Source of the DNA: Parafrankia discariae | GTDB taxonomy: Bacteria > Actinomycetota > Actinomycetes > Frankiales > Frankiaceae | Direction: 5' to 3' | Length of the DNA: 57,849 nucleotides | Assembly: GCF_000373365.1 (NCBI RefSeq) | Contig: NZ_KB891225.1 | Location: 1 to 57,849 of the forward strand | Part shown: in pieces, positions 1-57,849 of the stretch | Layout: every line of letters starts with the position of its first letter | Numbering within the stretch: position 1 is the first letter of the stretch | Position numbers and translations under genes: made by a program | Notes under the pieces: generated by a model | Told to the model about the DNA's origin: nothing | The model's input: the letters and a program-made list of their open reading frames with translations, nothing else | Databases searched by the model: none

Positions 1-151
1 CGTTGTGGGTTACGTAGAGGATCGCGTCCACGATGTCGCGCCGGTCGTGTTTCTCGGGCCGGCCGTCTTTCGGGACCGGAGGCAGCAACGGCTGGACGTA
101 GGCCCACTCCTCATCGGACAGATCCGACGGATACCGGTGCGATCGCGCCAT
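1..151 (-). mobile_element. IS5-type transposase, N-terminal part (runs off left edge)
   Basis: The minus strand from the ATG at 151 reads 50 residues without a stop to the window edge. It begins MARSHRYPSDLSDEEW and continues through a PLLPP segment, GRPEKHDRRDIVDAIL and YVTHN. This is the N-terminal DUF4096-like domain of IS5/IS1380-type DDE transposases that insert by cut-and-paste. The catalytic DDE part lies outside the window. The outer end of the element should be within about 100 bases to the right; an imperfect palindrome centred near 218 (gggccacatgcggccc) may be near it, but I could not define the inverted repeat. The family call is secure; completeness is unknown. Confidence 0.85.
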
Positions 152-533
152 GTCCGGACCCTGGCGAACCCGCCCTCCCAGCCTGGCCCGCCACACCAGG
201 AAGATCAGGAATGGGCCACATGCGGCCCACACAACCAAGATTCAGGACAGGCACTGAGACAACGGGCCAGATCGGCCGGCAGCCGACCCTCGGCGGGCTG
301 ACGGCCTGTTCCATCGACGCTGTCGGGCTATGGTGAAGGCGTGTGCTGCTTCGCTGCCATGACCACCCGGACCGCTGCTTAGCGGTGATACCGAGGCTGC
401 TGTAACCGCGGCCTCAATGCCTGCCCCCTGCTGGGGCAGCGCCAGGGCGTACCGCCGGATCAGTGTCCCGCCGGCAGCCACTCGCGTGTCCTTCCCTGTG
501 CTGCCGGATCGTCCTGTCCGATCAGGGGAAGTC

Positions 534-1139
534 ATGTCTCAGCCGCGGCGATCCGATTCACCTGCACGGCACGAAGAACCATTCCCGCACCCGTCCATAG
601 CCGTACCCGCTGTCACGATGCTCCTGATGGTCGGGCTCCCCGGAGCCGGGAAAACCACCCAGGCCGAAGAGCTCGCCGCGGCGAACCGGGCACTGCGGCT
701 GACCCCGGATCACTGGATGATCCCACTGTTCGGCGAGCCGATGGCCGACGGCAGGCGCTTCGTGCTGGAAGGGCGGCTCATCTCGGTTGCCCTGCAGGCA
801 CTGCGGCTGGGGACCAGCGTCGTGCTCGACTACGGGCTCTGGGGCCGCGATGAACGGTCGGCACTGCGCTGGCTGGCGCGGTCGTGCGGAGCGGCCTGCC
901 AGGTGATCTACCTCCCCGTGGACAAGGACGTCCAGCTCGCCCGGATCGCGCACCGCCAGGCAACAGCGCCGCATCAGACGTTCCCGATCAGCGGGGCCGA
1001 CGTGGACCAATGGCGGGAGCAGTTCCAGGTACCCGATGCCGTCGAGCTCGGCGGTGGTGCGATCCCCGGCCCGCCAGCAGGGTGGCCGGGCTGGGCGGAG
1101 TGGGCAGCGGACCACTGGCCTTCATGCACCGACAGCTAG
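534..1139 (+). CDS. P-loop ATP-binding kinase-like protein (AAA/zeta-toxin-like)
   Basis: A 201-residue protein with a clear Walker A motif, GLPGAGKT at residues 34-41. It is followed by a typical small-kinase layout: TPDHWM substrate segment, a VVLDYGLWGRDERS stretch in the position of the second catalytic region, and an arginine-rich lid (LARIAHRQA). This resembles the predicted kinases that phosphorylate small molecules or antibiotics and are distantly related to zeta toxins and chloramphenicol phosphotransferase. The substrate cannot be told. The ATG at 534 has a purine-rich site (aggggaa) just upstream; the ATG at 618, immediately before the P-loop, is the other possible start. It stands alone; no antitoxin-like partner is seen next to it. 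Confidence 0.75.
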   Translation: MSQPRRSDSPARHEEPFPHPSIAVPAVTMLLMVGLPGAGKTTQAEELAAANRALRLTPDHWMIPLFGEPMADGRRFVLEGRLISVALQALRLGTSVVLDYGLWGRDERSALRWLARSCGAACQVIYLPVDKDVQLARIAHRQATAPHQTFPISGADVDQWREQFQVPDAVELGGGAIPGPPAGWPGWAEWAADHWPSCTDS

Positions 1140-1289
1140 CCCGACCGTCCCGTCCAGGGCTGTCCTGACGGCCGTTCGTGCTGGCCAGCGATGCCACTGG
1201 CGTATTACCGCAGCTCAGCACCTCGTCGCCCGCCATGCATACCGGGATTGTTCTGCTGAGAAGGCCACGAAGTGCGGGCGGCTTACTCC

Positions 1290-1323
1290 AGGCTGCGTCA
1301 CTCCTCAGGCTGCGTCACTCCTC
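1290..1323. repeat. Exact 17-bp tandem duplication
   Basis: The unit aggctgcgtcactcctc occurs twice head to tail (1290-1306 and 1307-1323). The second copy overlaps the stop codon (1315-1317) of the minus-strand ClpX-zinc-finger gene, so the duplication sits exactly at its 3' end. It looks like a recent slippage event. Confidence 0.9.
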
Positions 1324-1686
1324 GCCGGAGAACCGTTCCCATGCGGACTGTCGGGTGATCCCGAGAGTTTCGCCGATCTTGATCCAGGTGACGCCGCGCC
1401 GGCGCAGTTCCCGCACCCACGAGCGCAGGTCGGCCTCGGCCTGGTCGATGTGCGCGGCGACGCGCGGAATGTGGCTCAGCATCTCCCCGTCTGTCATCGA
1501 CTCCCAGAAGGGCACACGCGGTTCCGTGGGACTGGCGAAGCTCCCGTCGACGATCGACATGGCGAGCGTCGTGCACTCGTTGCAGATGTACACACCGGGA
1601 CCGGCGACCAGCTTGTCGACCTTGGTGTTCGGCTTGCCGCAGAAGGAACACCGAGCGAGTTCGATCGGGGTGTCAGGCGTCGCCAC
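1315..1686 (-). CDS. ClpX-type C4 zinc finger plus C-terminal HTH protein
   Basis: A 123-residue protein. Residues 10-40 form a ClpX-type zinc finger with cysteines at 13, 16, 35 and 38 (CSFC, CNEC). ClpX uses this module for dimerisation and adaptor binding, but the AAA+ part is absent. Residues 99-119 ([20 protein letters not shown]) form a helix-turn-helix of the kind often seen in short actinobacterial regulators. The protein is therefore likely a DNA-binding regulator, possibly one whose stability or activity depends on Clp factors. Two perfect palindromes lie 9-62 bases before its start and suggest autoregulation. The start ATG at 1686 fits the domain. Function beyond DNA binding is inference. 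Confidence 0.85.
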
Positions 1687-1694
1687 AGCACACT

Positions 1695-1748
1695 CCTAAG
1701 GTGTCAGGGTGTCCCTGACACCTTAGGTTGTCAGGGGAGCCCTGACAA
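1695..1748. promoter_or_regulatory. Tandem palindromic operator pair
   Basis: Two adjacent inverted repeats share one core, GTCAGGG-N3-CCCTGAC. The first has perfect 15-base arms (1695-1709 and 1713-1727, spacer TGT). The second has perfect 9-base arms (1728-1736 and 1740-1748, spacer GAG). Their centres are 27 bases apart. They abut the start of the ClpX-zinc-finger/HTH gene at 1686, so that protein is the obvious candidate ligand. The sites are seen directly; binding is inferred. Confidence 0.75.
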
Positions 1749-1933
1749 CTGGTGTGCGTGCCCGTCCGTGTCGGGCGCGCGCTGGAGTGGGTGCACCCCG
1801 CGGGCCGAGGTGTCGCCGATCCGCGCCTGACATCGCACCGCCCTCCCCGGCTGGCGTACCCGACGCCGTCCGTGGATCGCCGGAGACCACACGCCGACCC
1901 GCGCACCAGGACCTCCCCAACAGGCGAACTTGC

Positions 1934-1968
1934 CATGTTGGAAAGTATGAATCATACTTTCCAACATG
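1934..1968. promoter_or_regulatory. 35-bp perfect palindrome overlapping a start codon
   Basis: The arms CATGTTGGAAAGTATG (1934-1949) and its exact reverse complement (1953-1968) flank the spacer AAT. The right arm ends in the ATG at 1966 that opens the membrane-protein gene, so the site must control that operon. It is AT-rich compared with its surroundings. The dual-HTH regulator encoded two genes along is the likely binder. Confidence 0.75.
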
Positions 1969-2532
1969 GAAAATATGATGGGGGTGCCCACCCCCGAAGA
2001 CGCCGCTGCCGCCCTGGCCGAGGCGGAGACCTCACGGGCGCAGTTGGCCGGCGGCCTCGGACTGCCGTCCTTCTTCCACAGCTCGATCGGCGTCACCGTG
2101 GCTGTCCAGATCGCCGTAGCCGCCGTGGAGGTCGCCTTCGACACCGGCTGGACCCGACTGCTGGCGATCGCCGGAGCCGCCGTCTTCGCCCTGACGGCGG
2201 GCATCCAGCTGCTCCGGTTCCGGCGGCTCAACGGGGTGTGGATCGGGGGACTCACGAGCCGGGTCGTGTTCGGAACGGGGCAGGCCGCGGCGACCTCGTA
2301 CGCGCTGGCTCTGGGCGCCGCGTTCTGGGCCGCCCTCGCCGGGGTGTGGTGGCTGGTGGCTGTCTGCGCGTGCGCTGGAGGACTGGCCTACACGTTGAGC
2401 GGCCGACGTTGGCTGCGCCGCTACCGAGGAGACCCGGCGACGCACGCTCGGGCCGAGTCGGCCGGGTGGCTGGTGGTCGTCTCGGTCCTCGCGCTGGCCG
2501 CGCTGGCGCTGCTGGGGCTGGTCGGCGGCTGA
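1966..2532 (+). CDS. Small multi-pass membrane protein
   Basis: A 188-residue protein I do not recognise by name. A 35-residue hydrophilic N-terminus is followed by about five hydrophobic segments: near IGVTVAVQIAVAAVEV, LLAIAGAAVFALTAG, AAFWAALAGVWWLVAV, CACAGGLAYTL and a C-terminal VVVSVLALAALALLGL. A positively charged loop (GRRWLRRYRG) precedes the last helix. ATGs at 1966, 1975 and 1978 are possible starts; the first lies inside a 35-bp palindrome and none has a good Shine-Dalgarno, so a leaderless message is plausible. Its stop overlaps the next start (TGATG at 2530), so it is translationally coupled to a transcriptional regulator. Such regulator/membrane-protein pairs often sense envelope or metabolic states. 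Confidence 0.7.
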   Translation: MENMMGVPTPEDAAAALAEAETSRAQLAGGLGLPSFFHSSIGVTVAVQIAVAAVEVAFDTGWTRLLAIAGAAVFALTAGIQLLRFRRLNGVWIGGLTSRVVFGTGQAAATSYALALGAAFWAALAGVWWLVAVCACAGGLAYTLSGRRWLRRYRGDPATHARAESAGWLVVVSVLALAALALLGLVGG

Positions 2533-3074
2533 TGCCCGAGCTGGACGCCAACCTGCACGCCCCGGCCCGGCTGAGGCTGATGACCATGCTGACCGCCGTG
2601 TCCGAGGCGGAGTTCTCGACCATTCGCGACAGCCTCCAGGTCAGCGACTCGGTGCTTTCCAAACACGTGGGCGCCCTCGCGTCGCTCGGCTACGTCAGGA
2701 GCCGCAAAGGAGTTCACGGCGGTCGCCGAACCACGTGGATCTCGCTGGCCGGGCCGGGCCGGGCCGCCCTGAGCACCCACGTCGCCGCACTGCGAGAGGT
2801 CATCGCCGGGGAGCACGCTGATCTGGATCGCCGCACTGACCATCAGGACGCGGCGGGTCCGCTGCGGAACCGGCTCCCCGAGCTGCGGGCCGCGCGGCGC
2901 TGGAGCCAGGCGGACCTGGCCGACCGCCTCGACGTGTCCAGCCAGACGGTCGACGCCATCGAAACGGGCCGCCTCGCCCCGCGCCTGCCCCTGGCGTTCA
3001 AGATCGCCGCCGTGTTCGAGGGCCGGATCGAAGACCTGTTCTTCCCCTCCGAGGACATCGGCACCGAGGCCTGA
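2532..3074 (+). CDS. Transcriptional regulator with two DNA-binding domains (winged helix + XRE)
   Basis: A 180-residue protein. Residues 1 to about 95 form a winged helix of the MarR/ArsR-like HTH_27 type (LHAPARLRLMTMLTAVSEAE, then SDSVLSKHVGALASLGYV and a wing with GGRRTTWISL). Residues from about 112 form an XRE/Cro-type HTH close to YozG/YgzD proteins (LRAARRWSQADLADRL, VSSQTVDAIETG, then a helix ending in IEDLFF). Each of these two families is usually a stand-alone regulator next to a membrane protein; here they are fused. The start overlaps the stop of the membrane-protein gene. The palindrome at 1934-1968 is the likely operator. Confidence 0.8.
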   Translation: MPELDANLHAPARLRLMTMLTAVSEAEFSTIRDSLQVSDSVLSKHVGALASLGYVRSRKGVHGGRRTTWISLAGPGRAALSTHVAALREVIAGEHADLDRRTDHQDAAGPLRNRLPELRAARRWSQADLADRLDVSSQTVDAIETGRLAPRLPLAFKIAAVFEGRIEDLFFPSEDIGTEA

Positions 3075-3226
3075 TCGTCCGGGCCGCCCCGCAGCCGCTC
3101 TGCGTCCTCCTCTGACGAACACCCGGCATGGCCGGCCCCGCGTGCCAGGCCGCGAGCGTCAGGACCAGGCCCCGGCCCTCGCTCGTCATCCGCACCTCGT
3201 CCTCGACGAACACCCGGTGGTACGCC

Positions 3227-4678
3227 CTACGTCGGTGCCTGGAAGCCGCCGATCTTGCGTTCGAGCAGTTCGGCCAGCCGCAGCGGGGTGCGGTCCTCGA
3301 ACATCGGGCCGATGAGCTGCACTCCCACCGGCAGGCCCTCGGGGGACCGGCCCGCGGGTATCGCGGTGGCCGGCAGGCCCGGCATGGTGGCCAGGCCGGC
3401 CAGGACGAGCTGGTCGAAGTACGGGTACTCGACGCCGTCGATGTCGATCCGGCGTTCCAGCGGATTGGGGTTGTGGTCGTGACCGAACGCGGGAGTCGGC
3501 GTGATCGGACACACCACGGCGTCGAACTCGGCGAACAGCTGCCGCCAGCCGTGGCGGTGGAGCTCGCGACGGTTGTTCGCCTCGATCCAGTCGCGGTGGC
3601 TGAACACCATGGCGCGCAGCCGCGCCGCGTTGAGACTCCGGTCGTCCGCGCTCAGCCCGGCGGCGCGGGTCCGCAGCTGCTCGTACGCCTCGACGGGAAA
3701 ACGCGCAACGGAGCCCGAGAACAGCAACTGCGTGTAGAGCGTCGCGGCTTCGGTCAGATCGGGCAGCAGCGGAGTGTGCCGTTCGACGCGGGCTCCTCCG
3801 TCGACAAGCGCGTCGGCCACCCGGTGCACGCCCGCCCGCACAGCGGACCCGGTCGGAATGAGCGGGTGCTCGTCGAGGACCAGGACCCGGAAGTCGGCGA
3901 GGCGCTCGTGGCGCGCGGGCGGCAGCGCCACGTTGTGCGCCACGCCGAGCGTCAGCGGGTCCGGTCCGGCCATGACGTCGAGCAGGAGGGTGAGGTCGCG
4001 GGCAGTGCGCGCCATCGGACCGACGACGGCGAGGTCGAAGTCGGTCGGCAATGGCGGCGCGGGAGGCGCGACCATGCCGCGGCTCGCCGCCAGCCCGAGT
4101 GTCGGCTTGTGCGCGTAGACGCCGCAGAAATGCGCGGGGGTGCGCAGCGAACCGGCGAGGTCGGAGGCGATGGACAGCGCACCGAACCCGGACGCCAGGG
4201 CCGCCGCCGATCCACCGGAGGAGCCGCCCGGCGTGCGATCGTGATCCCACGGGTTGTTGGTGGTGCCGTAGATCTCGTTGAAGCTCTGGATATCTTGCAG
4301 CCCCAACGGGACGTTGGTCTTGCCGAGCACCACCGCGCCCGCGGCCCTGAGTCGCGACACCTGTACCGCGTCCTCGGCCGGCAGGTAGTTCGTGTGCTGC
4401 GGCATACCCCAGGTCGTGGGCAGCCCGGCGATGTTGTAGGACTCTTTGACCGTCACCGGAATGCCGAGCAGCGGCCGGTCCTCGCCGCGGGCGCGCGCCT
4501 GGTCGGCGCCGCGCGCGGCGTCCCGCGCGCGGTCGAAGTCCGGCACGCAGATCGCGTTGATCACCTTGTCGTCCCGCTCGATACGGGCGATCGCCTCGTC
4601 GGTCAGCTCCGCCGAGGTCACGTCACCGGCACGCAACGCGGCCGCGAGCTCTTCGGCTGACTGAAAACTCCACTCCAT
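3227..4678 (-). CDS. Amidase (amidase-signature family)
   Basis: A 483-residue protein of the usual amidase length. The Ser-cisSer-Lys triad of the family is visible: Lys78 in GIPVTVKES, the glycine/serine signature TPGGSSGGSAA with serines 153, 154 and 157, and the nucleophile Ser177 in SDLAGSLRTPA. The enzyme should hydrolyse carboxylic amides in the cytoplasm; no signal peptide is seen. A frame extension up to 4810 exists, but the ATG at 4678 starts exactly where the family does (MEWSFQSAEELAAALRAG). It is divergent from the defective aldo/keto reductase gene. Substrate is unknown: GatA activity is unlikely without gatB/gatC neighbours. Confidence 0.9.
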   Translation of the reverse strand: MEWSFQSAEELAAALRAGDVTSAELTDEAIARIERDDKVINAICVPDFDRARDAARGADQARARGEDRPLLGIPVTVKESYNIAGLPTTWGMPQHTNYLPAEDAVQVSRLRAAGAVVLGKTNVPLGLQDIQSFNEIYGTTNNPWDHDRTPGGSSGGSAAALASGFGALSIASDLAGSLRTPAHFCGVYAHKPTLGLAASRGMVAPPAPPLPTDFDLAVVGPMARTARDLTLLLDVMAGPDPLTLGVAHNVALPPARHERLADFRVLVLDEHPLIPTGSAVRAGVHRVADALVDGGARVERHTPLLPDLTEAATLYTQLLFSGSVARFPVEAYEQLRTRAAGLSADDRSLNAARLRAMVFSHRDWIEANNRRELHRHGWRQLFAEFDAVVCPITPTPAFGHDHNPNPLERRIDIDGVEYPYFDQLVLAGLATMPGLPATAIPAGRSPEGLPVGVQLIGPMFEDRTPLRLAELLERKIGGFQAPT

Positions 4679-4770
4679 GATTCCGACGCTACCGACCTCT
4701 GGAACAGGCCATGAAATGCCGATCCGCGCAACACCTCTCACAACTTCCCCTGTTTTTGACGGAGTTCTGA

Positions 4771-5763
4771 GGGGCGACGCCAGGATTCTGGTGGGGGTAC
4801 GTCTGGGCAAACGGACTCGACGAGGAAGCCAGCCGCCCTCTGATCAGGCACGCGCTCGAAGCGGGGATCAACTTCTTCGACACCGCCAACCTGTACTCCT
4901 ACGGCTCCAGCGAGGAGATCCTCGGCCGCGCGCTGAAGGACCAGGCCGACCGCGACGACGTCGTCATCACCACCAAGGTCCGCCACACGATGCGCCCGGG
5001 TCGCCCCAACGGCGGCGGCCTGTCCCGCAAGGCGATCATGACCGAGATCGACGCCAGCCTGCGCCGCCTGGGCACCGACCACGTCGACGTCTACATGATC
5101 CACCGCCTCGACACCGACACCCCCCTGGAGGAGACCCTGGAAGCCCTGAACGACGTGGTGCGGGCCGGCAAGGCCCGCTACCTCGGCGCCTCCTCCATGC
5201 ACGCCTGGGAATTCGCCAACGCCCTGCACCTGCAGGAACGTCACAACTGGGCCCGCTTCGTCACGATGCAGAACCACTACAACCTCCTCGCCCGCGAGGA
5301 GGAACGGGAAATGCTCCCCCTGTGCGCCGCCGAAGGCATCGCCACCACGGTGTGGAGCCCGCTCGCCCGCGGCCGCCTCGCCCGCCCCTTCGACCAGGCA
5401 CACACCGGCGTCCGCGCGGCCACCGACGGCGGCTACGCCGACCTGCTCTACCAGGCCGACGCCGAGGGCGACCGCCAGATCATCGACGAGGTCGGCGCCA
5501 TCGCCCGGACCCGCGGCGTCAGCCGCGCCCAGGTCGCCCTGAGCTGGCTGCGCCGCAATCCCGTCGTGGCCGCGCCACTGGTCGGCGCCCGGACGATCCG
5601 GCAGATCGACGACGCCGTGGCCTCCCTCGACCTCGACCTCACCGACGAGGAAACCCGCCGCCTGGAACTCCCCTACACCCCGCGCCACGATTTCCAGGCA
5701 GTCTCCGACCCGGCGGAACTGGAACGCATCAAAGCCGGCATCCCCGGCTACGCGAACGTCTGA
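4771..5763 (+). pseudogene. Aldo/keto reductase, 5'-truncated
   Basis: From about 4801 the frame encodes an NADPH-dependent aldo/keto reductase of the YajO/Tas type. The tetrad is present: Asp in FFDTAN (codon 4879), Tyr (4894), Lys in ITTKV (4975) and His in IHR. The C-terminus looks complete. Reading back, the frame closes at a TGA (4768-4770) and holds no ATG, GTG or TTG before the ATG at 4990, which lies after three of the four catalytic residues. The usual first 30-40 residues (first beta strand and barrel entry) are missing, and the divergent amidase start at 4678 leaves no room for them. I call it a truncated gene; a short product from 4990 would be inactive. Confidence 0.7.
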
Positions 5764-5788
5764 GGCGCGCGGGGGGCTCGTGGCCGGA

Positions 5789-6640
5789 TCAGGGAAGGGT
5801 CACCGAGTGCAGCACCCGGCCGGCGCCGTCGCGGGCGAACAGCGACAGCGGCGGCCTGAGCGGCACCTGCTCGGACGTGTCGACCGTCCTGTTCCAGTAG
5901 AGGGCGAACGCGCCCGTGGCACCGACGGGGACGTTGATCGCCTCCCCGTTCGGGATCACGGCGAACAGTTCCTTCACCTCCGGGGACACCCGCCCGAAGG
6001 CGTGCCAGAACCAGGTCGGGTGTTCCCATTCGACGGTGCCGCTGGCGTCACTGCTCGTGTTGAAGACCTCGATCGGCGCCTCCGGGGGCTGGGAGAGGTC
6101 GGGACTGAGGTCCGAGTCCCACCACCGGAGCATGGGCTTGTCGGACCAGGAGAAGTCCGGCGGGCCGTCCCGGCTGACCAGCTCGACCAGGCAGGCGGCC
6201 ACACCCTGACTGTTCTGGACGAGCACGAGGGGGCCGTCGACCGCGACGAGCAGCCGGCCGTCGCTGTCCGGCGACACCGGGCGGCCGCCATCCGACGGCA
6301 CCGGGTGGCCGTTGCCCCCGGGGACACAGCGGTGGACGACCGCCGCCTCGGCGTCGGCGTCGAGGTCGAGCAGCCGCCGGGTCTTGACGAAGCGGAGCGT
6401 GACCGGCTCGCCCCCCGGGCCGGCGGGGAGCACCACAGGTGGAGGTCCGCCCGGGCTGGCCGACCCGGCTGGTACCGCCGCCGAGCCCCCGTCGCTCGGG
6501 CCGCCGCACGCGGCCAGGGCGACGACCGCCGCGGCGACGACGCCGGCGGACCGCCAGCGCCGCCAGTGCCTCCGGCGGACGGCGCGTGCGACCCGCGACC
6601 CGCCGCGGTCCACGATCCCGCCGTCGCCCTCGATGCGCAT
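5789..6640 (-). CDS. Lipoprotein, paralogue of the sigE-linked protein at 8142-9203
   Basis: A 283-residue protein with an arginine-rich N-terminus, a hydrophobic stretch and a lipobox ALAACGG (Cys45), so it is predicted to be anchored outside the membrane. The mature part matches the protein at 8142-9203: LRFVKTRRLLDLD versus LRYVDTPRLLALT, and PIEVFNTSSDASG plus GRVSPEV versus PIEVFSSGDDGSG plus GQVSPRV. The start ATG at 6640 has a good site (ggaggtcgg) directly upstream. The function of the shared domain is unknown to me. The pair flanks a methyltransferase and a sigma factor, which suggests both belong to one extracytoplasmic signalling locus. Confidence 0.7.
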   Translation of the reverse strand: MRIEGDGGIVDRGGSRVARAVRRRHWRRWRSAGVVAAAVVALAACGGPSDGGSAAVPAGSASPGGPPPVVLPAGPGGEPVTLRFVKTRRLLDLDADAEAAVVHRCVPGGNGHPVPSDGGRPVSPDSDGRLLVAVDGPLVLVQNSQGVAACLVELVSRDGPPDFSWSDKPMLRWWDSDLSPDLSQPPEAPIEVFNTSSDASGTVEWEHPTWFWHAFGRVSPEVKELFAVIPNGEAINVPVGATGAFALYWNRTVDTSEQVPLRPPLSLFARDGAGRVLHSVTLP

Positions 6641-6704
6641 CCGACCTCCGTAATGGCCTGCGGGGTGAGGTTTCCGGCGTGGCATCGATGTGGGCGCGCG
6701 TTTC

Positions 6705-7373
6705 CTACCGATGGGCGTCGTCGCCGTCCCCGACGAAGTCGAACAGCCGAATGTCCGGCCGGTACGGCAACGTCGGTCCAACCAGCCGATGCGTTCCGAC
6801 ACCCATCAGAAAGCCGTCCTCGACGTCGAACCCGACCTGTTCGAATCCCGCGTCGGCGAACCAGGAGCGTATGGCGGGAGTCAGATCGGGTGGCCGGCGA
6901 TGACGGGTCCAGATGACGGTCGCGGCGGGCCGGCACAGCCGGGGCAGCTGCTCGACGGTGTGCCGCACGTCGACGTCGCTGAGATTCCCGAACACTCCGC
7001 AGACCAGTGCGAGGTTCACCGGGGCGACACCCTCGTACACGCCGGAGTCCGAGGCGTCGCCGACCACGACCTCCACGCCGTTCAGCCCGGCGGAACGCGC
7101 CGCGTGCTCGGCGTCGGCGGCAAGCTCGGGGTCGAGTTCGACCAGCCGGGCCCGGACGTCGTCGCGACGCGCATGGCCGGCCAGCACGCCGAGCAGGTCA
7201 CGGCCCTGGCCGGCGCACATGCTCAGCACGCGGATCTCCCCCGCGGGCTGGCTGTCCAGCGCCTGCCGGACGCGCCGCTGGACGAGAGCGAGCCGCCGGT
7301 GCAGGGACGACCCCGCGACGTCGTACTGCCGGTGCCAGCCGACCCAATGACGCTCCCGCGCGAAGCGATCCAC
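6705..7373 (-). CDS. Class I SAM-dependent methyltransferase
   Basis: A 222-residue protein with a Rossmann SAM site: motif I IRVLSMCAGQGRDLL, an acidic residue after strand 2 (ARLVELDPE), then VVVGDASD and a LALVCGVFGNLSD strand-4 region. The N-terminal part (RERHWVGWHRQYD) is typical of small-molecule methyltransferases of this class. The acceptor is unknown. It lies upstream of the lipoprotein gene on the same strand, 64 bases away, and divergent from the SigE-family sigma gene. Confidence 0.8.
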   Translation of the reverse strand: MDRFARERHWVGWHRQYDVAGSSLHRRLALVQRRVRQALDSQPAGEIRVLSMCAGQGRDLLGVLAGHARRDDVRARLVELDPELAADAEHAARSAGLNGVEVVVGDASDSGVYEGVAPVNLALVCGVFGNLSDVDVRHTVEQLPRLCRPAATVIWTRHRRPPDLTPAIRSWFADAGFEQVGFDVEDGFLMGVGTHRLVGPTLPYRPDIRLFDFVGDGDDAHR

Positions 7374-7502
7374 GAAACCCGACCCTAACCGGGGGACCGG
7401 ACGCGCGGGGCCCGCCGACCGAATCCGAGCACGTGATCGTCGCCGGAGTCAGGTTCCGATGACAGGGCTTCGCGGGCGGTGCGGGCGATGTCGACGGCGG
7501 GG

Positions 7503-7545
7503 GTTCGGAAAGTTCGGGAAGCGAAGTTCGGGAAGTGGGGCAACC
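7503..7545 (+). promoter_or_regulatory. Direct repeats and ECF-like -35 element before the sigma gene
   Basis: The 12-mer aagttcgggaag occurs at 7510-7521 and 7524-7535 (14-base step), with a partial copy from 7503. GGCAACC follows at 7539-7545; this resembles the GGAAC/GGCAACC -35 box of many actinobacterial ECF promoters. I see no convincing -10. This may be the autoregulated promoter of the downstream sigma gene (start 7588). Confidence 0.4.
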
Positions 7546-7587
7546 TGAAAGCGGCCCGCCGGCCTTTGTAAGGCGAGGGAGGTCGCG

Positions 7588-8145
7588 TTGCGCACAGACG
7601 AGGGCGACGACGGTGGGTTCACGGCGTACTTCGCGCCGCGGGCCGGCGGGTTGCTGAGGTTCGCCTATCTGCTGACCGGCGACTCCGGGGAGGCGGAGGA
7701 CCTGACCCAGACCACGCTGACCAGGGTGTTCATGGTCTGGCCGCGGGTCCGTGGCCATGACCGGCCCGACGCCTACGCCCGCCGGGTGATGGTCAACGCG
7801 AACACCCACCGGTTCCGCCGCCGGGTTCGGCAGGTGCTTGTCGACGTGCCGCCGGAGCGGGCGGCGGCGTCGTCGCAGCTCGCCGCCGTCGAGGACCGGG
7901 CGGGGCTGGCCGCGGCGCTCGCCGTGCTGCCGCCGCGGCAGCGGGCCGTCGTCGTGCTGCGCTACTGCGAGGACCTGCCCGAGGCCGAGGTCGCCGCGCT
8001 GCTGGGCTGCTCGGTCGGCACGGTGAAAAGCCAGGCCGCGAAGGGCCTGGCCAAGCTGCGGGCCCATCCCGCGATCACCGGGCCCGCCACCCCGCCGGCG
8101 TCGCCCCGGGTGGGACGCCCCGTCGCGCGAGAGGAGACGCGATGA
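7588..8145 (+). CDS. RNA polymerase sigma factor, SigE family (ECF)
   Basis: A 185-residue sigma-70 family protein. Region 2 is seen in FAYLLTGDSGEAEDLTQTTLTRVFMVWPRV and the following YARRVMVNANTH. Region 4 has the HTH LPEAEVAALLGCSVGTVKSQAAKGLAKLR. The layout matches the actinobacterial 'SigE family' of short ECF factors. It starts with TTG at 7588 behind a gagggaggtcgc site. The stop overlaps the start of the next gene (ATGA at 8142), a membrane protein in the place of an anti-sigma partner, so the two are co-translated. Target genes probably include the operon itself. Confidence 0.85.
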   Translation: MRTDEGDDGGFTAYFAPRAGGLLRFAYLLTGDSGEAEDLTQTTLTRVFMVWPRVRGHDRPDAYARRVMVNANTHRFRRRVRQVLVDVPPERAAASSQLAAVEDRAGLAAALAVLPPRQRAVVVLRYCEDLPEAEVAALLGCSVGTVKSQAAKGLAKLRAHPAITGPATPPASPRVGRPVAREETR

Positions 8146-9203
8146 ACCCGACCCCGTCCGGCAGTTCCGACAGCTTCAGCAGTTTCGACAGCTCCGCCGA
8201 CGCGGTCGCGGGCTGGTTGCGTTCGGCGGCCGGCCAGCTGGAGGTCCGCCCGCCGGACGGGCTGGTCGCCGCGGCGCGGGACGCGGTGCCCGCCGCCCGG
8301 CGCCGGCGCCGGCGCCGTCTCGCCGTCGCCGTACCGGCCGGCGCCGCCGTCCTGGCGGCCGTCGTGATCGGGGCGGGTGTCCTTGCCGGTGGCGCGGCGG
8401 ACGGCCGTACGACGCTGCGGCCCGTGGCCGGGTCCCCCACCGTGGTCCGCGGCGCCGCGCCGGCACTGCCCACCGAGGTTCCCGGCGTCGCGGGCGGTCC
8501 GCCTCTGCACCTGCGCTACGTCGACACCCCCCGCCTGCTGGCCCTCACCGACGCCCAGCGCGCCGAGGTGGACGCCCACTGCGCGCCGGAGGTCCCGAAC
8601 CTGTTCGTCGCGGTCGCCGACCGGTGGGGCCTGCAGGTCCTCCTCGCGGGCGAGGACGGCGGGGCGATGTGCCGGACCTTCAACGGCCCTGCCACGGTCC
8701 CTGACCTGACCGGTATCAACGGGCCGATCCTCTGGCCAGGTGGTCGCCATGACCTGGCGCGGCCGCCCGTGCGTCCCATCGAGGTGTTCAGCTCGGGCGA
8801 CGACGGGTCCGGGCGGCTCGGCGAGTGGAACGCGCGGCGGTGGGCCGTCGGCCAGGTGTCCCCGCGGGTCGCCCTGCTCGTCGCGGCGCTCCCGACCGGG
8901 GACGCCGTCGTCGTCCCCTTCGAGCCCTCGACTGGCGCGTTCGTGACCCGCATCCAGGTCACCACCCCGGATCTCGCCCGGCACCAGGAGATCAGCCAGA
9001 TGCCGCTGACGCTCTACGCCTACGACTCCGCTGGCACGCTGCTCGCCCAGTCGACGTCCACCGCCTGCGGCGCGGTGGTGATGATCTGCGGCGAGGGGCC
9101 GGAAACCCCGATCTCCCTGCCCACACTCGTGTCCGCGCCGCCGACGGCCCCGACAGCGGGCATGGACGGACCTGCCACCCCCGCGCCCCCCGCCGTCGGC
9201 TAG
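8142..9203 (+). CDS. Membrane-anchored partner of the SigE-type sigma factor
   Basis: A 353-residue protein with an N-terminal cytoplasmic stretch of about 58 residues, an arginine run, one transmembrane helix (about 60-84) and an extracellular domain of some 260 residues. The short cytoplasmic part (VAGWLRSAAGQLEVRPPDGL) and the overlap with the sigma gene suggest an anti-sigma role, though no zinc-binding anti-sigma motif (HxxxCxxC) is present. The extracellular part is paralogous to the lipoprotein at 5789-6640. Two cysteines near the C-terminus (TACGAVVMICGEG) could form a disulphide. The sensor role is inference. Confidence 0.65.
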   Translation: MNPTPSGSSDSFSSFDSSADAVAGWLRSAAGQLEVRPPDGLVAAARDAVPAARRRRRRRLAVAVPAGAAVLAAVVIGAGVLAGGAADGRTTLRPVAGSPTVVRGAAPALPTEVPGVAGGPPLHLRYVDTPRLLALTDAQRAEVDAHCAPEVPNLFVAVADRWGLQVLLAGEDGGAMCRTFNGPATVPDLTGINGPILWPGGRHDLARPPVRPIEVFSSGDDGSGRLGEWNARRWAVGQVSPRVALLVAALPTGDAVVVPFEPSTGAFVTRIQVTTPDLARHQEISQMPLTLYAYDSAGTLLAQSTSTACGAVVMICGEGPETPISLPTLVSAPPTAPTAGMDGPATPAPPAVG

Positions 9204-9223
9204 GACCGCGGTCGCATACAAGA

Positions 9224-9805
9224 TCATCGGACTGGTGGGGCGGTGCGTTCGTCGCCGTTCGGGTGGTCGAGGGTGTGGAGGAAATGGTGGAACGCCTGAT
9301 CGGCGCGGGTGGTGTCGGCGGTGGCGTCGAGGTCCAGGAGCAGGCCGCGGATGACCGCGAGGACGAGGGTCGCGAGCTCGGGACGGCCGATGCCGCGCAG
9401 GCCGTCGGCGAGCGGCCCGAGCCAGTCGGTCGTCGCGGCCCGGTGGAACTCGGGCCACAGCCGCCGCACGGGGCTTTCCCGCGACTGACCGAACATCCGT
9501 AGGAACGGCGCTCCGTCCGGGCCGGTCATCGAGGTCCAGGCGTTGCGCAGCGTGGTGGTGTACGGCTCGTCGGGTCGGGCGCGCAGCAGGGCGCCGAAGG
9601 TGTCGAGCTGGCGTTGCCGCGCCTGCCCGAGGACGGCGCGCAGCAGCGCGTCGCGGGTGCCGAAGTGGTAGATCAGCATGCGGGTCGAGGTGCCGGTGGC
9701 GCGGGCCAGCGGCTCGAGCCGGTCGGGCAGGCCGTGTGCGAGCGCGTGGTCGGTGCAGGCGTCGAGCAGCCGCTGTCTGATCTCGGGCTGTGGTCGCCGT
9801 CCCAT
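9224..9805 (-). CDS. TetR-family transcriptional regulator
   Basis: A 193-residue protein starting MGRRPQPEIRQRLLDA. The N-terminal HTH covers about residues 8-55, with LEPLARATGTSTRMLIYHFGTRDALLRAV as the recognition region, followed by a helical ligand domain with a conserved-looking C-terminal LDLDATADTTRADQAFHHFL. It is divergent from an alpha/beta-hydrolase gene whose start is 77 bases away; this shared intergenic region is the expected operator site and contains CGTA and TACG half-sites around 9820-9836. It probably represses the hydrolase. Confidence 0.85.
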   Translation of the reverse strand: MGRRPQPEIRQRLLDACTDHALAHGLPDRLEPLARATGTSTRMLIYHFGTRDALLRAVLGQARQRQLDTFGALLRARPDEPYTTTLRNAWTSMTGPDGAPFLRMFGQSRESPVRRLWPEFHRAATTDWLGPLADGLRGIGRPELATLVLAVIRGLLLDLDATADTTRADQAFHHFLHTLDHPNGDERTAPPVR

Positions 9806-9881
9806 CGCCGCAGTTTTTCGCGTAACAACCGCTACGTCTACCGTCGGTCGGGACACAGCCAGGACGGACGCGGAGGTGGCG

Positions 9882-10625
9882 ATGCAGGTCGTGTTCGTGC
9901 ACGGGGCGTGCGTGCGGGACGGATCATGGTGGTGGCACCGCACGGCGCGGCTGCTGCGGGAACGGGGGGTGCCCAGCGTGTCCCCGGCCCTGCCGAGCTG
10001 CGGCGAGACGGGCGCGCCGACCGGGACGGGCGTGCCGACCGGAGCCGGCGGGCCGGTCGGGACCGGCGGGCCGGGGTTGGCCGAGGACGTGGCCGCCGTG
10101 CGGCACGTGCTGCGCGACGGCGCCGAACCCACCATCGTGGTCGCCCACAGCTACGGCGGCATCGTGACCGCCGAGGCCGCCGCGGGGGTCGACTCGGTGC
10201 GCCACCTGCTGCTGATCTCCAGCTACCTGCCCGAGGCCGGGCAGAGCCTGTCGGAGTTCGGCGACGACACCCCCGCCCCGTTCCTGGACGTCGACCCCGA
10301 CACCGGGACGTTCGGGGTCCGTCCCGAGCTGCTCGTGGACACGTTCCTGCAGGACTGCGACGCCGACGTCCAGGCACAGGCCCCGGCGCATCTCGCCCGG
10401 CAGAACATCCAGGTGACCGGGCAGCCGGTCGGGGCGGCCGCCTGGCACCAGATCCCCACCACCTACCTGGTGTGCGCGCAGGACAAGGGCACCCCCGCCC
10501 GGCTGCAACGCGAGTTCGCCCGCAGGGCCGGCCGGGTCGTCGAGTTCGACGCCGGCCACCACCCCTTCCTGTCCCAGCCCACCGCGGTCAGCGATCTGCT
10601 GCTGAGCCTGCGGGCCACCCGCTGA
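9882..10625 (+). CDS. Alpha/beta hydrolase
   Basis: A 247-residue alpha/beta-fold hydrolase of the small esterase type. The first strand and oxyanion turn are VVFVHGACVRDGSWWW; the nucleophile elbow is AHSYGG with Ser90; the C-terminal catalytic His is in FDAGHHPFLSQP. An unusual low-complexity run of Gly, Pro and Thr (residues about 42-65, GAPTGTGVPTGAGGP and onward) is inserted between strand 2 and the next helix. The start ATG at 9882 has ggaggtggc just upstream. It is divergent from a TetR regulator that likely controls it. Substrate unknown. Confidence 0.8.
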   Translation: MQVVFVHGACVRDGSWWWHRTARLLRERGVPSVSPALPSCGETGAPTGTGVPTGAGGPVGTGGPGLAEDVAAVRHVLRDGAEPTIVVAHSYGGIVTAEAAAGVDSVRHLLLISSYLPEAGQSLSEFGDDTPAPFLDVDPDTGTFGVRPELLVDTFLQDCDADVQAQAPAHLARQNIQVTGQPVGAAAWHQIPTTYLVCAQDKGTPARLQREFARRAGRVVEFDAGHHPFLSQPTAVSDLLLSLRATR

Positions 10626-10835
10626 CAGGCGGCTGCCCCCGCGGACCCGAGGACGCGAGGCGGTTACGCGCTAGGGCGCGGTGGCGGCGGCGCAGCCAGG
10701 TCAGGCCCATGGCGGTGAGCAGGGCACCGGCGGTGAGGTCGTAGCGGCCACCGAGCCCGACCAGCGCGTCCAGCCGGATCCGCGCTGCGACCGTACGGGC
10801 CCGTTCGGAGTCGTGATCACGGGGCTGGGAAAGGG

Positions 10836-10880
10836 TTGGACGGGATGATGCCCGGGCTTGTAGCTTGCAGCTGACCGTGA
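10836..10880 (+). promoter_or_regulatory. Candidate promoter region of the rox-like gene
   Basis: TTGGAC (10836-10841) could be a -35 box with TGTAGC (10859, 17-base spacing) or TAGCTT (10861, 19-base spacing) as -10. A short inverted element, AGCT-TGC-AGCT at 10862-10872, overlaps it, inside GGGCTTGTAGCTTGCAGC. Genes that inactivate rifamycins in actinomycetes are known to carry a short inverted 'rifamycin-associated element' near their promoters. Whether this is one I cannot verify from memory of its consensus. Confidence 0.35.
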
Positions 10881-10903
10881 CACCGCCCGAGGAGGTGAGA
10901 CCC

Positions 10904-12557
<1,654 letters not shown>

Positions 12558-12641
12558 CCGCGGCCACGACACCCGCCGCCCGGCCCGGACGGTTGTTCGA
12601 CCGGGTCTCCGGCGCGCCCGCGGCGGAGGCTCTGGTCTTCG

Positions 12642-13286
12642 CTACTGACGGCGGGCGAGCAGGTGGGCCTGCCGGCCTCGTTCCTGGTCCGTGGGTGCTC
12701 GCACCAGCTGGGCGACCTCGACGAGGCCGGCGTGGCGTGCCAGTTCGGCGAGGTAGTCGGGGGGCCAGCGGTAGGCGCCGGTGACCCGATGGTCGTAGGC
12801 GTGCACGCCGGCCGTGGGCTCGTCGGTGGCCAGGAAGCCGAGGAGCAGGTGCCCGCCGGGTGCCAGGACCCGGTGGATCTCGGCGAGGGCGGCGGGGAGG
12901 TCGGCGGGTGGGGTGTGGATGAGCGAGTAGCGGCACAGGGCACCGCGCAGCGCACGGTCCGGCAGGTCCAGGGCGGTCATCGTGCCGACCTCGAACCGCA
13001 GCCCCGGATGGGCGCGCCGGGCCAGGGTGACCATTTCCGGTGACAGGTCCACCCCGAACACGTCCAGCCCCACCCCGTGCAGGTAGGCCGTCGCATAGCC
13101 GGGCCCGCAGCCGAGGTCCGCGACCGGGCCGGGCAGGTCGCGCACGAGGTCGGCGAACGCGCCCAGCAGCGCACGCTCCAACGGCTGGCGGTCGAGCACG
13201 TCGGCGAACAGTTCGGCGTACACCTCGGCCACACCGTCGTACGCCGCCGCGACGCTCGCCAGATAGCTCGGAGCGGACTCGACCAT
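12642..13286 (-). CDS. Class I SAM-dependent methyltransferase
   Basis: A 214-residue methyltransferase of the UbiE/Methyltransf_11 type. Motif I is VADLGCGPGYATAYL, followed by the acidic residue in VFGVDLSPEMV, then GTMTALDLPD and the LRGALCRYSLIHTPP region with LAPGGHLLLGF. The N-terminal helix SYLASVAAAYDGVAEVYAELF is typical of small-molecule methyltransferases. It is convergent with the rox-like gene and divergent from another methyltransferase gene at 13450. Acceptor unknown. Confidence 0.85.
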   Translation of the reverse strand: MVESAPSYLASVAAAYDGVAEVYAELFADVLDRQPLERALLGAFADLVRDLPGPVADLGCGPGYATAYLHGVGLDVFGVDLSPEMVTLARRAHPGLRFEVGTMTALDLPDRALRGALCRYSLIHTPPADLPAALAEIHRVLAPGGHLLLGFLATDEPTAGVHAYDHRVTGAYRWPPDYLAELARHAGLVEVAQLVRAPTDQERGRQAHLLARRQ

Positions 13287-13449
13287 GGCCGATCATCATA
13301 GGCGCGGGCCGCGCGGTGTCTCCCGGTAACCACGGTCAGTGCAGGACCGGTGTGCCCCGCTTCGGCTGTCGTCGCGGGAGTCACCCGGGCAGCACCGTGG
13401 AAATCCTGACCACCTGCGCGAGTTGTCGACGTCCTGCGAGGATCGGGGC

Positions 13450-14205
13450 ATGCCGCGCGCGTTCGAGGAGCTGGTCGCCGAGGCGGAGTCGGCGCCGGTG
13501 GGCGGCTGGGGATTTTCGTGGCTGGAGGGCCGGGCGACCGAGGAGCGTCCGTCCTGGGGCTATGCCCGGTTGATGGGCGAGCGGATGGCGTCGGCGTCGG
13601 TCGCGCTGGACGTCCAGACCGGTGGTGGGGAGATTCTCGCTGGGGTGTCGAAGTTGCCGGCGGGGACGGTGGCGACCGAGTCCTGGCCGCCGAACATCGC
13701 CCACGCCGCCGCCCTGCTGCGCCCCCGGGGGGTGTCGGTCGTGGCCGCCGGTGACGTGTTCCCCTTCGCCGACGACGCCTTCGACCTGGTGGTCAGCCGG
13801 CATCCGGTGGCCACCGCGTGGATGGAGATCGCCCGGGTGCTGCGCCCGGGCGGGGTGTACTTCTCCCAGCAGGTCGGTCCGGGCAGTGTGTTCGAGCTGG
13901 CCGAGTATTTTCTCGGGCCGCAGCCGCCGGAAGTGCGAGGTCGGCGCCACCCCGACCGGGCCAGGGCCCAGGCCGGGTCCGCCGGGCTGGAGGTCGTCGA
14001 CCTGCGGATGGAGTCGCTGCGCACCGAGTTCTTCGACGTGGGGGCGGTGATCTACTTTCTGCGGAAGGTGATCTGGATGGTCCCGGGATTCACCGTCGCC
14101 CGGTATCGCCCGCAGCTCAGGGCCCTGCACGACCGTATCCAGGCCGACGGGTCCTTCGTCGCGCACGCGACGCGGTTCCTCATCGAGGCCCGCCGGCCCA
14201 GCTGA
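13450..14205 (+). CDS. SAM-dependent methyltransferase-like protein
   Basis: A 251-residue protein with a methyltransferase fold. Motif I is altered to VALDVQTGGGEILAG, the central part DDAFDLVVSRHP and LRPGGVYFSQQVGP are canonical, and GAVIYFLRKVIWMVPGF precedes a C-terminal FLIEARRP strand. Motif I has an unusual QTGGGE in place of GxGxG, a variant seen in related actinobacterial proteins. The ATG at 13450 follows a weak site; an upstream in-frame ATG at 13339 exists. It is the middle of three neighbouring methyltransferase genes on alternating strands. Confidence 0.75.
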   Translation: MPRAFEELVAEAESAPVGGWGFSWLEGRATEERPSWGYARLMGERMASASVALDVQTGGGEILAGVSKLPAGTVATESWPPNIAHAAALLRPRGVSVVAAGDVFPFADDAFDLVVSRHPVATAWMEIARVLRPGGVYFSQQVGPGSVFELAEYFLGPQPPEVRGRRHPDRARAQAGSAGLEVVDLRMESLRTEFFDVGAVIYFLRKVIWMVPGFTVARYRPQLRALHDRIQADGSFVAHATRFLIEARRPS

Positions 14206-14235
14206 GCCGAGGAATCGATCGAGTCACGATTACGG

Positions 14236-14880
14236 CTACCGGGTTTCCGGGCTGATCGGCTTCTGCCAGATCAGAAGGTAACGCCAGAAGAGGAGCCGTC
14301 GCACGCGCGCCCCGGGCAGTACGGCGGCGGCCTGGCGCGCGGCCTCTCGGGTGGTCAGCGGCGGATCCATGACCACGGGCATGCTCGCGTGTGCGGGGTC
14401 CTTCGCGAACCAGCTACCGCCGCCCAGCAGTCCTTTCATGCGAAACAGCGCGCCGAGCAGGCGATGTCCGACCGCCGCGACGATCTCGACGGGAAATTCC
14501 CGGAGCACGTCCGTCCGGGGCAGGACGACGGCGGCGAGGATCCCTCCGGGTCGCAGGGCGGCCCCGAGCACCGCAAGCGCGTCCGGCAGGGGCATGTGGT
14601 GCAGCGCGCTGATCGAGAAGATCGCGTCGTACTCCCTGGCCGGCAGCGAATCGGCCAGCACGTCAGCGAGAACGCAGGTCACGTTGTGGGGGGTGCGGCG
14701 CCTCGCCTCCTCGATCATCGCCGGGGAGCGGTCGACGGCGTCGACCCGTTCACTGCGCTGGGCGAGCCGGGCCGCGAACGCTCCGGCGCCGCAGCCGACA
14801 TCCAACACCCGTCGAGAGGGCTGCGGCAGCTGGCGCAGCAGCAGCCGGTGGTAGTAGGCGTTGTGGTCCCAGTCGAGCAC
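14236..14880 (-). CDS. Class I SAM-dependent methyltransferase
   Basis: A 214-residue methyltransferase. It starts MLDWDHNAYYHRLLLRQL, carries motif I RVLDVGCGAGAFAARL, the acidic residue in VDAVDRSPAMI, then VLADVLADSL, YDAIFSISALHHM and LRPGGILAAVVL. The C-terminal part ends in FWRYLLIWQKP. It is convergent with the methyltransferase gene at 13450 (30-base gap). Acceptor not predictable. Confidence 0.85.
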   Translation of the reverse strand: MLDWDHNAYYHRLLLRQLPQPSRRVLDVGCGAGAFAARLAQRSERVDAVDRSPAMIEEARRRTPHNVTCVLADVLADSLPAREYDAIFSISALHHMPLPDALAVLGAALRPGGILAAVVLPRTDVLREFPVEIVAAVGHRLLGALFRMKGLLGGGSWFAKDPAHASMPVVMDPPLTTREAARQAAAVLPGARVRRLLFWRYLLIWQKPISPETR

Positions 14881-15165
14881 AGCCAGACGCTATCGACAGT
14901 CGGCTACGAGGGCCAAGGTCGCGGTGTGGGTCGGGTCCGGCGGCCTGTGGGCACACCGCCGGATGGATCCGACCGCGACGGCGCCGGCCCGGTGCGGCCT
15001 GGCGGAGATCCCGGCCCGTCCCGTCAGGCAGCGTGGCGGACCCGCCATCGACGGCGCGCGTTTCGGTCGGGCGACGCACGGACGCCGGCGCCTGGACCCC
15101 CTCCACGGCACGTAAGAGAGGGTGACCAGAGCGCCGGCGACCTGGCCCGGAAGGGAGCCGTCAGA

Positions 15166-15435
15166 TCAGTGTTCGGGAAGGTCCCGGGCCCGCGCCCGGT
15201 CGAGCAGCGCGCTGATGCCGTTGAGGGTCTGGAGGTGCTCGCGATCCGTGGTGTTCAGGTCGACGGGAACTCCGGTGATCTCCTCCAGCAACAGCAGGAA
15301 CTCGACCATGGTCAGGGAGTCGAGGACTCCCGCCTCGACGAGGTCCCGGTCCCAGTCGATCGCCTCCGTGGAGTCGGTGAACCGCCCCAGCAGCTCGGTC
15401 ACCGGGCGCATGATTTCGCTGTCAGCCTGTGTCAC
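15166..15435 (-). CDS. Acyl carrier protein
   Basis: An 89-residue carrier protein. The phosphopantetheine attachment Ser40 is in LVEAGVLDSLTMVEFLLLLE, followed by the acidic helix 2 (EEITGVPVDL) and a typical ACP C-terminus. It starts with GTG at 15435 behind agggag; a longer frame to 15480 lacks a site. It is the last gene of an operon with a PLP-dependent decarboxylase and a GNAT protein, 51 bases after the decarboxylase stop. Together with a divergent SARP regulator this suggests a small biosynthetic pathway in which an amino-acid-derived or acyl unit is carried on this ACP. No ketosynthase or adenylation enzyme is in the window. Confidence 0.85.
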   Translation of the reverse strand: MTQADSEIMRPVTELLGRFTDSTEAIDWDRDLVEAGVLDSLTMVEFLLLLEEITGVPVDLNTTDREHLQTLNGISALLDRARARDLPEH

Positions 15436-15486
15436 TGCCGTTCTCCCTGTTCTGTGAAGGATTTCTTTCGCGGCGACCACGTGCGA

Positions 15487-17232
15487 CTACGCGGTTGTCG
15501 ACTCGGGTGGAAAGGCCCCGGGCGCGGCGAGGTCACGGATCAGCGCGTCTATCAGGTCCCGGGTCACGTGCCGCATGGCGTACAGGTGGGCGTACGGCCG
15601 CGCCAGCCCGGCCACGCGCGTCGTCTCGCACGACAGCGAGTAGCGGGTGACGATCGAGGCGCTGGGCCGGCGGAAGCGGACCGCGAGGGAGCACGGGCTG
15701 CGGGCCACCCACAGGTCCCGCCCCGACTCCGCCTGGAGGTCCCGCAGCCGGTCATGGGCGTAGCCGGCGAGGCGGTCGCACTCGACAGCCGCGCGGATCT
15801 GGTCGTCGTAGGAACGGCGGGCGAGCTGGTCCCACATGACGAGCGGTGAGAAGCCGTTGCGTGATCCGCCGAACGTGGTGTCCGCGGAGCCGATGTACTC
15901 CGAGTCCGCCGGCGGGAGCATCCGCAGCCTGGTCCGGGTCAGGTAGACGCCGCACGGCCAGGGCGCGCCCAGCCACTTGTGGCCGCTGGTCGTGATCGAG
16001 TGGACCTGCGGAAGCCGGAAGTCGAACAGCGGCGGGGCCGCCGCCACCAGCCCGGCCTGGTGGGCCATCCGCAGGTAGGGCGCGTACCCGGCGCCGAGGG
16101 CGCCGTCCACGTGCAACCAGTAGCCGGTCCGGACGTCCGTGGGGCCGGACCCGCCGGGCCTGTCGGGCCCGCCGTGGCCGCCGTGGTCGCCGTGGTCGCC
16201 GTGGTCGACGTGGCGTTCGTCGAGGCCGTACTCCGCGCAGATGTCGTGCACCACCCGGGCGGCGGCCGCGACGTCGTCGTAGGCGCCTTTGAACGCCGAG
16301 CCGTAGTTCAGGTTGACGATGACGGGGAATCCGCGGGAGGCGAAGAACCGCACGATCACCGCGAGCCGGTCGACGTCGACCGTGCCGTCCCCGTCCCCGT
16401 CCCCGCCCGGGTCTCCCTCCCCGCCACCGGCCGAGGGCACCGCCGCCGGCCAGGGAATTCCGGGCCCCAGCGGGTTCTCACCGGGGAAACGCCGCTCGCC
16501 GAGGGACCGCATGGTGTCGAGGCCCAGTAGCCGGGTCGCCTTCGTCACCGAGTAATGGGTGTCCTCGGAGAAGAGGACGACCGGGTGGAAGGCGTCGGAG
16601 TCCTGTTCGCGGTGGGCGGCGGCCGGGGTGTTCCGGGCGGTTCCCGGGACGGGCGGGCCCGGGGTCGGGTGCAGCAGCGGGTTTCCGGACAGGTATTCCC
16701 GCGCGTTCCACAGCGCGTACAGGTTCCCCTCGCTCGCGCCCATGGTCAGCGTGTAGCCCCAGTACGACTCGGGATCGTCGTCGCGATGCGGCCAGCGGGC
16801 GTTCCACAGGGACGCGAAGTAGTCGAGGACCGCCCGTTCGAGGATCTTGGTGTTGTGCGTGACCGAACCCGTCCGGTAGGGGTCACCCGCGTTGTTGACG
16901 GGCAGGTCCAGGTACGGCGCCAGCCGGTGCTGGTAGTCGAGGTCGCCGTTCAGCTGGAATCCCACCGAGTTCCGGCACTGCCGCTGCAGGTGGGCCCGCA
17001 ACAGGGACTCCGCCGCGGTGTACTGCTCCACGGTGAGACCACAGGCCGGCAGCTGGAACCCGGCGTAGGCGATCCCGGGGACGTCGTCGTAGATCTCTCG
17101 GGGATCGCTGCTCGGCGGCGTCACCGTGGGCATGCCGTCAAGCGTGCGCAGGCCACTGAACGCCTTCTGCCAGGGGGTGTCCGCCGGCCCGAACGGAATG
17201 TCGCTGGGATCGGTCTTCGCCGGTCCCGTCAT
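15487..17232 (-). CDS. PLP-dependent group II decarboxylase
   Basis: A 581-residue fold-type I decarboxylase of the glutamate/histidine decarboxylase superfamily. The PLP lysine is Lys419 in SITTSGHKWLG, the pyridine-binding Asp is in WLHVDGALG (376), and the GASEGN segment near 165 holds the phosphate. It should decarboxylate an amino acid, free or carrier-bound. Two low-complexity inserts break the fold at surface positions: a Gly/Asp run (about 268-283) and a His/Gly/Asp run (about 341-365, with HGDHGDHGGHGG). The start ATG at 17232 has aaggagc upstream. It sits between a GNAT gene (23-base gap) and an ACP gene on the same strand. Substrate is not predictable. Confidence 0.85.
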   Translation of the reverse strand: MTGPAKTDPSDIPFGPADTPWQKAFSGLRTLDGMPTVTPPSSDPREIYDDVPGIAYAGFQLPACGLTVEQYTAAESLLRAHLQRQCRNSVGFQLNGDLDYQHRLAPYLDLPVNNAGDPYRTGSVTHNTKILERAVLDYFASLWNARWPHRDDDPESYWGYTLTMGASEGNLYALWNAREYLSGNPLLHPTPGPPVPGTARNTPAAAHREQDSDAFHPVVLFSEDTHYSVTKATRLLGLDTMRSLGERRFPGENPLGPGIPWPAAVPSAGGGEGDPGGDGDGDGTVDVDRLAVIVRFFASRGFPVIVNLNYGSAFKGAYDDVAAAARVVHDICAEYGLDERHVDHGDHGDHGGHGGPDRPGGSGPTDVRTGYWLHVDGALGAGYAPYLRMAHQAGLVAAAPPLFDFRLPQVHSITTSGHKWLGAPWPCGVYLTRTRLRMLPPADSEYIGSADTTFGGSRNGFSPLVMWDQLARRSYDDQIRAAVECDRLAGYAHDRLRDLQAESGRDLWVARSPCSLAVRFRRPSASIVTRYSLSCETTRVAGLARPYAHLYAMRHVTRDLIDALIRDLAAPGAFPPESTTA

Positions 17233-17255
17233 GTCTGCTCCTTCGGCTGACGAGG

Positions 17256-17930
17256 TCACGCCCGGGGGGCCGGCGCGTCCCGCCAGAGCGGGTAGAGGGA
17301 CGGGCCGCCGTCGGGCAGGGTGATCTCGTCGCCGACGGGGCGCATGTCCATTTCCCGCCACAGGTCCCGGTTGCGCGGGCTGGACGCCTCCGCGTAGATC
17401 CCGTGGCCGCCCAGGTGCTCCGTGCGCAGCAGCGTGTGCACGAGCAGGACGCCGCTGCCGCTGGCGCCCGGCTCGGGGCGGGTCGCGGCGAACATCATGT
17501 GGAAGTGCGGCGGCAGGTCCGTCGGGTAGTGCTCGTCGAGGGCACGCATCAGGGCCACCGCCCGCTCGCCGTGGGGTCCGCAGGCCGCGGCCAGGCGCTC
17601 GTCGAAGCGGGCCTGCTCGACGTCGTCCAGTACCGGCTCCCCGGGCGGGGACCAGACCAGCAGCGCCGAGTAACCCGGTGTGAAGCCGACAAGCCCCCGA
17701 TGGTCGAGCAGCATCCCGGTGACGGTCCCGAAGAAGCCCGCGAGCCACCGGTCGCGCTCGGCCGACCCGCGCGGGATCGTCCAGTCGAGGATCGGATCGG
17801 CGGTGAAGGCGAGGGTGAGGGTCCGGGTCACCGCCTCCAGGTCCGGGGTGCCGCTCACCTCGAACTGTCTGCGCCGGCGCGCCGAGGTCGGGCCGCCTCC
17901 CGGGCTCGTTCCGGTGATCGATGTCGTCAT
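17256..17930 (-). CDS. GNAT-family N-acetyltransferase
   Basis: A 224-residue protein with the GNAT core: LTLAFTADPILDWTIP at the N-terminal substrate part, FHMMFAATRPEPGASGSGVLLVHTLL as strand 4 with the acetyl-CoA loop, and GIYAEASSPRNRDLWREMDMRPVG as the C-terminal half. The start ATG at 17930 has a strong ccggaggagg site. It is the first gene of an operon with the PLP decarboxylase and the ACP, so it may acylate the amine made by the decarboxylase, or pass an acyl group from the ACP. That pathway order is inference. Confidence 0.75.
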   Translation of the reverse strand: MTTSITGTSPGGGPTSARRRRQFEVSGTPDLEAVTRTLTLAFTADPILDWTIPRGSAERDRWLAGFFGTVTGMLLDHRGLVGFTPGYSALLVWSPPGEPVLDDVEQARFDERLAAACGPHGERAVALMRALDEHYPTDLPPHFHMMFAATRPEPGASGSGVLLVHTLLRTEHLGGHGIYAEASSPRNRDLWREMDMRPVGDEITLPDGGPSLYPLWRDAPAPRA

Positions 17931-18451
17931 CGCTCCTCCTCCGGTGGGGTGCGCCGCCTGGCGCGGGGGCCGTGCCCGCCGGGACGGCGACGTCTCGGAC
18001 GGCCGCTGCCCGGGGGCGGCGGCGTCCACGAGGAGAAGTCCCGGGGCCGCGGCTGGAAACAACGATGCTTTCGCGCCCTGACAGAACGCTGACCCGCGGC
18101 TGACGAGACCGCAAAGCGCGCGGCGAATAAACTCGGAAGGTTGTGCGCCATCCACACCCGATACCGGGCGAGGTTACCGGGGCCCCGGGAACGTCTTCGT
18201 CGGGCAAGAGGATCCCGGCCGGCCAGATATCCAGAGATCCGTCTCGACCTTTTTGTGCACCGTGAGGAAACTAACAAGCCCGGAAAGGGTTTTCAGAATG
18301 TGGCATGGGTGCGAGGACGGCCGTCTTATGCTGGCCATGTGGCGGCCGGGTGCCGCGCGGTGCGGACGACCGCGGTGCGCAGTGGCCGACGATGCGCCAG
18401 GGGCCGATGTGTTTCCGCTTCGAGGGTGTCGCGCGGCAGGAGAAGCCTCAG
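17931..18451. promoter_or_regulatory. Divergent intergenic region of the GNAT operon and the SARP gene
   Basis: A 521-base region with no convincing gene. A relatively AT-rich island lies at about 18235-18310 (ctttttgtgcacc, ggaaactaac, gggttttcag). This is the probable control region for the GNAT-decarboxylase-ACP operon and for the SARP gene. I looked for heptamer direct repeats of the kind SARPs bind and did not find a clear set. Confidence 0.4.
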
Positions 18452-19207
18452 GTGAAGTTCAGGGTGCTCGGGTCCGTGGAGGTCGAGGCCGGTGGCAGGG
18501 CACACCGGATTCCCGGGGCCCGCCAGCGGCTGCTGCTGGCGACACTCCTGGTCAGCGGCGGACGTCCGGTGCCCGCCGAGCTGCTCCACGCCGAGCTGTG
18601 GGGTGAGAACCCACCGGCCACCGTCGAGAACTCGCTGCATGCCACCGTCTCCCGGTTACGCAGGGCACTGAGGAAGATCGGCGGAGGACGGCCTCCCGCG
18701 CTGCTGACCCGCGCGCCCGGCTACCTGCTCGACGTCGACGCGGACGATCTCGACCTGACCGCGTTCCGCGCCGGTGTCGCCCGGGCCCGGGTCACGCGCG
18801 GCACCGACCCCGAGCGGGCCCACGCCATCCTGCAGGAGTCGCTGGGGCTGTGGCGGGGGGCTCCGCTGCAGAACATCACCGCCGGCCCGCTCTGCCGTGG
18901 CACCGTGCTGCAGCTCGAGGAGGAGTACCTGGCAGCCGTCGAGGACGGTCTGCGGTTCAGCGTCGAGCATCGGGATCCGGCGTACGTCGTCGGAGAGCTG
19001 CGGCGGGTGAGTTTCGCGCACCCGTGGCACGAACGGATCATCGACCTGCTGATGCTCGCGCTCTACCGGTGCGGCCGGCAGGCGGAGGCCATCCTGACCT
19101 ACAACGATGTCCGTGAGCGGTTGTCCCGGGAGCTCGGAGTGGAGCCGTCCGCGCTGCTCCGGAACCGTTTCGAGGAGATCCTGAACCACGCGCCGTCGCT
19201 GGGCTGA
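18452..19207 (+). CDS. SARP-family pathway regulator (AfsR/DnrI type)
   Basis: A 251-residue protein with the SARP layout: an OmpR-like winged helix at residues 1-95 (KFRVLGSVEVEAGG, then ARQRLLLATLLVSGG, and TVENSLHATVSRLRRAL), followed by a bacterial transcriptional activation domain with tetratricopeptide-like helices (LDLTAFRAGVARARV, HPWHERIIDLLMLALYRCGR, RELGVEPS). It starts with GTG at 18452 behind aggagaag. SARPs activate antibiotic biosynthesis genes; the divergent GNAT-decarboxylase-ACP operon is the natural target. It lacks the ATPase and TPR extensions of AfsR. Confidence 0.9.
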   Translation: MKFRVLGSVEVEAGGRAHRIPGARQRLLLATLLVSGGRPVPAELLHAELWGENPPATVENSLHATVSRLRRALRKIGGGRPPALLTRAPGYLLDVDADDLDLTAFRAGVARARVTRGTDPERAHAILQESLGLWRGAPLQNITAGPLCRGTVLQLEEEYLAAVEDGLRFSVEHRDPAYVVGELRRVSFAHPWHERIIDLLMLALYRCGRQAEAILTYNDVRERLSRELGVEPSALLRNRFEEILNHAPSLG

Positions 19208-19247
19208 GCCTTCTGTCGGGAGGAGAGCCCAGACCTGTCCGTTACCG

Positions 19248-19284
19248 GTTGACGGCGTCAACAAGACGAAAAGTCGGTCTTTTC
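19248..19284. terminator. Inverted repeats between convergent SARP and purU genes
   Basis: A perfect palindrome GTTGAC-GGC-GTCAAC (19248-19262) is followed by a small hairpin GAAAAG-TCGGT-CTTTTC (19268-19284) rich in A and T. They lie between the 3' ends of the SARP gene (19207) and purU (19348), consistent with a two-way terminator. No long T-run is present. Confidence 0.45.
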
Positions 19285-19347
19285 CGGCATCCCGGAACCG
19301 TCCGATCGGTTCCCGGGCAAGGCCGCCGGCTACCGTGTCGTGTGTGT

Positions 19348-20223
19348 TCACGGGAAGACGACTGTCCGGTTCCCGATGACCGCGATCCGGTTCTCGCTGT
19401 GCCAGCGCACAGCGCGGGCCAACGCGCGGCTCTCGGCCTCCCGGCCACAGGCCGCGAGCTGGTCGGGGCCGAGCGAGTGGTCGACGCGGATGACCTCCTG
19501 CTCGATGATCGGGCCCTCGTCAAGGTCGGCTGTCACGTAGTGCGCGGTCGCCCCGATGAACTTGACCCCTCGTGCGTGTGCCTGGTGGTAGGGCTTGGCG
19601 CCCTTGAAGCTCGGCAGCATCGAGTGGTGGATGTTGATCGCCCGGCCCTCGAGCCGCTTGCACAGGTCGTCCGAGAGGATCTGCATGTAACGGGCCAGGA
19701 CGACGAGATCGACACGCTCCTCGCCGATGAGGTCCAGTAGGGCGGCCTCGGCCTGCGGCTTGGTGTCCTTCGTCAGCGGGATGTGCCGGAACGGCACGCC
19801 GAAACTGTCGGCGATGCGGCCGAGGTCGGGGTGGTTGGACACGACCGCGACGACGTCGAGGTTCAGCTCGCCGATGGAGTTGCGGAACAACAGGTCGTTG
19901 AGGCAGTGAGCGAACCTGCTCACCATGATGACGGCGCGCAGACGCCGTGCGGTGTCGGTCAGCTGCCAGATCATGTCGAACTTGTCGGCGAGGACCCGCA
20001 TCTCCTGGCTGAGAATGTCGAGGTCCAGCGGGGAGCCGTCGACGTGCGCGAACTCCACACGCATGAAGAAGGCGTCGCTGGTCGCACTCCCGAACTGCTG
20101 GCTCTGCACGATCGTGCACTCCTCCCCCGCCAGCAGCCCGGTGACCGCGTGCACGATGCCCGGGGCGTCCGGGCAGGACAGCAGCAGGACGCCGTGCTGG
20201 GCGCCGACGGGCGCAGTCATCAT
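19348..20223 (-). CDS. purU: Formyltetrahydrofolate deformylase
   Basis: A 291-residue PurU. The N-terminal ACT domain (about 10-85) begins GVLLLSCPDAPGIVHAVTG. The C-terminal formyltransferase domain holds the catalytic Asn197 and His199 in RAINIHHSMLPSFKGAKPYH and Asp235 in TADLDEGPIIEQ. It hydrolyses 10-formyl-THF to formate and THF, balancing the one-carbon pool. Two adjacent ATGs (20223, 20220) follow a ggaggc site. The same reading frame stays open upstream for 229 more codons, which encode a folD remnant, so purU may also be read as the end of a longer fused protein. Confidence 0.9.
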   Translation of the reverse strand: MMTAPVGAQHGVLLLSCPDAPGIVHAVTGLLAGEECTIVQSQQFGSATSDAFFMRVEFAHVDGSPLDLDILSQEMRVLADKFDMIWQLTDTARRLRAVIMVSRFAHCLNDLLFRNSIGELNLDVVAVVSNHPDLGRIADSFGVPFRHIPLTKDTKPQAEAALLDLIGEERVDLVVLARYMQILSDDLCKRLEGRAINIHHSMLPSFKGAKPYHQAHARGVKFIGATAHYVTADLDEGPIIEQEVIRVDHSLGPDQLAACGREAESRALARAVRWHSENRIAVIGNRTVVFP

Positions 20224-20910
20224 GCCTCCAGGAGCGATTCGGTCGGGTCGAGAAGGACAAATCCGTCGTCCGTCGACGACCGGACGGCCGGCGAGGACCC
20301 GTGCGGCGAGCACTGTGTTGTGTAGCAGCCACACGTCGGTCACTGGGCCCACCCCGCCGGGAACCGGGGTGATGGCGCGGACCCGGGGCGCGAGGGAAGC
20401 GTAGTCGACGTCGCCGACCATGTGCACCCGTCCGTCGACGCCGGTCTGCGGGTTGATCCCGACGTCGATGACTACGGCGTTCTCGCCGACGTGTTCGGCT
20501 TTGATCAACCCAACCTTGCCGGCCGCGACGATCAGGACATCGGCCCAGCGCGTATGGCGCCCGATCCCGATGGTCCGGTCTGCCCACCCGTCGACGGACT
20601 CGACGGTGGTCTGGCGCTCGTAACCCAGTGATATCGCTGGTTTGCCCACATTGTTGGAACGACCGACGACAACGATCCCGGCGAGCCCAAGCGATCGGGT
20701 CAACTCGCGTTGCGGCCCGCCGAGCAGGCCGGGCCGCTCCGCCCTCAGGACGCGGGCCGCCGCCACGATGTCGTCGGCGTGGTCGAGCTTCCCACCGCAC
20801 CCAGAAGTGTGGCCGGCACACCCACCGTGACCGAGACAACCGGACCGTGCGAATGTTAACCGCCGGGATGCCCCGATCAACGATGCCCGGTCGCTGGGAG
20901 GCCGTGACAT
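20224..20910 (-). pseudogene. folD: folD C-terminal half, in frame with purU
   Basis: Codons upstream of and in frame with purU encode the NADP-binding half of methylene-THF dehydrogenase/cyclohydrolase: VVVGRSNNVGKPAISLG, DVLIVAAGKVGLI, AVVIDVGINPQTGVDGR, GDVDYASLAP, ITPVPGGVGPVTDVWLLHNT. The homology begins near 20700. Before that the frame reads unrelated sequence, so the N-terminal catalytic half (with the YxxxK motif) is missing. No stop separates it from purU. Loss at the 5' side coincides with the divergent deaminase gene starting at 20909. It is most likely a truncated gene. A folD-purU fusion with a shortened N-terminus is possible, but it would lack dehydrogenase catalysis. Confidence 0.7.
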
Positions 20911-21547
20911 GACGCTGCGTCGGTGGGAGAAGGCTGACGAGGCCTGGATTTCACTGGAAGAACCATGGCGCGAAGCGTTGGAGCTGGCGTGGGAGTCGTA
21001 TCGCGGAGGCGGTGTCGGAGTCGGCGCGATACTGACTGACAGTGCGGGCCGCGTCCTCGCTCATGGCCGGAACCGGCGTTTCTCCGCTACGTCTCCTCGC
21101 TTGCTCGCCCACGCCGAGATGGAGGTCCTGGCCGCGCTTCCTCCCGACAAGGAGCGCGCTCGCGACGCTGTTCTCCACACGACCCTGCACCCGTGCCCGA
21201 TGTGTCTGGGGGCCGTGGTGGTGGCACGGGTGGGGCAGGTTCATTTCGGGGCTTTCGATCCGACCTGGCTCGGAATCGAGAGGCTACCGGACCTCAACGA
21301 CGAGGTCCGCCTCCGATGGCCGAGGATCAGCGGCCCGCTGGCCGGCCCGCTGGGTGAGTGGGCCGCGGTTCTGCCCGCGCTGAACACCCGCGGGTCCCTG
21401 CTGCGGGCGATGGAAAAGGTCGCGCCGAAACGTGCGCACCGTGCTCGCCTTATCGCGCATCGCCTGGAATCGGATCAACCTGATTCGACCAGCCAGGCCC
21501 TCGAGCTGGTCTGGGATCTTCTGACGGACCACGACGACCCGAGCTGA
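20909..21547 (+). CDS. Cytidine/deoxycytidylate-type nucleoside deaminase
   Basis: A 212-residue zinc deaminase. The active-site motif HAE (68-70) supplies the zinc His and the proton-shuttling Glu, and PCPMC (Cys96, Cys99) completes the zinc site. The frame resembles stand-alone actinobacterial CDA/TadA-like proteins, with a helical C-terminal extension of about 80 residues. It may act on cytosine, guanine or a related base; TadA is less likely because the C-terminal tRNA-binding segment differs. The start ATG at 20909 has a gggagg site. It is divergent from the folD remnant. Confidence 0.8.
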   Translation: MTLRRWEKADEAWISLEEPWREALELAWESYRGGGVGVGAILTDSAGRVLAHGRNRRFSATSPRLLAHAEMEVLAALPPDKERARDAVLHTTLHPCPMCLGAVVVARVGQVHFGAFDPTWLGIERLPDLNDEVRLRWPRISGPLAGPLGEWAAVLPALNTRGSLLRAMEKVAPKRAHRARLIAHRLESDQPDSTSQALELVWDLLTDHDDPS

Positions 21548-21841
21548 TCATCCTTGTGCCCTGAGCTCCCGCCGGTACCCCACGTCACGGATCGCGGCAC
21601 CACCCACGACCTCATCCCTGACGGCACCGTCCGGCTGCCAGCCCAGACGGGTGTAGAACCGGATCGCGCGGGTGTTCGTTTCCAGGACCCACAGCGTCGC
21701 CGACGCGAAACCGGCGGCACCGAGCACCCACGAACGGTTCGATTTCTCCTGCCAGGTGCGTGCGGTGGCCACATACCAGTGAATGTCGGTGACGGCCGGA
21801 TCCGGTACGGGCTCTCGACGGTGGCAGGCGAGCATTCGCAC
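21548..21841 (-). pseudogene. GNAT acetyltransferase, C-terminal fragment
   Basis: The 97-codon frame ends with a typical GNAT C-terminus (LWVLETNTRAIRFYTRLGWQ, then RDEVVGGAAIRDVGYRREL). Before LGAAGFASATLW the sequence no longer looks like a GNAT: the acetyl-CoA loop (R/Q-x-x-G-x-G) and all the N-terminal strands are missing. It is a 5'-truncated remnant with its 3' end against that of the deaminase gene. Confidence 0.65.
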
Positions 21842-21877
21842 GAAGAGGGTTAGGGCGACAAGGCCGGAGCCGGGGCC

Positions 21878-22759
21878 CTATTTCGGCGGGCGCGTCCAGG
21901 CGCGGACGGCGAGCTTCCCGGTGGTGCCGAGGTCGAGGTGGAGCGTCAGGGTCACCGGATCGGCGCCCCGCTGGGCCCGCACCCTGACGTAGGTGACTCT
22001 GCCGGCGGCGCTGCGCCACATGAGGCCCGAGATGGCGCTCTCGCCCGGTTTCAGGACCAGCGGACGGGCTGGCTCGTCGAATCCCGGTGCCGAGGTGCTG
22101 ACGCCGCCGCTCCCGTGCAGGATCTGGACACCTTCGACGAGTGACCGGTCCTTGTCCAGCGGCTCCAGGAGCGGGTAGCCGTCGAGTGCGTAGTCGCGCG
22201 TCCCGCAGTTCTCCAGGCGTAGACCCCGTACGTGCAGCCCCGTCGCGGATGTGCCGTCATCGACAGTGAGGCGCAGGCCGGAGGGCGGGCACTCGCCGGG
22301 AGCGGGCGGCGCCTCGGCGGCAGGCACCCTGGTCACCTCGGCGACCCTGACGCGGGTCACCGGGCACTCTTCGGGGTCGGGCACCCCCAGCCGGACCGTG
22401 CCGCGCACGGTCGCGCCGGGGCCGACCGAGTGCACGGTCTCGTATCTGCCGTCCACGAACTCGCCGGTTTCCGCGAGGAAGTAGAACAGGATCGTGTACG
22501 TGAACGCCTCGGTTTCCTCGTTGGCGACCTCGTAGGTGGCCGAGATCTCGGGGCCGTCGGTGGGGAGGGGAGCGGAGTAGTCGTCGGGGCACGGGGGGAG
22601 CCTGCCGGAGAAGACGGTCTTCGAGGTGATCCGGACGCCGTCCACGGGCGGGACGGTGACGGAGGTCCGGGCCACGGTCGGGCCCCCGGATACGGATCCG
22701 CATGCCGTGAGCAGCAGAAGCGAGACGAAAGCTGGAAGAAGGGGGGCAGCTCTGCGCAT
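21878..22759 (-). CDS. Secreted lipoprotein with DUF4232-like domain
   Basis: A 293-residue protein. The signal peptide ends in the lipobox LLLLTACGS (Cys20). The middle part, residues about 45-150, looks like a FxLYD/immunoglobulin-like domain (ISATYEVANEETEAFTYTIL). The C-terminal 130 residues match DUF4232: CPPSGLRLTVDDGTSATG, LRLENCGTRDYALDGYP and LVLKPGESAISGLMWRS. Such lipoproteins are common on actinobacterial surfaces and are of unknown function. The gene stands alone. Confidence 0.75.
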   Translation of the reverse strand: MRRAAPLLPAFVSLLLLTACGSVSGGPTVARTSVTVPPVDGVRITSKTVFSGRLPPCPDDYSAPLPTDGPEISATYEVANEETEAFTYTILFYFLAETGEFVDGRYETVHSVGPGATVRGTVRLGVPDPEECPVTRVRVAEVTRVPAAEAPPAPGECPPSGLRLTVDDGTSATGLHVRGLRLENCGTRDYALDGYPLLEPLDKDRSLVEGVQILHGSGGVSTSAPGFDEPARPLVLKPGESAISGLMWRSAAGRVTYVRVRAQRGADPVTLTLHLDLGTTGKLAVRAWTRPPK

Positions 22760-23162
22760 CCGGTCATCCCATCAGGGGTAGGAGCGCCGGCTGCCGCCGA
22801 CGCCCGATTCGCACCAGGTTTCGACGGCAGCGACCGCACACGGAGGCGACCAGTCGGGTTCGACCCGCGAATACACGACTCTGCCAGTCCCGACCCCCTA
22901 CGGCCGACCGCGCGACCGCCGCCGTGTTGGCCGTACGCGGGTCGCGGTCCGCGGTCCCGGGGGTTGACCACCGTCCCATTGCGTGGTGATTATGTCATTA
23001 TCCCCACAGAAGGGTGATGGGCATGGTGACGGCGACCTGCCTCCTGGCCCAACGCGCCCTCGGCACGACGAGGGCGGACGCCACGCCCCTGACCGGTCTG
23101 AAAGCGGCCTGCCGGAGATGCTCGGCGCCGAAGGGCCGTGTGCTCCGACAGAAGGGCCCACC
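22760..23162. other. Intergenic, no gene seen
   Basis: About 400 bases between the lipoprotein start and the ADP-ribosylglycohydrolase start. Open frames here are short and have poor composition. An in-frame extension of the downstream gene reaches back to 22983, but the good ribosome-binding site (agaaggg) is at 23163. Confidence 0.5.
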
Positions 23163-24107
23163 ATGACGACACCGGCCTCCCGGCAGCGCATCCACGGCGC
23201 GCTGCTGGGACTGGCCGCCGGCGACGCGCTCGGCGCCACCCTGGAATTCATGGGCCCCGCCGAGATCACCCGCCGCCACGGCGTCCATTCCGAGATCATT
23301 GGCGGAGGGGCGTTCGGGTGGCGTCCCGGGCAGGGCACCGACGACACCGACCTGACCATCGCGGTGGCCCGCGCCTACGCCGGCGGCTACCGGCTCGGCG
23401 CGGTGACCGAGCACTTCCTGCGCTGGTACGAGGGGCGCCCCCGGGACATCGGCGGCATGACCGCCGCCTCCCTGCGGCGTATCGCCGACGGCGAGGAGCC
23501 GCTGGCCGCGGGTGCCGCGGCGACCGCCGCGGCGGGAGGCGGCGGCGCCGGCAACGGCAGCCTCATGCGCGCCCTGCCCACCGGGCTGGCCCGCGCCCAC
23601 CCGGAGCTGTGCGCCCGTGAGGCCGCCGAGATCAGCGCCGTCACCCACGCCGACCCCCGCTGCGTGCACGCCTGTGTCGCCTACACCGCGATCGTCTCCG
23701 CCCTCGTCGAGGGCGCGCCCGTCCCCGAAGCCCTCCACGCGGGACGTGGGACCACTCCCCCGGTCCGCGCCGCCGAGGTCGACGCCGCCCTCGCCACCTC
23801 CGCTGCGACATCCCTGGTCGACCTGCCCACCACGGGCTACGTCGTGCACTCCCTCGCCGTGGCCGTCTGGGCGCTCCAGCAGCCCGGCACGCTGGAGGAG
23901 CTTCTCGTCGCGGTCGTCAACCGCGGCGACGACGCCGACACCACCGGTGCCATCACCGGCGGCCTGCTCGGCGCCCGCGACGGGGCCGCCGCCCTGCCCG
24001 AGCGCTGGGCGCGGAAACTGGAATACGCCCAGGAGATCAGCGAACTCACCCCGGTGCTGCACGCCCTGCGCAGCCACCACCCCAGCGCGGAGCCGCTGCG
24101 GGGATGA
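23163..24107 (+). CDS. ADP-ribosylglycohydrolase (DraG/ARH family)
   Basis: A 314-residue all-helical hydrolase. Dimagnesium-site motifs are visible: GTDDTDLTIAVA near the N-terminus and NRGDDADTTGAITGGLLGA near the C-terminus, with LGLAAGDALGATLEF as the entry motif. It should remove ADP-ribose from protein or nucleic acid, or hydrolyse a related glycoside. The start at 23163 has agaaggg upstream. The stop overlaps the start of the next gene (ATGA at 24104), so the pair is translationally coupled. No ADP-ribosyltransferase is recognised nearby. Confidence 0.9.
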   Translation: MTTPASRQRIHGALLGLAAGDALGATLEFMGPAEITRRHGVHSEIIGGGAFGWRPGQGTDDTDLTIAVARAYAGGYRLGAVTEHFLRWYEGRPRDIGGMTAASLRRIADGEEPLAAGAAATAAAGGGGAGNGSLMRALPTGLARAHPELCAREAAEISAVTHADPRCVHACVAYTAIVSALVEGAPVPEALHAGRGTTPPVRAAEVDAALATSAATSLVDLPTTGYVVHSLAVAVWALQQPGTLEELLVAVVNRGDDADTTGAITGGLLGARDGAAALPERWARKLEYAQEISELTPVLHALRSHHPSAEPLRG

Positions 24108-24610
24108 CCGGCGAACCCGCGCGCGAGCGTGACAGCTTCGTCTGGACCGACCCGGACACCGGACACCGTTGGCAGATCGACACCACCTGGCGCCCGCAGG
24201 CAGGCCGGTGGCTGTGCACCGCCCTGACCATGGCGGCCGCCAGCCCCGGTGCGGCCGTCACCTCCCGCCTCGTGCGTCTGGTCGAAGCCGAGGCCCGGGC
24301 CCGGGGCCGGATCCGCGCGCGCCCCGAGGGGCCCACCCCGCCGGGGGACGACGATCCCGAGATCGCCGCCGCCCGGGAACGACTGCGCGGCGCGGGCCGC
24401 CTGCGTCCGGTCGACGCCACCTGGCTCGACCGCTGCGCGGTGATGCGCCGGGCCTGGCGAGAGGGCCGGCCGATGGCCGCGGGCCTCGCCGAACGCTGGC
24501 CCGGCAACCAGCCCGCCACCTACGACCGCTGGGTCGAACGCGCCCGAACCTGGGACCGCACGACGGCCTCCGGACTCCTCGACACGATCGGCCGTCCGGC
24601 GGCACGCTGA
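24104..24610 (+). CDS. Uncharacterised protein coupled to the ADP-ribosylglycohydrolase
   Basis: A 168-residue soluble protein I do not recognise. It opens with DSFVWTDPDTGHRWQIDTTW and contains helical, arginine-rich stretches and a tryptophan-rich C-terminal half (RRAWREGRPMAAGLAERW, TYDRWVERARTWDR). No signal peptide or membrane segment is seen. Its ATG overlaps the stop of the hydrolase gene, so a functional link is likely, for example as target, adaptor or inhibitor. Confidence 0.65.
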   Translation: MTGEPARERDSFVWTDPDTGHRWQIDTTWRPQAGRWLCTALTMAAASPGAAVTSRLVRLVEAEARARGRIRARPEGPTPPGDDDPEIAAARERLRGAGRLRPVDATWLDRCAVMRRAWREGRPMAAGLAERWPGNQPATYDRWVERARTWDRTTASGLLDTIGRPAAR

Positions 24611-24681
24611 GCGGCGGCAAACCCGAGCGTCGACGCCGCGCGGTGCGCCGGGCGCGAGGCCCTCGGGCCGCTGTTTCGCTC

Positions 24682-25944
24682 CTATATCCCGCACAGCGCG
24701 TGGTCGGCTGCCGTCGCGAGCACGGCCGTGGCGGCCGCGGGGGCGGGGTGGATCGTGCTGGCCAGGACGACCGTGCGGGCGGTGTCCTCGTTCCAGAACG
24801 CCATGGTCTCGTATCCGAAGACGGCGCCGCTGTGGCCCCAGTTCACTCCGCAGCGGTCCTGGACCCGTTCGATCCCGAGGCCGTAGCGGAAGGCCGGGTC
24901 GGTGGGATCCTCCACGATGGTGGTCGTCATCTGCCGGAGCATCCGAGCGCTGAGCAACTCGCCGCCCAGCAGGGAACGGTAGAAGTGGGACACGTCCTGG
25001 GCGTTGGAGACGATGGCGCCGGCCGCCCAGGCGTGCGACGGGTTGAGCCCGGTCACGTCGAACGGCCTGCCGTCGGCGGTGGGAACGAGGTCAGGCGGGA
25101 CGTATCCGTGGGCGTAATAGCCGGGCAGGTCCCCGGTGACGGCGGGGAAGGACGTGTCGGCCAGGCGCAGTGGTGTGAAGATCCGTCGGCGGAGTTCCTC
25201 GCCCAGCGGATGGTGGGTGACCGACTCGACGAGCAGTCCGGCGACGATGTAGTTGGTGTTGGAGTACGCCCAGGCGGTACCGGGGGCGAACGCACCCGGG
25301 TGGGTTTCGGCGATGGCCACGAGTTCCGCCGGGTCGAAGACCCGGTTGTGGACGACGCCGGCCAGCAGACCGGGGTCGGCTGTGTAGTCGAACAGGCCGC
25401 TGGTGTGGTTGAGCAGCTGCCGGACGGTGATCGCGTCTCCGTGGTGCAGCAGGCCCGGCAACCAGCGTTCCACGGGCCGGTCGAGGGCGAGGCGTCCCTC
25501 CTCGACGAGTTGGAGTACCACGGTGGCCACGAACGTCTTCGTGATGCTGCCCATCCGCATCCGGGCCTGCGGTCGCAACGGCGCACCCGTGGCCAGGTCC
25601 GCGACGCCCGCGGCGGCCTGGCGGACCCGGCCGTGGTCCTGTACCCGGACCACCGCGCCGGGGACGCCGGCGGCGATGACCTCGCTCAGCAGCGTGCGCA
25701 GCTCGGGGTCGATCCCCGCCGACGTGCCCGGCTCGGGGACCCCACGCGCCGCCGTGCCGGCCAGGGCTGGGGCGGCCCCCGTCAGCGGGGACGAAACCAG
25801 AATCACGATCACGAAGAAAGCCGCGACTGGGAGGAGCGTCCCCGCGGGCCTCAGCCGATATGTCCGGTGCGGGCCGTGCACGTCCGATGAACGGCGCCAC
25901 ATGTCGGTGACGAACTCGCGGAACACCTGAGATTTCACTGCCAT
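24682..25944 (-). CDS. Serine hydrolase, beta-lactamase/D-Ala-D-Ala carboxypeptidase family
   Basis: A 420-residue class C-type hydrolase. An N-terminal hydrophobic segment (LLPVAAFFVIVILVSSPLTG) acts as signal or anchor. Catalytic motifs: SxxK in MGSITKTF, YxN in YSNTNY, and the HxG-type third motif in WGHSGAVFG. Substrate could be a cell-wall peptide or an ester. The ATG at 25944 has a poor site; the ATG at 25902 is another option. Upstream a 9-base repeat (cccaggaag, from 25971) occurs almost three times. Its stop is close to that of the convergent plus-strand gene at 24610. Confidence 0.85.
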   Translation of the reverse strand: MAVKSQVFREFVTDMWRRSSDVHGPHRTYRLRPAGTLLPVAAFFVIVILVSSPLTGAAPALAGTAARGVPEPGTSAGIDPELRTLLSEVIAAGVPGAVVRVQDHGRVRQAAAGVADLATGAPLRPQARMRMGSITKTFVATVVLQLVEEGRLALDRPVERWLPGLLHHGDAITVRQLLNHTSGLFDYTADPGLLAGVVHNRVFDPAELVAIAETHPGAFAPGTAWAYSNTNYIVAGLLVESVTHHPLGEELRRRIFTPLRLADTSFPAVTGDLPGYYAHGYVPPDLVPTADGRPFDVTGLNPSHAWAAGAIVSNAQDVSHFYRSLLGGELLSARMLRQMTTTIVEDPTDPAFRYGLGIERVQDRCGVNWGHSGAVFGYETMAFWNEDTARTVVLASTIHPAPAAATAVLATAADHALCGI

Positions 25945-25970
25945 CTCCAATGGTTTCGCCGTATGACCGG

Positions 25971-25994
25971 CCCAGGAAGCCCAGGAAGCCCAGG
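25971..25994. repeat. Short 9-bp tandem repeat
   Basis: cccaggaag at 25971-25979 and 25980-25988, then a partial copy to 25994, just before the serine hydrolase start (minus strand). Confidence 0.7.
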
Positions 25995-26078
25995 TCGGCC
26001 GGCGGCCCGCGGTGACAGGGCTACCGTGGTTCTTCTTCGTCTGTTCATGTTCGTCGTGACTTTCTCCGGTCCGGGATG

Positions 26079-26669
26079 TTATGCCCGGCTGCCACTTTTC
26101 TCTTCGGTGACGGCCAGCCGGGTCTGGCGGCGCTGCCGCAGCCGGGCGGATATCAGCCGCCACATCCGTCCGCCGACGAAAGCCCCGGCGAACATGAGCA
26201 CGTAGACCAGCGGAGTCCAGGCGCCACCGACGGATGTGTACGTTCCGTTGAGATAGGTGAACGTCTCGTCGCTGATCAGGTAGGGGACCCCGGTCCAGTG
26301 GAAGGTGCCGGAGATGCGCGGGGCGGTCGCGGTGATCCCGGCGTCGAAGGCGGTTCTTGCGACGTGTTCGAGCACCGTCATGACAGCGTCGACGAGGAGA
26401 AGGGCGAGGGCCGCGGCCGCCCAGGACGGCCGCCGTGACAACTCGCCGTACTCGGCGGTGAGATAGCCGGCGGCGAGGACGCGCAGATCACCGAGCTGGC
26501 GGACGGCCTGGCGGCCCCCGACGTCCTCGGCCGCGGCCCGCAGGTTGTCGCGCAGTTCCCGCCGCCTGGCGATCCGGGATCGGCGCGGCAGGTCCTGCAA
26601 CCGGGCGTCCATCGTCCACACGGCGCGTTCGATGTGGAGCCGGTCGAGAGTTCTCCGTGACGTGGCCAT
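26079..26669 (-). CDS. Membrane protein of a PadR-linked pair (DUF1700-like)
   Basis: A 196-residue protein. The first 85 residues are soluble and helical (MDARLQDLPRRSRIARRREL and AAAEDVGGRQAVRQLGDLRVLAAGYLTAEYGE), which is the DUF1700/HAAS domain found next to PadR regulators. Two or three membrane segments follow (AALALLLVDAVMTVLEHVA; TPLVYVLMFAGAFVGG). It starts directly after the PadR stop (1-base gap), so both are one operon. HAAS-type proteins are thought to link PadR control to membrane functions; the exact role is unknown. Confidence 0.75.
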   Translation of the reverse strand: MATSRRTLDRLHIERAVWTMDARLQDLPRRSRIARRRELRDNLRAAAEDVGGRQAVRQLGDLRVLAAGYLTAEYGELSRRPSWAAAALALLLVDAVMTVLEHVARTAFDAGITATAPRISGTFHWTGVPYLISDETFTYLNGTYTSVGGAWTPLVYVLMFAGAFVGGRMWRLISARLRQRRQTRLAVTEEKSGSRA

Positions 26670-26670
26670 G

Positions 26671-27033
26671 TCAGGTGTCCTCCGGTGAGGTGGGCGGGTC
26701 GGGGAGGCGTCGGACAAGCACGGGATGGACCACCGCGGCCAGCGACAGCCAACTCGCGGTGCCTTCGGCCAGGGCCTGGACACCGGCCGCGGTCGGTCGG
26801 TAGTACTTGCGGGCCGGGCCGGATCGGGAGGCGACCAGGCGCGCCTCCACCCGGCCCTCGCGTTCCAGGCGTGCCAGCGCCGGATACACGCTGCCCTCGC
26901 TGATGTCCGACAGCCCGAGCGCGTGCAGCCGCTGGACGACCTCGTAGCCGTAGGACTCGCGCTCGGCGAGCAGCCGTAGCAGCAGCAGCGACAGGACGCC
27001 CTTGAGGAGCTGGGGATCATGTGTCGGCGCCAT
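26671..27033 (-). CDS. PadR-family transcriptional regulator
   Basis: A 120-residue PadR. The winged helix is clear: LLKGVLSLLLLRLLAERESY, GYEVVQRLHALGLSDISEGS, VYPALARLEREGRVEARL and the wing ARKYYRPTAAGVQAL. It should repress its own operon with the membrane protein downstream. A dyad at 27053-27071, 20 bases before its start, is the likely operator. Confidence 0.9.
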   Translation of the reverse strand: MAPTHDPQLLKGVLSLLLLRLLAERESYGYEVVQRLHALGLSDISEGSVYPALARLEREGRVEARLVASRSGPARKYYRPTAAGVQALAEGTASWLSLAAVVHPVLVRRLPDPPTSPEDT

Positions 27034-27052
27034 GGAGCAAAGCTAAGCCGGG

Positions 27053-27071
27053 TACCTGGCATAGTCAAGTA
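27053..27071. promoter_or_regulatory. Candidate PadR operator
   Basis: TACCTG (27053-27058) and CAAGTA (27066-27071) form an inverted repeat with one mismatch and a 7-base spacer, in an AT-rich pocket before the PadR gene. The position fits autorepression. Confidence 0.45.
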
Positions 27072-27221
27072 ATGGGCATAGGCAAGGCGGGTCGGAAGAT
27101 CGGAGACCGCACCGTCTGCCGCCGGCGTCGCCCGGCCGCCCTGCGCCGCGAGCCACGCCGTCGCGCCGTTCAGTCAGGTAGCTCGACCGACGTCATGCGC
27201 GGTGACACCCGCCCCGCGCCG

Positions 27222-27884
27222 CTAGGCGGTCGCGCCGAGCAGTGCCTGGACGAGCAGCGTGGCGGTGATGCTCTGCCAGTGTTGCGGGGACCAGCCGAGG
27301 GTGGTCGTGGCGACTACGTAGTTCTCGGCGCTGGTGATGAGGAAGGCGAGGTCGGCGGCGCCCTCGACGGTGAGCCCGGGGCGCAGCGCCGCGCGGTCGG
27401 CGAGCAGGTCGGCGAGGGCGCGGAACGCGACGCGGCGCTGGCCCTCGTTGACGTCCCACTGCGCGGCGAGATCGGGATCGGTGCCGACGGTGCCGCGCAC
27501 GACGGCGAGCAGCGGCGCCACCCGCTCCATGATCTCGCGGCCGCCGTGCGTCCAGAGCTCGATCACCCGGACCGGGTCGGGCTCGGCGGTCAGCTCCTCC
27601 AGCCAGGGCCGGTTGAGGAGCGCGACCGGCTCGTCGTCGCCGACGGCGGCCACGTCGAGGGCCTCCTTGAGCAGGGTCGCCTTGTTCCCGAAGTGGAAGT
27701 AGACGGTCTGCACGGCGACGCCCGCGCGTGCCGCGACCTGGTCGAGCGTCGTCGCGCCGTAGCCCTGGTCGAGGAACAGCTCGGCCGCCGCGGCGACGAT
27801 CCGCCGCCTGGTCAGCCTGGTCTTCTCGGCCCGGCTCGGCTTGTCCTTGACCCGACTCGGCGTGTCCTTGACGGCATCACCCAC
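27222..27884 (-). CDS. TetR-family transcriptional regulator
   Basis: A 220-residue TetR. The HTH (TRRRIVAAAAELFLDQGYGA, then LDQVAARAGVAVQTVYFHFGNKATLL) is canonical, and the C-terminal ligand domain follows. The N-terminus carries a short lysine/arginine-rich lead (VKDTPSRVKDKPSRAEKTR). It starts with GTG at 27884. It is divergent from a VOC-protein/hydrolase operon; the region between holds repeated half-sites (27883-27926), so this regulator likely controls both directions. Confidence 0.85.
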   Translation of the reverse strand: MGDAVKDTPSRVKDKPSRAEKTRLTRRRIVAAAAELFLDQGYGATTLDQVAARAGVAVQTVYFHFGNKATLLKEALDVAAVGDDEPVALLNRPWLEELTAEPDPVRVIELWTHGGREIMERVAPLLAVVRGTVGTDPDLAAQWDVNEGQRRVAFRALADLLADRAALRPGLTVEGAADLAFLITSAENYVVATTTLGWSPQHWQSITATLLVQALLGATA

Positions 27885-27926
27885 TCGCTAGAGACTACTC
27901 CAATGACTCGCTAGAGTCGGCTCTAG
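27883..27926. promoter_or_regulatory. TetR operator region with repeated ACTCGCTAGAG and a palindrome
   Basis: ACTCGCTAGAG occurs at 27883-27893 and again at 27905-27915, a 22-base step (two helical turns). The second copy continues into the perfect palindrome CTAGAG-TCGG-CTCTAG (27911-27926). It lies between the divergent TetR gene and the VOC gene. Two dimers could bind side by side. Confidence 0.65.
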
Positions 27927-27940
27927 TGAAAGGAGGGGTC

Positions 27941-28324
27941 GTGCCCGACCTCGCACCGATCCACCACGTGAAGATCCCGGTCAGCGACGTCCGCGCCAGC
28001 AGCGAGTGGTACCAGCGGGTACTCGGCCTGCGGGTGGCGATCGAGTTCACCGAGGACGGCGAACTGCGCGGCGTCGCCCTGGGAGCCCCCGACGGCAGCA
28101 CCCAGATCGCACTGCGCCACGACCCCGAGCGCGCCGCCGCCCTGGCCGGCTTCGACCTCGTCGCGCTCGGCGTCCCGACCCGCGACGGCGTCCACGCCTG
28201 GGTGGACCACCTGACCGCCCTCGACCAGAAGCACGGCGGCCTCGTCACCGGCCACCACGGCGGCACCGTCCTCGTCGGCCTCCACGACCCCGACGGCATC
28301 GAGATCCGCCTCTACGCCGACTGA
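27941..28324 (+). CDS. VOC-family (glyoxalase-like) protein
   Basis: A 127-residue vicinal-oxygen-chelate protein: IHHVKIPVSDVRASSEWYQRVLG opens the first beta-alpha-beta-beta-beta unit (metal His in HHV), and VLVGLHDPDGIEIRLY closes the second (metal Glu in IEIRLY). The GTG at 27941 sits right after aaaggagggg and is the better start; the GTG at 27926 lies before that site. It may be a dioxygenase, an isomerase or a drug-binding protein. It is probably in an operon with the hydrolase 92 bases downstream and is controlled by the divergent TetR. Confidence 0.85.
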   Translation: MPDLAPIHHVKIPVSDVRASSEWYQRVLGLRVAIEFTEDGELRGVALGAPDGSTQIALRHDPERAAALAGFDLVALGVPTRDGVHAWVDHLTALDQKHGGLVTGHHGGTVLVGLHDPDGIEIRLYAD

Positions 28325-28416
28325 CCGACCACAGACCGACCGACCGCACTGAGCCCGACCGACCACAAGCCGAGCCCGAGACCGAGACCGAGCACGGACC
28401 GAGAAGGAGAATCCTC
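28325..28416 (+). repeat. Degenerate GACCGA/GAGACC hexamer tract
   Basis: The space between the VOC and hydrolase genes is filled with irregular repeats of gaccga and gagacc (for example gaccgaccgac, and three gagacc-type units around 28378-28394). It ends in the ribosome-binding site gagaaggaga of the hydrolase gene. No gene is seen. Confidence 0.6.
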
Positions 28417-29211
28417 ATGCGACACACCGACTCCGGCGGCGACGGCGAGCCGCTCGTCCTGATCCACGCGGCGGTCTTCGCCGACTGGTTCGTCCCGTTC
28501 GAGCGCGAGCCGGCCGTCGCCGGCCTGCGCCGCATCAGCGTCACCCGCACCGGTTACGCCGACCCCGCCCCCGCCGAGCCGCTGTCGGTCGCCGACCACG
28601 CCGCCGAGTGCGCGGACCTGCTGCGCCGTCTCGGGATCGAGCGGGCCAAGGTCCTCGCGCACTCCTCCGGTTGCGTCTTCGCGCTGCAGCTGGCCCTCGA
28701 CCACCCGGAGCTGGTCGGCGACCTCGTCCTGATCGAACCGCCGCTGATCGACCCGCTCCTGCCGCCGGCGGACCGGGCGCCGGCCGCCGCAGCGATCGGC
28801 CCCGCCCTCGGCGCGGCGATGGGTGCCGCCGCCCAGGGCGACCTGCGCACCGCCTTCGACACCTTCCTGACCGCGGTCTGCGGACCGCACCACCGGGCGG
28901 TGATCGAGTCCGCCCTCGGCCGCGCCGGCCTGGAACGTGCCGAACGCGACTGCGGCTACACCTTCGCCGGCGAGATCCCCGCGCTCGTCGCCTGGCACTT
29001 CGACGAGGAGCTGGAGCGCCGGATCGAGCAGCCGGTCCACCTCGTCGCCGGCGGCGCGAGCCCACCGTTCACCCACCACCTCGTCGAGCACCTCGCCGCG
29101 ATGCTCCCCGACGCCCGCACCACCGTCGTCCCCGGCGAGAACCACCTGCTCCCCCTCACCGCCCCCGCCGCCCTCGCCGCCCTCATCCCCACCCCGGCCC
29201 CCCTCCCCTGA
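28417..29211 (+). CDS. Alpha/beta hydrolase
   Basis: A 264-residue alpha/beta hydrolase. The first strand and oxyanion region are EPLVLIHAAVFADWF, the nucleophile elbow is LAHSSGCVFAL (Ser in HSSGC), and the C-terminal His is in VVPGENHLLPLT. This subgroup has HSSGG-like elbows and occurs next to TetR genes. The start ATG at 28417 has a strong site (gagaaggaga). It follows the VOC gene on the same strand. Substrate unknown. Confidence 0.85.
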   Translation: MRHTDSGGDGEPLVLIHAAVFADWFVPFEREPAVAGLRRISVTRTGYADPAPAEPLSVADHAAECADLLRRLGIERAKVLAHSSGCVFALQLALDHPELVGDLVLIEPPLIDPLLPPADRAPAAAAIGPALGAAMGAAAQGDLRTAFDTFLTAVCGPHHRAVIESALGRAGLERAERDCGYTFAGEIPALVAWHFDEELERRIEQPVHLVAGGASPPFTHHLVEHLAAMLPDARTTVVPGENHLLPLTAPAALAALIPTPAPLP

Positions 29212-29265
29212 CCGACCGGGACACCCTTGACGATCCGATCGCCCCGGTGACCCGGGTGCACACGG

Positions 29266-29302
29266 CCGCCCTCGGTCACCGGGGCACGGTGACCGAGGGC
29301 GG
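29266..29302. terminator. Strong hairpin between convergent genes
   Basis: A 16-bp uninterrupted stem (29266-29281 with 29287-29302; arm CGCCCTCGGTCACCG) and a 5-base loop lie between the hydrolase stop (29211) and the convergent gene end (29345). No T-run follows, as is usual for actinobacterial terminators. It probably works in both directions. Confidence 0.65.
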
Positions 29303-29344
29303 GAAGCCGAAGGTCACCGTGCCCACGATGGAATCGGTCACCGC

Positions 29345-29632
29345 TCACCCCCAGGGGGGCTCCATCCCGCAGTTCTCGTAGACCTCCGCCGGCCAGGGCT
29401 GGCCCACGGTCGCGGTCGGCCAGACCGCCGGGACCGTGCTCGGAACGTGGGGGTACAGGTCGGGGGCCTCGCCGAAGCTCACCAGGTCCGCCTGCTCCCA
29501 TTCCTGCCAGGCGGCGATCGCCGGGCCGTGCAGCAGAGGGTCGGTCAAGCAGTTTCCCGGCAGCTTCCGCTGGCGATGGAGCCGGCGCATCGTCTCGTCG
29601 CTGTACGGCTTCAGCTCGTGGGTGCGGTTCAT
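29345..29632 (-). CDS. Uncharacterised small protein
   Basis: A 95-residue soluble protein I do not recognise. It opens MNRTHELKPYSDETMRRLHR and is rich in Pro and Trp in its second half (AAWQEWEQADLVSFGEAPD). No signal peptide or membrane segment. Its ATG overlaps the stop of the frame upstream (ATGA at 29629-29632), which suggests it was part of a coupled pair. The C-terminus ends at the strong hairpin region. Confidence 0.55.
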   Translation of the reverse strand: MNRTHELKPYSDETMRRLHRQRKLPGNCLTDPLLHGPAIAAWQEWEQADLVSFGEAPDLYPHVPSTVPAVWPTATVGQPWPAEVYENCGMEPPWG

Positions 29633-29868
29633 CGCGCGAGCCCCCTCTCATCGATCAGCAGTGCGTGAGCCACAGCGACCAGCGCCCATGTCCGCGCCTT
29701 ACGCAGGTACGCCTCGCGTGGAGTGTCCGTCCCCGATTGCGCGTAGGTAAACGCCTGTTTCGTCGCAAGTTGGGCACGCGTAGCGACATCCGCCCGCGCC
29801 GTGGACGGACTCCAGCCGCACCGGCAGCCCTGGAGGTTCCGGCCGGTGCCGCGGACGTCCGGGGAGGG
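29629..29868 (-). pseudogene. Small coding remnant without a start codon
   Basis: The frame that continues after the methyltransferase stop (29869-29871) reads about 79 codons with protein-like composition, in particular TRAQLATKQAFTYAQSG and PREAYLRKARTWALVAVAHA. It ends in a TGA overlapping the next ATG. There is no ATG or TTG in it and only one GTG, near its end. An ATG lies in a neighbouring frame at the right place, so a frameshift is likely. Family unknown. Confidence 0.4.
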
Positions 29869-30780
29869 TCAGGTGGGGCTGAGTTCGGCGGTGAGGAAGC
29901 GGGTGTCGAGCCAGGGGCGAGTGGGCTGTCCGGTGAACGGGTCGGCCAGGTCACGCCCGTAACGGTGGGCGACCGTGGTGTCGTCGTCCTCGTGGACGGT
30001 CCAGCCGTTCGGGCGTAGCCACCGGCCCGGGTGCGGACGGGATTCGGTGTTGAACAGTGACCGCGCTTCGAGGCCGGAGCGGCGGCCGAGCCGCTCCAGC
30101 GTCTCGGCGTCGGAGGCCAGGCGGTCCAGATCGGCGAAGCGGTCGAGCGCGAGGCTGCTGCCGCCGGCGGACAGCCGGTGGATCCGCCGCAGCAGGTGTT
30201 CCTCGGCGGCCGCGGGAAGGTAGCCGAGCAGTCCCTCCGCGACCCAGACGGTCGGCACGTCGGGGCGGAACCCGGCGGCGGTGAGCGCGCCCGCCCAGTC
30301 CTCGCGCAGGTCGATGCCGACCGTGACGCGCCGGACGCCGGGCTGTGCCTGAGCCTGCGCGGCGCGCAGCACGTCGTCCTTGAAGGCGAGCACCTGCGGC
30401 TGGTCCAGTTCGTAGAGGGTGACGTCGGCCGGCCAGGGCAGCCGGAACGCCCGCGTGTCCAGACCCGCGGCGAGCAGGACGACCTGACCGGCACCGCCGC
30501 GGACCGCGTCCCGGAGGACGTCGTCGTAGAACCGCGCGCGCACGCCGATGTAGCGGGAGGTGTGCAGGGACAGCTTCTGCCGGTCGCTGACCGGCTCGCC
30601 CTCGGCGGGCCAGCGCAGCGGAAACGCGACCGGCGAGTCCACCGCGCCGACGAACACGGCGGCGAACGGGTCGTCGATCAGCGCGTCCGGCATCGACGAC
30701 TCCACGCACCTGGCCGCGGCTATCCCGAGGGCCGTGATGCCAGGCCCGGTGACGATGTCCCAGCTCCGCTGCACTGCCAT
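29869..30780 (-). CDS. SAM-dependent methyltransferase, TIGR00027/LCM type
   Basis: A 303-residue protein of the actinobacterial leucine-carboxyl-methyltransferase-like family (TIGR00027, abundant in mycobacteria). Motifs: SWDIVTGPGITALGIAAARCVES at the N-terminus, VVLLAAGLDTRAFRLPWP as SAM motif I, LYELDQPQVLAFK as the acidic strand-2 end, and VWVAEGLLGYLPAAAEEHLL. O-methylation of a carboxyl or hydroxyl acceptor is expected. The start ATG at 30780 fits the family. It is a lone gene, intact in a zone with several broken ones. Confidence 0.9.
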   Translation of the reverse strand: MAVQRSWDIVTGPGITALGIAAARCVESSMPDALIDDPFAAVFVGAVDSPVAFPLRWPAEGEPVSDRQKLSLHTSRYIGVRARFYDDVLRDAVRGGAGQVVLLAAGLDTRAFRLPWPADVTLYELDQPQVLAFKDDVLRAAQAQAQPGVRRVTVGIDLREDWAGALTAAGFRPDVPTVWVAEGLLGYLPAAAEEHLLRRIHRLSAGGSSLALDRFADLDRLASDAETLERLGRRSGLEARSLFNTESRPHPGRWLRPNGWTVHEDDDTTVAHRYGRDLADPFTGQPTRPWLDTRFLTAELSPT

Positions 30781-31087
30781 GCCGCAGTCCCTTCGCCGTG
30801 GGAAGCCAGGAGAAATCTATCCGTGACCACGCGCCACCGGTTCCGTGACCCGACGACGTCCCGGCCCGCCCGGCTCCTCCGACATCGGCGACCTCTCGCA
30901 GCTCCTGCCGGTCATCCACCCGTACATGAGGACTGGTCGGTTCCGCGGTGTCCGGTGCGACCTGCGGGAGATGTTCACGGATCCGGGTGATTTCCGCGCA
31001 GGTCGGGTCGCCGCGGACACGGCCCAGGGCTGTGAGCAACGCGCGTTCCCCGGTGGGACCGGCGAGAGACAAGCAGGCCGCTCCGCC
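30781..31087. other. Intergenic with possible coding remnant
   Basis: About 300 bases. On the minus strand from 31072 a frame reads TGERALLTALGRVRGDPTCA and EITRIREHLPQVAPD, which has protein-like composition but then runs into low-quality sequence and the methyltransferase region. I cannot assign it; it may be the start of a lost gene. Confidence 0.3.
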
Positions 31088-31414
31088 TCAGTTGATCAGA
31101 TTTGCGAGCATGCGGAACAGCTTGCCGGCCAGGCCCGCGCCCACGACATCCGCGATCACGCCGGCGACCTCGGTACCGTCGGCGCCCTGGACCGCGTGCC
31201 GCAGTGTCCCCTGGGTGGCGTGGTAGGCGGCGGTCAGCGCACGGTCTCGGCGCAGGGCCGTCCGGCGGGCCTGCGCGACCCAGGTGGCGTACAGCTCGCG
31301 GGTCCGGTCGTCCGCGGCGTTCCAGCCCTCCCAGGCCCCGTCCATCGCGTCCAGGGCCGCGACCAGTTCGACCGCGAGTCCCGAGCGGGCCTCGTCCCCG
31401 CCGCTGTCGGTCAT
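31088..31414 (-). CDS. YdeI/OmpD-associated-like protein
   Basis: A 108-residue protein. The central part, AWEGWNAADDRTRELYATWVAQARRTALRRDRAL, matches the pattern of the YdeI/OmpD-associated C-terminal domain (W-x3-SxxxRR-x2-Y-x2-W...A...R...R). The C-terminal end (GTEVAGVIADVVGAGLAGKL) is different and weakly hydrophobic. The ATG at 31414 is used here; the ATG at 31441 would add nine residues. Role unknown. Confidence 0.5.
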   Translation of the reverse strand: MTDSGGDEARSGLAVELVAALDAMDGAWEGWNAADDRTRELYATWVAQARRTALRRDRALTAAYHATQGTLRHAVQGADGTEVAGVIADVVGAGLAGKLFRMLANLIN

Positions 31415-31447
31415 ACCGTCATTATCACCGATCGACCGCATTCGAGG

Positions 31448-31654
31448 TCAGTCCGCTGCGACGGCCTGCGCTGGTCGCCAGAGGCGGTAGGACAGATGCG
31501 TGTAGACGATTCCTACCAGGAGTCCGCCGGCGGCGTACCCCTCGTCGCCAGTCCCCAAGAAGTCGCTCACCACCGCACCCACGGCGGGTGTCACCAGTGG
31601 CAACGAACCGGCGAGAACCAGCATCACGAGGTAGTGCCACCAGGGATGTTTCAC
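31448..31654 (-). CDS. Small two-helix membrane protein
   Basis: A short protein of about 68 residues that begins VKHPWWHYLVMLVLAGSLPL (GTG at 31654). Its two hydrophobic segments (HYLVMLVLAGSLPLVTPAVGAV and EGYAAGGLLVGIVYTHLSY) are joined by a short acidic loop. The frame is open to 31792, but the upstream part has poor composition and the start is uncertain. Family unknown. Confidence 0.45.
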   Translation of the reverse strand: MKHPWWHYLVMLVLAGSLPLVTPAVGAVVSDFLGTGDEGYAAGGLLVGIVYTHLSYRLWRPAQAVAAD

Positions 31655-31807
31655 GGCTGGATCGTCCCAGAAATCCCGTCCATGCGGTAAAGCGGAGGTG
31701 AGGGTGCCGGGAGCCTGGAGTTGGGAGTCGGGAGCTAGCCTGGATCTGTGGAGCTGCTCGGGTCGGGGCGTGATTGTGACGTTCTCGCCCATGGGCCGGG
31801 CACCGTT

Positions 31808-32317
31808 CTACGACGCTACCGGGACGAGAGATCCGCGGCGGTCTCGGCCCCGTACGCCGCCCACCTGGTCGAGCAGGCCGGCCTCCAGGCACTGCCGGGC
31901 TATCTGCCCGGCGTTGACACCGACGTTCCCTTCCCCGGCCAGTTCCTTCGCCCTGGCCACGGCGGCCTCGATGCCGTCGGTGACGAAGACGAAGTTCTCG
32001 TCGTCCCGCGGGCGGTCGTCGGGGCGCCGGTGGGTGAGCACGACCGTGGGCACGTCCATCGGATGGCGCCCGCCCCAGGCGTTCGTCAGGTCGTAGAGGT
32101 GCCGGCCGACGAGCAGCGCGCCGGTGTTCTCCCACTCCTGCATGATCAGCTCCGCGCTCGCCGCGGAGAGGTGGAACGGTGGCACGTCGGGGCTGGCGGA
32201 GGGGATCTCGACGGTGCCGTTTTAGCACCACTGGAACAGCAGGTCGAAGCCGCTCTCTTCTGGTCCGGCGATGTAGCCGTCGAGCGACATCGTGGCGGTG
32301 GCGGTGACCTCGCCCAT
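31808..32317 (-). pseudogene. Dihydrofolate reductase-family (RibD-like) gene, broken
   Basis: From the ATG at 32317, which has a strong gaaggaggcc site, the frame reads MGEVTATATMSLDGYIAGPE and FDLLFQWC, then meets TAA (32222-32224) at codon 32. It continues with IMQEWENTGALLVGRHLYDL, PTVVLTHRRPDDRP and NVGVNAGQIARQCLEAGLLDQV. This is the dihydrofolate-reductase/RibD C-terminal family (YwjB type). After LLDQV the expected strand with the GGG-x-R loop is replaced by unrelated sequence. So the gene has both a premature stop and a lost 3' end. Confidence 0.75.
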
Positions 32318-33041
32318 CTCACGGCCTCCTTCGCTGTCGGCGTTGCGGGCAGGGCCATGGACCGCGCGGTTTCCTCCGTCGGCCCCACGGTGACGTCTGT
32401 GCAGACCGGCCTGTTGTCCGGAACTCGTCGCTGGCTGCGGGTGAGGTCGAGGCTGACGGGGTGCCAGCCGCAGGGGCCGTGGGCGCGGCGGACCCAGCCG
32501 AGCCGCACTCCCCCGAGGGCCACCTCCCTTCGGCGCCGCCGTCCTCGTTGTGGCGGGTGAGGGTCAGGGTGGCCTCGGGGTCGGCGGCGGCGACGGCGCG
32601 GACCGCGGCGGAGACGTCCGGAGTCAGCGGGTGATCACCGCGATCCCCTCGGATCACCACCGGCCGGTCCACCGGGACGTCCGCCGGGGGGTGCTCGTAT
32701 CGCCGGGGACGGTCATCACATGACAGTGAGGATGCGAGCGAGCCCCGCGCCGGCGAACGCCCTGGTGGGTCCGGGCAGGCGGGCGGCACGTGGAGTCCCC
32801 GAACGGGACAGGCCCCGACGGGCCACCACCGCGGCCGAGAGGGCCGGGCGTGCGGTAGGCTTCATCGTCGAACGTATGTTCGGAAAAGCCTCGACGGGCT
32901 AGCTCGACGGGCTAGAAGGTCCTTGGCGGGTTTGGCGTGTGATCCAGGGAGCCCACGGAGACCACATGATCTGTCTCGTGCCGTGTGGAGCCGCGGTCCC
33001 CGGTTCGGGTACCGATGAGTCCACGGCCAGGGTCGCCAGCC
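32318..33041. other. Degraded region without an intact gene
   Basis: About 720 bases. On the minus strand two frames carry protein-like pieces: PADVPVDRPVVIRGDRGDHP with ADPEATLTLTRHNEDGG, and in another frame VALGGVRLGWVRRAHGPCGW. They could be one gene broken by a frameshift near 32520. A 13-base direct repeat (ctcgacgggctag) occurs at about 32890 and 32902. Family unknown. Confidence 0.35.
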
Positions 33042-33917
33042 ATGGACCGTCTGACGGAGCACGCGGCGCTGCTCACGCTCCTCCGCGGCCGCCGCCGTCA
33101 GTGGGGGCTCGTCGCCGACGAGGTCGAGGAGACCGGCAGCGCGCTGCGGGTGCTCGAAGCCGACACGAACGCGGACCAGGGCGACCTCTTCGCCGGGTTC
33201 CCGGATGGGATGAGCGGCGCCCTGGACGCGGCGCGCGAGACCCTGCTCGGGTGGGACGCGCAAGGCATTCACATAGTCACGCTGCTTGACGCGGACTATC
33301 CCGCGCAGCTGCTCACCGTCCACCAGCGTCCCCCCTTCCTCTTCTTCCGGGGCAGCATGAGCCCGGACGACGCCGCCGGGGTCGCCGTGGTCGGTACCCG
33401 GGCGGCCTCGGCGGAGGGACTGCGCCGTGCCGAGGAGATCGCCGCCGGGCTTGCCCGCCGGGGCCGCGTGGTCGTCAGTGGTCTCGCCGGCGGCGTCGAC
33501 ACGGCAGCGCACAGAGCCGCCCTGCGTGAGGGGGGCTGTACCGTCGCCGTCATCGGAACGGGGCTTTTCAAGTCCTACCCCAAAGAGAACGCGCCTCTTC
33601 AGGAGAAGCTGGCCCGCGAACACCTGGTGCTCTCACAGTTCTGGCCGGAGTCCCCGCCGACCAAGACGAGTTTCCTGATGCGCAACGGTGTGATTAGCGG
33701 CTACGCCGCCGCTACCAGGTTCGCCACGGTCGAGGGCCGTTGGCGTCCACGGTCCGCCTCGCCCAGACGCCTACTGCCGGTGCGGGTGCCAGGCTCAGCC
33801 GGTCTTCTGTACCAGTTGCACGGGATGGCCATCGGGGTCCTCGACGAACGCGATCCTGAACCGACCTTCCCCGAAGGCGTAGGGGGCGCGGTTGTCCGTT
33901 GCCCCGGAGCTGAGTGA
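33042..33917 (+). pseudogene. dprA: DprA/Smf-like DNA-processing protein, 3'-truncated
   Basis: Residues about 95-225 form the DprA Rossmann-like DNA-binding core: VAVVGTRAASAEGLRRAEEI, VVSGLAGGVDTAAHRAAL, GCTVAVIGTGLFKSYPKENA, then SFLMRNGVISGYAAAT. In intact DprA proteins this last motif is followed by a conserved strand (IVVEA...SGA) and about 60 more residues. Here homology stops near 33716 and the frame runs to 33917 through sequence belonging to the convergent VOC gene. The N-terminal 90 residues are also unlike the usual SAM domain. DprA loads RecA on incoming single-stranded DNA; this copy is probably inactive or a variant. Confidence 0.7.
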
Positions 33918-34181
33918 CAAGCGATATGCGGCGTCCACGTCGTCTGTCCAGATGGCGATGCACGCCCGGTGACCCGCTGTCACAGGCTCCAGGCCGTGAC
34001 TCTCCGCCAGGAGTTGTGGCAGTGCCAGGCCAATAGTGAACCCTCCCAACGTCATCTCGATCTTGACGGGATCCTCCTGAGGCGAACGGAATGTTTCACG
34101 GAAGCCGAAGACTTCATAGAACCTGGCCGCACGCTCGGTGTCGGAAACGAACAAGATCACCTGGGGGTCGGAGAACTCCAT
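33795..34181 (-). CDS. VOC-family (glyoxalase/bleomycin-resistance-like) protein
   Basis: A 128-residue protein: MEFSDPQVILFVSDTERAARFYEVFGF opens the first module and FGEGRFRIAFVEDPDGHPVQLV closes the second, with a typical metal-binding pattern. The ATG at 34181 matches the family start; an upstream GTG and ATG extend the frame to 34229. Its 3' end overlaps the run-on tail of the truncated dprA frame, which supports the view that dprA was cut by recombination here. Confidence 0.8.
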   Translation of the reverse strand: MEFSDPQVILFVSDTERAARFYEVFGFRETFRSPQEDPVKIEMTLGGFTIGLALPQLLAESHGLEPVTAGHRACIAIWTDDVDAAYRLSLSSGATDNRAPYAFGEGRFRIAFVEDPDGHPVQLVQKTG

Positions 34182-34244
34182 GGGTCGAGCGTAGTAGGCA
34201 TTCACATGACCCCTCCCAGCCACCGACACGTTGCGCGGAATGGC

Positions 34245-34720
34245 TCACTGACCGGCTGCCCAGTCCCCGCGGCTGATCGCGTAGATGTTGCTCGCCTGCC
34301 ACGGGCCGACATCGGCGATCTCACGGAAATTCATCCCGAGCCTGCGGGCGATCGTGTTCATGCCCGTGTTCTCCTGATGGGTCGCCGTGATCAGCTCGTC
34401 GACGTCGAGCCGGTCGAATCCGAACCGCAGCGCCGCGGTGATCGCCTCAGTGCCCAGGCCCTGGCCCCACCGGTCCCGGCGGATCGACACCGCGACCTTG
34501 ACTCCGGGCCAGCCGTCGGCGAAGTAGGTACCGGCACGGCCCAGGAATTCGCCGGTCCCGCGGTCCTCGACGGCCCACATACCGTGCCCGCGGATGACCC
34601 ACATGCCGATCAGGTGGGTGACGAGCCGCTCGGTGCCACCATCCCGAACGTGCCGGCGAGGTAGCGCATGGTCTCCGGGCCGGCGTTCATGGTGATCCGG
34701 CTCGTCGCCGCTGGCCGTTG
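34245..34720 (-). pseudogene. GNAT acetyltransferase (RimJ/RimL type), frameshifted
   Basis: The C-terminal part (34245 to about 34640) is a good GNAT: MWAVEDRGTGEFLGRAGTYF, KVAVSIRRDRWGQGLGTEAI with the acetyl-CoA loop, and ITATHQENTGMNTIARRLGM. The preceding family segment, MNAGPETMRYLAGTFG (the usual MNADPEVMRYLxG), lies in a different frame that ends at 34610. The switch must be near 34630-34645, so a single-base indel broke the gene. The first 10-20 residues upstream also look lost. Confidence 0.7.
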
Positions 34721-35024
34721 CCCGGCGGACGCGCAGGCGTGGGCGGCTGGGCGAGCCGGCTGGACGCTGGACGGGGACGCGCTGACCGCGTTCGCGGTGT
34801 ATGTCGCCGGGCTGTGGACGTACCGGGCTGTCACGGACGGGGCTGACGGGTCGTGGGTTCGCTCCGCCCGCGACTACGCGGCGTGGAGGGCCAGGGCCGC
34901 GGTGTCTCCCCATTGGACAGGCGGTCACACGAGTCGGACCGCCGGCCGGGCTCACCTATGCCGCCCTCCCGCCGCTGATCCATCCGCCGGGAGCGGCGCG
35001 TCGTCCCGCCGCTCTTTCCGGCGG
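34721..35024. other. Intergenic or remnant, nothing assigned
   Basis: About 300 bases. A plus-strand frame from 34668 has a plausible stretch (AGWTLDGDALTAFAVYVAGL, then SWVRSARDYAAWRARAAV) but then runs antisense through a methyltransferase gene. It has no recognised domain. I do not call a gene. Confidence 0.3.
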
Positions 35025-35801
35025 TCAGCCGCCGGCGACCCGCCAGACCGAGACATGGGTGGGACTGCCCGCGGTGAACGGCTCCCCGCGCCAGCCGCCG
35101 TGCCGGCTGACCAGCGTCATCCCGGCCAGGCGCGCCATCAGGTCCAGCTCGGACGGCCACGCGTACCGCAGTTCGACCGGGTAGATCCGGACCCCGCCCT
35201 CGGTGACCGAGACGGTCCGGGCCCGGACCCGCTGCGTGGCCCAGTCGTGGACCGCCGCGCTCAGCCGGAACTCGTCACCGTCGAGCGCGGCCACGTTCAC
35301 CCGCTGACCGCGGTCGAACTGGGTGGGATCCGGCCTGAAGGCCTCCACGACGAAGACGCCGCCCGGCCGGAGCCGGCGCGCCACGTTGGCGAAACAGCGG
35401 ACCTGGTCGTCCTGGCTCAGCAACACGAAGAACGTGTTGAACACGACGTAGACGACGCTGAACGGCCCACCCGGCGCGGCCACGTCCACGAAATCACCGA
35501 CGGCCACCGGGACGGTGTCGCCGCCCGGCTTCGCCCGCATCCGCGCGACCATTCTCCCGGACGCGTCGATTCCGGACACCGGAACTCTGCGCGCGGCGAG
35601 CGGCAGCGCGACGCGACCGGTACCGATCCCCAGCTCGAGAGCGGGCCCGGAGCCGGCGAGACCAGCCAGGACCTCCGCCATCGTCTCGGGTTCCGCCCGG
35701 CCCGCGGCACCGGGAAACCAGTCGTCGTACACGTCGGCTATCCGGTCCCCGTACCGCGCCGGATCGACGCCGTCGAGATTCTCCGTATGGTCCGCTTTCA
35801 T
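35025..35801 (-). CDS. Class I SAM-dependent methyltransferase
   Basis: A 258-residue methyltransferase: IADVYDDWFPGAAG at the N-terminus, motif I GPALELGIGTGRVALPLA, strand-2 acid in VSGIDASGRMVARM, then VVYVVFNTFFVLLSQDDQVR and LRPGGVFVVEAF. A C-terminal beta-rich extension (VRIYPVELRYAWPSELDLMA) resembles DUF-type substrate domains. The ATG at 35801 is chosen; 35813 would add four residues. It lies 140 bases from the end of the first Hsp70-propeller gene, on the same strand. Confidence 0.85.
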   Translation of the reverse strand: MKADHTENLDGVDPARYGDRIADVYDDWFPGAAGRAEPETMAEVLAGLAGSGPALELGIGTGRVALPLAARRVPVSGIDASGRMVARMRAKPGGDTVPVAVGDFVDVAAPGGPFSVVYVVFNTFFVLLSQDDQVRCFANVARRLRPGGVFVVEAFRPDPTQFDRGQRVNVAALDGDEFRLSAAVHDWATQRVRARTVSVTEGGVRIYPVELRYAWPSELDLMARLAGMTLVSRHGGWRGEPFTAGSPTHVSVWRVAGG

Positions 35802-35940
35802 GCACGGAACCATGCCATGAGAACCACCGGTCCCGCATCCTGTTTTTCCCGGATGGCCCGGCTGTGGGACGTGCTCGACGCGGTCCGGACGGGGCGGGAG
35901 ACGCAGACCCGGGCTGGTTCGTTCGGAGGTGGGGAAGCGC

Positions 35941-38166
35941 CTATCGTGCGGATCCCCGGCCGGTAGCCGCGTCGACGGCGTGCAGATGTCCGTCGCCTGT
36001 GATGACGTAGACCAGCCCGTGCGCGACGGTCACCGTCGATTCGAACACCTCGAGGTCTTGCCGGTGCCACACCGGTGTGCCTCCACCCACGTGGAAGGCG
36101 AGCAGGCCTTCACCGCTCGTGGCGTACAGATGGTCCGCGGTGGCGTGCGCGGCCGTTCGATTCTGACCAAGACCTATTCCGCGCGGCCAGCCGAAAGTGC
36201 CGACCCCTTTTCCGTCGTGAGCACGTAGAGCGCGAATGGTTCCACGGGTGAAATGGGACGGGTAGATGTTGCCGTTCTGGCCGACGCCGATCGTGCCGGC
36301 TTGTTTTTGGTAGTCCTTCGCCTTCCAGGCGACCGCACCCGACCTCATGTCCAGGGCGAGAACACTTTTTCCGGCGCCGACAAAAAGAAGATTCCCGTCG
36401 GTCGCGGGTACGCACCAGAACTGATCCTTGGTGAGAGTGCTCCACACCAGGCCGCCTGTGTCGGCCGAGAGTGCTGAGACCCGCCCCGGAATATCGTTCG
36501 AAATGTAAAGAAATTCCCGCGCCTTTAGTATTCCGTTCGCTTCGGTGACGACGGACCACAACTGATCTCCGGTTGTCAGGGAGAATGCTTGAACTTGGCC
36601 GGTAATATTGACAAAGACTCTGCTCTCGTCGATGGCCAGGCCGTGATAACGGGGCCCGTTTGAAAGCGTATGGTGCCACAGTTCGACACCTGAATGTTTG
36701 TCTCCTACCCAGACCAGATCGCCGGGTTCGCCCGATCCATGGCGCGAGCCGACAGCCGACACGAGCAGATCACCGGCGACGAACATCCGGCCGCAGGGTG
36801 CGCCGGCCATCTCGGGGTTCTCCCAGAGCGGTTCACCGGAGCGGGCGTCGAAGGCGAAGATGCCGGCCGGCGACTGGGCGTAGACCACGTCTCCGTCGAC
36901 GACGTGGCCGGGATACCCGCCGCCGTACCGCACCTCGTCGTCGCTGAGGATCCCCAGCCGCGCGGTCCAGGGCACGGCGGCGACCTCGGGCCGCCGGATC
37001 GGGCCACCTCCCCCGCCGGCCTTCCGCGCGGTGCCCCGTGGCGCGGACGGCGGGGTGGTCAGTGCGCCGAGGACGACGACCGCCTTGGGGTCGCCGCTGG
37101 TCGTGGGCAGCCGGCCGAGCGCGGCGGCCAGCAGGCTGGCGACGTACGGGGTACGCGTGGCACCGCCCGTGAGGTAGACCGCCGTCAGGTTCTCCGGTTC
37201 CACACCGGCGGCGGTGATCGTGCGCAGGAACTCGTCGCGGGTGCGGCCCAGCGGCCCGTCGGCGGCCTGTTCGAGTTCGGCCCGGGTGACGCGGATGCCG
37301 TCCTCGGGGGCGTCGTCGACGTAGTCGTCGATGTGCAGGGTGTGGGTGGGGTTCTCGGACAGCGCCTCCTTCGCCGCGGTGATCTCCAGGCGGAGTTTGG
37401 CCTGTGCCCGCCGGTGCCGCCGGCTGTCGCCCGCCCACAGCGTGTCCCAGGCGTCCCGGGCCCGCGGTGGGAGATGACCGGCGATCAGGTCCTGCAGCAG
37501 CGCGTCGATGTCCTCGCCGCCGAAGTGCGGATCCCCGCCGGGCGCCCCGCACACCTCGTAGCCGTCGGCGGCCCGGCGCAGCACGGCCGTGTCGAACGTG
37601 CCCCCGCCGAGGTCGTAGACGGCGACGGCGTCGGCGAGGCCGGTGGCGGTCCCGGCGGTCCCACCGGTGCCGGTCCCGGCAGCGGCGGCCGCCGTGTAGT
37701 GGATGGCCGCGGCGACGGGTTCGGGCACGAACCGGGGAGCGGGCAGCCCGGCGCGGCCGGCGGCCTGGCCGAGCAGATCCAGCTCCCGCGGGCCCCAACC
37801 CGCCGGATGGGTGAGCGTGACCGTGCCCGGCGGGTCCCCGGCCCGGCGGCGCAGGGCCTCCGCCGCGATCCGGCGGAGCACGGCGGCGACCAGGTCCACG
37901 GTCGGGACGTCCCGACCGCCCAACCGGACGGTGCTCGTCGCGACCAGCGCCCGCTTCGGCAGCCGCTCGGCCCGTTCCGGGAACACGGCGGCCTGGCTGA
38001 GCGCCGCCCGGCCGGTCAGGACCTGCCCGTCGTCGTCCAGGCACACTACCGACGGCAGATACCGGCTGTTGTCGATCTCCAGCAGCTCCGGCGCGCCGCC
38101 GTCCACCACCATGGCAGCGGTGGTGAAGCTGGTCCCGAAGTCAATGGCCAGTGACCAGTCGGCCAT
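35941..38166 (-). CDS. Hsp70-type ATPase fused to a PQQ-like beta-propeller
   Basis: A 741-residue protein. Residues 1 to about 370 are a DnaK-like nucleotide-binding domain: LAIDFGTSFTTAAM (phosphate 1), YDLGGGTFDTAVL (phosphate 2) and VYLTGGATRTPYV (adenosine motif). In place of the peptide-binding domain is a propeller with PQQ/quinoprotein-like blades (FAFDARSGEPLWENPE, FSLTTGDQLWSVV, LSADTGGLVWSTL, LDMRSGAVAWKA, HAVDAATG). The last third of the gene (35941 to about 36720) is visibly less GC-rich than the ATPase part, as if the propeller had been exchanged. The start at 38166 has gaggggaaac upstream. It follows the second Hsp70 gene by 38 bases, so both are one operon. Confidence 0.85.
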   Translation of the reverse strand: MADWSLAIDFGTSFTTAAMVVDGGAPELLEIDNSRYLPSVVCLDDDGQVLTGRAALSQAAVFPERAERLPKRALVATSTVRLGGRDVPTVDLVAAVLRRIAAEALRRRAGDPPGTVTLTHPAGWGPRELDLLGQAAGRAGLPAPRFVPEPVAAAIHYTAAAAAGTGTGGTAGTATGLADAVAVYDLGGGTFDTAVLRRAADGYEVCGAPGGDPHFGGEDIDALLQDLIAGHLPPRARDAWDTLWAGDSRRHRRAQAKLRLEITAAKEALSENPTHTLHIDDYVDDAPEDGIRVTRAELEQAADGPLGRTRDEFLRTITAAGVEPENLTAVYLTGGATRTPYVASLLAAALGRLPTTSGDPKAVVVLGALTTPPSAPRGTARKAGGGGGPIRRPEVAAVPWTARLGILSDDEVRYGGGYPGHVVDGDVVYAQSPAGIFAFDARSGEPLWENPEMAGAPCGRMFVAGDLLVSAVGSRHGSGEPGDLVWVGDKHSGVELWHHTLSNGPRYHGLAIDESRVFVNITGQVQAFSLTTGDQLWSVVTEANGILKAREFLYISNDIPGRVSALSADTGGLVWSTLTKDQFWCVPATDGNLLFVGAGKSVLALDMRSGAVAWKAKDYQKQAGTIGVGQNGNIYPSHFTRGTIRALRAHDGKGVGTFGWPRGIGLGQNRTAAHATADHLYATSGEGLLAFHVGGGTPVWHRQDLEVFESTVTVAHGLVYVITGDGHLHAVDAATGRGSAR

Positions 38167-38204
38167 GTTTCCCCTCTCGCGAGTTCTCTTTTCAGTGGGA
38201 TCTC

Positions 38205-40418
38205 CTATGCGTGAGCTATTTCCCACAGGCGAGCGGTGCAGTCGTCGCTGCTGGTGGCGAGCAGTCGGCCGTCAGGGGCGAAAGCGCAGTTGTTGACCGC
38301 CTTCTGATGTCCGGTGAGAACAGCGGCGCTGTCGCCGGTCATGACGTCCCACAGCCGTACCGTCTTGTCTTTGCCGGCGGTCGCGAGCAGCCGACCGTCC
38401 GGAGAGAAATCGCAGCTGGTGATGCTGTCGGTGTGGCCGCTCAGGACAGCGGAAGCCTCTCCGCCCGCTACCTCCCACAGGCGAACCTTGCCGTCGCCGG
38501 AAACGGTCGCGACGATCCGGCCGTCCGGCGAGAACGCGCAGTCACCGACCCATCCCGCGTGGTCGGCGAGCGTGGCCGTCGCCTGGCCGGTGGCGACGTC
38601 CCACAGGCGGACTGCGCGGTCCTCGCCCAGGGTGGCCAGAAGGCGGCCGTCGGGCGAGAACGTGCAGTACGTGACCCATCCGGTGTGGCCGCTGAGGGTG
38701 TCCATGGTGTGGCCGGTCGCGACGTCCCACAGTCGGACGGTGGAGTCGTCGCTCGCTGTGGCGAGGATCGTGCCGTCCGGCGAGAAGACGCAGTGGCGGA
38801 CCCACCCGGTGTGGCCGCTCAGCACGCTGGCCACCCGGCCGGCGGCGGCATCCCACAACTGGATCGTCTGGTCGTCGTGGGAGACGGCCAGCATCCGGCC
38901 TCGGGGAGAGAAGCAGCACACACAGATGGGTTCCTCCTCGTGGAGGGTGATTTTGGCCAGGGAAAGGCCCGTCGAGACGTCCCATATCCGGGCGCTCCGC
39001 CCCTTGCCGCCGAGTGCGGCAATCAGCCGGCCGTCAGGAGAAAAGGCGCCCGCGGTGAAAAGAATGCCATACGGGTCAAGGCTGCTCGTCCGACTCGGAA
39101 TTGTTGTTGTGTTACGCCCGCTGTTGATATCCCAGAGTCGGATGGTGCTGTCCTCGCCCGCGGAGGCGAGAAGGCGGCCGTCGGGCGAGAAGGCACAACC
39201 GGTGACATGAACATCATCGTGGCCGGTGAAGGTGTGCCTGATCCTGTGGGTGACCTTCGTGGGAGGAGCCGTCCTCCTGGCCCCGGCCCGCCCGGCCTGG
39301 CCCGCGGACGGGGCAGTCGCCTTCGGCGGGGTGGTCAGTGCGCCGAGGGCGACGACGAGCTTGGGGTCGCCGCTGGTGGTGGGGAGCCGGCCGAGGGCGG
39401 TGGTGACGGCGGTGCTGACGCGGGGTGTGCGGGTGGCTCCGCCGGTGAGGTAGACGGAGCTGAGGGCGGCCGGATCGAGACCGGCGGTGTGAATGGTGCG
39501 CAGCAGTTCGACGGTGGTGTCCGCCAGCGGCCCCGCGATGGCCTCGTCGAGCTCGGCGCGGGTGACGCGGATGCCGTCGTCGACTCCGTCGACGTACTCG
39601 TCGACGTAGACGGTGTGAGTGGGCCGCTCGGACAGCTCGTGCTTGGCCCGGACGATCTCCTCGCGGATCTTCGTCTGGGCGCGACGGGCTCGCCGGCCGT
39701 CGCCGGCCCACAACTCGTCCCAGGCGTCCCGGGCGTCCGCCGGCAGGTGCCCGGCGACCAGGTCCAGGAGCAGGGTGTCGATGTCCTCGCCGCCGAAGTG
39801 CGGGTCGCCGCCGGTGCCGCGGACCTCGTAGCCCTCCGCAGTGCGGCGCAGCACCGCGGCGTCGAAGGTGCCGCCACCCAGGTCGTAGACGGCCGCGTGG
39901 CCGTCGAGCGGCACGCCGGTCTCGGCCGCCGCCGCGGTGTACGCGGTGTAGAAGACGGCGGCCGCCACCGGTTCGGGCAGGAAGCGGGGCGCGGGCAGCC
40001 CGGCGCGCGCGGCCGCCCGGCCCAGCCGGGCGATCTCCCGCTGGCCCCAGCCGGCCGGGTGCGTGAGCACGACCGTGGCCGGGGCCCGGCCGTCGAACCG
40101 CCGGGTCGCCTCCCGCGCGATCCGGGCCAGCACGGCGGCGACCAGCTCCACGGTCGAGGTGTCGCGCCCACCGAGCCGCACCGTGTCCCCCGCGGCCAGC
40201 GCGCGCTTCGGTAGCCGTTCGGCGCGTTCCGGGAACACGTTGGCCTGGCTGGCCGCCGCCCGTCCGGTGAGGATCTGGCCGTCGTCGTCGAGGCAGACGA
40301 CCGAGGGCAGGGACCGGCTGCCGTCGATCTCCACCGGCTCGGGCGCGGCGCCGTCGGCCGCGGTGGCGGCGGCGGTGAAGGTGGTGCCGAAGTCGATGGC
40401 CAGGGACCAGCCGGGCAT
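38205..40418 (-). CDS. Hsp70-type ATPase fused to an eight-blade WD40 propeller
   Basis: A 737-residue protein. The N-terminal 380 residues are a DnaK-like ATPase (LAIDFGTTFTAAAT, YDLGGGTFDAAVL, VYLTGGATRTPRV), very similar to the third copy at 48238-50364. The C-terminal half has eight WD40 repeats ending in units such as FSPDGRLLASAGEDSTIRLW and FAPDGRLLATSSDDCTARLW, with two degenerate blades (the second and third). WD40 domains bind proteins, so the propeller probably selects the client. The start ATG at 40418 has gggaggcg upstream. It is the first gene of a two-gene operon with the PQQ-type paralogue and is divergent (254 bases) from the sigma-factor/GTPase operon. Confidence 0.9.
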   Translation of the reverse strand: MPGWSLAIDFGTTFTAAATAADGAAPEPVEIDGSRSLPSVVCLDDDGQILTGRAAASQANVFPERAERLPKRALAAGDTVRLGGRDTSTVELVAAVLARIAREATRRFDGRAPATVVLTHPAGWGQREIARLGRAAARAGLPAPRFLPEPVAAAVFYTAYTAAAAETGVPLDGHAAVYDLGGGTFDAAVLRRTAEGYEVRGTGGDPHFGGEDIDTLLLDLVAGHLPADARDAWDELWAGDGRRARRAQTKIREEIVRAKHELSERPTHTVYVDEYVDGVDDGIRVTRAELDEAIAGPLADTTVELLRTIHTAGLDPAALSSVYLTGGATRTPRVSTAVTTALGRLPTTSGDPKLVVALGALTTPPKATAPSAGQAGRAGARRTAPPTKVTHRIRHTFTGHDDVHVTGCAFSPDGRLLASAGEDSTIRLWDINSGRNTTTIPSRTSSLDPYGILFTAGAFSPDGRLIAALGGKGRSARIWDVSTGLSLAKITLHEEEPICVCCFSPRGRMLAVSHDDQTIQLWDAAAGRVASVLSGHTGWVRHCVFSPDGTILATASDDSTVRLWDVATGHTMDTLSGHTGWVTYCTFSPDGRLLATLGEDRAVRLWDVATGQATATLADHAGWVGDCAFSPDGRIVATVSGDGKVRLWEVAGGEASAVLSGHTDSITSCDFSPDGRLLATAGKDKTVRLWDVMTGDSAAVLTGHQKAVNNCAFAPDGRLLATSSDDCTARLWEIAHA

Positions 40419-40672
40419 GAACACGCCTCCCAGAAAGCGGTCGTCGTCGGGCGTCGCGGGACCCCGCTCGGTTGTCATTGCTGGTGAGTCCGCTGTTGGA
40501 CGGTCCGGCCACGGCTGATGTTCCAGGCTGTCCGGACAATTCTCGACGGGTGGCTCTCGGCCAGGGCCCGGGATGTCCCGACCGGGGCTTACGGTGTGAT
40601 CCGCGCTGTAGGTCGGGTTGTCTGGCGGGGGGGACATGATGGCCGGCGGTCTGGTGGCATGCGGCGGGACTC

Positions 40673-41263
40673 ATGGACCCGGCGGAGCCCGAGCCCATGC
40701 ACGATGAGGACGCGGAGCTCGCCGCCCGGGCGGGCGGCGGGGACCGCCGGGCGTTCGAGACGCTTGTCCGGCGGCATCAGGCCGGCCTGTACGGGATCTG
40801 CCGGCGGATCACCTGCGACGACCAGGACGCGTTGGACGCCCTGCAGGACACACTGATCATCCTGTGGCGGCGGATCGGGGAGTTCGAGGGCCGGTCGCGG
40901 GTGTCGACGTGGCTGTACCGGGTGGCGACGAACGCGGCCATCGACGAGGTGCGGCGGCGGTCGCGGCGTCCCGACCCGGCCGCGACGCTGCCGGAGCCCC
41001 TGGCGTCCGGTCCGTCGCTGTCCGACCAGCTCGCCGACCGGCTGGACCTGGACCGGGCGGTCGCCCGGCTGCCGCCGCAGTTCCGCGCCGCGATCGTGCT
41101 GCGCGAGTTCTGCGGCCTGTCCTACCAGGAGATCGCCGAGATCCGCGGCATCCCGGTGCAGACGGTGAAGTCGCAGATCTCCCGGGGACGGCGGGCCCTG
41201 GCCGAGCTGCTCGGCCTGCCCGGCGCTGAGAACACCGGCGCTGAGAACACCGAGCGGAACTGA
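40673..41263 (+). CDS. ECF-type RNA polymerase sigma factor
   Basis: A 196-residue sigma-70 protein: region 2 in LVRRHQAGLYGICRRITC, DALQDTLIILWRRIGEFEGR and VSTWLYRVATNAAIDEVRRR; region 4 in LDLDRAVARLPPQFRAAIVL and LSYQEIAEIRGIPVQTVKSQ. The C-terminus has a short duplicated GAENT motif. ATGs at 40673 and 40697 are possible. It is the first gene of the operon: the GTPase gene starts 17 bases after its stop. No anti-sigma gene is adjacent, so its activity may be set by the Hsp70 or GTPase proteins. Confidence 0.9.
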   Translation: MDPAEPEPMHDEDAELAARAGGGDRRAFETLVRRHQAGLYGICRRITCDDQDALDALQDTLIILWRRIGEFEGRSRVSTWLYRVATNAAIDEVRRRSRRPDPAATLPEPLASGPSLSDQLADRLDLDRAVARLPPQFRAAIVLREFCGLSYQEIAEIRGIPVQTVKSQISRGRRALAELLGLPGAENTGAENTERN

Positions 41264-41280
41264 GTGGAGAGGAACCAGGG

Positions 41281-42831
41281 ATGTCCGCGGGCCCCTTGTG
41301 CGACCGGGTACGGGCGATGTGCGTCGAGGCGGAGGGGGCGTTCGGACCGGGACCGGTGCGGGACGAGCTCGCCGCGATCCGGGACCGGCTGGCGGAGCGC
41401 ACCCCGCGGATCGCGGTCGGCGGGAAGCTGAACGCCGGGAAGTCGACGCTGGTCAACGCGCTGCTGGGACAGCGGCTGGCGGCGACGAACGGCACCGAGA
41501 CGACCATGGTCGTCGCCTGGTTCCGGGATCACTATCAGAGCCGGATCCTGGTCCGGCCGCGCGACGGCGCGCCCTACCACCTCCCGGCCGGCCCGGGTGG
41601 CCGCATCCCCGCGGACCTGCGCCGCCCGGAGGACCGGGCGACGGCGTCCCCGGACCGTGAGGGTGACCATGAGGTCGCGGCCGAGCTGGCCCGGCGGATC
41701 GCCTCGGTGACGGTCGAGGTGCCCAACCGGCGGCTGGCGGAGCGGCACATCATCGTCGACACCCCCGGTCTCGGCTCGCTGACCGGCCTGGACGAGGCCT
41801 CGCTGGCCGCGCTCGCCGACGCGGACGCGCTGCTCTACCTCATGCCGCACCCGGGCCTGCAGGACCGTCAGGTGCTCACCGAGCTGCGGGCCAACGCGGG
41901 CGCCGCCCGGCTGAGCGCGGCGACGGTGCTCGGTGTGCTCAGCCGGATCGACCTGCTCGGTGAACGACCCGACGACGTCTGGCCGGGGGCCCGCAAGGTC
42001 GCCGCCCGCAGCGCCGGGCAGCTGCGCGGCCTGCTCGCCGACGTGCTCCCGGTGGTCGGCCTGCTCGCCGAGACGGCGTTCGGGGACGAGTTCACCGAGG
42101 CCGACACCCGGCGGCTGCTGCGCCTCGCGGACTCCGACCGGGCCGCGGCCCGCCGCGCCCTCTACAAGGCGGAGTCCTTCCTGACCTGGGACGACGGTCC
42201 GCTCGACGCGGCGGAACGGCAGCGGCTCCTGGGCATGCTCGACGTCTACGGGCTGACGCATCTGCTCACCGCGATCGACGGCGGGGCGCGTGGCACCAGG
42301 GCGCTGCTCGACACGATGGAGGAGCTGTCCGGGATCAGGCCGGTGCTCGACTACGTCGACCGGCATTTCGTCGCCGGCGCGGACCGGCTGCGGGCGCAGG
42401 CCGCGGTCGGCCGGCTGGAGGTGGCGATGAGCCGGGGCGCCGCGGCGTCCGCCGACGGGCGGCAGGTGCTCGACCGGGTCCGGGAGGAGATCGCCCGGCT
42501 GCGGCGGCATCCGCTGCTGCTGCAGATCGAGGCCGCCGCGGCCCTGGCCGCGCTGGTCGGCGCGGCGGGCACCGCGGCCGGCGGCCGGCTGGCGGCGGAG
42601 GGGACGGCCACCGACGAACTGCTCGCGCTCGCCACCGGCGGCGACCTGGCGGCGATGGTCGGCTGTGCGCCCGCGGCGAGCGGCGCCGAGGTGGCGGGCG
42701 CCGCCGAGGCCGCGCTCGGCCGCTGGCGCACCCGCGAGGCGGCCCCGACCCGGGCCCTGGAACGTCGGGCGATCCGCGCCGCGCTCGACCTGTGCCAGGC
42801 GATCCACACCCAGGCGGCCGCCCCGGCCTGA
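41281..42831 (+). CDS. Dynamin-family GTPase
   Basis: A 516-residue GTPase. G1 is GGKLNAGKST (47-56), G2 is in NGTETTMVV, G3 is DTPG (160-163); G4 is weak (SRIDLL instead of N/TKxD). The layout, with a long helical region after the G domain, matches bacterial dynamin-like proteins. Hydrophobic segments near the C-terminus (IEAAAALAALVGAAGTAAGG) could touch membrane. The ATG at 41281 follows gagaggaacc. It lies between the sigma gene and the GrpE-like gene; a second dynamin-like protein is encoded two genes on, and bacterial dynamins often work as such pairs. Confidence 0.85.
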   Translation: MSAGPLCDRVRAMCVEAEGAFGPGPVRDELAAIRDRLAERTPRIAVGGKLNAGKSTLVNALLGQRLAATNGTETTMVVAWFRDHYQSRILVRPRDGAPYHLPAGPGGRIPADLRRPEDRATASPDREGDHEVAAELARRIASVTVEVPNRRLAERHIIVDTPGLGSLTGLDEASLAALADADALLYLMPHPGLQDRQVLTELRANAGAARLSAATVLGVLSRIDLLGERPDDVWPGARKVAARSAGQLRGLLADVLPVVGLLAETAFGDEFTEADTRRLLRLADSDRAAARRALYKAESFLTWDDGPLDAAERQRLLGMLDVYGLTHLLTAIDGGARGTRALLDTMEELSGIRPVLDYVDRHFVAGADRLRAQAAVGRLEVAMSRGAAASADGRQVLDRVREEIARLRRHPLLLQIEAAAALAALVGAAGTAAGGRLAAEGTATDELLALATGGDLAAMVGCAPAASGAEVAGAAEAALGRWRTREAAPTRALERRAIRAALDLCQAIHTQAAAPA

Positions 42832-42950
42832 CCCCGCCTGCCGGGATCCCCGCGGATCCCCGCGGATTTTCCGGTCCGGGGCGGAACATTCGCGCGTCGG
42901 GCGTCGTCCCATCTCCGCACACGGCCACGGCCACGAGGAGGGATCGGCGT

Positions 42951-42971
42951 ATGGCGAGGTGGACATGGTGA
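42951..42971 (+). other. Six-codon mini-ORF with strong ribosome-binding site
   Basis: gaggaggg at 42935-42942 is followed by ATG at 42951 and the frame MARWTW, ending in TGA at 42969-42971. It overlaps the ATG of the GrpE-like gene (42965) in another frame. The best ribosome-binding site in the region therefore serves this mini-ORF, and the GrpE-like gene may be translated by re-initiation. Confidence 0.4.
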
Positions 42972-43519
42972 TCCCCGCCCTGGGGGGCGCCGCGGTGGGC
43001 CTCGCCGTCGGCGCCGCCAGAGCCTGGTGGGCCGGCGCCCGGCGGCGCGGCGGCCTGGAAGCGGCCGCGGAGCCACCCGGATCGTCCGCGACGCCCGGGC
43101 CGCCCGGGCCGCCCGGGCCGCCCGGGCCGCCCGAGCCGGTCGAGCCGCCCGAGGACCCGGCCGGGCTGTCCGAGCCGGTCGATCCGGCCGATCCGGCGGC
43201 ATCGGTGGCGTCGGTGGCGAGCGCGGACCGTGAGGCGCTGGTGGGTGCCTGCATCGAGCTGTCGGACCGGCTCCGGGACGCGAATCCGGCGCTGTGGCGG
43301 CGGCTGTGCCGGGGACTGGCCGTGGTCGGCGTGGAGGCGGTCGTCGTCGACGGGCAACGGTTCGACCCGGAGGGCCACGACGCGGTCGGCCGGGAGAGCA
43401 CCACGGACGCGGCGCGGCATCTGACCGTGGCGAGCACGGAGTTCTGCGGCTTCACCGACCGAGGCCGGCTGCTGCGCCGGCCCGAGGTGGTCGTCTACCG
43501 GATGGAGGAGACGGTCTGA
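42965..43519 (+). CDS. GrpE-like nucleotide exchange factor, membrane-anchored
   Basis: A 184-residue protein. Residues 88-180 match the GrpE head: LWRRLCRGLAVVGVEAVVVD, GQRFDPEGHDAVGRES and CGFTDRGRLLRRPEVVVY. The long N-terminal coiled coil of GrpE is missing. Instead there is a hydrophobic start (IPALGGAAVGLAVGAARAWW), probably a membrane anchor, and a Pro-Gly linker (four GPP-type units, residues 45-56) rich in acidic residues after it. It should speed ADP release from the three neighbouring Hsp70-propeller proteins. Its stop overlaps the start of the second GTPase gene (TGATG at 43517). Confidence 0.8.
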   Translation: MVIPALGGAAVGLAVGAARAWWAGARRRGGLEAAAEPPGSSATPGPPGPPGPPGPPEPVEPPEDPAGLSEPVDPADPAASVASVASADREALVGACIELSDRLRDANPALWRRLCRGLAVVGVEAVVVDGQRFDPEGHDAVGRESTTDAARHLTVASTEFCGFTDRGRLLRRPEVVVYRMEETV

Positions 43520-45474
43520 TGGCGACAGCGACAGCACCGGGCGAGGCTTCGACGCCAGGCGGCCCAGGCGGCCCAGGCGGCCCAGGCGGGCCAGTCGGGC
43601 CGCCCGGCCCGGCCGGCCCGAAGCCGGATCCGGGGACGCATCCCCTCTCCGGCGAGGTGGTGGCCTGGGCCGGGGAGGCCGCCGACGCCGTCGCCGGCCT
43701 GGGACGTCCCCAGGCCGCGGAGGCGATCCGCGCCGAACTGGGCCGCACCCGCTCGGGCGCGGCGACGGTGGTTGTCGTGGGAGAGAAGAAGCGCGGCAAG
43801 AGCTCCCTGATCAACGCTCTGGTGGGCCGGCGCGGCCTGCTGCCCGTCGACGAGGACGTGGCCACCAGCGTCCACCTGGTGCTGCGCCACGCCGAGGAGC
43901 CGGCGGCGTGGGTCAGCGACGCCGAGAGCCCGACCGGCCGGGAGATCCCGCTGGGCGACGTCGGAGAGTACGCGGCGCTGGACCCGCTGACCGGCCAGGC
44001 CCGCCGCCGCGGTGTCACCGGCGTCGAGGTCGGCCTGCCCGACCCGCTGCTGGCCAGAGGCATGGCGGTCGTCGACACGCCGGGGGTGGGCGGGCTGGTG
44101 TCCGGCCACGCCGAGATCACGCTGGCGACGCTGGCCCGCGCCGACGCGCTGGTGTTCGTGGTCAACGGGTCCAGCGAGCTGACCGCGTCCGAATGCCGGT
44201 TCCTCGAACAGGCCACCGAACGGATCGCGACGGTGCTGTTCGTCCTCACCCAGACCGACAAGTACCCGGGATGGCGCCACGTCCTCGACCGCGACCGCGC
44301 GCTGATCGCGACCCACGCCCCCCGCTACAGCGGCGCGCCGTGGTTCGCGGTGTCCAGCCGGGAGAAGCTCGACGCCGCGGCCGAACGCGACGCCGGTGAC
44401 GGGCGGCTGGCCGACACGCTGCTGGCCTCCAGCGGCTTCCCCGCCCTGGAGACCGCCCTGGTCAGCCAGGTCGCCACCCGGGCCGGTGCGCTGCGGCTGG
44501 CCAACGTGCTGACCGTGACCCGGCCGCCGCTGGCGCAGCTCGCCGCCGAACGGGCGCAGGACCTGCGCTCGCTGAACCGGGACCCGACCCTGGTCGCCGA
44601 GGTCACCGGCCGCCAGGCGCAGCTCAAGGCGCTCGCCGACCAGGGCGCGGGCTGGCGCGGCAAGCTCACCGGCGACGTGAAGGCCCTCGACCGGGAGATC
44701 CGCCGCGAGTACCAGCGCCGGGTCAACAAGCTCAGGTCCCTGGCCGACCGGAAGATCGCCGAAGGCGGCCCGGACGTCCTGCGCGAGCTGCCCGGCGACC
44801 TGGAAGCCGGCGTGCAGGGCATCTGGATGGACCTGGAAACCCTGCTGCGCCGGCGCGTCACCGAGATCGTCCGCGACCTCGGCCGGACGTTCGACGCCGA
44901 CGGGTTCACCGGTGTCGGCGTCGAACTGGCCCTGCCCGACGGGCTGCGGACCCTGCCCGGGGCCACCGGCGCGGGCGGCCCGGCCGGCACCGCGGGCGGC
45001 CCGAGCGTGGCCGACCAGGTCGAGCGGGCCGTGACCTCGGTCGGCATCGGTGCCCTGTTCGCCAAGGCCACCGCCTTCGTGGTCGGCGGCATCGCCGCTC
45101 CCCTCGCCGCCGGGTTCGGGGTCTGGGCGCTGATCACCCGGCAGCGCAGGAACCGGGAGGAGGTCGCCCGCGCCAGGGGCGACGCCCGCCGCTACGTCAA
45201 CGACGTCATCGCCGCGATCCAGACCGAGGTCCCCTCCGCGCTGCAGGACGCGCTCGACCGGGCTGTCAGCGACGTCCAGCGCCGGGTCGCCGCGGAGCTG
45301 GACCAGACCCGCCGGCGCCTCGAACAGCAGCTCGCCGAACACCGGCAGAACCTGAAGACCGCCGAGGAGGAGCTCGCACGGCGGCGTGCCGCCGTGCAGC
45401 GGGAGATCGACACCCTGGCCACGCTGCACAGCCGGGCGGACAGCCTGGCCGCCCAGCTCGCCGTCCACCAGTGA
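43519..45474 (+). CDS. Dynamin-family GTPase with membrane hairpin and coiled coil
   Basis: A 651-residue GTPase. Residues 13-40 are a collagen-like Gly-Gly-Pro run. G1 is GEKKRGKSS (88-96), G2 is in DVATSVH, G3 is DTPG (186-189) and G4 is TQTD (244-247). A long helical stalk follows. Residues about 508-540 (IGALFAKATAFVVGGIAAPL and on) form a membrane hairpin in the position of the dynamin paddle, and about 575-645 is a coiled coil (RRLEQQLAEHRQNLKTAEEE). It is translationally coupled to the GrpE-like gene. Partner of the other GTPase in membrane remodelling is the likely role. Confidence 0.9.
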   Translation: MATATAPGEASTPGGPGGPGGPGGPVGPPGPAGPKPDPGTHPLSGEVVAWAGEAADAVAGLGRPQAAEAIRAELGRTRSGAATVVVVGEKKRGKSSLINALVGRRGLLPVDEDVATSVHLVLRHAEEPAAWVSDAESPTGREIPLGDVGEYAALDPLTGQARRRGVTGVEVGLPDPLLARGMAVVDTPGVGGLVSGHAEITLATLARADALVFVVNGSSELTASECRFLEQATERIATVLFVLTQTDKYPGWRHVLDRDRALIATHAPRYSGAPWFAVSSREKLDAAAERDAGDGRLADTLLASSGFPALETALVSQVATRAGALRLANVLTVTRPPLAQLAAERAQDLRSLNRDPTLVAEVTGRQAQLKALADQGAGWRGKLTGDVKALDREIRREYQRRVNKLRSLADRKIAEGGPDVLRELPGDLEAGVQGIWMDLETLLRRRVTEIVRDLGRTFDADGFTGVGVELALPDGLRTLPGATGAGGPAGTAGGPSVADQVERAVTSVGIGALFAKATAFVVGGIAAPLAAGFGVWALITRQRRNREEVARARGDARRYVNDVIAAIQTEVPSALQDALDRAVSDVQRRVAAELDQTRRRLEQQLAEHRQNLKTAEEELARRRAAVQREIDTLATLHSRADSLAAQLAVHQ

Positions 45475-45612
45475 GCGCGCCACCATCGGGCGCCGGGGCG
45501 GCCCGGCGGACCGGCCGCCCCAGCGCCCGCCACACCGTCCGCGTGGGTGCGGCCGGTCCCGCTCGCCCGCGCGGTCAGGCGGCGTGGGCGCGGGTCCCCG
45601 CGGGCTGACCGG

Positions 45613-46164
45613 GTGATCGGCAGGCTGTTCCCCGACGAGCCGGGCGACGACGACCCGACAGCCGACTGGTCCCCGCCACCCGGGGACCCGGCCGACGGCG
45701 GCCTCGGGGCGGCGGGCTGGCCCGACCCGCCCGACTACCCCGGGATCGATCCGGACGACACGCTCACCCCCGATCTGGACCGCGCGCTGGACGCCGTCCT
45801 GGCCAGCGCGCGCCTCGACCCGCCCCCGGACGACATCTGGGCGCACCTGTTCGCCACCGCCTACACCAGCCGGGAGCCCGACGGCGACGGCCCCGACCCG
45901 TCGCCGTTCCCGGGACCCCTCGACGCGGCCACCGTGGGAGAGAGGTACGACGCGATGCCCGACCCCGACCCCGACTCCGATGACGATCTCGACGTCGAGT
46001 TCCCGGACGGCGCGACCGTCACCAACCCCGACGAGGACGCGCTCGGCTACGTCTACGAGACCCACGACGACTACCTGCACGGAACCAACCCGCACGAGCT
46101 GGAGGACGTCCAGTTCGGCGGCTACGACAACCCCGACGACGCGGACCCGGGCGGCCACTGGTGA
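45613..46164 (+). CDS. Highly acidic protein of the GTPase operon
   Basis: A 183-residue, Asp/Pro-rich protein (GTG at 45613, 138 bases after the GTPase stop). A short helical patch sits in the middle (LDRALDAVLASARLDPPPDD and IWAHLFATAYTSRE). The C-terminal half is almost entirely acidic or small residues (DPDPDSDDDLDVEF). I recognise no family. It is probably disordered and may bind a basic partner or metal. An in-frame ATG at 45547 exists but has no ribosome-binding site. Confidence 0.6.
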   Translation: MIGRLFPDEPGDDDPTADWSPPPGDPADGGLGAAGWPDPPDYPGIDPDDTLTPDLDRALDAVLASARLDPPPDDIWAHLFATAYTSREPDGDGPDPSPFPGPLDAATVGERYDAMPDPDPDSDDDLDVEFPDGATVTNPDEDALGYVYETHDDYLHGTNPHELEDVQFGGYDNPDDADPGGHW

Positions 46165-46246
46165 CGAAGGAGCAGGGGCTTGTGCCGTAGGAGACCGGGA
46201 CAAACCGTGGGAGGCTCGGTCGCACTCGTGATCAGCCGATGATCGT

Positions 46247-46274
46247 CGGTATGCGGTATGCGGTATGCGGTATG
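46247..46274. repeat. Four tandem copies of CGGTATG
   Basis: The heptamer CGGTATG is repeated exactly four times, beginning 83 bases after the end of the acidic-protein gene and next to the 3' end of a convergent methyltransferase gene. Seven is not a multiple of three, so copy-number change would shift any reading frame through it. Confidence 0.9.
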
Positions 46275-46287
46275 GGTGCTGGCCGCT

Positions 46288-47016
46288 TCAGGTCGAACGT
46301 TCGGCGACGAACACGAACTCACACCCCGGGCGGTCCGGTGCCTCCCGCACGTCGAGGACTCCGTACCCGTTGGCGACCAGGCTCGATTCGACCTCGCCCC
46401 GGCCGCGGAACCGCACGGTCGAGTCCGAGGTGACGACCACGCCGTCGGCCAGGAAGCGGTAGGTGTATCGGAAGGAGACGAACGGAAGGCTGACGTCGGT
46501 GACCTCCTGACGTCGTTCCACCAGGCCGATGCCGGCGATGTCGAGGGTGACGGGATCGACGTCCACCGCCCACTCCTCCCAGGCGTGACGTTCGGGACGC
46601 CTGGTCTCGAAGACGAGATGGCCATGTGGGCGAAGGGCGGTGTGGATGCCCTGAGGGGCCCGGTCCCAGCCGTCGTCGGTGAGAAAGACCTGAGCCACGT
46701 TCCCGGTCATCATCGCCAGGTCCACGTCGAGCGCCGGCAGCGCCGCGGCATCGCCGTGGATCCAACGGACACTTCCCGCCCGGTCCTTCGACCTCGCGAC
46801 CCTGAGCGACTCCTCGGCCGGATCGACACCCACGACCGTGCGGCCGCTTCCAGCGAGCAGGACCGCCAGGGAACCGGTCCCGCAACCAACGTCGAGCACA
46901 TGACGCGCGGTCAGCTCGGCGGCGGTCGCGACGTAGGCGGCCAGGTCGTCGCGGTCTCCATCGAAGGAGTCGTAGACACGCGCGAGGAGAGGATGGGCGA
47001 AGATCGGATCCGGCAT
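46288..47016 (-). CDS. Class I SAM-dependent methyltransferase
   Basis: A 242-residue methyltransferase of the Methyltransf_25 type: PIFAHPLLARVYDSFDGDRDD, motif I HVLDVGCGTGSLAVLL, VVGVDPAEESLRVAR, IHGDAAALPALDVDLAMMTG and LRPHGHLVFETRRP, with a C-terminal beta domain (YTYRFLADGVVVTSDSTVRF). It is convergent with the GTPase operon and not obviously part of it. Acceptor unknown. Confidence 0.9.
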   Translation of the reverse strand: MPDPIFAHPLLARVYDSFDGDRDDLAAYVATAAELTARHVLDVGCGTGSLAVLLAGSGRTVVGVDPAEESLRVARSKDRAGSVRWIHGDAAALPALDVDLAMMTGNVAQVFLTDDGWDRAPQGIHTALRPHGHLVFETRRPERHAWEEWAVDVDPVTLDIAGIGLVERRQEVTDVSLPFVSFRYTYRFLADGVVVTSDSTVRFRGRGEVESSLVANGYGVLDVREAPDRPGCEFVFVAERST

Positions 47017-47104
47017 CCAGGGACCCTACCCACCGTCACATGTTCCGGCGGGTCGGCGGAAGACGGGTAGGGCAGGCCGGCCCCTCCACTCTTACCGGCA
47101 CTCC

Positions 47105-48199
47105 TCAGAACCCCGGGTCGTGGAAACCTGTGCCGTGGAACCCGATGTCCTGCCCGCCGTGGTCCGCCCAGTCCGACGGTTCCGGTGCGAATCCCGCCGG
47201 ATCGGAGTCGTCCCAGTCGGGCAGCCCGGCTGAGACGGGCGCGTCACCGTCGTGATCGAGCGGATCGGGCAGGCCGGGATCGTCAGCCGGTCCGTCTCCG
47301 CCCTCCGACCAGCCCGTGGAGTGGAACGCGCCGAGGGCAGGATCCTGTCCGCCGGCTCCCTGGGGTTCGCCAGTTCCGTAGTGATCAGAAGACTCCCCGG
47401 TCACGGAGCCACCCGCCCACAGTCGGGTCATCGCCAGACCCGCACCCGTGACGCCCTCGCCGCCCGCGAGCAGCCGGCCGGCCGTGGCCGGCCACGACCG
47501 GCCGAGCCGGTCGAGCCGGTCCGCGGGTCCGACCGCCGGGTCGGGTACCAGCACCCAGACGTGCGCGGTGAAGTCCTTGTCGGAGAGACGGACCTCGGCC
47601 TCCCGGACCGCGACCCCGGCCAGCGCGGCGGATCCGTCGACGATCACGTCCTCGTACAGGTCGTCGGTGAGGGCCACCGCGAGGTCCCGGTCCGGGTACG
47701 CGGCCAGCGCCGCGCGCAGCGCGGGTGACCCGACGACGCGGGCCGCGGCGACGACCGCCTTCGCCACGTAGCCGGCCGCGGCCCGCCGGACGGCCCCCTG
47801 CGTCAGCGCGGCCCGCAGCCGGATCCGCGCGTCCTCCCCCGGTTCCAGATCCCCCGACGCCCCATCCCCCGGCTCCCGCCGGTTGACCCGCCGCAGTTCC
47901 AGCGCGAGGCCGTGGACGAGCCCCGGGACCACCCGGCCTTCGTCGACCCCGGCGGGCAGCAGGAGCAGGTATCCGTCGCCCTGCTCCTGCACGTCGCAGG
48001 CCCCCCAGGCGATCCCGACACGTCGCAGTGCCGCTTCGAGCGCGTCGGTGAGCCCCGACTGGATGGCGACCTGGTGCCGGCCGGGCCGTCGACTGTAGGA
48101 CTCGACGTCCACCGTCAGGCAGAGCCGGCGGTACGCGGGGGGTGAGGCGGGCACGGAACCTCCGGCGGCACATCCCGAGGGCAGGGGCGTCTCCATCAT
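47105..48199 (-). CDS. Cyclase-homology-domain protein of the Hsp70/GTPase locus
   Basis: A 364-residue protein. Residues about 24-215 resemble the class III nucleotidyl-cyclase fold as used in actinobacterial signalling and conflict proteins: CLTVDVESYSRRPG, DVQEQGDGYLLLLPAG, IRLRAALTQGAV, YVAKAVVAAARVVGSPALRA. The two metal Asp positions (31 and 75) are kept, but the base-specifying residues are not recognisable, so activity is doubtful. The C-terminal 130 residues are acidic and low-complexity, ending in FHGTGFHDPGF. It follows the third Hsp70 gene by 38 bases on the same strand and is probably co-transcribed with it. It may sense a nucleotide or act as scaffold. Confidence 0.65.
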   Translation of the reverse strand: MMETPLPSGCAAGGSVPASPPAYRRLCLTVDVESYSRRPGRHQVAIQSGLTDALEAALRRVGIAWGACDVQEQGDGYLLLLPAGVDEGRVVPGLVHGLALELRRVNRREPGDGASGDLEPGEDARIRLRAALTQGAVRRAAAGYVAKAVVAAARVVGSPALRAALAAYPDRDLAVALTDDLYEDVIVDGSAALAGVAVREAEVRLSDKDFTAHVWVLVPDPAVGPADRLDRLGRSWPATAGRLLAGGEGVTGAGLAMTRLWAGGSVTGESSDHYGTGEPQGAGGQDPALGAFHSTGWSEGGDGPADDPGLPDPLDHDGDAPVSAGLPDWDDSDPAGFAPEPSDWADHGGQDIGFHGTGFHDPGF

Positions 48200-48237
48200 C
48201 AGTGTTGACGAGGCGCCGGCGGTGGGCGCCGGCCGGG

Positions 48238-50364
48238 TCAGGTGACCTGCCAGATCCGGGCGGTCCGGTCGTCGCTGCCCGTGGCGAGCAGCCTGCCGTC
48301 AGGAGAGAAGGTCACGGCGTTGACCTCGTCGTCGTGCTCGGCGAGCTTCGTGACCCGGGTCCAGCCCGACGTGCTCCACAGATGGGCCTTCTCGTCGGCG
48401 GCCGCCGTCGCGAGCAGGCTGCCGTCCGGGGAGAACTCGGCGTCGTAGACGCCGTCGGCGTGCCGCAGCGCGCTCACCTGCCGTCCGCCGCCGACCTCCC
48501 AGATCCGGGCCGTCTCGTCGTCGCTCGCGGTCGCCAGCAGCCGTCCGTCCGGGGTGAACGCCGTGCCGTAGACCCAGTGGGCGTGCCCGCGCAGCACCGC
48601 GGTCGTCCGGCCGGTCCGCAGGTTCCACAGCCGTGCCTCGTGGTAACTCGTGCTGGCCAGCAGCGAGCCGTCCGGCGAAAAACTGATCTTCTGGACGTCC
48701 GACGGGTGCCCGGTGAGCGTCGCGACGAAGCGTCCCGTCGCCATGTCCCACAGCCGGACGGTGTCGTCGTCGCTGCCGGTGGCGAGCAGCCGCCCGTCCG
48801 GGGAGAACGCGACTCCGTTGACCCCGCCGCCGTGCCCGGCCAGGACGAAGCGCTGCGCCCCGGTGAGCGGGTCCCACACCCGGACCTTCTTCTTGTCGCT
48901 GACCGAGGCCAGCAGCTCCCCGGCAGGCGAGAACCGCACACCGCGGACGCAGTCCTTGTGCCCGACGATCGTCGTGCGCACCGAGCCGGTCGGGACGTCC
49001 CAGATCCGCACGGTCTCGTCGTCGCTCGCGGTCGCGAGCAGGCGCCCGTCCGGGGAGAACGCGACATCGTTGACGGTGTCCTCGTGCCCGGTGAGGGTGA
49101 CGGCGACCCGGACGGCCCACGCGGTTCCCTCGGTGATGCGCGCGTTCGCCGGGGAGCGGCTGACAGCCGGGCGTGTTGATCGTGCTTCGGGCGACGGCGA
49201 GGTGGCCGGCGGTGCCGCGACCGGCGGTGCCGCAGCCAGCGGTGTGGCGGCCGGTGGTGTGGCGGCCGGCGGTGCCGCGACCGGCGGCTTGGTCAGCGCG
49301 CCCAGCGCGACGACGAGCTTGGGATCGCCGCTCGTGGTGGGCAGCATCCCGACGGCGGTGGTGACGGCCGCCGTGACCCGGGGGATGCGGGTGGAGCCAC
49401 CGGTCAGGTAGACCGCGGCGAGGGCGCCGGGTTCGAGGCCGGCGGTGTGCACGGCGCGGCGCAGCTCGACGGCGGTGCCGTCGAGTGCGGGGGCGACGGC
49501 CTCCTCGAACTCGGCGCGGGTGACCCGGATCCCCTCCTCGACACCGTCGAGATAGTCGTCCAGGTAGAGCGTGTGCGTGGGCCGGTCGGACAGTTCGTGC
49601 TTCGCCTTCACGATCTCCTCGCGGATCTTCGTCCGGGTGCGGCGGGCCCGCCGGCCGTCACCGGCCCACAGCTCGTCCCAGGCGCGCCGGGCCTGGTCCG
49701 GGAGATGTCCGGCCACGAGATCCAGCAGCATCGCGTCGACGTCCTCGCCGCCGAAGTGCGGGTCTCCCCCGGTGCCGCGCACCTCGTAGCCGCCGGCGGT
49801 GCGCCGCAGCACCGCCGTGTCGAACGTGCCACCACCCAGGTCGTAGACGGCGGCGTGCCGTCCGAGCGGCACCCCGTCCGTCGCGGCCGCCGTGTAGAAG
49901 ACGGCGGCGGCGACCGGCTCGGGAAGGAACCGCGGGGCCGGCAGCCCGCCGCGGGCCGCGGCCAGACCGAGACGGTCGACCTCCCGCCGCCCCCAGGCGG
50001 CCGGGTGGGTCAGGACGACCGCGCCCGCCGGCCGCCCGTTGAACCGCCGGGTGGCCTCCCGGGCGACCCGGGCCAGCACGGCGGCGACCAGGTCGACGGT
50101 GGGGATGTCCTGGCCGCCCAGACGCACGGTGTCCGCGGTGACGAGCGCCCGCTTCGGCAGCCGCTCCGCGCGTTCCGGGAACACCGCCGCCTGGCTGGCC
50201 GCCGCCCGTCCGGTGAGGACCTGCCCGTCGTCGTCCAGACAGACCACCGAGGGCAGCGACCTGCTGCCGTCGATCTCCAGTGCCTCCGGCGCGCCACCGG
50301 CGGACGCGGTGGCGGCCGCCGTGTAGGTGGTGCCGAAATCAACGGCCAGGGACCAGTCGGCCAC
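48238..50364 (-). CDS. Hsp70-type ATPase fused to a seven-blade WD40 propeller
   Basis: A 708-residue protein, paralogue of the one at 38205-40418. The ATPase part shows LAVDFGTTYTAAAT, YDLGGGTFDTAVL and VYLTGGSTRIPRV. A linker of Pro-Ala-Ala repeats (about residues 355-395) leads to seven WD40 repeats, all well kept (FSPDGRLLATASDDETVRIW and similar). It starts with GTG at 50364 behind aaggagagg. It is the first gene of an operon with the cyclase-homology protein. With the other two Hsp70 genes it encloses the GTPase operon. Confidence 0.9.
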   Translation of the reverse strand: MADWSLAVDFGTTYTAAATASAGGAPEALEIDGSRSLPSVVCLDDDGQVLTGRAAASQAAVFPERAERLPKRALVTADTVRLGGQDIPTVDLVAAVLARVAREATRRFNGRPAGAVVLTHPAAWGRREVDRLGLAAARGGLPAPRFLPEPVAAAVFYTAAATDGVPLGRHAAVYDLGGGTFDTAVLRRTAGGYEVRGTGGDPHFGGEDVDAMLLDLVAGHLPDQARRAWDELWAGDGRRARRTRTKIREEIVKAKHELSDRPTHTLYLDDYLDGVEEGIRVTRAEFEEAVAPALDGTAVELRRAVHTAGLEPGALAAVYLTGGSTRIPRVTAAVTTAVGMLPTTSGDPKLVVALGALTKPPVAAPPAATPPAATPLAAAPPVAAPPATSPSPEARSTRPAVSRSPANARITEGTAWAVRVAVTLTGHEDTVNDVAFSPDGRLLATASDDETVRIWDVPTGSVRTTIVGHKDCVRGVRFSPAGELLASVSDKKKVRVWDPLTGAQRFVLAGHGGGVNGVAFSPDGRLLATGSDDDTVRLWDMATGRFVATLTGHPSDVQKISFSPDGSLLASTSYHEARLWNLRTGRTTAVLRGHAHWVYGTAFTPDGRLLATASDDETARIWEVGGGRQVSALRHADGVYDAEFSPDGSLLATAAADEKAHLWSTSGWTRVTKLAEHDDEVNAVTFSPDGRLLATGSDDRTARIWQVT

Positions 50365-50599
50365 GTCGTCCTCTCCTTCTCTCCTGCACCAGGTGAGCGA
50401 TCCGTGATGGGACGACGCGATCCGGCCGAATGTTCCCGGTCGCCGCCGCTGCCGCCGCCGCTGCCGCCGCTGCCGCCGCTGCCGCCGGTGCTGCTCGGCC
50501 GAGGGCCGGCGACCCGGTGGGAGGTCGGCCCGGGCGGGCCGGTGAGATCTGGGGCCCGGTGTCGGGAACAGCGGGCTCGCGAGCGTGACCGCAGGAGGC
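50365..50599. repeat. GCCGCT/GCC microsatellite before the third Hsp70 gene
   Basis: Between the MarR stop and the Hsp70 start lies a run of gccgct/gccgcc units (about 50441-50491, some nine hexamers). No gene is seen. Length variation here could affect the Hsp70 promoter. Confidence 0.6.
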
Positions 50600-51082
50600 T
50601 CAGGTTCTGGGTGAGGACTGTCTGCTGGCGGCGCGTTCGTACGCGTGCAGGGTGTCCACGACGAGACGGCGCTCGGCCTGGCTCAACGGTTGAAGGGCCT
50701 CCCGCCAGGCGGCGGCGGCCGGACCGAGCCATCCCTCGATCGCCGGGCGGCTGGCGTCGGCGATGCTCACGATGCGCCGCCGCCGGTCGTCGGGATCCTC
50801 GTGGCGCTCCACGACCCCGCCGCGGCTGAGGTCAGCGATCATGAGGCTGGCCGTCGTCGGGGCCACTTCCAACCGACTGGCCAGCGCGTTCACGGTCATG
50901 GGCCCGTCGAACAGCAGGAAGGACAGCAGCGACAGGTGCCGGGGGCCGAGGGCCGTCCCGGCCAGCTCGTCCGGCGGTGGTGTCCGCTTGGCCCGTCCGA
51001 TCAGCTGGGGCATCAGCAGCAGGAGCGCTCGGACGGCCTCGTCGGCGTCGAGCTCGCCGCCGCACCCGGGGTCGTTTGACAC
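50600..51082 (-). CDS. MarR-family transcriptional regulator
   Basis: A 160-residue MarR: LGPRHLSLLSFLLFDGPMTV, NALASRLEVAPTTASLMIAD, LSRGGVVERHEDPDDRRRRI (recognition helix and wing), then a dimerisation helix. It starts with GTG at 51080-51082 behind gagaggaggg. It is divergent from the NAD(P)-binding oxidoreductase gene; the AT-rich gap between them holds a TTAGCTTT/AAAGCTAA inverted repeat, the likely operator. Confidence 0.9.
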   Translation of the reverse strand: MSNDPGCGGELDADEAVRALLLLMPQLIGRAKRTPPPDELAGTALGPRHLSLLSFLLFDGPMTVNALASRLEVAPTTASLMIADLSRGGVVERHEDPDDRRRRIVSIADASRPAIEGWLGPAAAAWREALQPLSQAERRLVVDTLHAYERAASRQSSPRT

Positions 51083-51098
51083 GTCCCTCCTCTCGCAT

Positions 51099-51137
51099 TT
51101 AGCTTTGTGGTTAAAGATTATTTGTTGATAAAGCTAA
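51099..51137. promoter_or_regulatory. Candidate MarR operator and divergent promoter
   Basis: TTAGCTTT (51099-51106) and AAAGCTAA (51130-51137) are perfect inverted arms, 23 bases apart, in the most AT-rich stretch of this part of the window. The site lies between the divergent MarR and oxidoreductase genes. Confidence 0.55.
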
Positions 51138-51165
51138 TTTTCCCGTGCCTCACAGCAGGAGTGTC

Positions 51166-52014
51166 ATGACCATCCTTGTCACCGGCGCAGGCGGCAACAT
51201 CGGATCACGCCTGACGGCCCGGCTGGCCGCCGCCGGTCATTCGGTCCGCGGGTCCGCCCGCGACGTCACGACCCTACGGCTGCCCAGCGGAGTCGAGCCG
51301 GTCGAGCTGGATCTCACCGACCCGGGCGTCGCCGGAGCGGACGCACTGCGCGGCGTCGACGCCGTCTTCCTCTACCCGGTCATCGGCACGGTCGACGCCT
51401 TCCTGGAGGCGGCCGCGAAGGCCGGCGTGCGCTATCTGGTGCTGCTGTCCTCGCCGGCGTCCTACGAGGTCGGAGAGTTCGACCGCCCCATCGGGCTGAT
51501 CCACCGCGCGGTCGAACGGGCCGTCGCCGAGTCCGGGATCGCGCACACCGTGCTCTACCCGAGCTGGCTCGCCACCAACGCCCGGCGCGACTGGGCCGAC
51601 CAGATCCGTACGACCGGGCGGGTCGCGATGGCCTTCGGGGACGCCGCCTTCACCCCGATCCACCCCGACGACATCGCGGAGGTCGCCGCCGACCTGCTCA
51701 CCCGCGGCACCCACCGGTCCCGGATGCAGATCCTCACCGGCCCGAGTTCGCTTCGGCTGCGGGACACGGTCGCGGTCATCGGCGATGTCCTCGGCGTTGA
51801 GATCCCCGTGGACGAGCTGACCCGCGAGCAGGCGCTGGAACGTGCGGACGGCGCCATCCCCCGCCCGATCCTGGAGACCCTGCTCGACGTGGCCGCGGCG
51901 AGCGTCGGACTGACCGCCCCCGTGAACAACACGGTCGAACGGATCACCGGCCATCCGGCCCGGTCGTTCCGCTCCTGGGTCGAAGCCCACCGGAAGGACT
52001 TCGAGCCCCGCTGA
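51166..52014 (+). CDS. NAD(P)H-binding oxidoreductase (NmrA/atypical SDR)
   Basis: A 282-residue protein of the NmrA-like atypical short-chain dehydrogenase group: MTILVTGAGGNIGSRLTARL (GxxGxxG site), VFLYPVIGTVDAFLEAAAKA, YLVLLSSPASYE and IPRPILETLLDVAA. Such proteins reduce quinones or sense NAD(P). The start ATG at 51166 has agcagga upstream. It is divergent from a MarR regulator that likely responds to redox-active compounds. Confidence 0.9.
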   Translation: MTILVTGAGGNIGSRLTARLAAAGHSVRGSARDVTTLRLPSGVEPVELDLTDPGVAGADALRGVDAVFLYPVIGTVDAFLEAAAKAGVRYLVLLSSPASYEVGEFDRPIGLIHRAVERAVAESGIAHTVLYPSWLATNARRDWADQIRTTGRVAMAFGDAAFTPIHPDDIAEVAADLLTRGTHRSRMQILTGPSSLRLRDTVAVIGDVLGVEIPVDELTREQALERADGAIPRPILETLLDVAAASVGLTAPVNNTVERITGHPARSFRSWVEAHRKDFEPR

Positions 52015-52331
52015 CCACGTGAGTCATCGCGGGAGCCGCAATCGATCTCCCATCGGGGCGTCGCCGCGCAACGCCGCGTGCCCCGCGTCGACTCGATGAG
52101 GTGCTGCCCGAACGCCGGCCGAACTCGTCCGCGACCGCGGCCGAGTAGTCCACCTCTTCTATCTGCCCAGGATCCGGATTGGACGCGCACCGGGGCACCC
52201 ACTGCGATGTCGACACCTGCCCATTTCGACCCACGAACCCGGCGGATCGGGTGCCTCGCTGAGGCCGGTGCCGTCTTTCCGCCGCTCGCCTCCACACCTT
52301 CCTAAATGCGGCGTACGCGGGCGGACATCCG
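52015..52331. other. Intergenic, no gene seen
   Basis: About 320 bases between the oxidoreductase and the 3' end of the convergent HTH gene. Only short frames of poor composition are present. Confidence 0.5.
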
Positions 52332-52970
52332 TCACTTGAGTCCGTTGCCGACAGACATGGTTGACGCCTCCGAGCCACTGACCGCAGGCCATCCCGCCGC
52401 ACCACGAAGCGCGGCCCGATCCGCATGGAAGGCGAACAGCAACTCGGCTCGCTGCGCCGGCACGCACTCCCCTACTGGCGTCACCGTGTCGAGCAGCAAG
52501 GACAGTCGGCCGAACAGCCGGTCGGCATCCTCCGCTCTCCGGCGGCGCCGGGCCGCCGCCGCCCAACGCCGTGCTGTGTCCTCAACCCGTGGGCGAAGTG
52601 CTGTCGGTGAACCGCGCAGACCGTCGGTGAACAGGTCCGCGAACTCGTCGGAGAGGCGGCTGCTTCCAGGCTGTTCGGCGAGGTCCGCGAGCGCTCCGGC
52701 GGTCGCGAGAACCCTCCCCCACGTCGCCCACGGGCCCTCCTCCGGTGCCGCGGTTCTGAGCTGGCTCACCCACGATTTGGTCACGTTCAGCTGGCGTCCC
52801 ACGCTCGTCAGATCCTCGCCGTCGATCTGGCGGACGGTGAGCTGTTGCAGGAGCGGGAGCTGGCCACGCAGGCGTCGGATCGCCGCCCAGCGCGCCGCGG
52901 GTGGCACCGCGGCAAGCAGATGTGTGATCTGTTCGATCACGATGCCCGTCTCGTGGTCGGACCCCGACAC
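52332..52970 (-). CDS. HTH protein of the partition module
   Basis: A 212-residue protein. The first half carries an HTH: LTVRQIDGEDLTSVGRQL and NVTKSWVSQLRTAA, after a helical N-terminus (IVIEQITHLLAAVPPAARWA). The second half is helical and arginine-rich (RRWAAAARRRRRAEDADRLF). The GTG at 52970 sits 5 bases after ggagg; longer forms run up to 53654 through poor sequence. I do not recognise a named family; the HTH resembles that of sigma-like or replication-control proteins. Two palindromes lie 20-50 bases before the start, and parA is divergent beyond the repeat region. Confidence 0.6.
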   Translation of the reverse strand: MSGSDHETGIVIEQITHLLAAVPPAARWAAIRRLRGQLPLLQQLTVRQIDGEDLTSVGRQLNVTKSWVSQLRTAAPEEGPWATWGRVLATAGALADLAEQPGSSRLSDEFADLFTDGLRGSPTALRPRVEDTARRWAAAARRRRRAEDADRLFGRLSLLLDTVTPVGECVPAQRAELLFAFHADRAALRGAAGWPAVSGSEASTMSVGNGLK

Positions 52971-52988
52971 TGTGGCCTCCACCTGGTT

Positions 52989-53022
52989 AAGTAGTACTTG
53001 ACAGCTGTTTAGTATCACTAAA
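52989..53022. promoter_or_regulatory. Two small perfect palindromes before the HTH gene
   Basis: AAGTA-G-TACTT (52989-52999) and TTTAGT-ATC-ACTAAA (53008-53022) sit in an AT-rich pocket before the HTH gene start at 52970. They are likely operators for that protein or part of an origin. Confidence 0.5.
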
Positions 53023-53170
53023 TGGTGATGATCCGGTGTTGCGCCGCGCCCTGGGTGGCCGTGGCCGAGCCCTAATCGGTGACCTCCGCCGGATGCCGTC
53101 CCGCTCCTGCTCCTGGGCGGGGCTCCACACCGGCTTCGTGTGTGCCAGGCCGTGGGCACCGAGCCAGACG

Positions 53171-53218
53171 CACACCTGTGCACGCACCCGTGCACACACC
53201 TGTACACACGTCTGGGCA
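53171..53218. repeat. 12-bp tandem repeat array A (four units)
   Basis: Four consecutive 12-mers: cacacctgtgca, cgcacccgtgca, cacacctgtaca, cacgtctgggca. They lie in a non-coding region of about 1 kb (53023-54019) between the HTH gene and parA. The period is the same as that of the second array at 53374-53457, but the sequence is different. A third, weaker set with ggtgcccgc units starts near 53563. Confidence 0.7.
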
Positions 53219-53373
53219 CCAGACGCCTGGCAAGCGGTGGCCACCGTGGGGAAGTCAAGACGGGTACCACTCCCCTCCCTCGCGGGGTCGACCACGGGTG
53301 CACACTGTTGCCTCCAGGCCTGGCCACAGGTCCCTCGCCAATAATGCGAGCACGTGTGGTGGCAAGTGTTGAC

Positions 53374-53457
53374 GCAATAACGCAGCCAATAACGTGGCCA
53401 ATAATGCAGCCACCAGTGCGGCCAATAATGTAGCCAACAGTGTCAGCAAACATGTGG
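53374..53457. repeat. 12-bp tandem repeat array B (seven units), candidate centromere or iterons
   Basis: Seven 12-mers in perfect phase: gcaataacgcag, ccaataacgtgg, ccaataatgcag, ccaccagtgcgg, ccaataatgtag, ccaacagtgtca, gcaaacatgtgg. An extra copy (ccaataatgcga) lies at 53338. The units are AT-richer than the surroundings. The array is upstream of parA and of a ribbon-helix-helix parB-like gene; in type Ib partition systems the centromere is in this position and made of short direct repeats. Iterons of a replication origin are the alternative. Confidence 0.8.
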
Positions 53458-54019
53458 CCCAATGGTTGTGAACTACCGCAGGCACAGCTGTGTGAGCCCG
53501 GGTGTGCTGGAACGTTTGCACCTTGGCCGGTTAGCCGGCCCGCCAACACGTACGCACCTTGAGGTGCCCGCAGAGGTGCCCGCCCGCCCGCACACTCGGG
53601 TGCCGGTGAGTTAGCCCGCAGGTGAGCGCAGGTGCCAGCGGACACGTAACCCACCGTTCGGGCAACGGTGCCATCCCGTGTGGTGGGGAAGTGGCGGGCA
53701 CGTGTGACGGCGCGGCCGCGGGCCCGAAGGCCCGCCCGGGTCCCGCCCCGAGTTCAGCCCCGGGTGTTGGCCACTTCGTGGCCATGCGGTCAGGGAACAG
53801 GGGAGGCCCGTGTTCACGCCCGCCGTCCCGCCAGGGGGCGTGGCCGGGACGCGGCCAACACGCCGCCCAGGGCGTCTGCGGACTTAGCTGCCCGTTCCTT
53901 TACACTTGGGCCCGCCCTGGACCCCCAAAACCTGTTGGCCCGCGTTGGCACCCTCGTGGGAGTCGACCGGTGGGCCCGGTGGGGGAGAGGGAGCCGCGAC
54001 GGAAGGGAACGCAGGACAC
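53458..54019. other. Non-coding region upstream of parA
   Basis: About 560 bases with many short imperfect repeats (ggtgcccgc, gtgagcgcaggtg, gggcac) but no convincing gene. Frames here are Cys-, His- and Trp-rich on both strands, which is unlike protein from this genome. It likely holds the promoter of the parAB operon and perhaps origin sequences. Confidence 0.45.
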
Positions 54020-54979
54020 GTGACAACGGACCCGTTTGCACGGCCGGCCGAGGTCGTCTTCCCGCACGAGCACCTTGAGCACGTGATAGCCGTGGCCAAC
54101 GGCAAAGGGGGAGTCGGGAAGACCACCCTCACCACCAACATCGCCGCCCTGGTGGCCGCCGGTGGTGGCCGCGTCCTCGTCATCGACGTCAACGCGCAGG
54201 GCAACTGCGGAGAAGACCTCGGCTACACGGCGCAGCCGGACAAGGACGACGACGGTAAAGGGCTGGTCGACGCCGTCCGCTACGGAACGCCGCTCGTTCC
54301 CGTCCGCGACGTCCGGCCCGGCCTCGACGTCATCCCCGGCGGCGGGGAGATCCGCCAGCTCCCCACCCACCTGTACAACATGTTCGCCGAGACCGGGGAG
54401 CTCGGCACCCTCGCGCTGGCCCGTTCGCTGCTGCCGATCGCCGGCGACTACGACCTGATCCTGATCGACAGCCCGCCCGAGAACCGGCCGCTGCTGCAGC
54501 TCGTCCTGGGCGCCGCCCACTGGCTGCTCATCCCGATCAAGAGCGACGACTCGTCCCGCAAGGGCATGCAGCAGGTCGCCTACGAGTTCGCCCGGATGCG
54601 CCGGGTGAACCCCACCCTCGACCTGCTCGGCGTCGTCCTGTTCGCCGCCGGGACCAGCGCCCGCCGCATCCGCGAGGAGGTCCGCCGCGACGTCATCGAC
54701 GACCTCGGCGGCAAGGACGTCATGTTCGACACGATCATCCGCCACGCCGAGGCCTCGGCCCGCGACGCCCGCCGCCGCGGGCAGCCCTTCCACGAACTGG
54801 AAGCCGCCGCCGCCTCCGGCCCGACCCCGTTCGACGTCCTGCGCGGGAAGGCCGACCGCTCGCAGATGATCGCCGGCACGGCGGGCGCGGTCGCCGGCGA
54901 CCTGGCCGCGCTGACCCGGGAGATCCTCACCCGCCGTCAGGTGCTGCTGAACGAGCTCGAAGCCGTGGCGGCCCCGTGA
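54020..54979 (+). CDS. parA: ParA-type partition ATPase
   Basis: A 319-residue deviant Walker ATPase: KGGVGKTT (residues 29-36) with the signature lysine, VLVIDVNAQGNCGEDLG as Walker A', and YDLILIDSPPENRPLL as Walker B. The usual D-x-D-P-Q-G is D-V-N-A-Q-G here. No N-terminal HTH is present, as in type Ib ParA proteins. It should form ATP-dependent gradients on the nucleoid that move DNA bound by its partner. The GTG at 54020 is preferred; the frame is open to 53906. It overlaps the next gene (TGATG at 54977). The copy may belong to a plasmid or integrative element. Confidence 0.9.
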   Translation: MTTDPFARPAEVVFPHEHLEHVIAVANGKGGVGKTTLTTNIAALVAAGGGRVLVIDVNAQGNCGEDLGYTAQPDKDDDGKGLVDAVRYGTPLVPVRDVRPGLDVIPGGGEIRQLPTHLYNMFAETGELGTLALARSLLPIAGDYDLILIDSPPENRPLLQLVLGAAHWLLIPIKSDDSSRKGMQQVAYEFARMRRVNPTLDLLGVVLFAAGTSARRIREEVRRDVIDDLGGKDVMFDTIIRHAEASARDARRRGQPFHELEAAAASGPTPFDVLRGKADRSQMIAGTAGAVAGDLAALTREILTRRQVLLNELEAVAAP

Positions 54980-55680
54980 TGGACGAGCAGCAGCAGACTG
55001 AGAACGGCGTGGGGGCTCCGCGCCGGATGCCCGCCCAGGACCTGGGCCAGCTGTTCGCCCGGCCGGATCGCACGGCGGACCTGGGGGCGCTGGCCCGGCG
55101 CCGGCCCGCCCCGCGCCCGGCCCCGGCACCCGCACCGGCTGTCGAGGGCGTGCCCGCCGAGCCGCGCCCGGCCCTGGCACCCGTGCCCGTTCCCGTGGAG
55201 CGCGCTGACAACGGTCCCGCGATTCCCGAAGCCAGGATCCAGGCACACGTCACCCCTGTCCCGGCCCCCGTCGACATCCCCGAGGCCGGTAGGGGCGATC
55301 TGTCGCCGACCGGGACGGTGCGCATCACCGCCATCCTGGTCAGCCCCACCGTCTCCCGACGGCTGGAGGAGTACCGGCGGGCGAAGAAGGGCCGCACGAA
55401 CACGTCGATCGTGCTGGAGGCGCTGGACGAGTGCCACGGCCGGATCCCCGAGCTCGTCGCCCAGGCGAGGGCCGCCGCCCAGCCCCGTGGGTCGTTGTTC
55501 CCGGCCCGGGACGACCATCTGCGCCTGCCGGGGGGTGGCGGCATCCAGGTCCAGATCCGCCCGACGCTCGCCCAGCTGAACGTCATCGACCGGCTTTCGC
55601 GTGAGCACCGGCTCGAAAGCCGCTCCCAGCTCGCCGCGGCCGTCCTGAACGAGTTCCTCCCCGGCCGCAAGGACCGCTGA
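54979..55680 (+). CDS. ParB-like centromere-binding protein (ribbon-helix-helix type)
   Basis: A 233-residue protein. The N-terminal 110 residues are Pro/Ala-rich and probably disordered (PAPRPAPAPAPA), a usual place for the ParA-activating arginine finger (RRMPAQDLGQLF is near the start). Two possible ribbon-helix-helix or helical units follow: VRITAILVSPTVSRRLEEYR with TNTSIVLEALDECH, and IQVQIRPTLAQLNVIDRLSR with SRSQLAAAVLNEFL. It lacks the KorB/Spo0J HTH. The start overlaps the parA stop. The 12-bp arrays upstream of parA are the expected binding sites. Confidence 0.75.
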   Translation: MDEQQQTENGVGAPRRMPAQDLGQLFARPDRTADLGALARRRPAPRPAPAPAPAVEGVPAEPRPALAPVPVPVERADNGPAIPEARIQAHVTPVPAPVDIPEAGRGDLSPTGTVRITAILVSPTVSRRLEEYRRAKKGRTNTSIVLEALDECHGRIPELVAQARAAAQPRGSLFPARDDHLRLPGGGGIQVQIRPTLAQLNVIDRLSREHRLESRSQLAAAVLNEFLPGRKDR

Positions 55681-55802
55681 GCCTGGGAGCTCGCCTCACG
55701 GGCGCCCGGGAGGCCGATGTGCGGCGGTCGGGAGTACCCGCGGAACTCCCGACCCGCCGAAACCCGGTCGCCGCAACGGGACGGACAGGCCATCCTGCCG
55801 TC

Positions 55803-56021
55803 ATGGCGATCGGCACCGTCAAGTTTTTCCACACCGAACGAGGCTGGGGAGCGATCTCGTCTACCGACCTCCCGCACGGCCACGACGCATGGGTTTACTA
55901 CAGCATGATCGAAATGGACGGGGCACGATTTCTGGAAGCCGGCGACCGCGTCGAGTTCAGCTACGAGCCCGCCCAGCAGGACAGCTTCCGATTCCGCGCG
56001 ATCCACGTCCGCAAGCTCTGA
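55803..56021 (+). CDS. Divergent cold-shock-domain protein
   Basis: A 72-residue protein with a cold-shock fold: IGTVKFFHTERGWGAISS, then AWVYYSMIEMDG, FLEAGDRVEFSY and FRAIHVRKL. RNP1 (normally KGFGFI) is RGWGAI and RNP2 (VFVHFS) is AWVYYS, so most aromatic RNA contacts are kept but changed. It probably binds single-stranded nucleic acid. Start at 55803; no strong ribosome-binding site. Being next to parAB, it may belong to the same mobile unit. Confidence 0.8.
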   Translation: MAIGTVKFFHTERGWGAISSTDLPHGHDAWVYYSMIEMDGARFLEAGDRVEFSYEPAQQDSFRFRAIHVRKL

Positions 56022-56105
56022 CACAGAGCTCCTGGATGTAGCCCAACGGGCGGTGGTCGCTGGACGGTCACGGTGGTGGAACCCGGTCTCGGCCGATGAA
56101 AACCG

Positions 56106-56723
56106 TTGGCCGCCTGCGATCGGACCGGGCAGTCTGTGCGCGTGGTCGTCCTCCCGTTTCCCGAGAACCGCACCGTAGGCACGGTTGATTGGCTTGGCTC
56201 CTCCTACGAGGACCTGGGGCCACTGCCGGCCCGCGGTGACGTGGAGGTACCGGACGGCGGGGAGGTGACCCTGGAGGTCCGCCCGGCCTCGCTCGACTGG
56301 TCTCCGATCGACATGCACTTCCTCGATCGGCTGCCCTCCGACAGCATCACCGGGATGTCGATCATGTGCCCGGTTCGGTCGGGGTCGCTGTCCGCGCTTG
56401 CTCACCTGGCCCCAGGCCTGCGCAGGCTGACGCTGGGCTGGACCGATCTGACCGACGAGGCGCTGCCGCACCTGGCCGTGTTGCGGCATCTGACCTGGTG
56501 GCAGAGTTTCGGGAACCGTTTCAGCGACGCCGGGGTGCAGCAGCTCGTCGCGCTGGAGGAGCTCGACCATCTCTACCTCGAGGAATCCACCCTCACCCTG
56601 GCCGGTTTCGCCTTCGCCCCGCGCCTTGGACGACTGTGCCGCCTGGGCGTCAAGGACGCCAGCCTGTCCAAGCGGGATCTGAAGTCCCTGCGCCGCCGAC
56701 TGCCGGGCGTGGACGTCGGGTGA
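56106..56723 (+). CDS. Leucine-rich-repeat protein
   Basis: About 195-205 residues. A first domain of about 80 residues (VRVVVLPFPENRTVGTVDWL and on) is followed by about five LRR units: LAPGLRRLTLGWTDLTDEAL, LPHLAVLRHLTWW, RFSDAGVQQLVALEELDHL, YLEESTLTLAGFAF. The exact start is uncertain: ATG 56106, GTG 56136 or GTG 56142. The stop overlaps the next GTG (GTGA at 56720), so the two are coupled. LRR domains bind proteins. Partner unknown. Confidence 0.7.
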   Translation: MAACDRTGQSVRVVVLPFPENRTVGTVDWLGSSYEDLGPLPARGDVEVPDGGEVTLEVRPASLDWSPIDMHFLDRLPSDSITGMSIMCPVRSGSLSALAHLAPGLRRLTLGWTDLTDEALPHLAVLRHLTWWQSFGNRFSDAGVQQLVALEELDHLYLEESTLTLAGFAFAPRLGRLCRLGVKDASLSKRDLKSLRRRLPGVDVG

Positions 56724-57274
56724 CGAGGATCCGACACCGCGGCGGTATCGCCGCGCGGGCCGCCGAGCTCCAACAACTACGCGCCGACGTGGACCGGCTG
56801 CGCGCACGGCGGAGCCTGAGCGCGGACCAATGGGATGCGTGGGCGCGGGGAACGGATCGATTCCACCTGGCGGTCCAGGACTTCTACGCTCCGTTCGACC
56901 AGGCCGCCAAAGCGCTACGGCGCGGGGAGGCCGACGGGGTCGAGACCGCCGTCCAGTTCCTGGAAGCCGATCCGTGGTGCTTTCGATCCGGCTACATGAA
57001 GGCCGAGCTGATGCACCGCCTCGCCAACGGCCCCGATCTGGACGCCCATCACCGTCGGCTCCACGACGTCGTGAGCAGGCGACTCACGGACCCGCAACCC
57101 CGCCTCCTGCGCCACGCCGCCCGTCTGGCCGCCGCCGTGTGGGACGACGACCTGCGCCGGCGCGTCGACCAGCTTCCGTGCCCCGAACCCGCCAGGCAGC
57201 ATCAGGTTCGGCTCTTCCTGCATTTCGTCGAACAACGGCTGCGGACCGAAGGCGGAACCGTTGCGGATCGATGA
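56720..57274 (+). CDS. Uncharacterised helical protein coupled to the LRR gene
   Basis: A 184-residue protein starting with a GTG that overlaps the LRR stop. It is almost all helical: a possible coiled coil at residues 8-35 (ARAAELQQLRADVDRLRARR), then FHLAVQDFYAPFDQAAKALR and LLRHAARLAAAVWDDDLRRR. No known domain is seen. Coupling with the LRR protein suggests a complex. Confidence 0.65.
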   Translation: MTRIRHRGGIAARAAELQQLRADVDRLRARRSLSADQWDAWARGTDRFHLAVQDFYAPFDQAAKALRRGEADGVETAVQFLEADPWCFRSGYMKAELMHRLANGPDLDAHHRRLHDVVSRRLTDPQPRLLRHAARLAAAVWDDDLRRRVDQLPCPEPARQHQVRLFLHFVEQRLRTEGGTVADR

Positions 57275-57291
57275 GCGATAGCGCTCGCCGT

Positions 57292-57582
57292 TCACGCCGC
57301 CGGCACTTGCGCGCCGGCACTCCTGGTCTGACCGGCCTTGGCCGTGCCAGGTTCCCGCTTCCCAGCCACCTGCCCGCTCGTGCGGGTCTTATGGTCGGCT
57401 CCACGGGCGTTTACGGTCTCCGACGTACTGGCGGCGACCTGGTGTCTGAGGTTGATCGCGGCGTTGTGGTCGCGGTCGGCCACCAGCCCGCAGGACTGGC
57501 AGCGGAACGTGCGGTCCGACAGCGTCAGGCTTGGGTTTCGCCAGCCGCAGCCGGAACAGGTCTTCGAGGACGGAGCACTGGT
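57292..57582 (-). pseudogene. tnpB: IS200/IS605-type tnpB, C-terminal exon
   Basis: The minus frame encodes the end of TnpB: PSSKTCSGCGW, then FRCQSCGLVADRDHNAAINL. This shows the four-Cys zinc ribbon (two CxxC pairs) and the third RuvC catalytic Asp in DRDHNAA. TnpB is an RNA-guided nuclease of IS605-type elements. The rest of the gene is not here: just before PSSKTC the sequence becomes the 3' end of a group II intron. The 5' part should lie beyond the right edge, on the other side of the intron. The guide (omega) RNA of such elements ends downstream of the tnpB stop at 57292. Confidence 0.8.
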
Positions 57583-57630
57583 GGGCCGCCGGCGAGGTAC
57601 CCGCGGGTGCGGGTCCTTTTCCGACGGCCC
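57583..57630 (-). ncRNA. Group II intron domain VI
   Basis: A 10-bp stem (57583-57592 with 57621-57630, one G-U pair) and an inner stem closed by ACCC form the hairpin expected right after domain V. The inner stem has an unpaired A on the 3' side, but it is farther from the intron end than a usual branch point, so lariat formation is uncertain. Confidence 0.6.
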
Positions 57631-57637
57631 CCAGCCC

Positions 57638-57671
57638 GAACGACGCATGCGACTTTCACCGCACGTCGCTC
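57638..57671 (-). ncRNA. Group II intron domain V
   Basis: Exactly 34 bases with the domain V layout: GAGC at the 5' end with the catalytic AGC triad, an 8-bp lower helix (one G-U pair) to CGTCGTTC at the 3' end, an upper GCG/CGC helix and the GTGAAAGT loop. It starts 8 bases after the stop of the intron-encoded protein, the normal position. Confidence 0.85.
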
Positions 57672-57679
57672 TCCGGTGA

Positions 57680-57849
57680 CTATGACGTGAGCTGCGGGAT
57701 CGGCTTTCCGGTGTGGATGGTGTCGTGGCAGGAACGGCAGACCACGAGGGTCTTGCGTCGCCGTCGTGCCATGTCGGCCGCCCATGCCGGCTGTGGTTGT
57801 CCCGGATATGCGAGTTCTGACAGCCGCCGGACGTGGTGCACGGTGATGC
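57680..57849 (-). CDS. ltrA: Group II intron reverse transcriptase/maturase, HNH endonuclease end (partial)
   Basis: The last 55 residues of a group II intron-encoded protein, entering from the right edge: ITVHHVRRLSEL, then WAADMARRRRKTLVVCRSCH and DTIHTGKPIPQL. This is the end of the HNH endonuclease domain with its His-His start and the CxxCH zinc/metal motif. It cuts the second DNA strand during retrohoming. The reverse-transcriptase and maturase domains are outside the window. Confidence 0.9.
   Translation of the reverse strand, partial: ITVHHVRRLSELAYPGQPQPAWAADMARRRRKTLVVCRSCHDTIHTGKPIPQLTS

What the first reader, a model, noticed from the sequence alone, without database searches (positions are those of the whole stretch)
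57292..57849. Group II intron inserted in tnpB at the zinc ribbon
Domain V, domain VI and the HNH tail of the intron protein are followed directly by the tnpB zinc-ribbon exon. One mobile element has entered another's nuclease gene just before the C-x-x-C motif. Splicing could restore TnpB; retained intron would give a nuclease without its RuvC-III and zinc ribbon.
Basis: partly seen in the sequence, partly recalled or inferred. Interest (0 to 1): 0.7.

Follow-up and report, generated by a model that had tools for sequence, protein, structure and literature searches.

The report
Group II intron inside IS607 tnpB
A self-splicing mobile intron whose close relatives live in one family of jumping-gene enzymes sits in the RNA-guided nuclease gene (tnpB) of an unrelated jumping gene, at a codon-exact position from which splicing should restore the nuclease.

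Summary
On the minus strand, intron domains V/VI and the HNH tail of the intron protein (57575-57849) run straight into the tnpB zinc-ribbon exon (57292-57574). One congener (G003) has this tnpB uninterrupted; another (G002) has the site without the IS607, where the C124 and C193 flanks meet. Ligated exons would read DRW-YPSSKTC in frame; unspliced, the junction makes a TAG stop. The same intron ends sit in ISL3 transposase genes elsewhere in this genome, and the five most similar named introns with a readable 5' junction are in ISL3 at the same codon. Intron-exon pairing (EBS1, supported by covariation over 14 introns) explains the shared target: both genes encode (A/G)DRW there. No second tnpB case was seen in capped surveys. 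The kind is known (group II introns in IS genes, e.g. RmInt1); the IS607 tnpB host and the likely ISL3-to-tnpB switch appear new. Splicing and mobility are predicted, not shown.

The parts
57575..57849 (-). 3' part of a group II intron (275 nt; the contig ends inside it)
   Evidence: RF00029; identical over 274 nt to C176:1-274, where it runs into an ISL3 transposase instead; 83% identical to the 3' end of a complete 2420-nt intron in G050
57575..57673 (-). Intron domains V and VI; the intron ends ...CCACCAGTGC
   Evidence: RF00029 full-length match; fold z -5.8
57680..57847 (-). C-terminal HNH (endonuclease) tail of the intron-encoded RT/maturase, with stop codon
   Evidence: PF21368; same tail in the complete 593-aa G050 protein
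57292..57574 (-). tnpB 3' exon: zinc ribbon, DRDHNAA motif (RuvC-III, label recalled), stop codon
   Evidence: PF07282 and IS607_TnpB model positions 348-424; 98% identical to uninterrupted tnpB in G003
57295..57361 (-). Transposase-2 RNA, probable guide (omega) RNA scaffold overlapping the end of tnpB
   Evidence: RF03015, 71.1 bits, gathering 42.7; same in G003 and C112. The omega-RNA role is inference
57256..57260 (.). Right end of the IS607 element
   Evidence: Gapped joins of the C124 and C193 flanks against the IS-free site of G002 score best for 57256-57259 with C193 1933-1936, equal within that range

Best explanation
A mobile, LtrA-like group II intron, whose nearest relatives sit in ISL3 transposase genes, retrohomed into the tnpB gene of an IS607 element because the two genes share the intron's RNA-read target (IBS2 GACC, IBS1 TGG(C/T)A, coding (A/G)DRW). 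The IS607 element is otherwise complete as far as seen: serine recombinase tnpA, both tnpB exons open, guide-RNA scaffold in the 3' exon. Splicing would give full-length TnpB; unspliced RNA stops at the junction (TAG) and lacks the zinc ribbon and RuvC-III. Shown: anatomy, boundaries, uninterrupted gene, IS-free site, shared target, EBS1/IBS1 covariation. Inferred: retrohoming as the route, the ISL3-to-tnpB direction, splicing in vivo, and the effect on nuclease activity.
For: 5' exon with intron start on C193: GACCGCTGGTA|GTGCGCC. Uninterrupted tnpB in G003, element 97.5% identical over 1688 bp on the left side and 98.4% over 317 bp on the right. IS-free site in G002 where the two flanks meet: joined flanks score 87 against it; best of 2000 joins with a random right flank 70, with a random left flank 77. 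Exon protein models abut and tnpA is an IS607 transposase, 208 bits, cut-off 110. The same 260-nt intron 5' end lies on C11 and C18 after ISL3 5' exons, and the same 274-nt 3' end on C176 before an ISL3 3' exon (C18 and C176 pieces checked against models). EBS1 found by covariation with IBS1 over 14 introns: mean 5.14 of 6 pairs; best of 200 exon shuffles 3.93. In this genome EBS1 reads TGCC before the contig ends and pairs with the TGGCA of ISL3 by standard pairs and with the TGGTA of tnpB through one G.T.
Against: About 1.86 kb of the intron (most of the protein gene) is missing from this assembly, so an intact intron protein is assumed from G050 and from the identical copies; three 5' ends but only two 3' ends were found. 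The intron ends in GC, not the usual AY (recalled rule). The base before EBS1 is A here: it pairs with T at +1 of tnpB but not with C at +1 of the ISL3 copy, which does not fit a simple ISL3-to-tnpB move. The 3' exon differs from G003 at +1, +4, +5 and +6 (all synonymous) and elsewhere in its 315 nt only at +52, +80 and one N, so the insertion was not a clean drop into a G003-like allele. Two of the 14 introns (L096, L100) pair poorly at EBS1, and EBS2 had no shuffle control. G002 also lacks parts of the flanks (57109-57224, C193 about 1991-4002). No RNA data.
Confidence: 0.86

Rival explanations
1. The intron is in place, but tnpB is effectively dead: splicing is too weak to matter and the intron only uses tnpB as a landing site.
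For: For RmInt1 in an IS transposase, less than 1% of exons are reported correctly spliced in vivo (PMC4238363, section 11 read). The ISL3 3' exons on C176 and in G050 read as frameshifted and the C11 ISL3 5' exon lacks a stretch present on C18, so host frames are not always kept.
Against: Both tnpB exons are open and close to the G003 copy, and the junction changes are all synonymous. The insertion looks recent, so intactness is weak evidence either way.
Confidence: 0.4
2. The intron came to this copy from another intron-bearing tnpB by homing or recombination, not directly from ISL3.
For: The cluster of synonymous changes at +1 to +6 resembles other tnpB alleles (G001 has CCCGTCC, this copy TCCGTCC) and lies in the stretch between the two strand cuts of LtrB-type homing (recalled). 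The base before EBS1 matches +1 T of tnpB.
Against: No other tnpB with this intron was seen in the 146 relatives or 393 class genomes, though only 4 and 2 candidates per genome were scored. The five most similar named introns with a readable junction are in ISL3.
Confidence: 0.3
3. Assembly artefact: the tnpB 3' fragment and the intron were joined by mistake.
For: All five intron ends found in this draft lie at contig ends.
Against: Both junctions are base-exact and in frame, carry the intron end motifs, and each agrees with the uninterrupted G003 gene; the outer flanks agree with the IS-free site in G002.
Confidence: 0.03

Closest known systems
RmInt1 in ISRm2011-2 (Sinorhizobium meliloti), PMC4238363
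   Same: Group II intron inside an IS transposase gene; splicing needed for the IS protein (abstract and section 11 read)
   Different: Host here is tnpB of IS607, an RNA-guided nuclease gene and not the transposase; the intron protein here has an HNH tail and is LtrA-like. That RmInt1 lacks an endonuclease domain is recalled
Ll.LtrB / LtrA (Lactococcus lactis)
   Same: Closest solved protein to the G050 relative: LtrA, 364 bits over residues 22-582 of 593; EBS1 near intron position 277 and EBS2 near 220, like LtrB (recalled)
   Different: Host gene (a relaxase gene in L. lactis, recalled) and target
IStrons (group I intron plus IS605/IS607 genes), PMC4227781
   Same: A ribozyme intron combined with IS607-type tnpA/tnpB (passages read)
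   Different: Group I intron, and there the IS genes are part of the composite element; here a group II intron with its own reverse transcriptase interrupts tnpB
ISL3-resident introns of Microbispora, Streptomyces, Nocardiopsis and Saccharopolyspora (L093, L094, L095, L101, L123)
   Same: Same intron lineage (76-100% identical to the G050 intron; L093 is G050 itself), same target codons, same GTGCGCC start
   Different: Host is the ISL3 transposase

Membership tests
Mobile group II intron, LtrA-like (IIA/ML, labels recalled) | Domain V/VI | tested here: met
   RF00029 above gathering score; fold z -5.8
Mobile group II intron, LtrA-like (IIA/ML, labels recalled) | GUGYG 5' end (recalled) | tested here: met
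   GTGCGCC at the 5' junctions on C193, C11, C18
Mobile group II intron, LtrA-like (IIA/ML, labels recalled) | 3' end AY (recalled) | tested here: not met
   Ends GC here and in G050 if the frame is to be restored, AC in L094 and L095, unclear in L123. I treat it as a usual, not a strict, feature
Mobile group II intron, LtrA-like (IIA/ML, labels recalled) | RT, maturase and HNH protein | tested here: inconclusive
   HNH tail present; RT and maturase seen only in the G050 relative, since the middle is unassembled here
Mobile group II intron, LtrA-like (IIA/ML, labels recalled) | EBS1-IBS1 pairing with the 5' exon | tested here: met
   Covariation over 14 relatives against 200 shuffles, 2 of 14 pairing poorly; this intron shows TGCC of EBS1 before the contig ends
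Mobile group II intron, LtrA-like (IIA/ML, labels recalled) | EBS2-IBS2 pairing | tested here: inconclusive
   GGTC faces GACC at the expected place; best column 4.2 of 5 pairs on average, no shuffle control run
Mobile group II intron, LtrA-like (IIA/ML, labels recalled) | Self-splicing and retrohoming | not testable with these tools
   Needs RNA and mobility assays
IS607 element | Serine recombinase TnpA plus TnpB | tested here: met
   NF033518 transpos_IS607 208 bits (cut-off 110); IS607_TnpB 418 bits on the 5' exon (cut-off 350) and 56 bits on the 3' exon, a fragment below the cut-off
IS607 element | Inserts at a GG/CC dinucleotide | tested here: inconclusive
   Best joins read GAACC-CTCGAC against GAACA-CTCGAC in G002; consistent with a CC core, but four neighbouring cut points score equally
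IStron | Group I intron fused with an IS | tested here: not met
   The intron is group II and interrupts tnpB

The most novel reading that the evidence does not exclude
The IS607 element has become a splice-gated RNA-guided nuclease system. TnpB is made only when the group II RNP splices its gene, while the guide RNA in the 3' exon is made either way. Intron and transposon then form a two-ribonucleoprotein composite, a group II counterpart of the IStron, which can spread both by retrohoming and by IS607 transposition.
Probability: 0.15. Interest if true: 0.75.

Novelty: new variant of a known kind. Interest (0 to 1): 0.48.

Why it matters
It shows how an RNA-guided retroelement can cross from one transposon family to another: two unrelated enzymes that encode the same short motif offer nearly the same RNA-read target. 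It also puts one RNA-guided element inside the gene of another, a natural test of whether splicing can control a TnpB nuclease. TnpB is thought to help IS elements persist (recalled), so the intron's splicing efficiency would bear on the transposon's survival.

Tried and rejected
Assembly artefact: rejected on the uninterrupted gene in G003 and the IS-free site in G002. IStron: rejected, wrong intron class. First guess for EBS1 near intron position 371: dropped after the covariation scan put it near 277. One search compared the 3' exons one base out of register and is superseded; its P value is not used. The ungapped join scan did not fix the IS ends (best 53 of 73 at several places); the gapped scan did, to within 4 bases. 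The pattern scan for such junctions in 393 class genomes was uninformative: at 3 mismatches it gave many chance hits, by eye about as many as its reversed control, and the list was cut; among listed rows only this genome's three junctions had 0-1 mismatch, and the known G050 junction was not reached. The plasmid search with the intron protein (capped at 5000 records) was not followed up locus by locus.

Searches for a second tnpB host gave none, within limits: 145 other genomes (4 first-look candidates scored per genome), 392 other class genomes overlapping the first set (2 scored per genome), 72,556 plasmid records with none covering 80% of the query, and viral contigs with one strict pattern. 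These reach only similar introns at this site. L099 was left out of the EBS covariation count (14 of 15 used), and 5 of the 15 junction loci (L098, L099, L104, L110, L121) were not assigned a host family.

Full report
What is in the window. On the minus strand of the last 558 bases, the HNH tail of an intron protein (57680-57847) is followed by group II domains V and VI (57575-57673) and then without a gap by the tnpB zinc-ribbon exon (57292-57574). The window is one complete contig, C124, and ends inside the intron.

The missing half. A search of the same genome with an intact TnpB from contig C112 found a second piece on C193 covering residues 1-351 of 443 at 80% identity; the window covers 350-442. 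C193 reads GACCGCTGGTA and then GTGCGCCATGAGG, a group II 5' end. In a congener, G003, the same gene runs uninterrupted as GACCGCTGGTA-CCCCAGCTCGAAGACC, and the rest of the element is 97.5% identical over 1688 bp on the C193 side and 98.4% over 317 bp on the C124 side. So the intron lies between TA and the last base of the Tyr codon of DRWYPSSKTC. Unspliced, the junction reads TGG TAG, an immediate stop.

One element, not two fragments. In G002 (contig C147, L177) the order is C124 57019-57108, C124 57225-57258, C193 1933-1990, C193 4003-4601, all on one strand. The two middle matches are short (34 and 58 bp; E 1.5e-5 and 2.3e-5), so I tested them. The two flanks joined at 57259/1936 align to the G002 site with a score of 87; 2000 joins with a random right flank reach at most 70, and 2000 with a random left flank at most 77. 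That is the IS607-free site, so C124 and C193 flank one insertion; the cut is fixed to within four bases. In G003, contig C136, C124 56284-56732 and C193 4392-4463 also abut in the same order and orientation. G002 lacks 57109-57224 and most of C193 1991-4002, so the region has changed in other ways too. The element carries an IS607 serine recombinase on C193:1306-1902(-), and both tnpB exons match the IS607 TnpB model at abutting positions, 2-346 and 348-424 of 431. A Transposase-2 RNA sits at the end of tnpB, as in the G003 and C112 copies; I take it as the guide RNA scaffold (inference). It lies wholly in the 3' exon, so its sequence does not depend on splicing.

Where the intron comes from. 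The intron's first 260 nt are identical on C193, C11 and C18, and its last 274 nt are identical on C124 and C176. That is three 5' ends and two 3' ends; a third 3' end was not found, and the middle of the intron is not in the pieces I read. C11 and C18 enter the intron from an ISL3 transposase 5' exon ending QVGDRW, and C176 leaves it into an ISL3 3' exon (the C18 and C176 pieces were checked against models). A complete 2420-nt relative in Microbispora amethystogenes (G050, L093) encodes a 593-aa RT/maturase/HNH protein and also sits in ISL3 at ADRW. Ten of these matched a transposase model: ISL3 in 5, IS5 in 3, IS701 in 1, IS3 in 1; as 5' fragments, five of the ten score below the whole-protein cut-off (L094, G050, L097, L100, L108). 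All five ISL3 hosts, and the C18 copy here, end at model position 208; the three IS5 hosts end at 224. Five junctions were not assigned a host family. The five ISL3-resident introns are the most similar to the G050 intron over most of their length, 76-100% (L093 being G050 itself).

Why tnpB. Scanning the aligned intron 5' regions for a stretch that pairs with each intron's own 5' exon picked one column: mean 5.14 of 6 pairs over 14 introns; the best of 200 shuffles of exons among introns was 3.93. Two of the 14 (L096, L100) pair poorly there. This is EBS1, near intron position 277. EBS2 (GGTC) lies near 220 and faces GACC, without a shuffle control. The visible part of EBS1 here, TGCC, pairs fully with ISL3 TGGCA and with tnpB TGGTA through one G.T pair. 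ISL3 and tnpB are unrelated proteins, but both encode (A/G)DRW here, and that gives the intron nearly the same DNA target.

Two loose ends. First, relative to G003, the 3' exon inside the IS (315 nt) differs at +1, +4, +5 and +6 (all synonymous) and then only at +52, +80 and one N; the last 500 nt of the 5' exon differ at three places, none nearer than -62. Such clustering is unlikely by chance (about 2 in a million by hand arithmetic: 4 or more of 6 changes in the first 6 of 315 nt). Other tnpB alleles carry similar letters there, so co-conversion from another tnpB is plausible. Second, the base before EBS1 is A here, which pairs with the T at +1 of tnpB but not with the C at +1 of the ISL3 copy. 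Both hint that the intron has a tnpB history longer than a single fresh hop. I did not resolve this.

What is known. Group II introns in IS transposase genes are an established kind: RmInt1 lies in ISRm2011-2 and is proposed to limit the spread of that IS by poor splicing (PMC4238363, abstract and section 11 read). IStrons pair group I introns with IS605/IS607 genes (PMC4227781, passages read). Ten searches of the open-access library were counted; one further attempt failed on its wording. Those that paired group II intron with tnpB, IS607, IS605, ISL3 or transposase terms showed, in the rows listed and in the passages opened, no group II intron inside tnpB. Searches listed 15 of 57 and 12 of 44 papers. 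Most listed papers were not opened, and the library omits most subscription journals, so absence from print is not established.

Verdict. A real, well-bounded insertion of a known kind of element into a new kind of host gene, with a clear RNA-pairing reason for the choice of target. Splicing, mobility and any effect on the nuclease remain predictions.

Noticed in passing
L006 (C176) 276-410 and 364-1101; L070 (G050) just after the intron: The ISL3 3' exons after the intron read as frameshifted in both genomes, unlike the tnpB exons, which stay open.
   Followed up: partly
L131 (C18) and L132 (C11), ISL3 5' exons: The C11 copy lacks a stretch with GVDDFA that the C18 copy has, and both hold the same run of ambiguous bases shortly before the intron.
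   Followed up: no
window 53906-55680 (+): A ParA-like ATPase gene followed by a small partition-like gene about 1.6 kb from the IS607 end, suggesting plasmid or integrative-element surroundings. Labels are from reading the translations; no search was made.
   Followed up: no
window 48238-50364 (-): 708-aa protein that reads as an Hsp70-like ATPase domain joined to WD40 repeats (by eye).
   Followed up: no
L031 6094-6313 (C29) and L036 8739-8958 (C147): 220 identical bases on the same strand near two contig ends, although the reverse transcriptase genes there face opposite ways; another intron in an inverted arrangement or an assembly chimera.
   Followed up: no
3' ends in L096, L097, L100: Introns in IS5 transposases seem to end ATC if the reading frame is to be restored (worked out by eye), different from AC or GC in the ISL3 lineage; the 3' splice site may vary among these introns.
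   Followed up: partly
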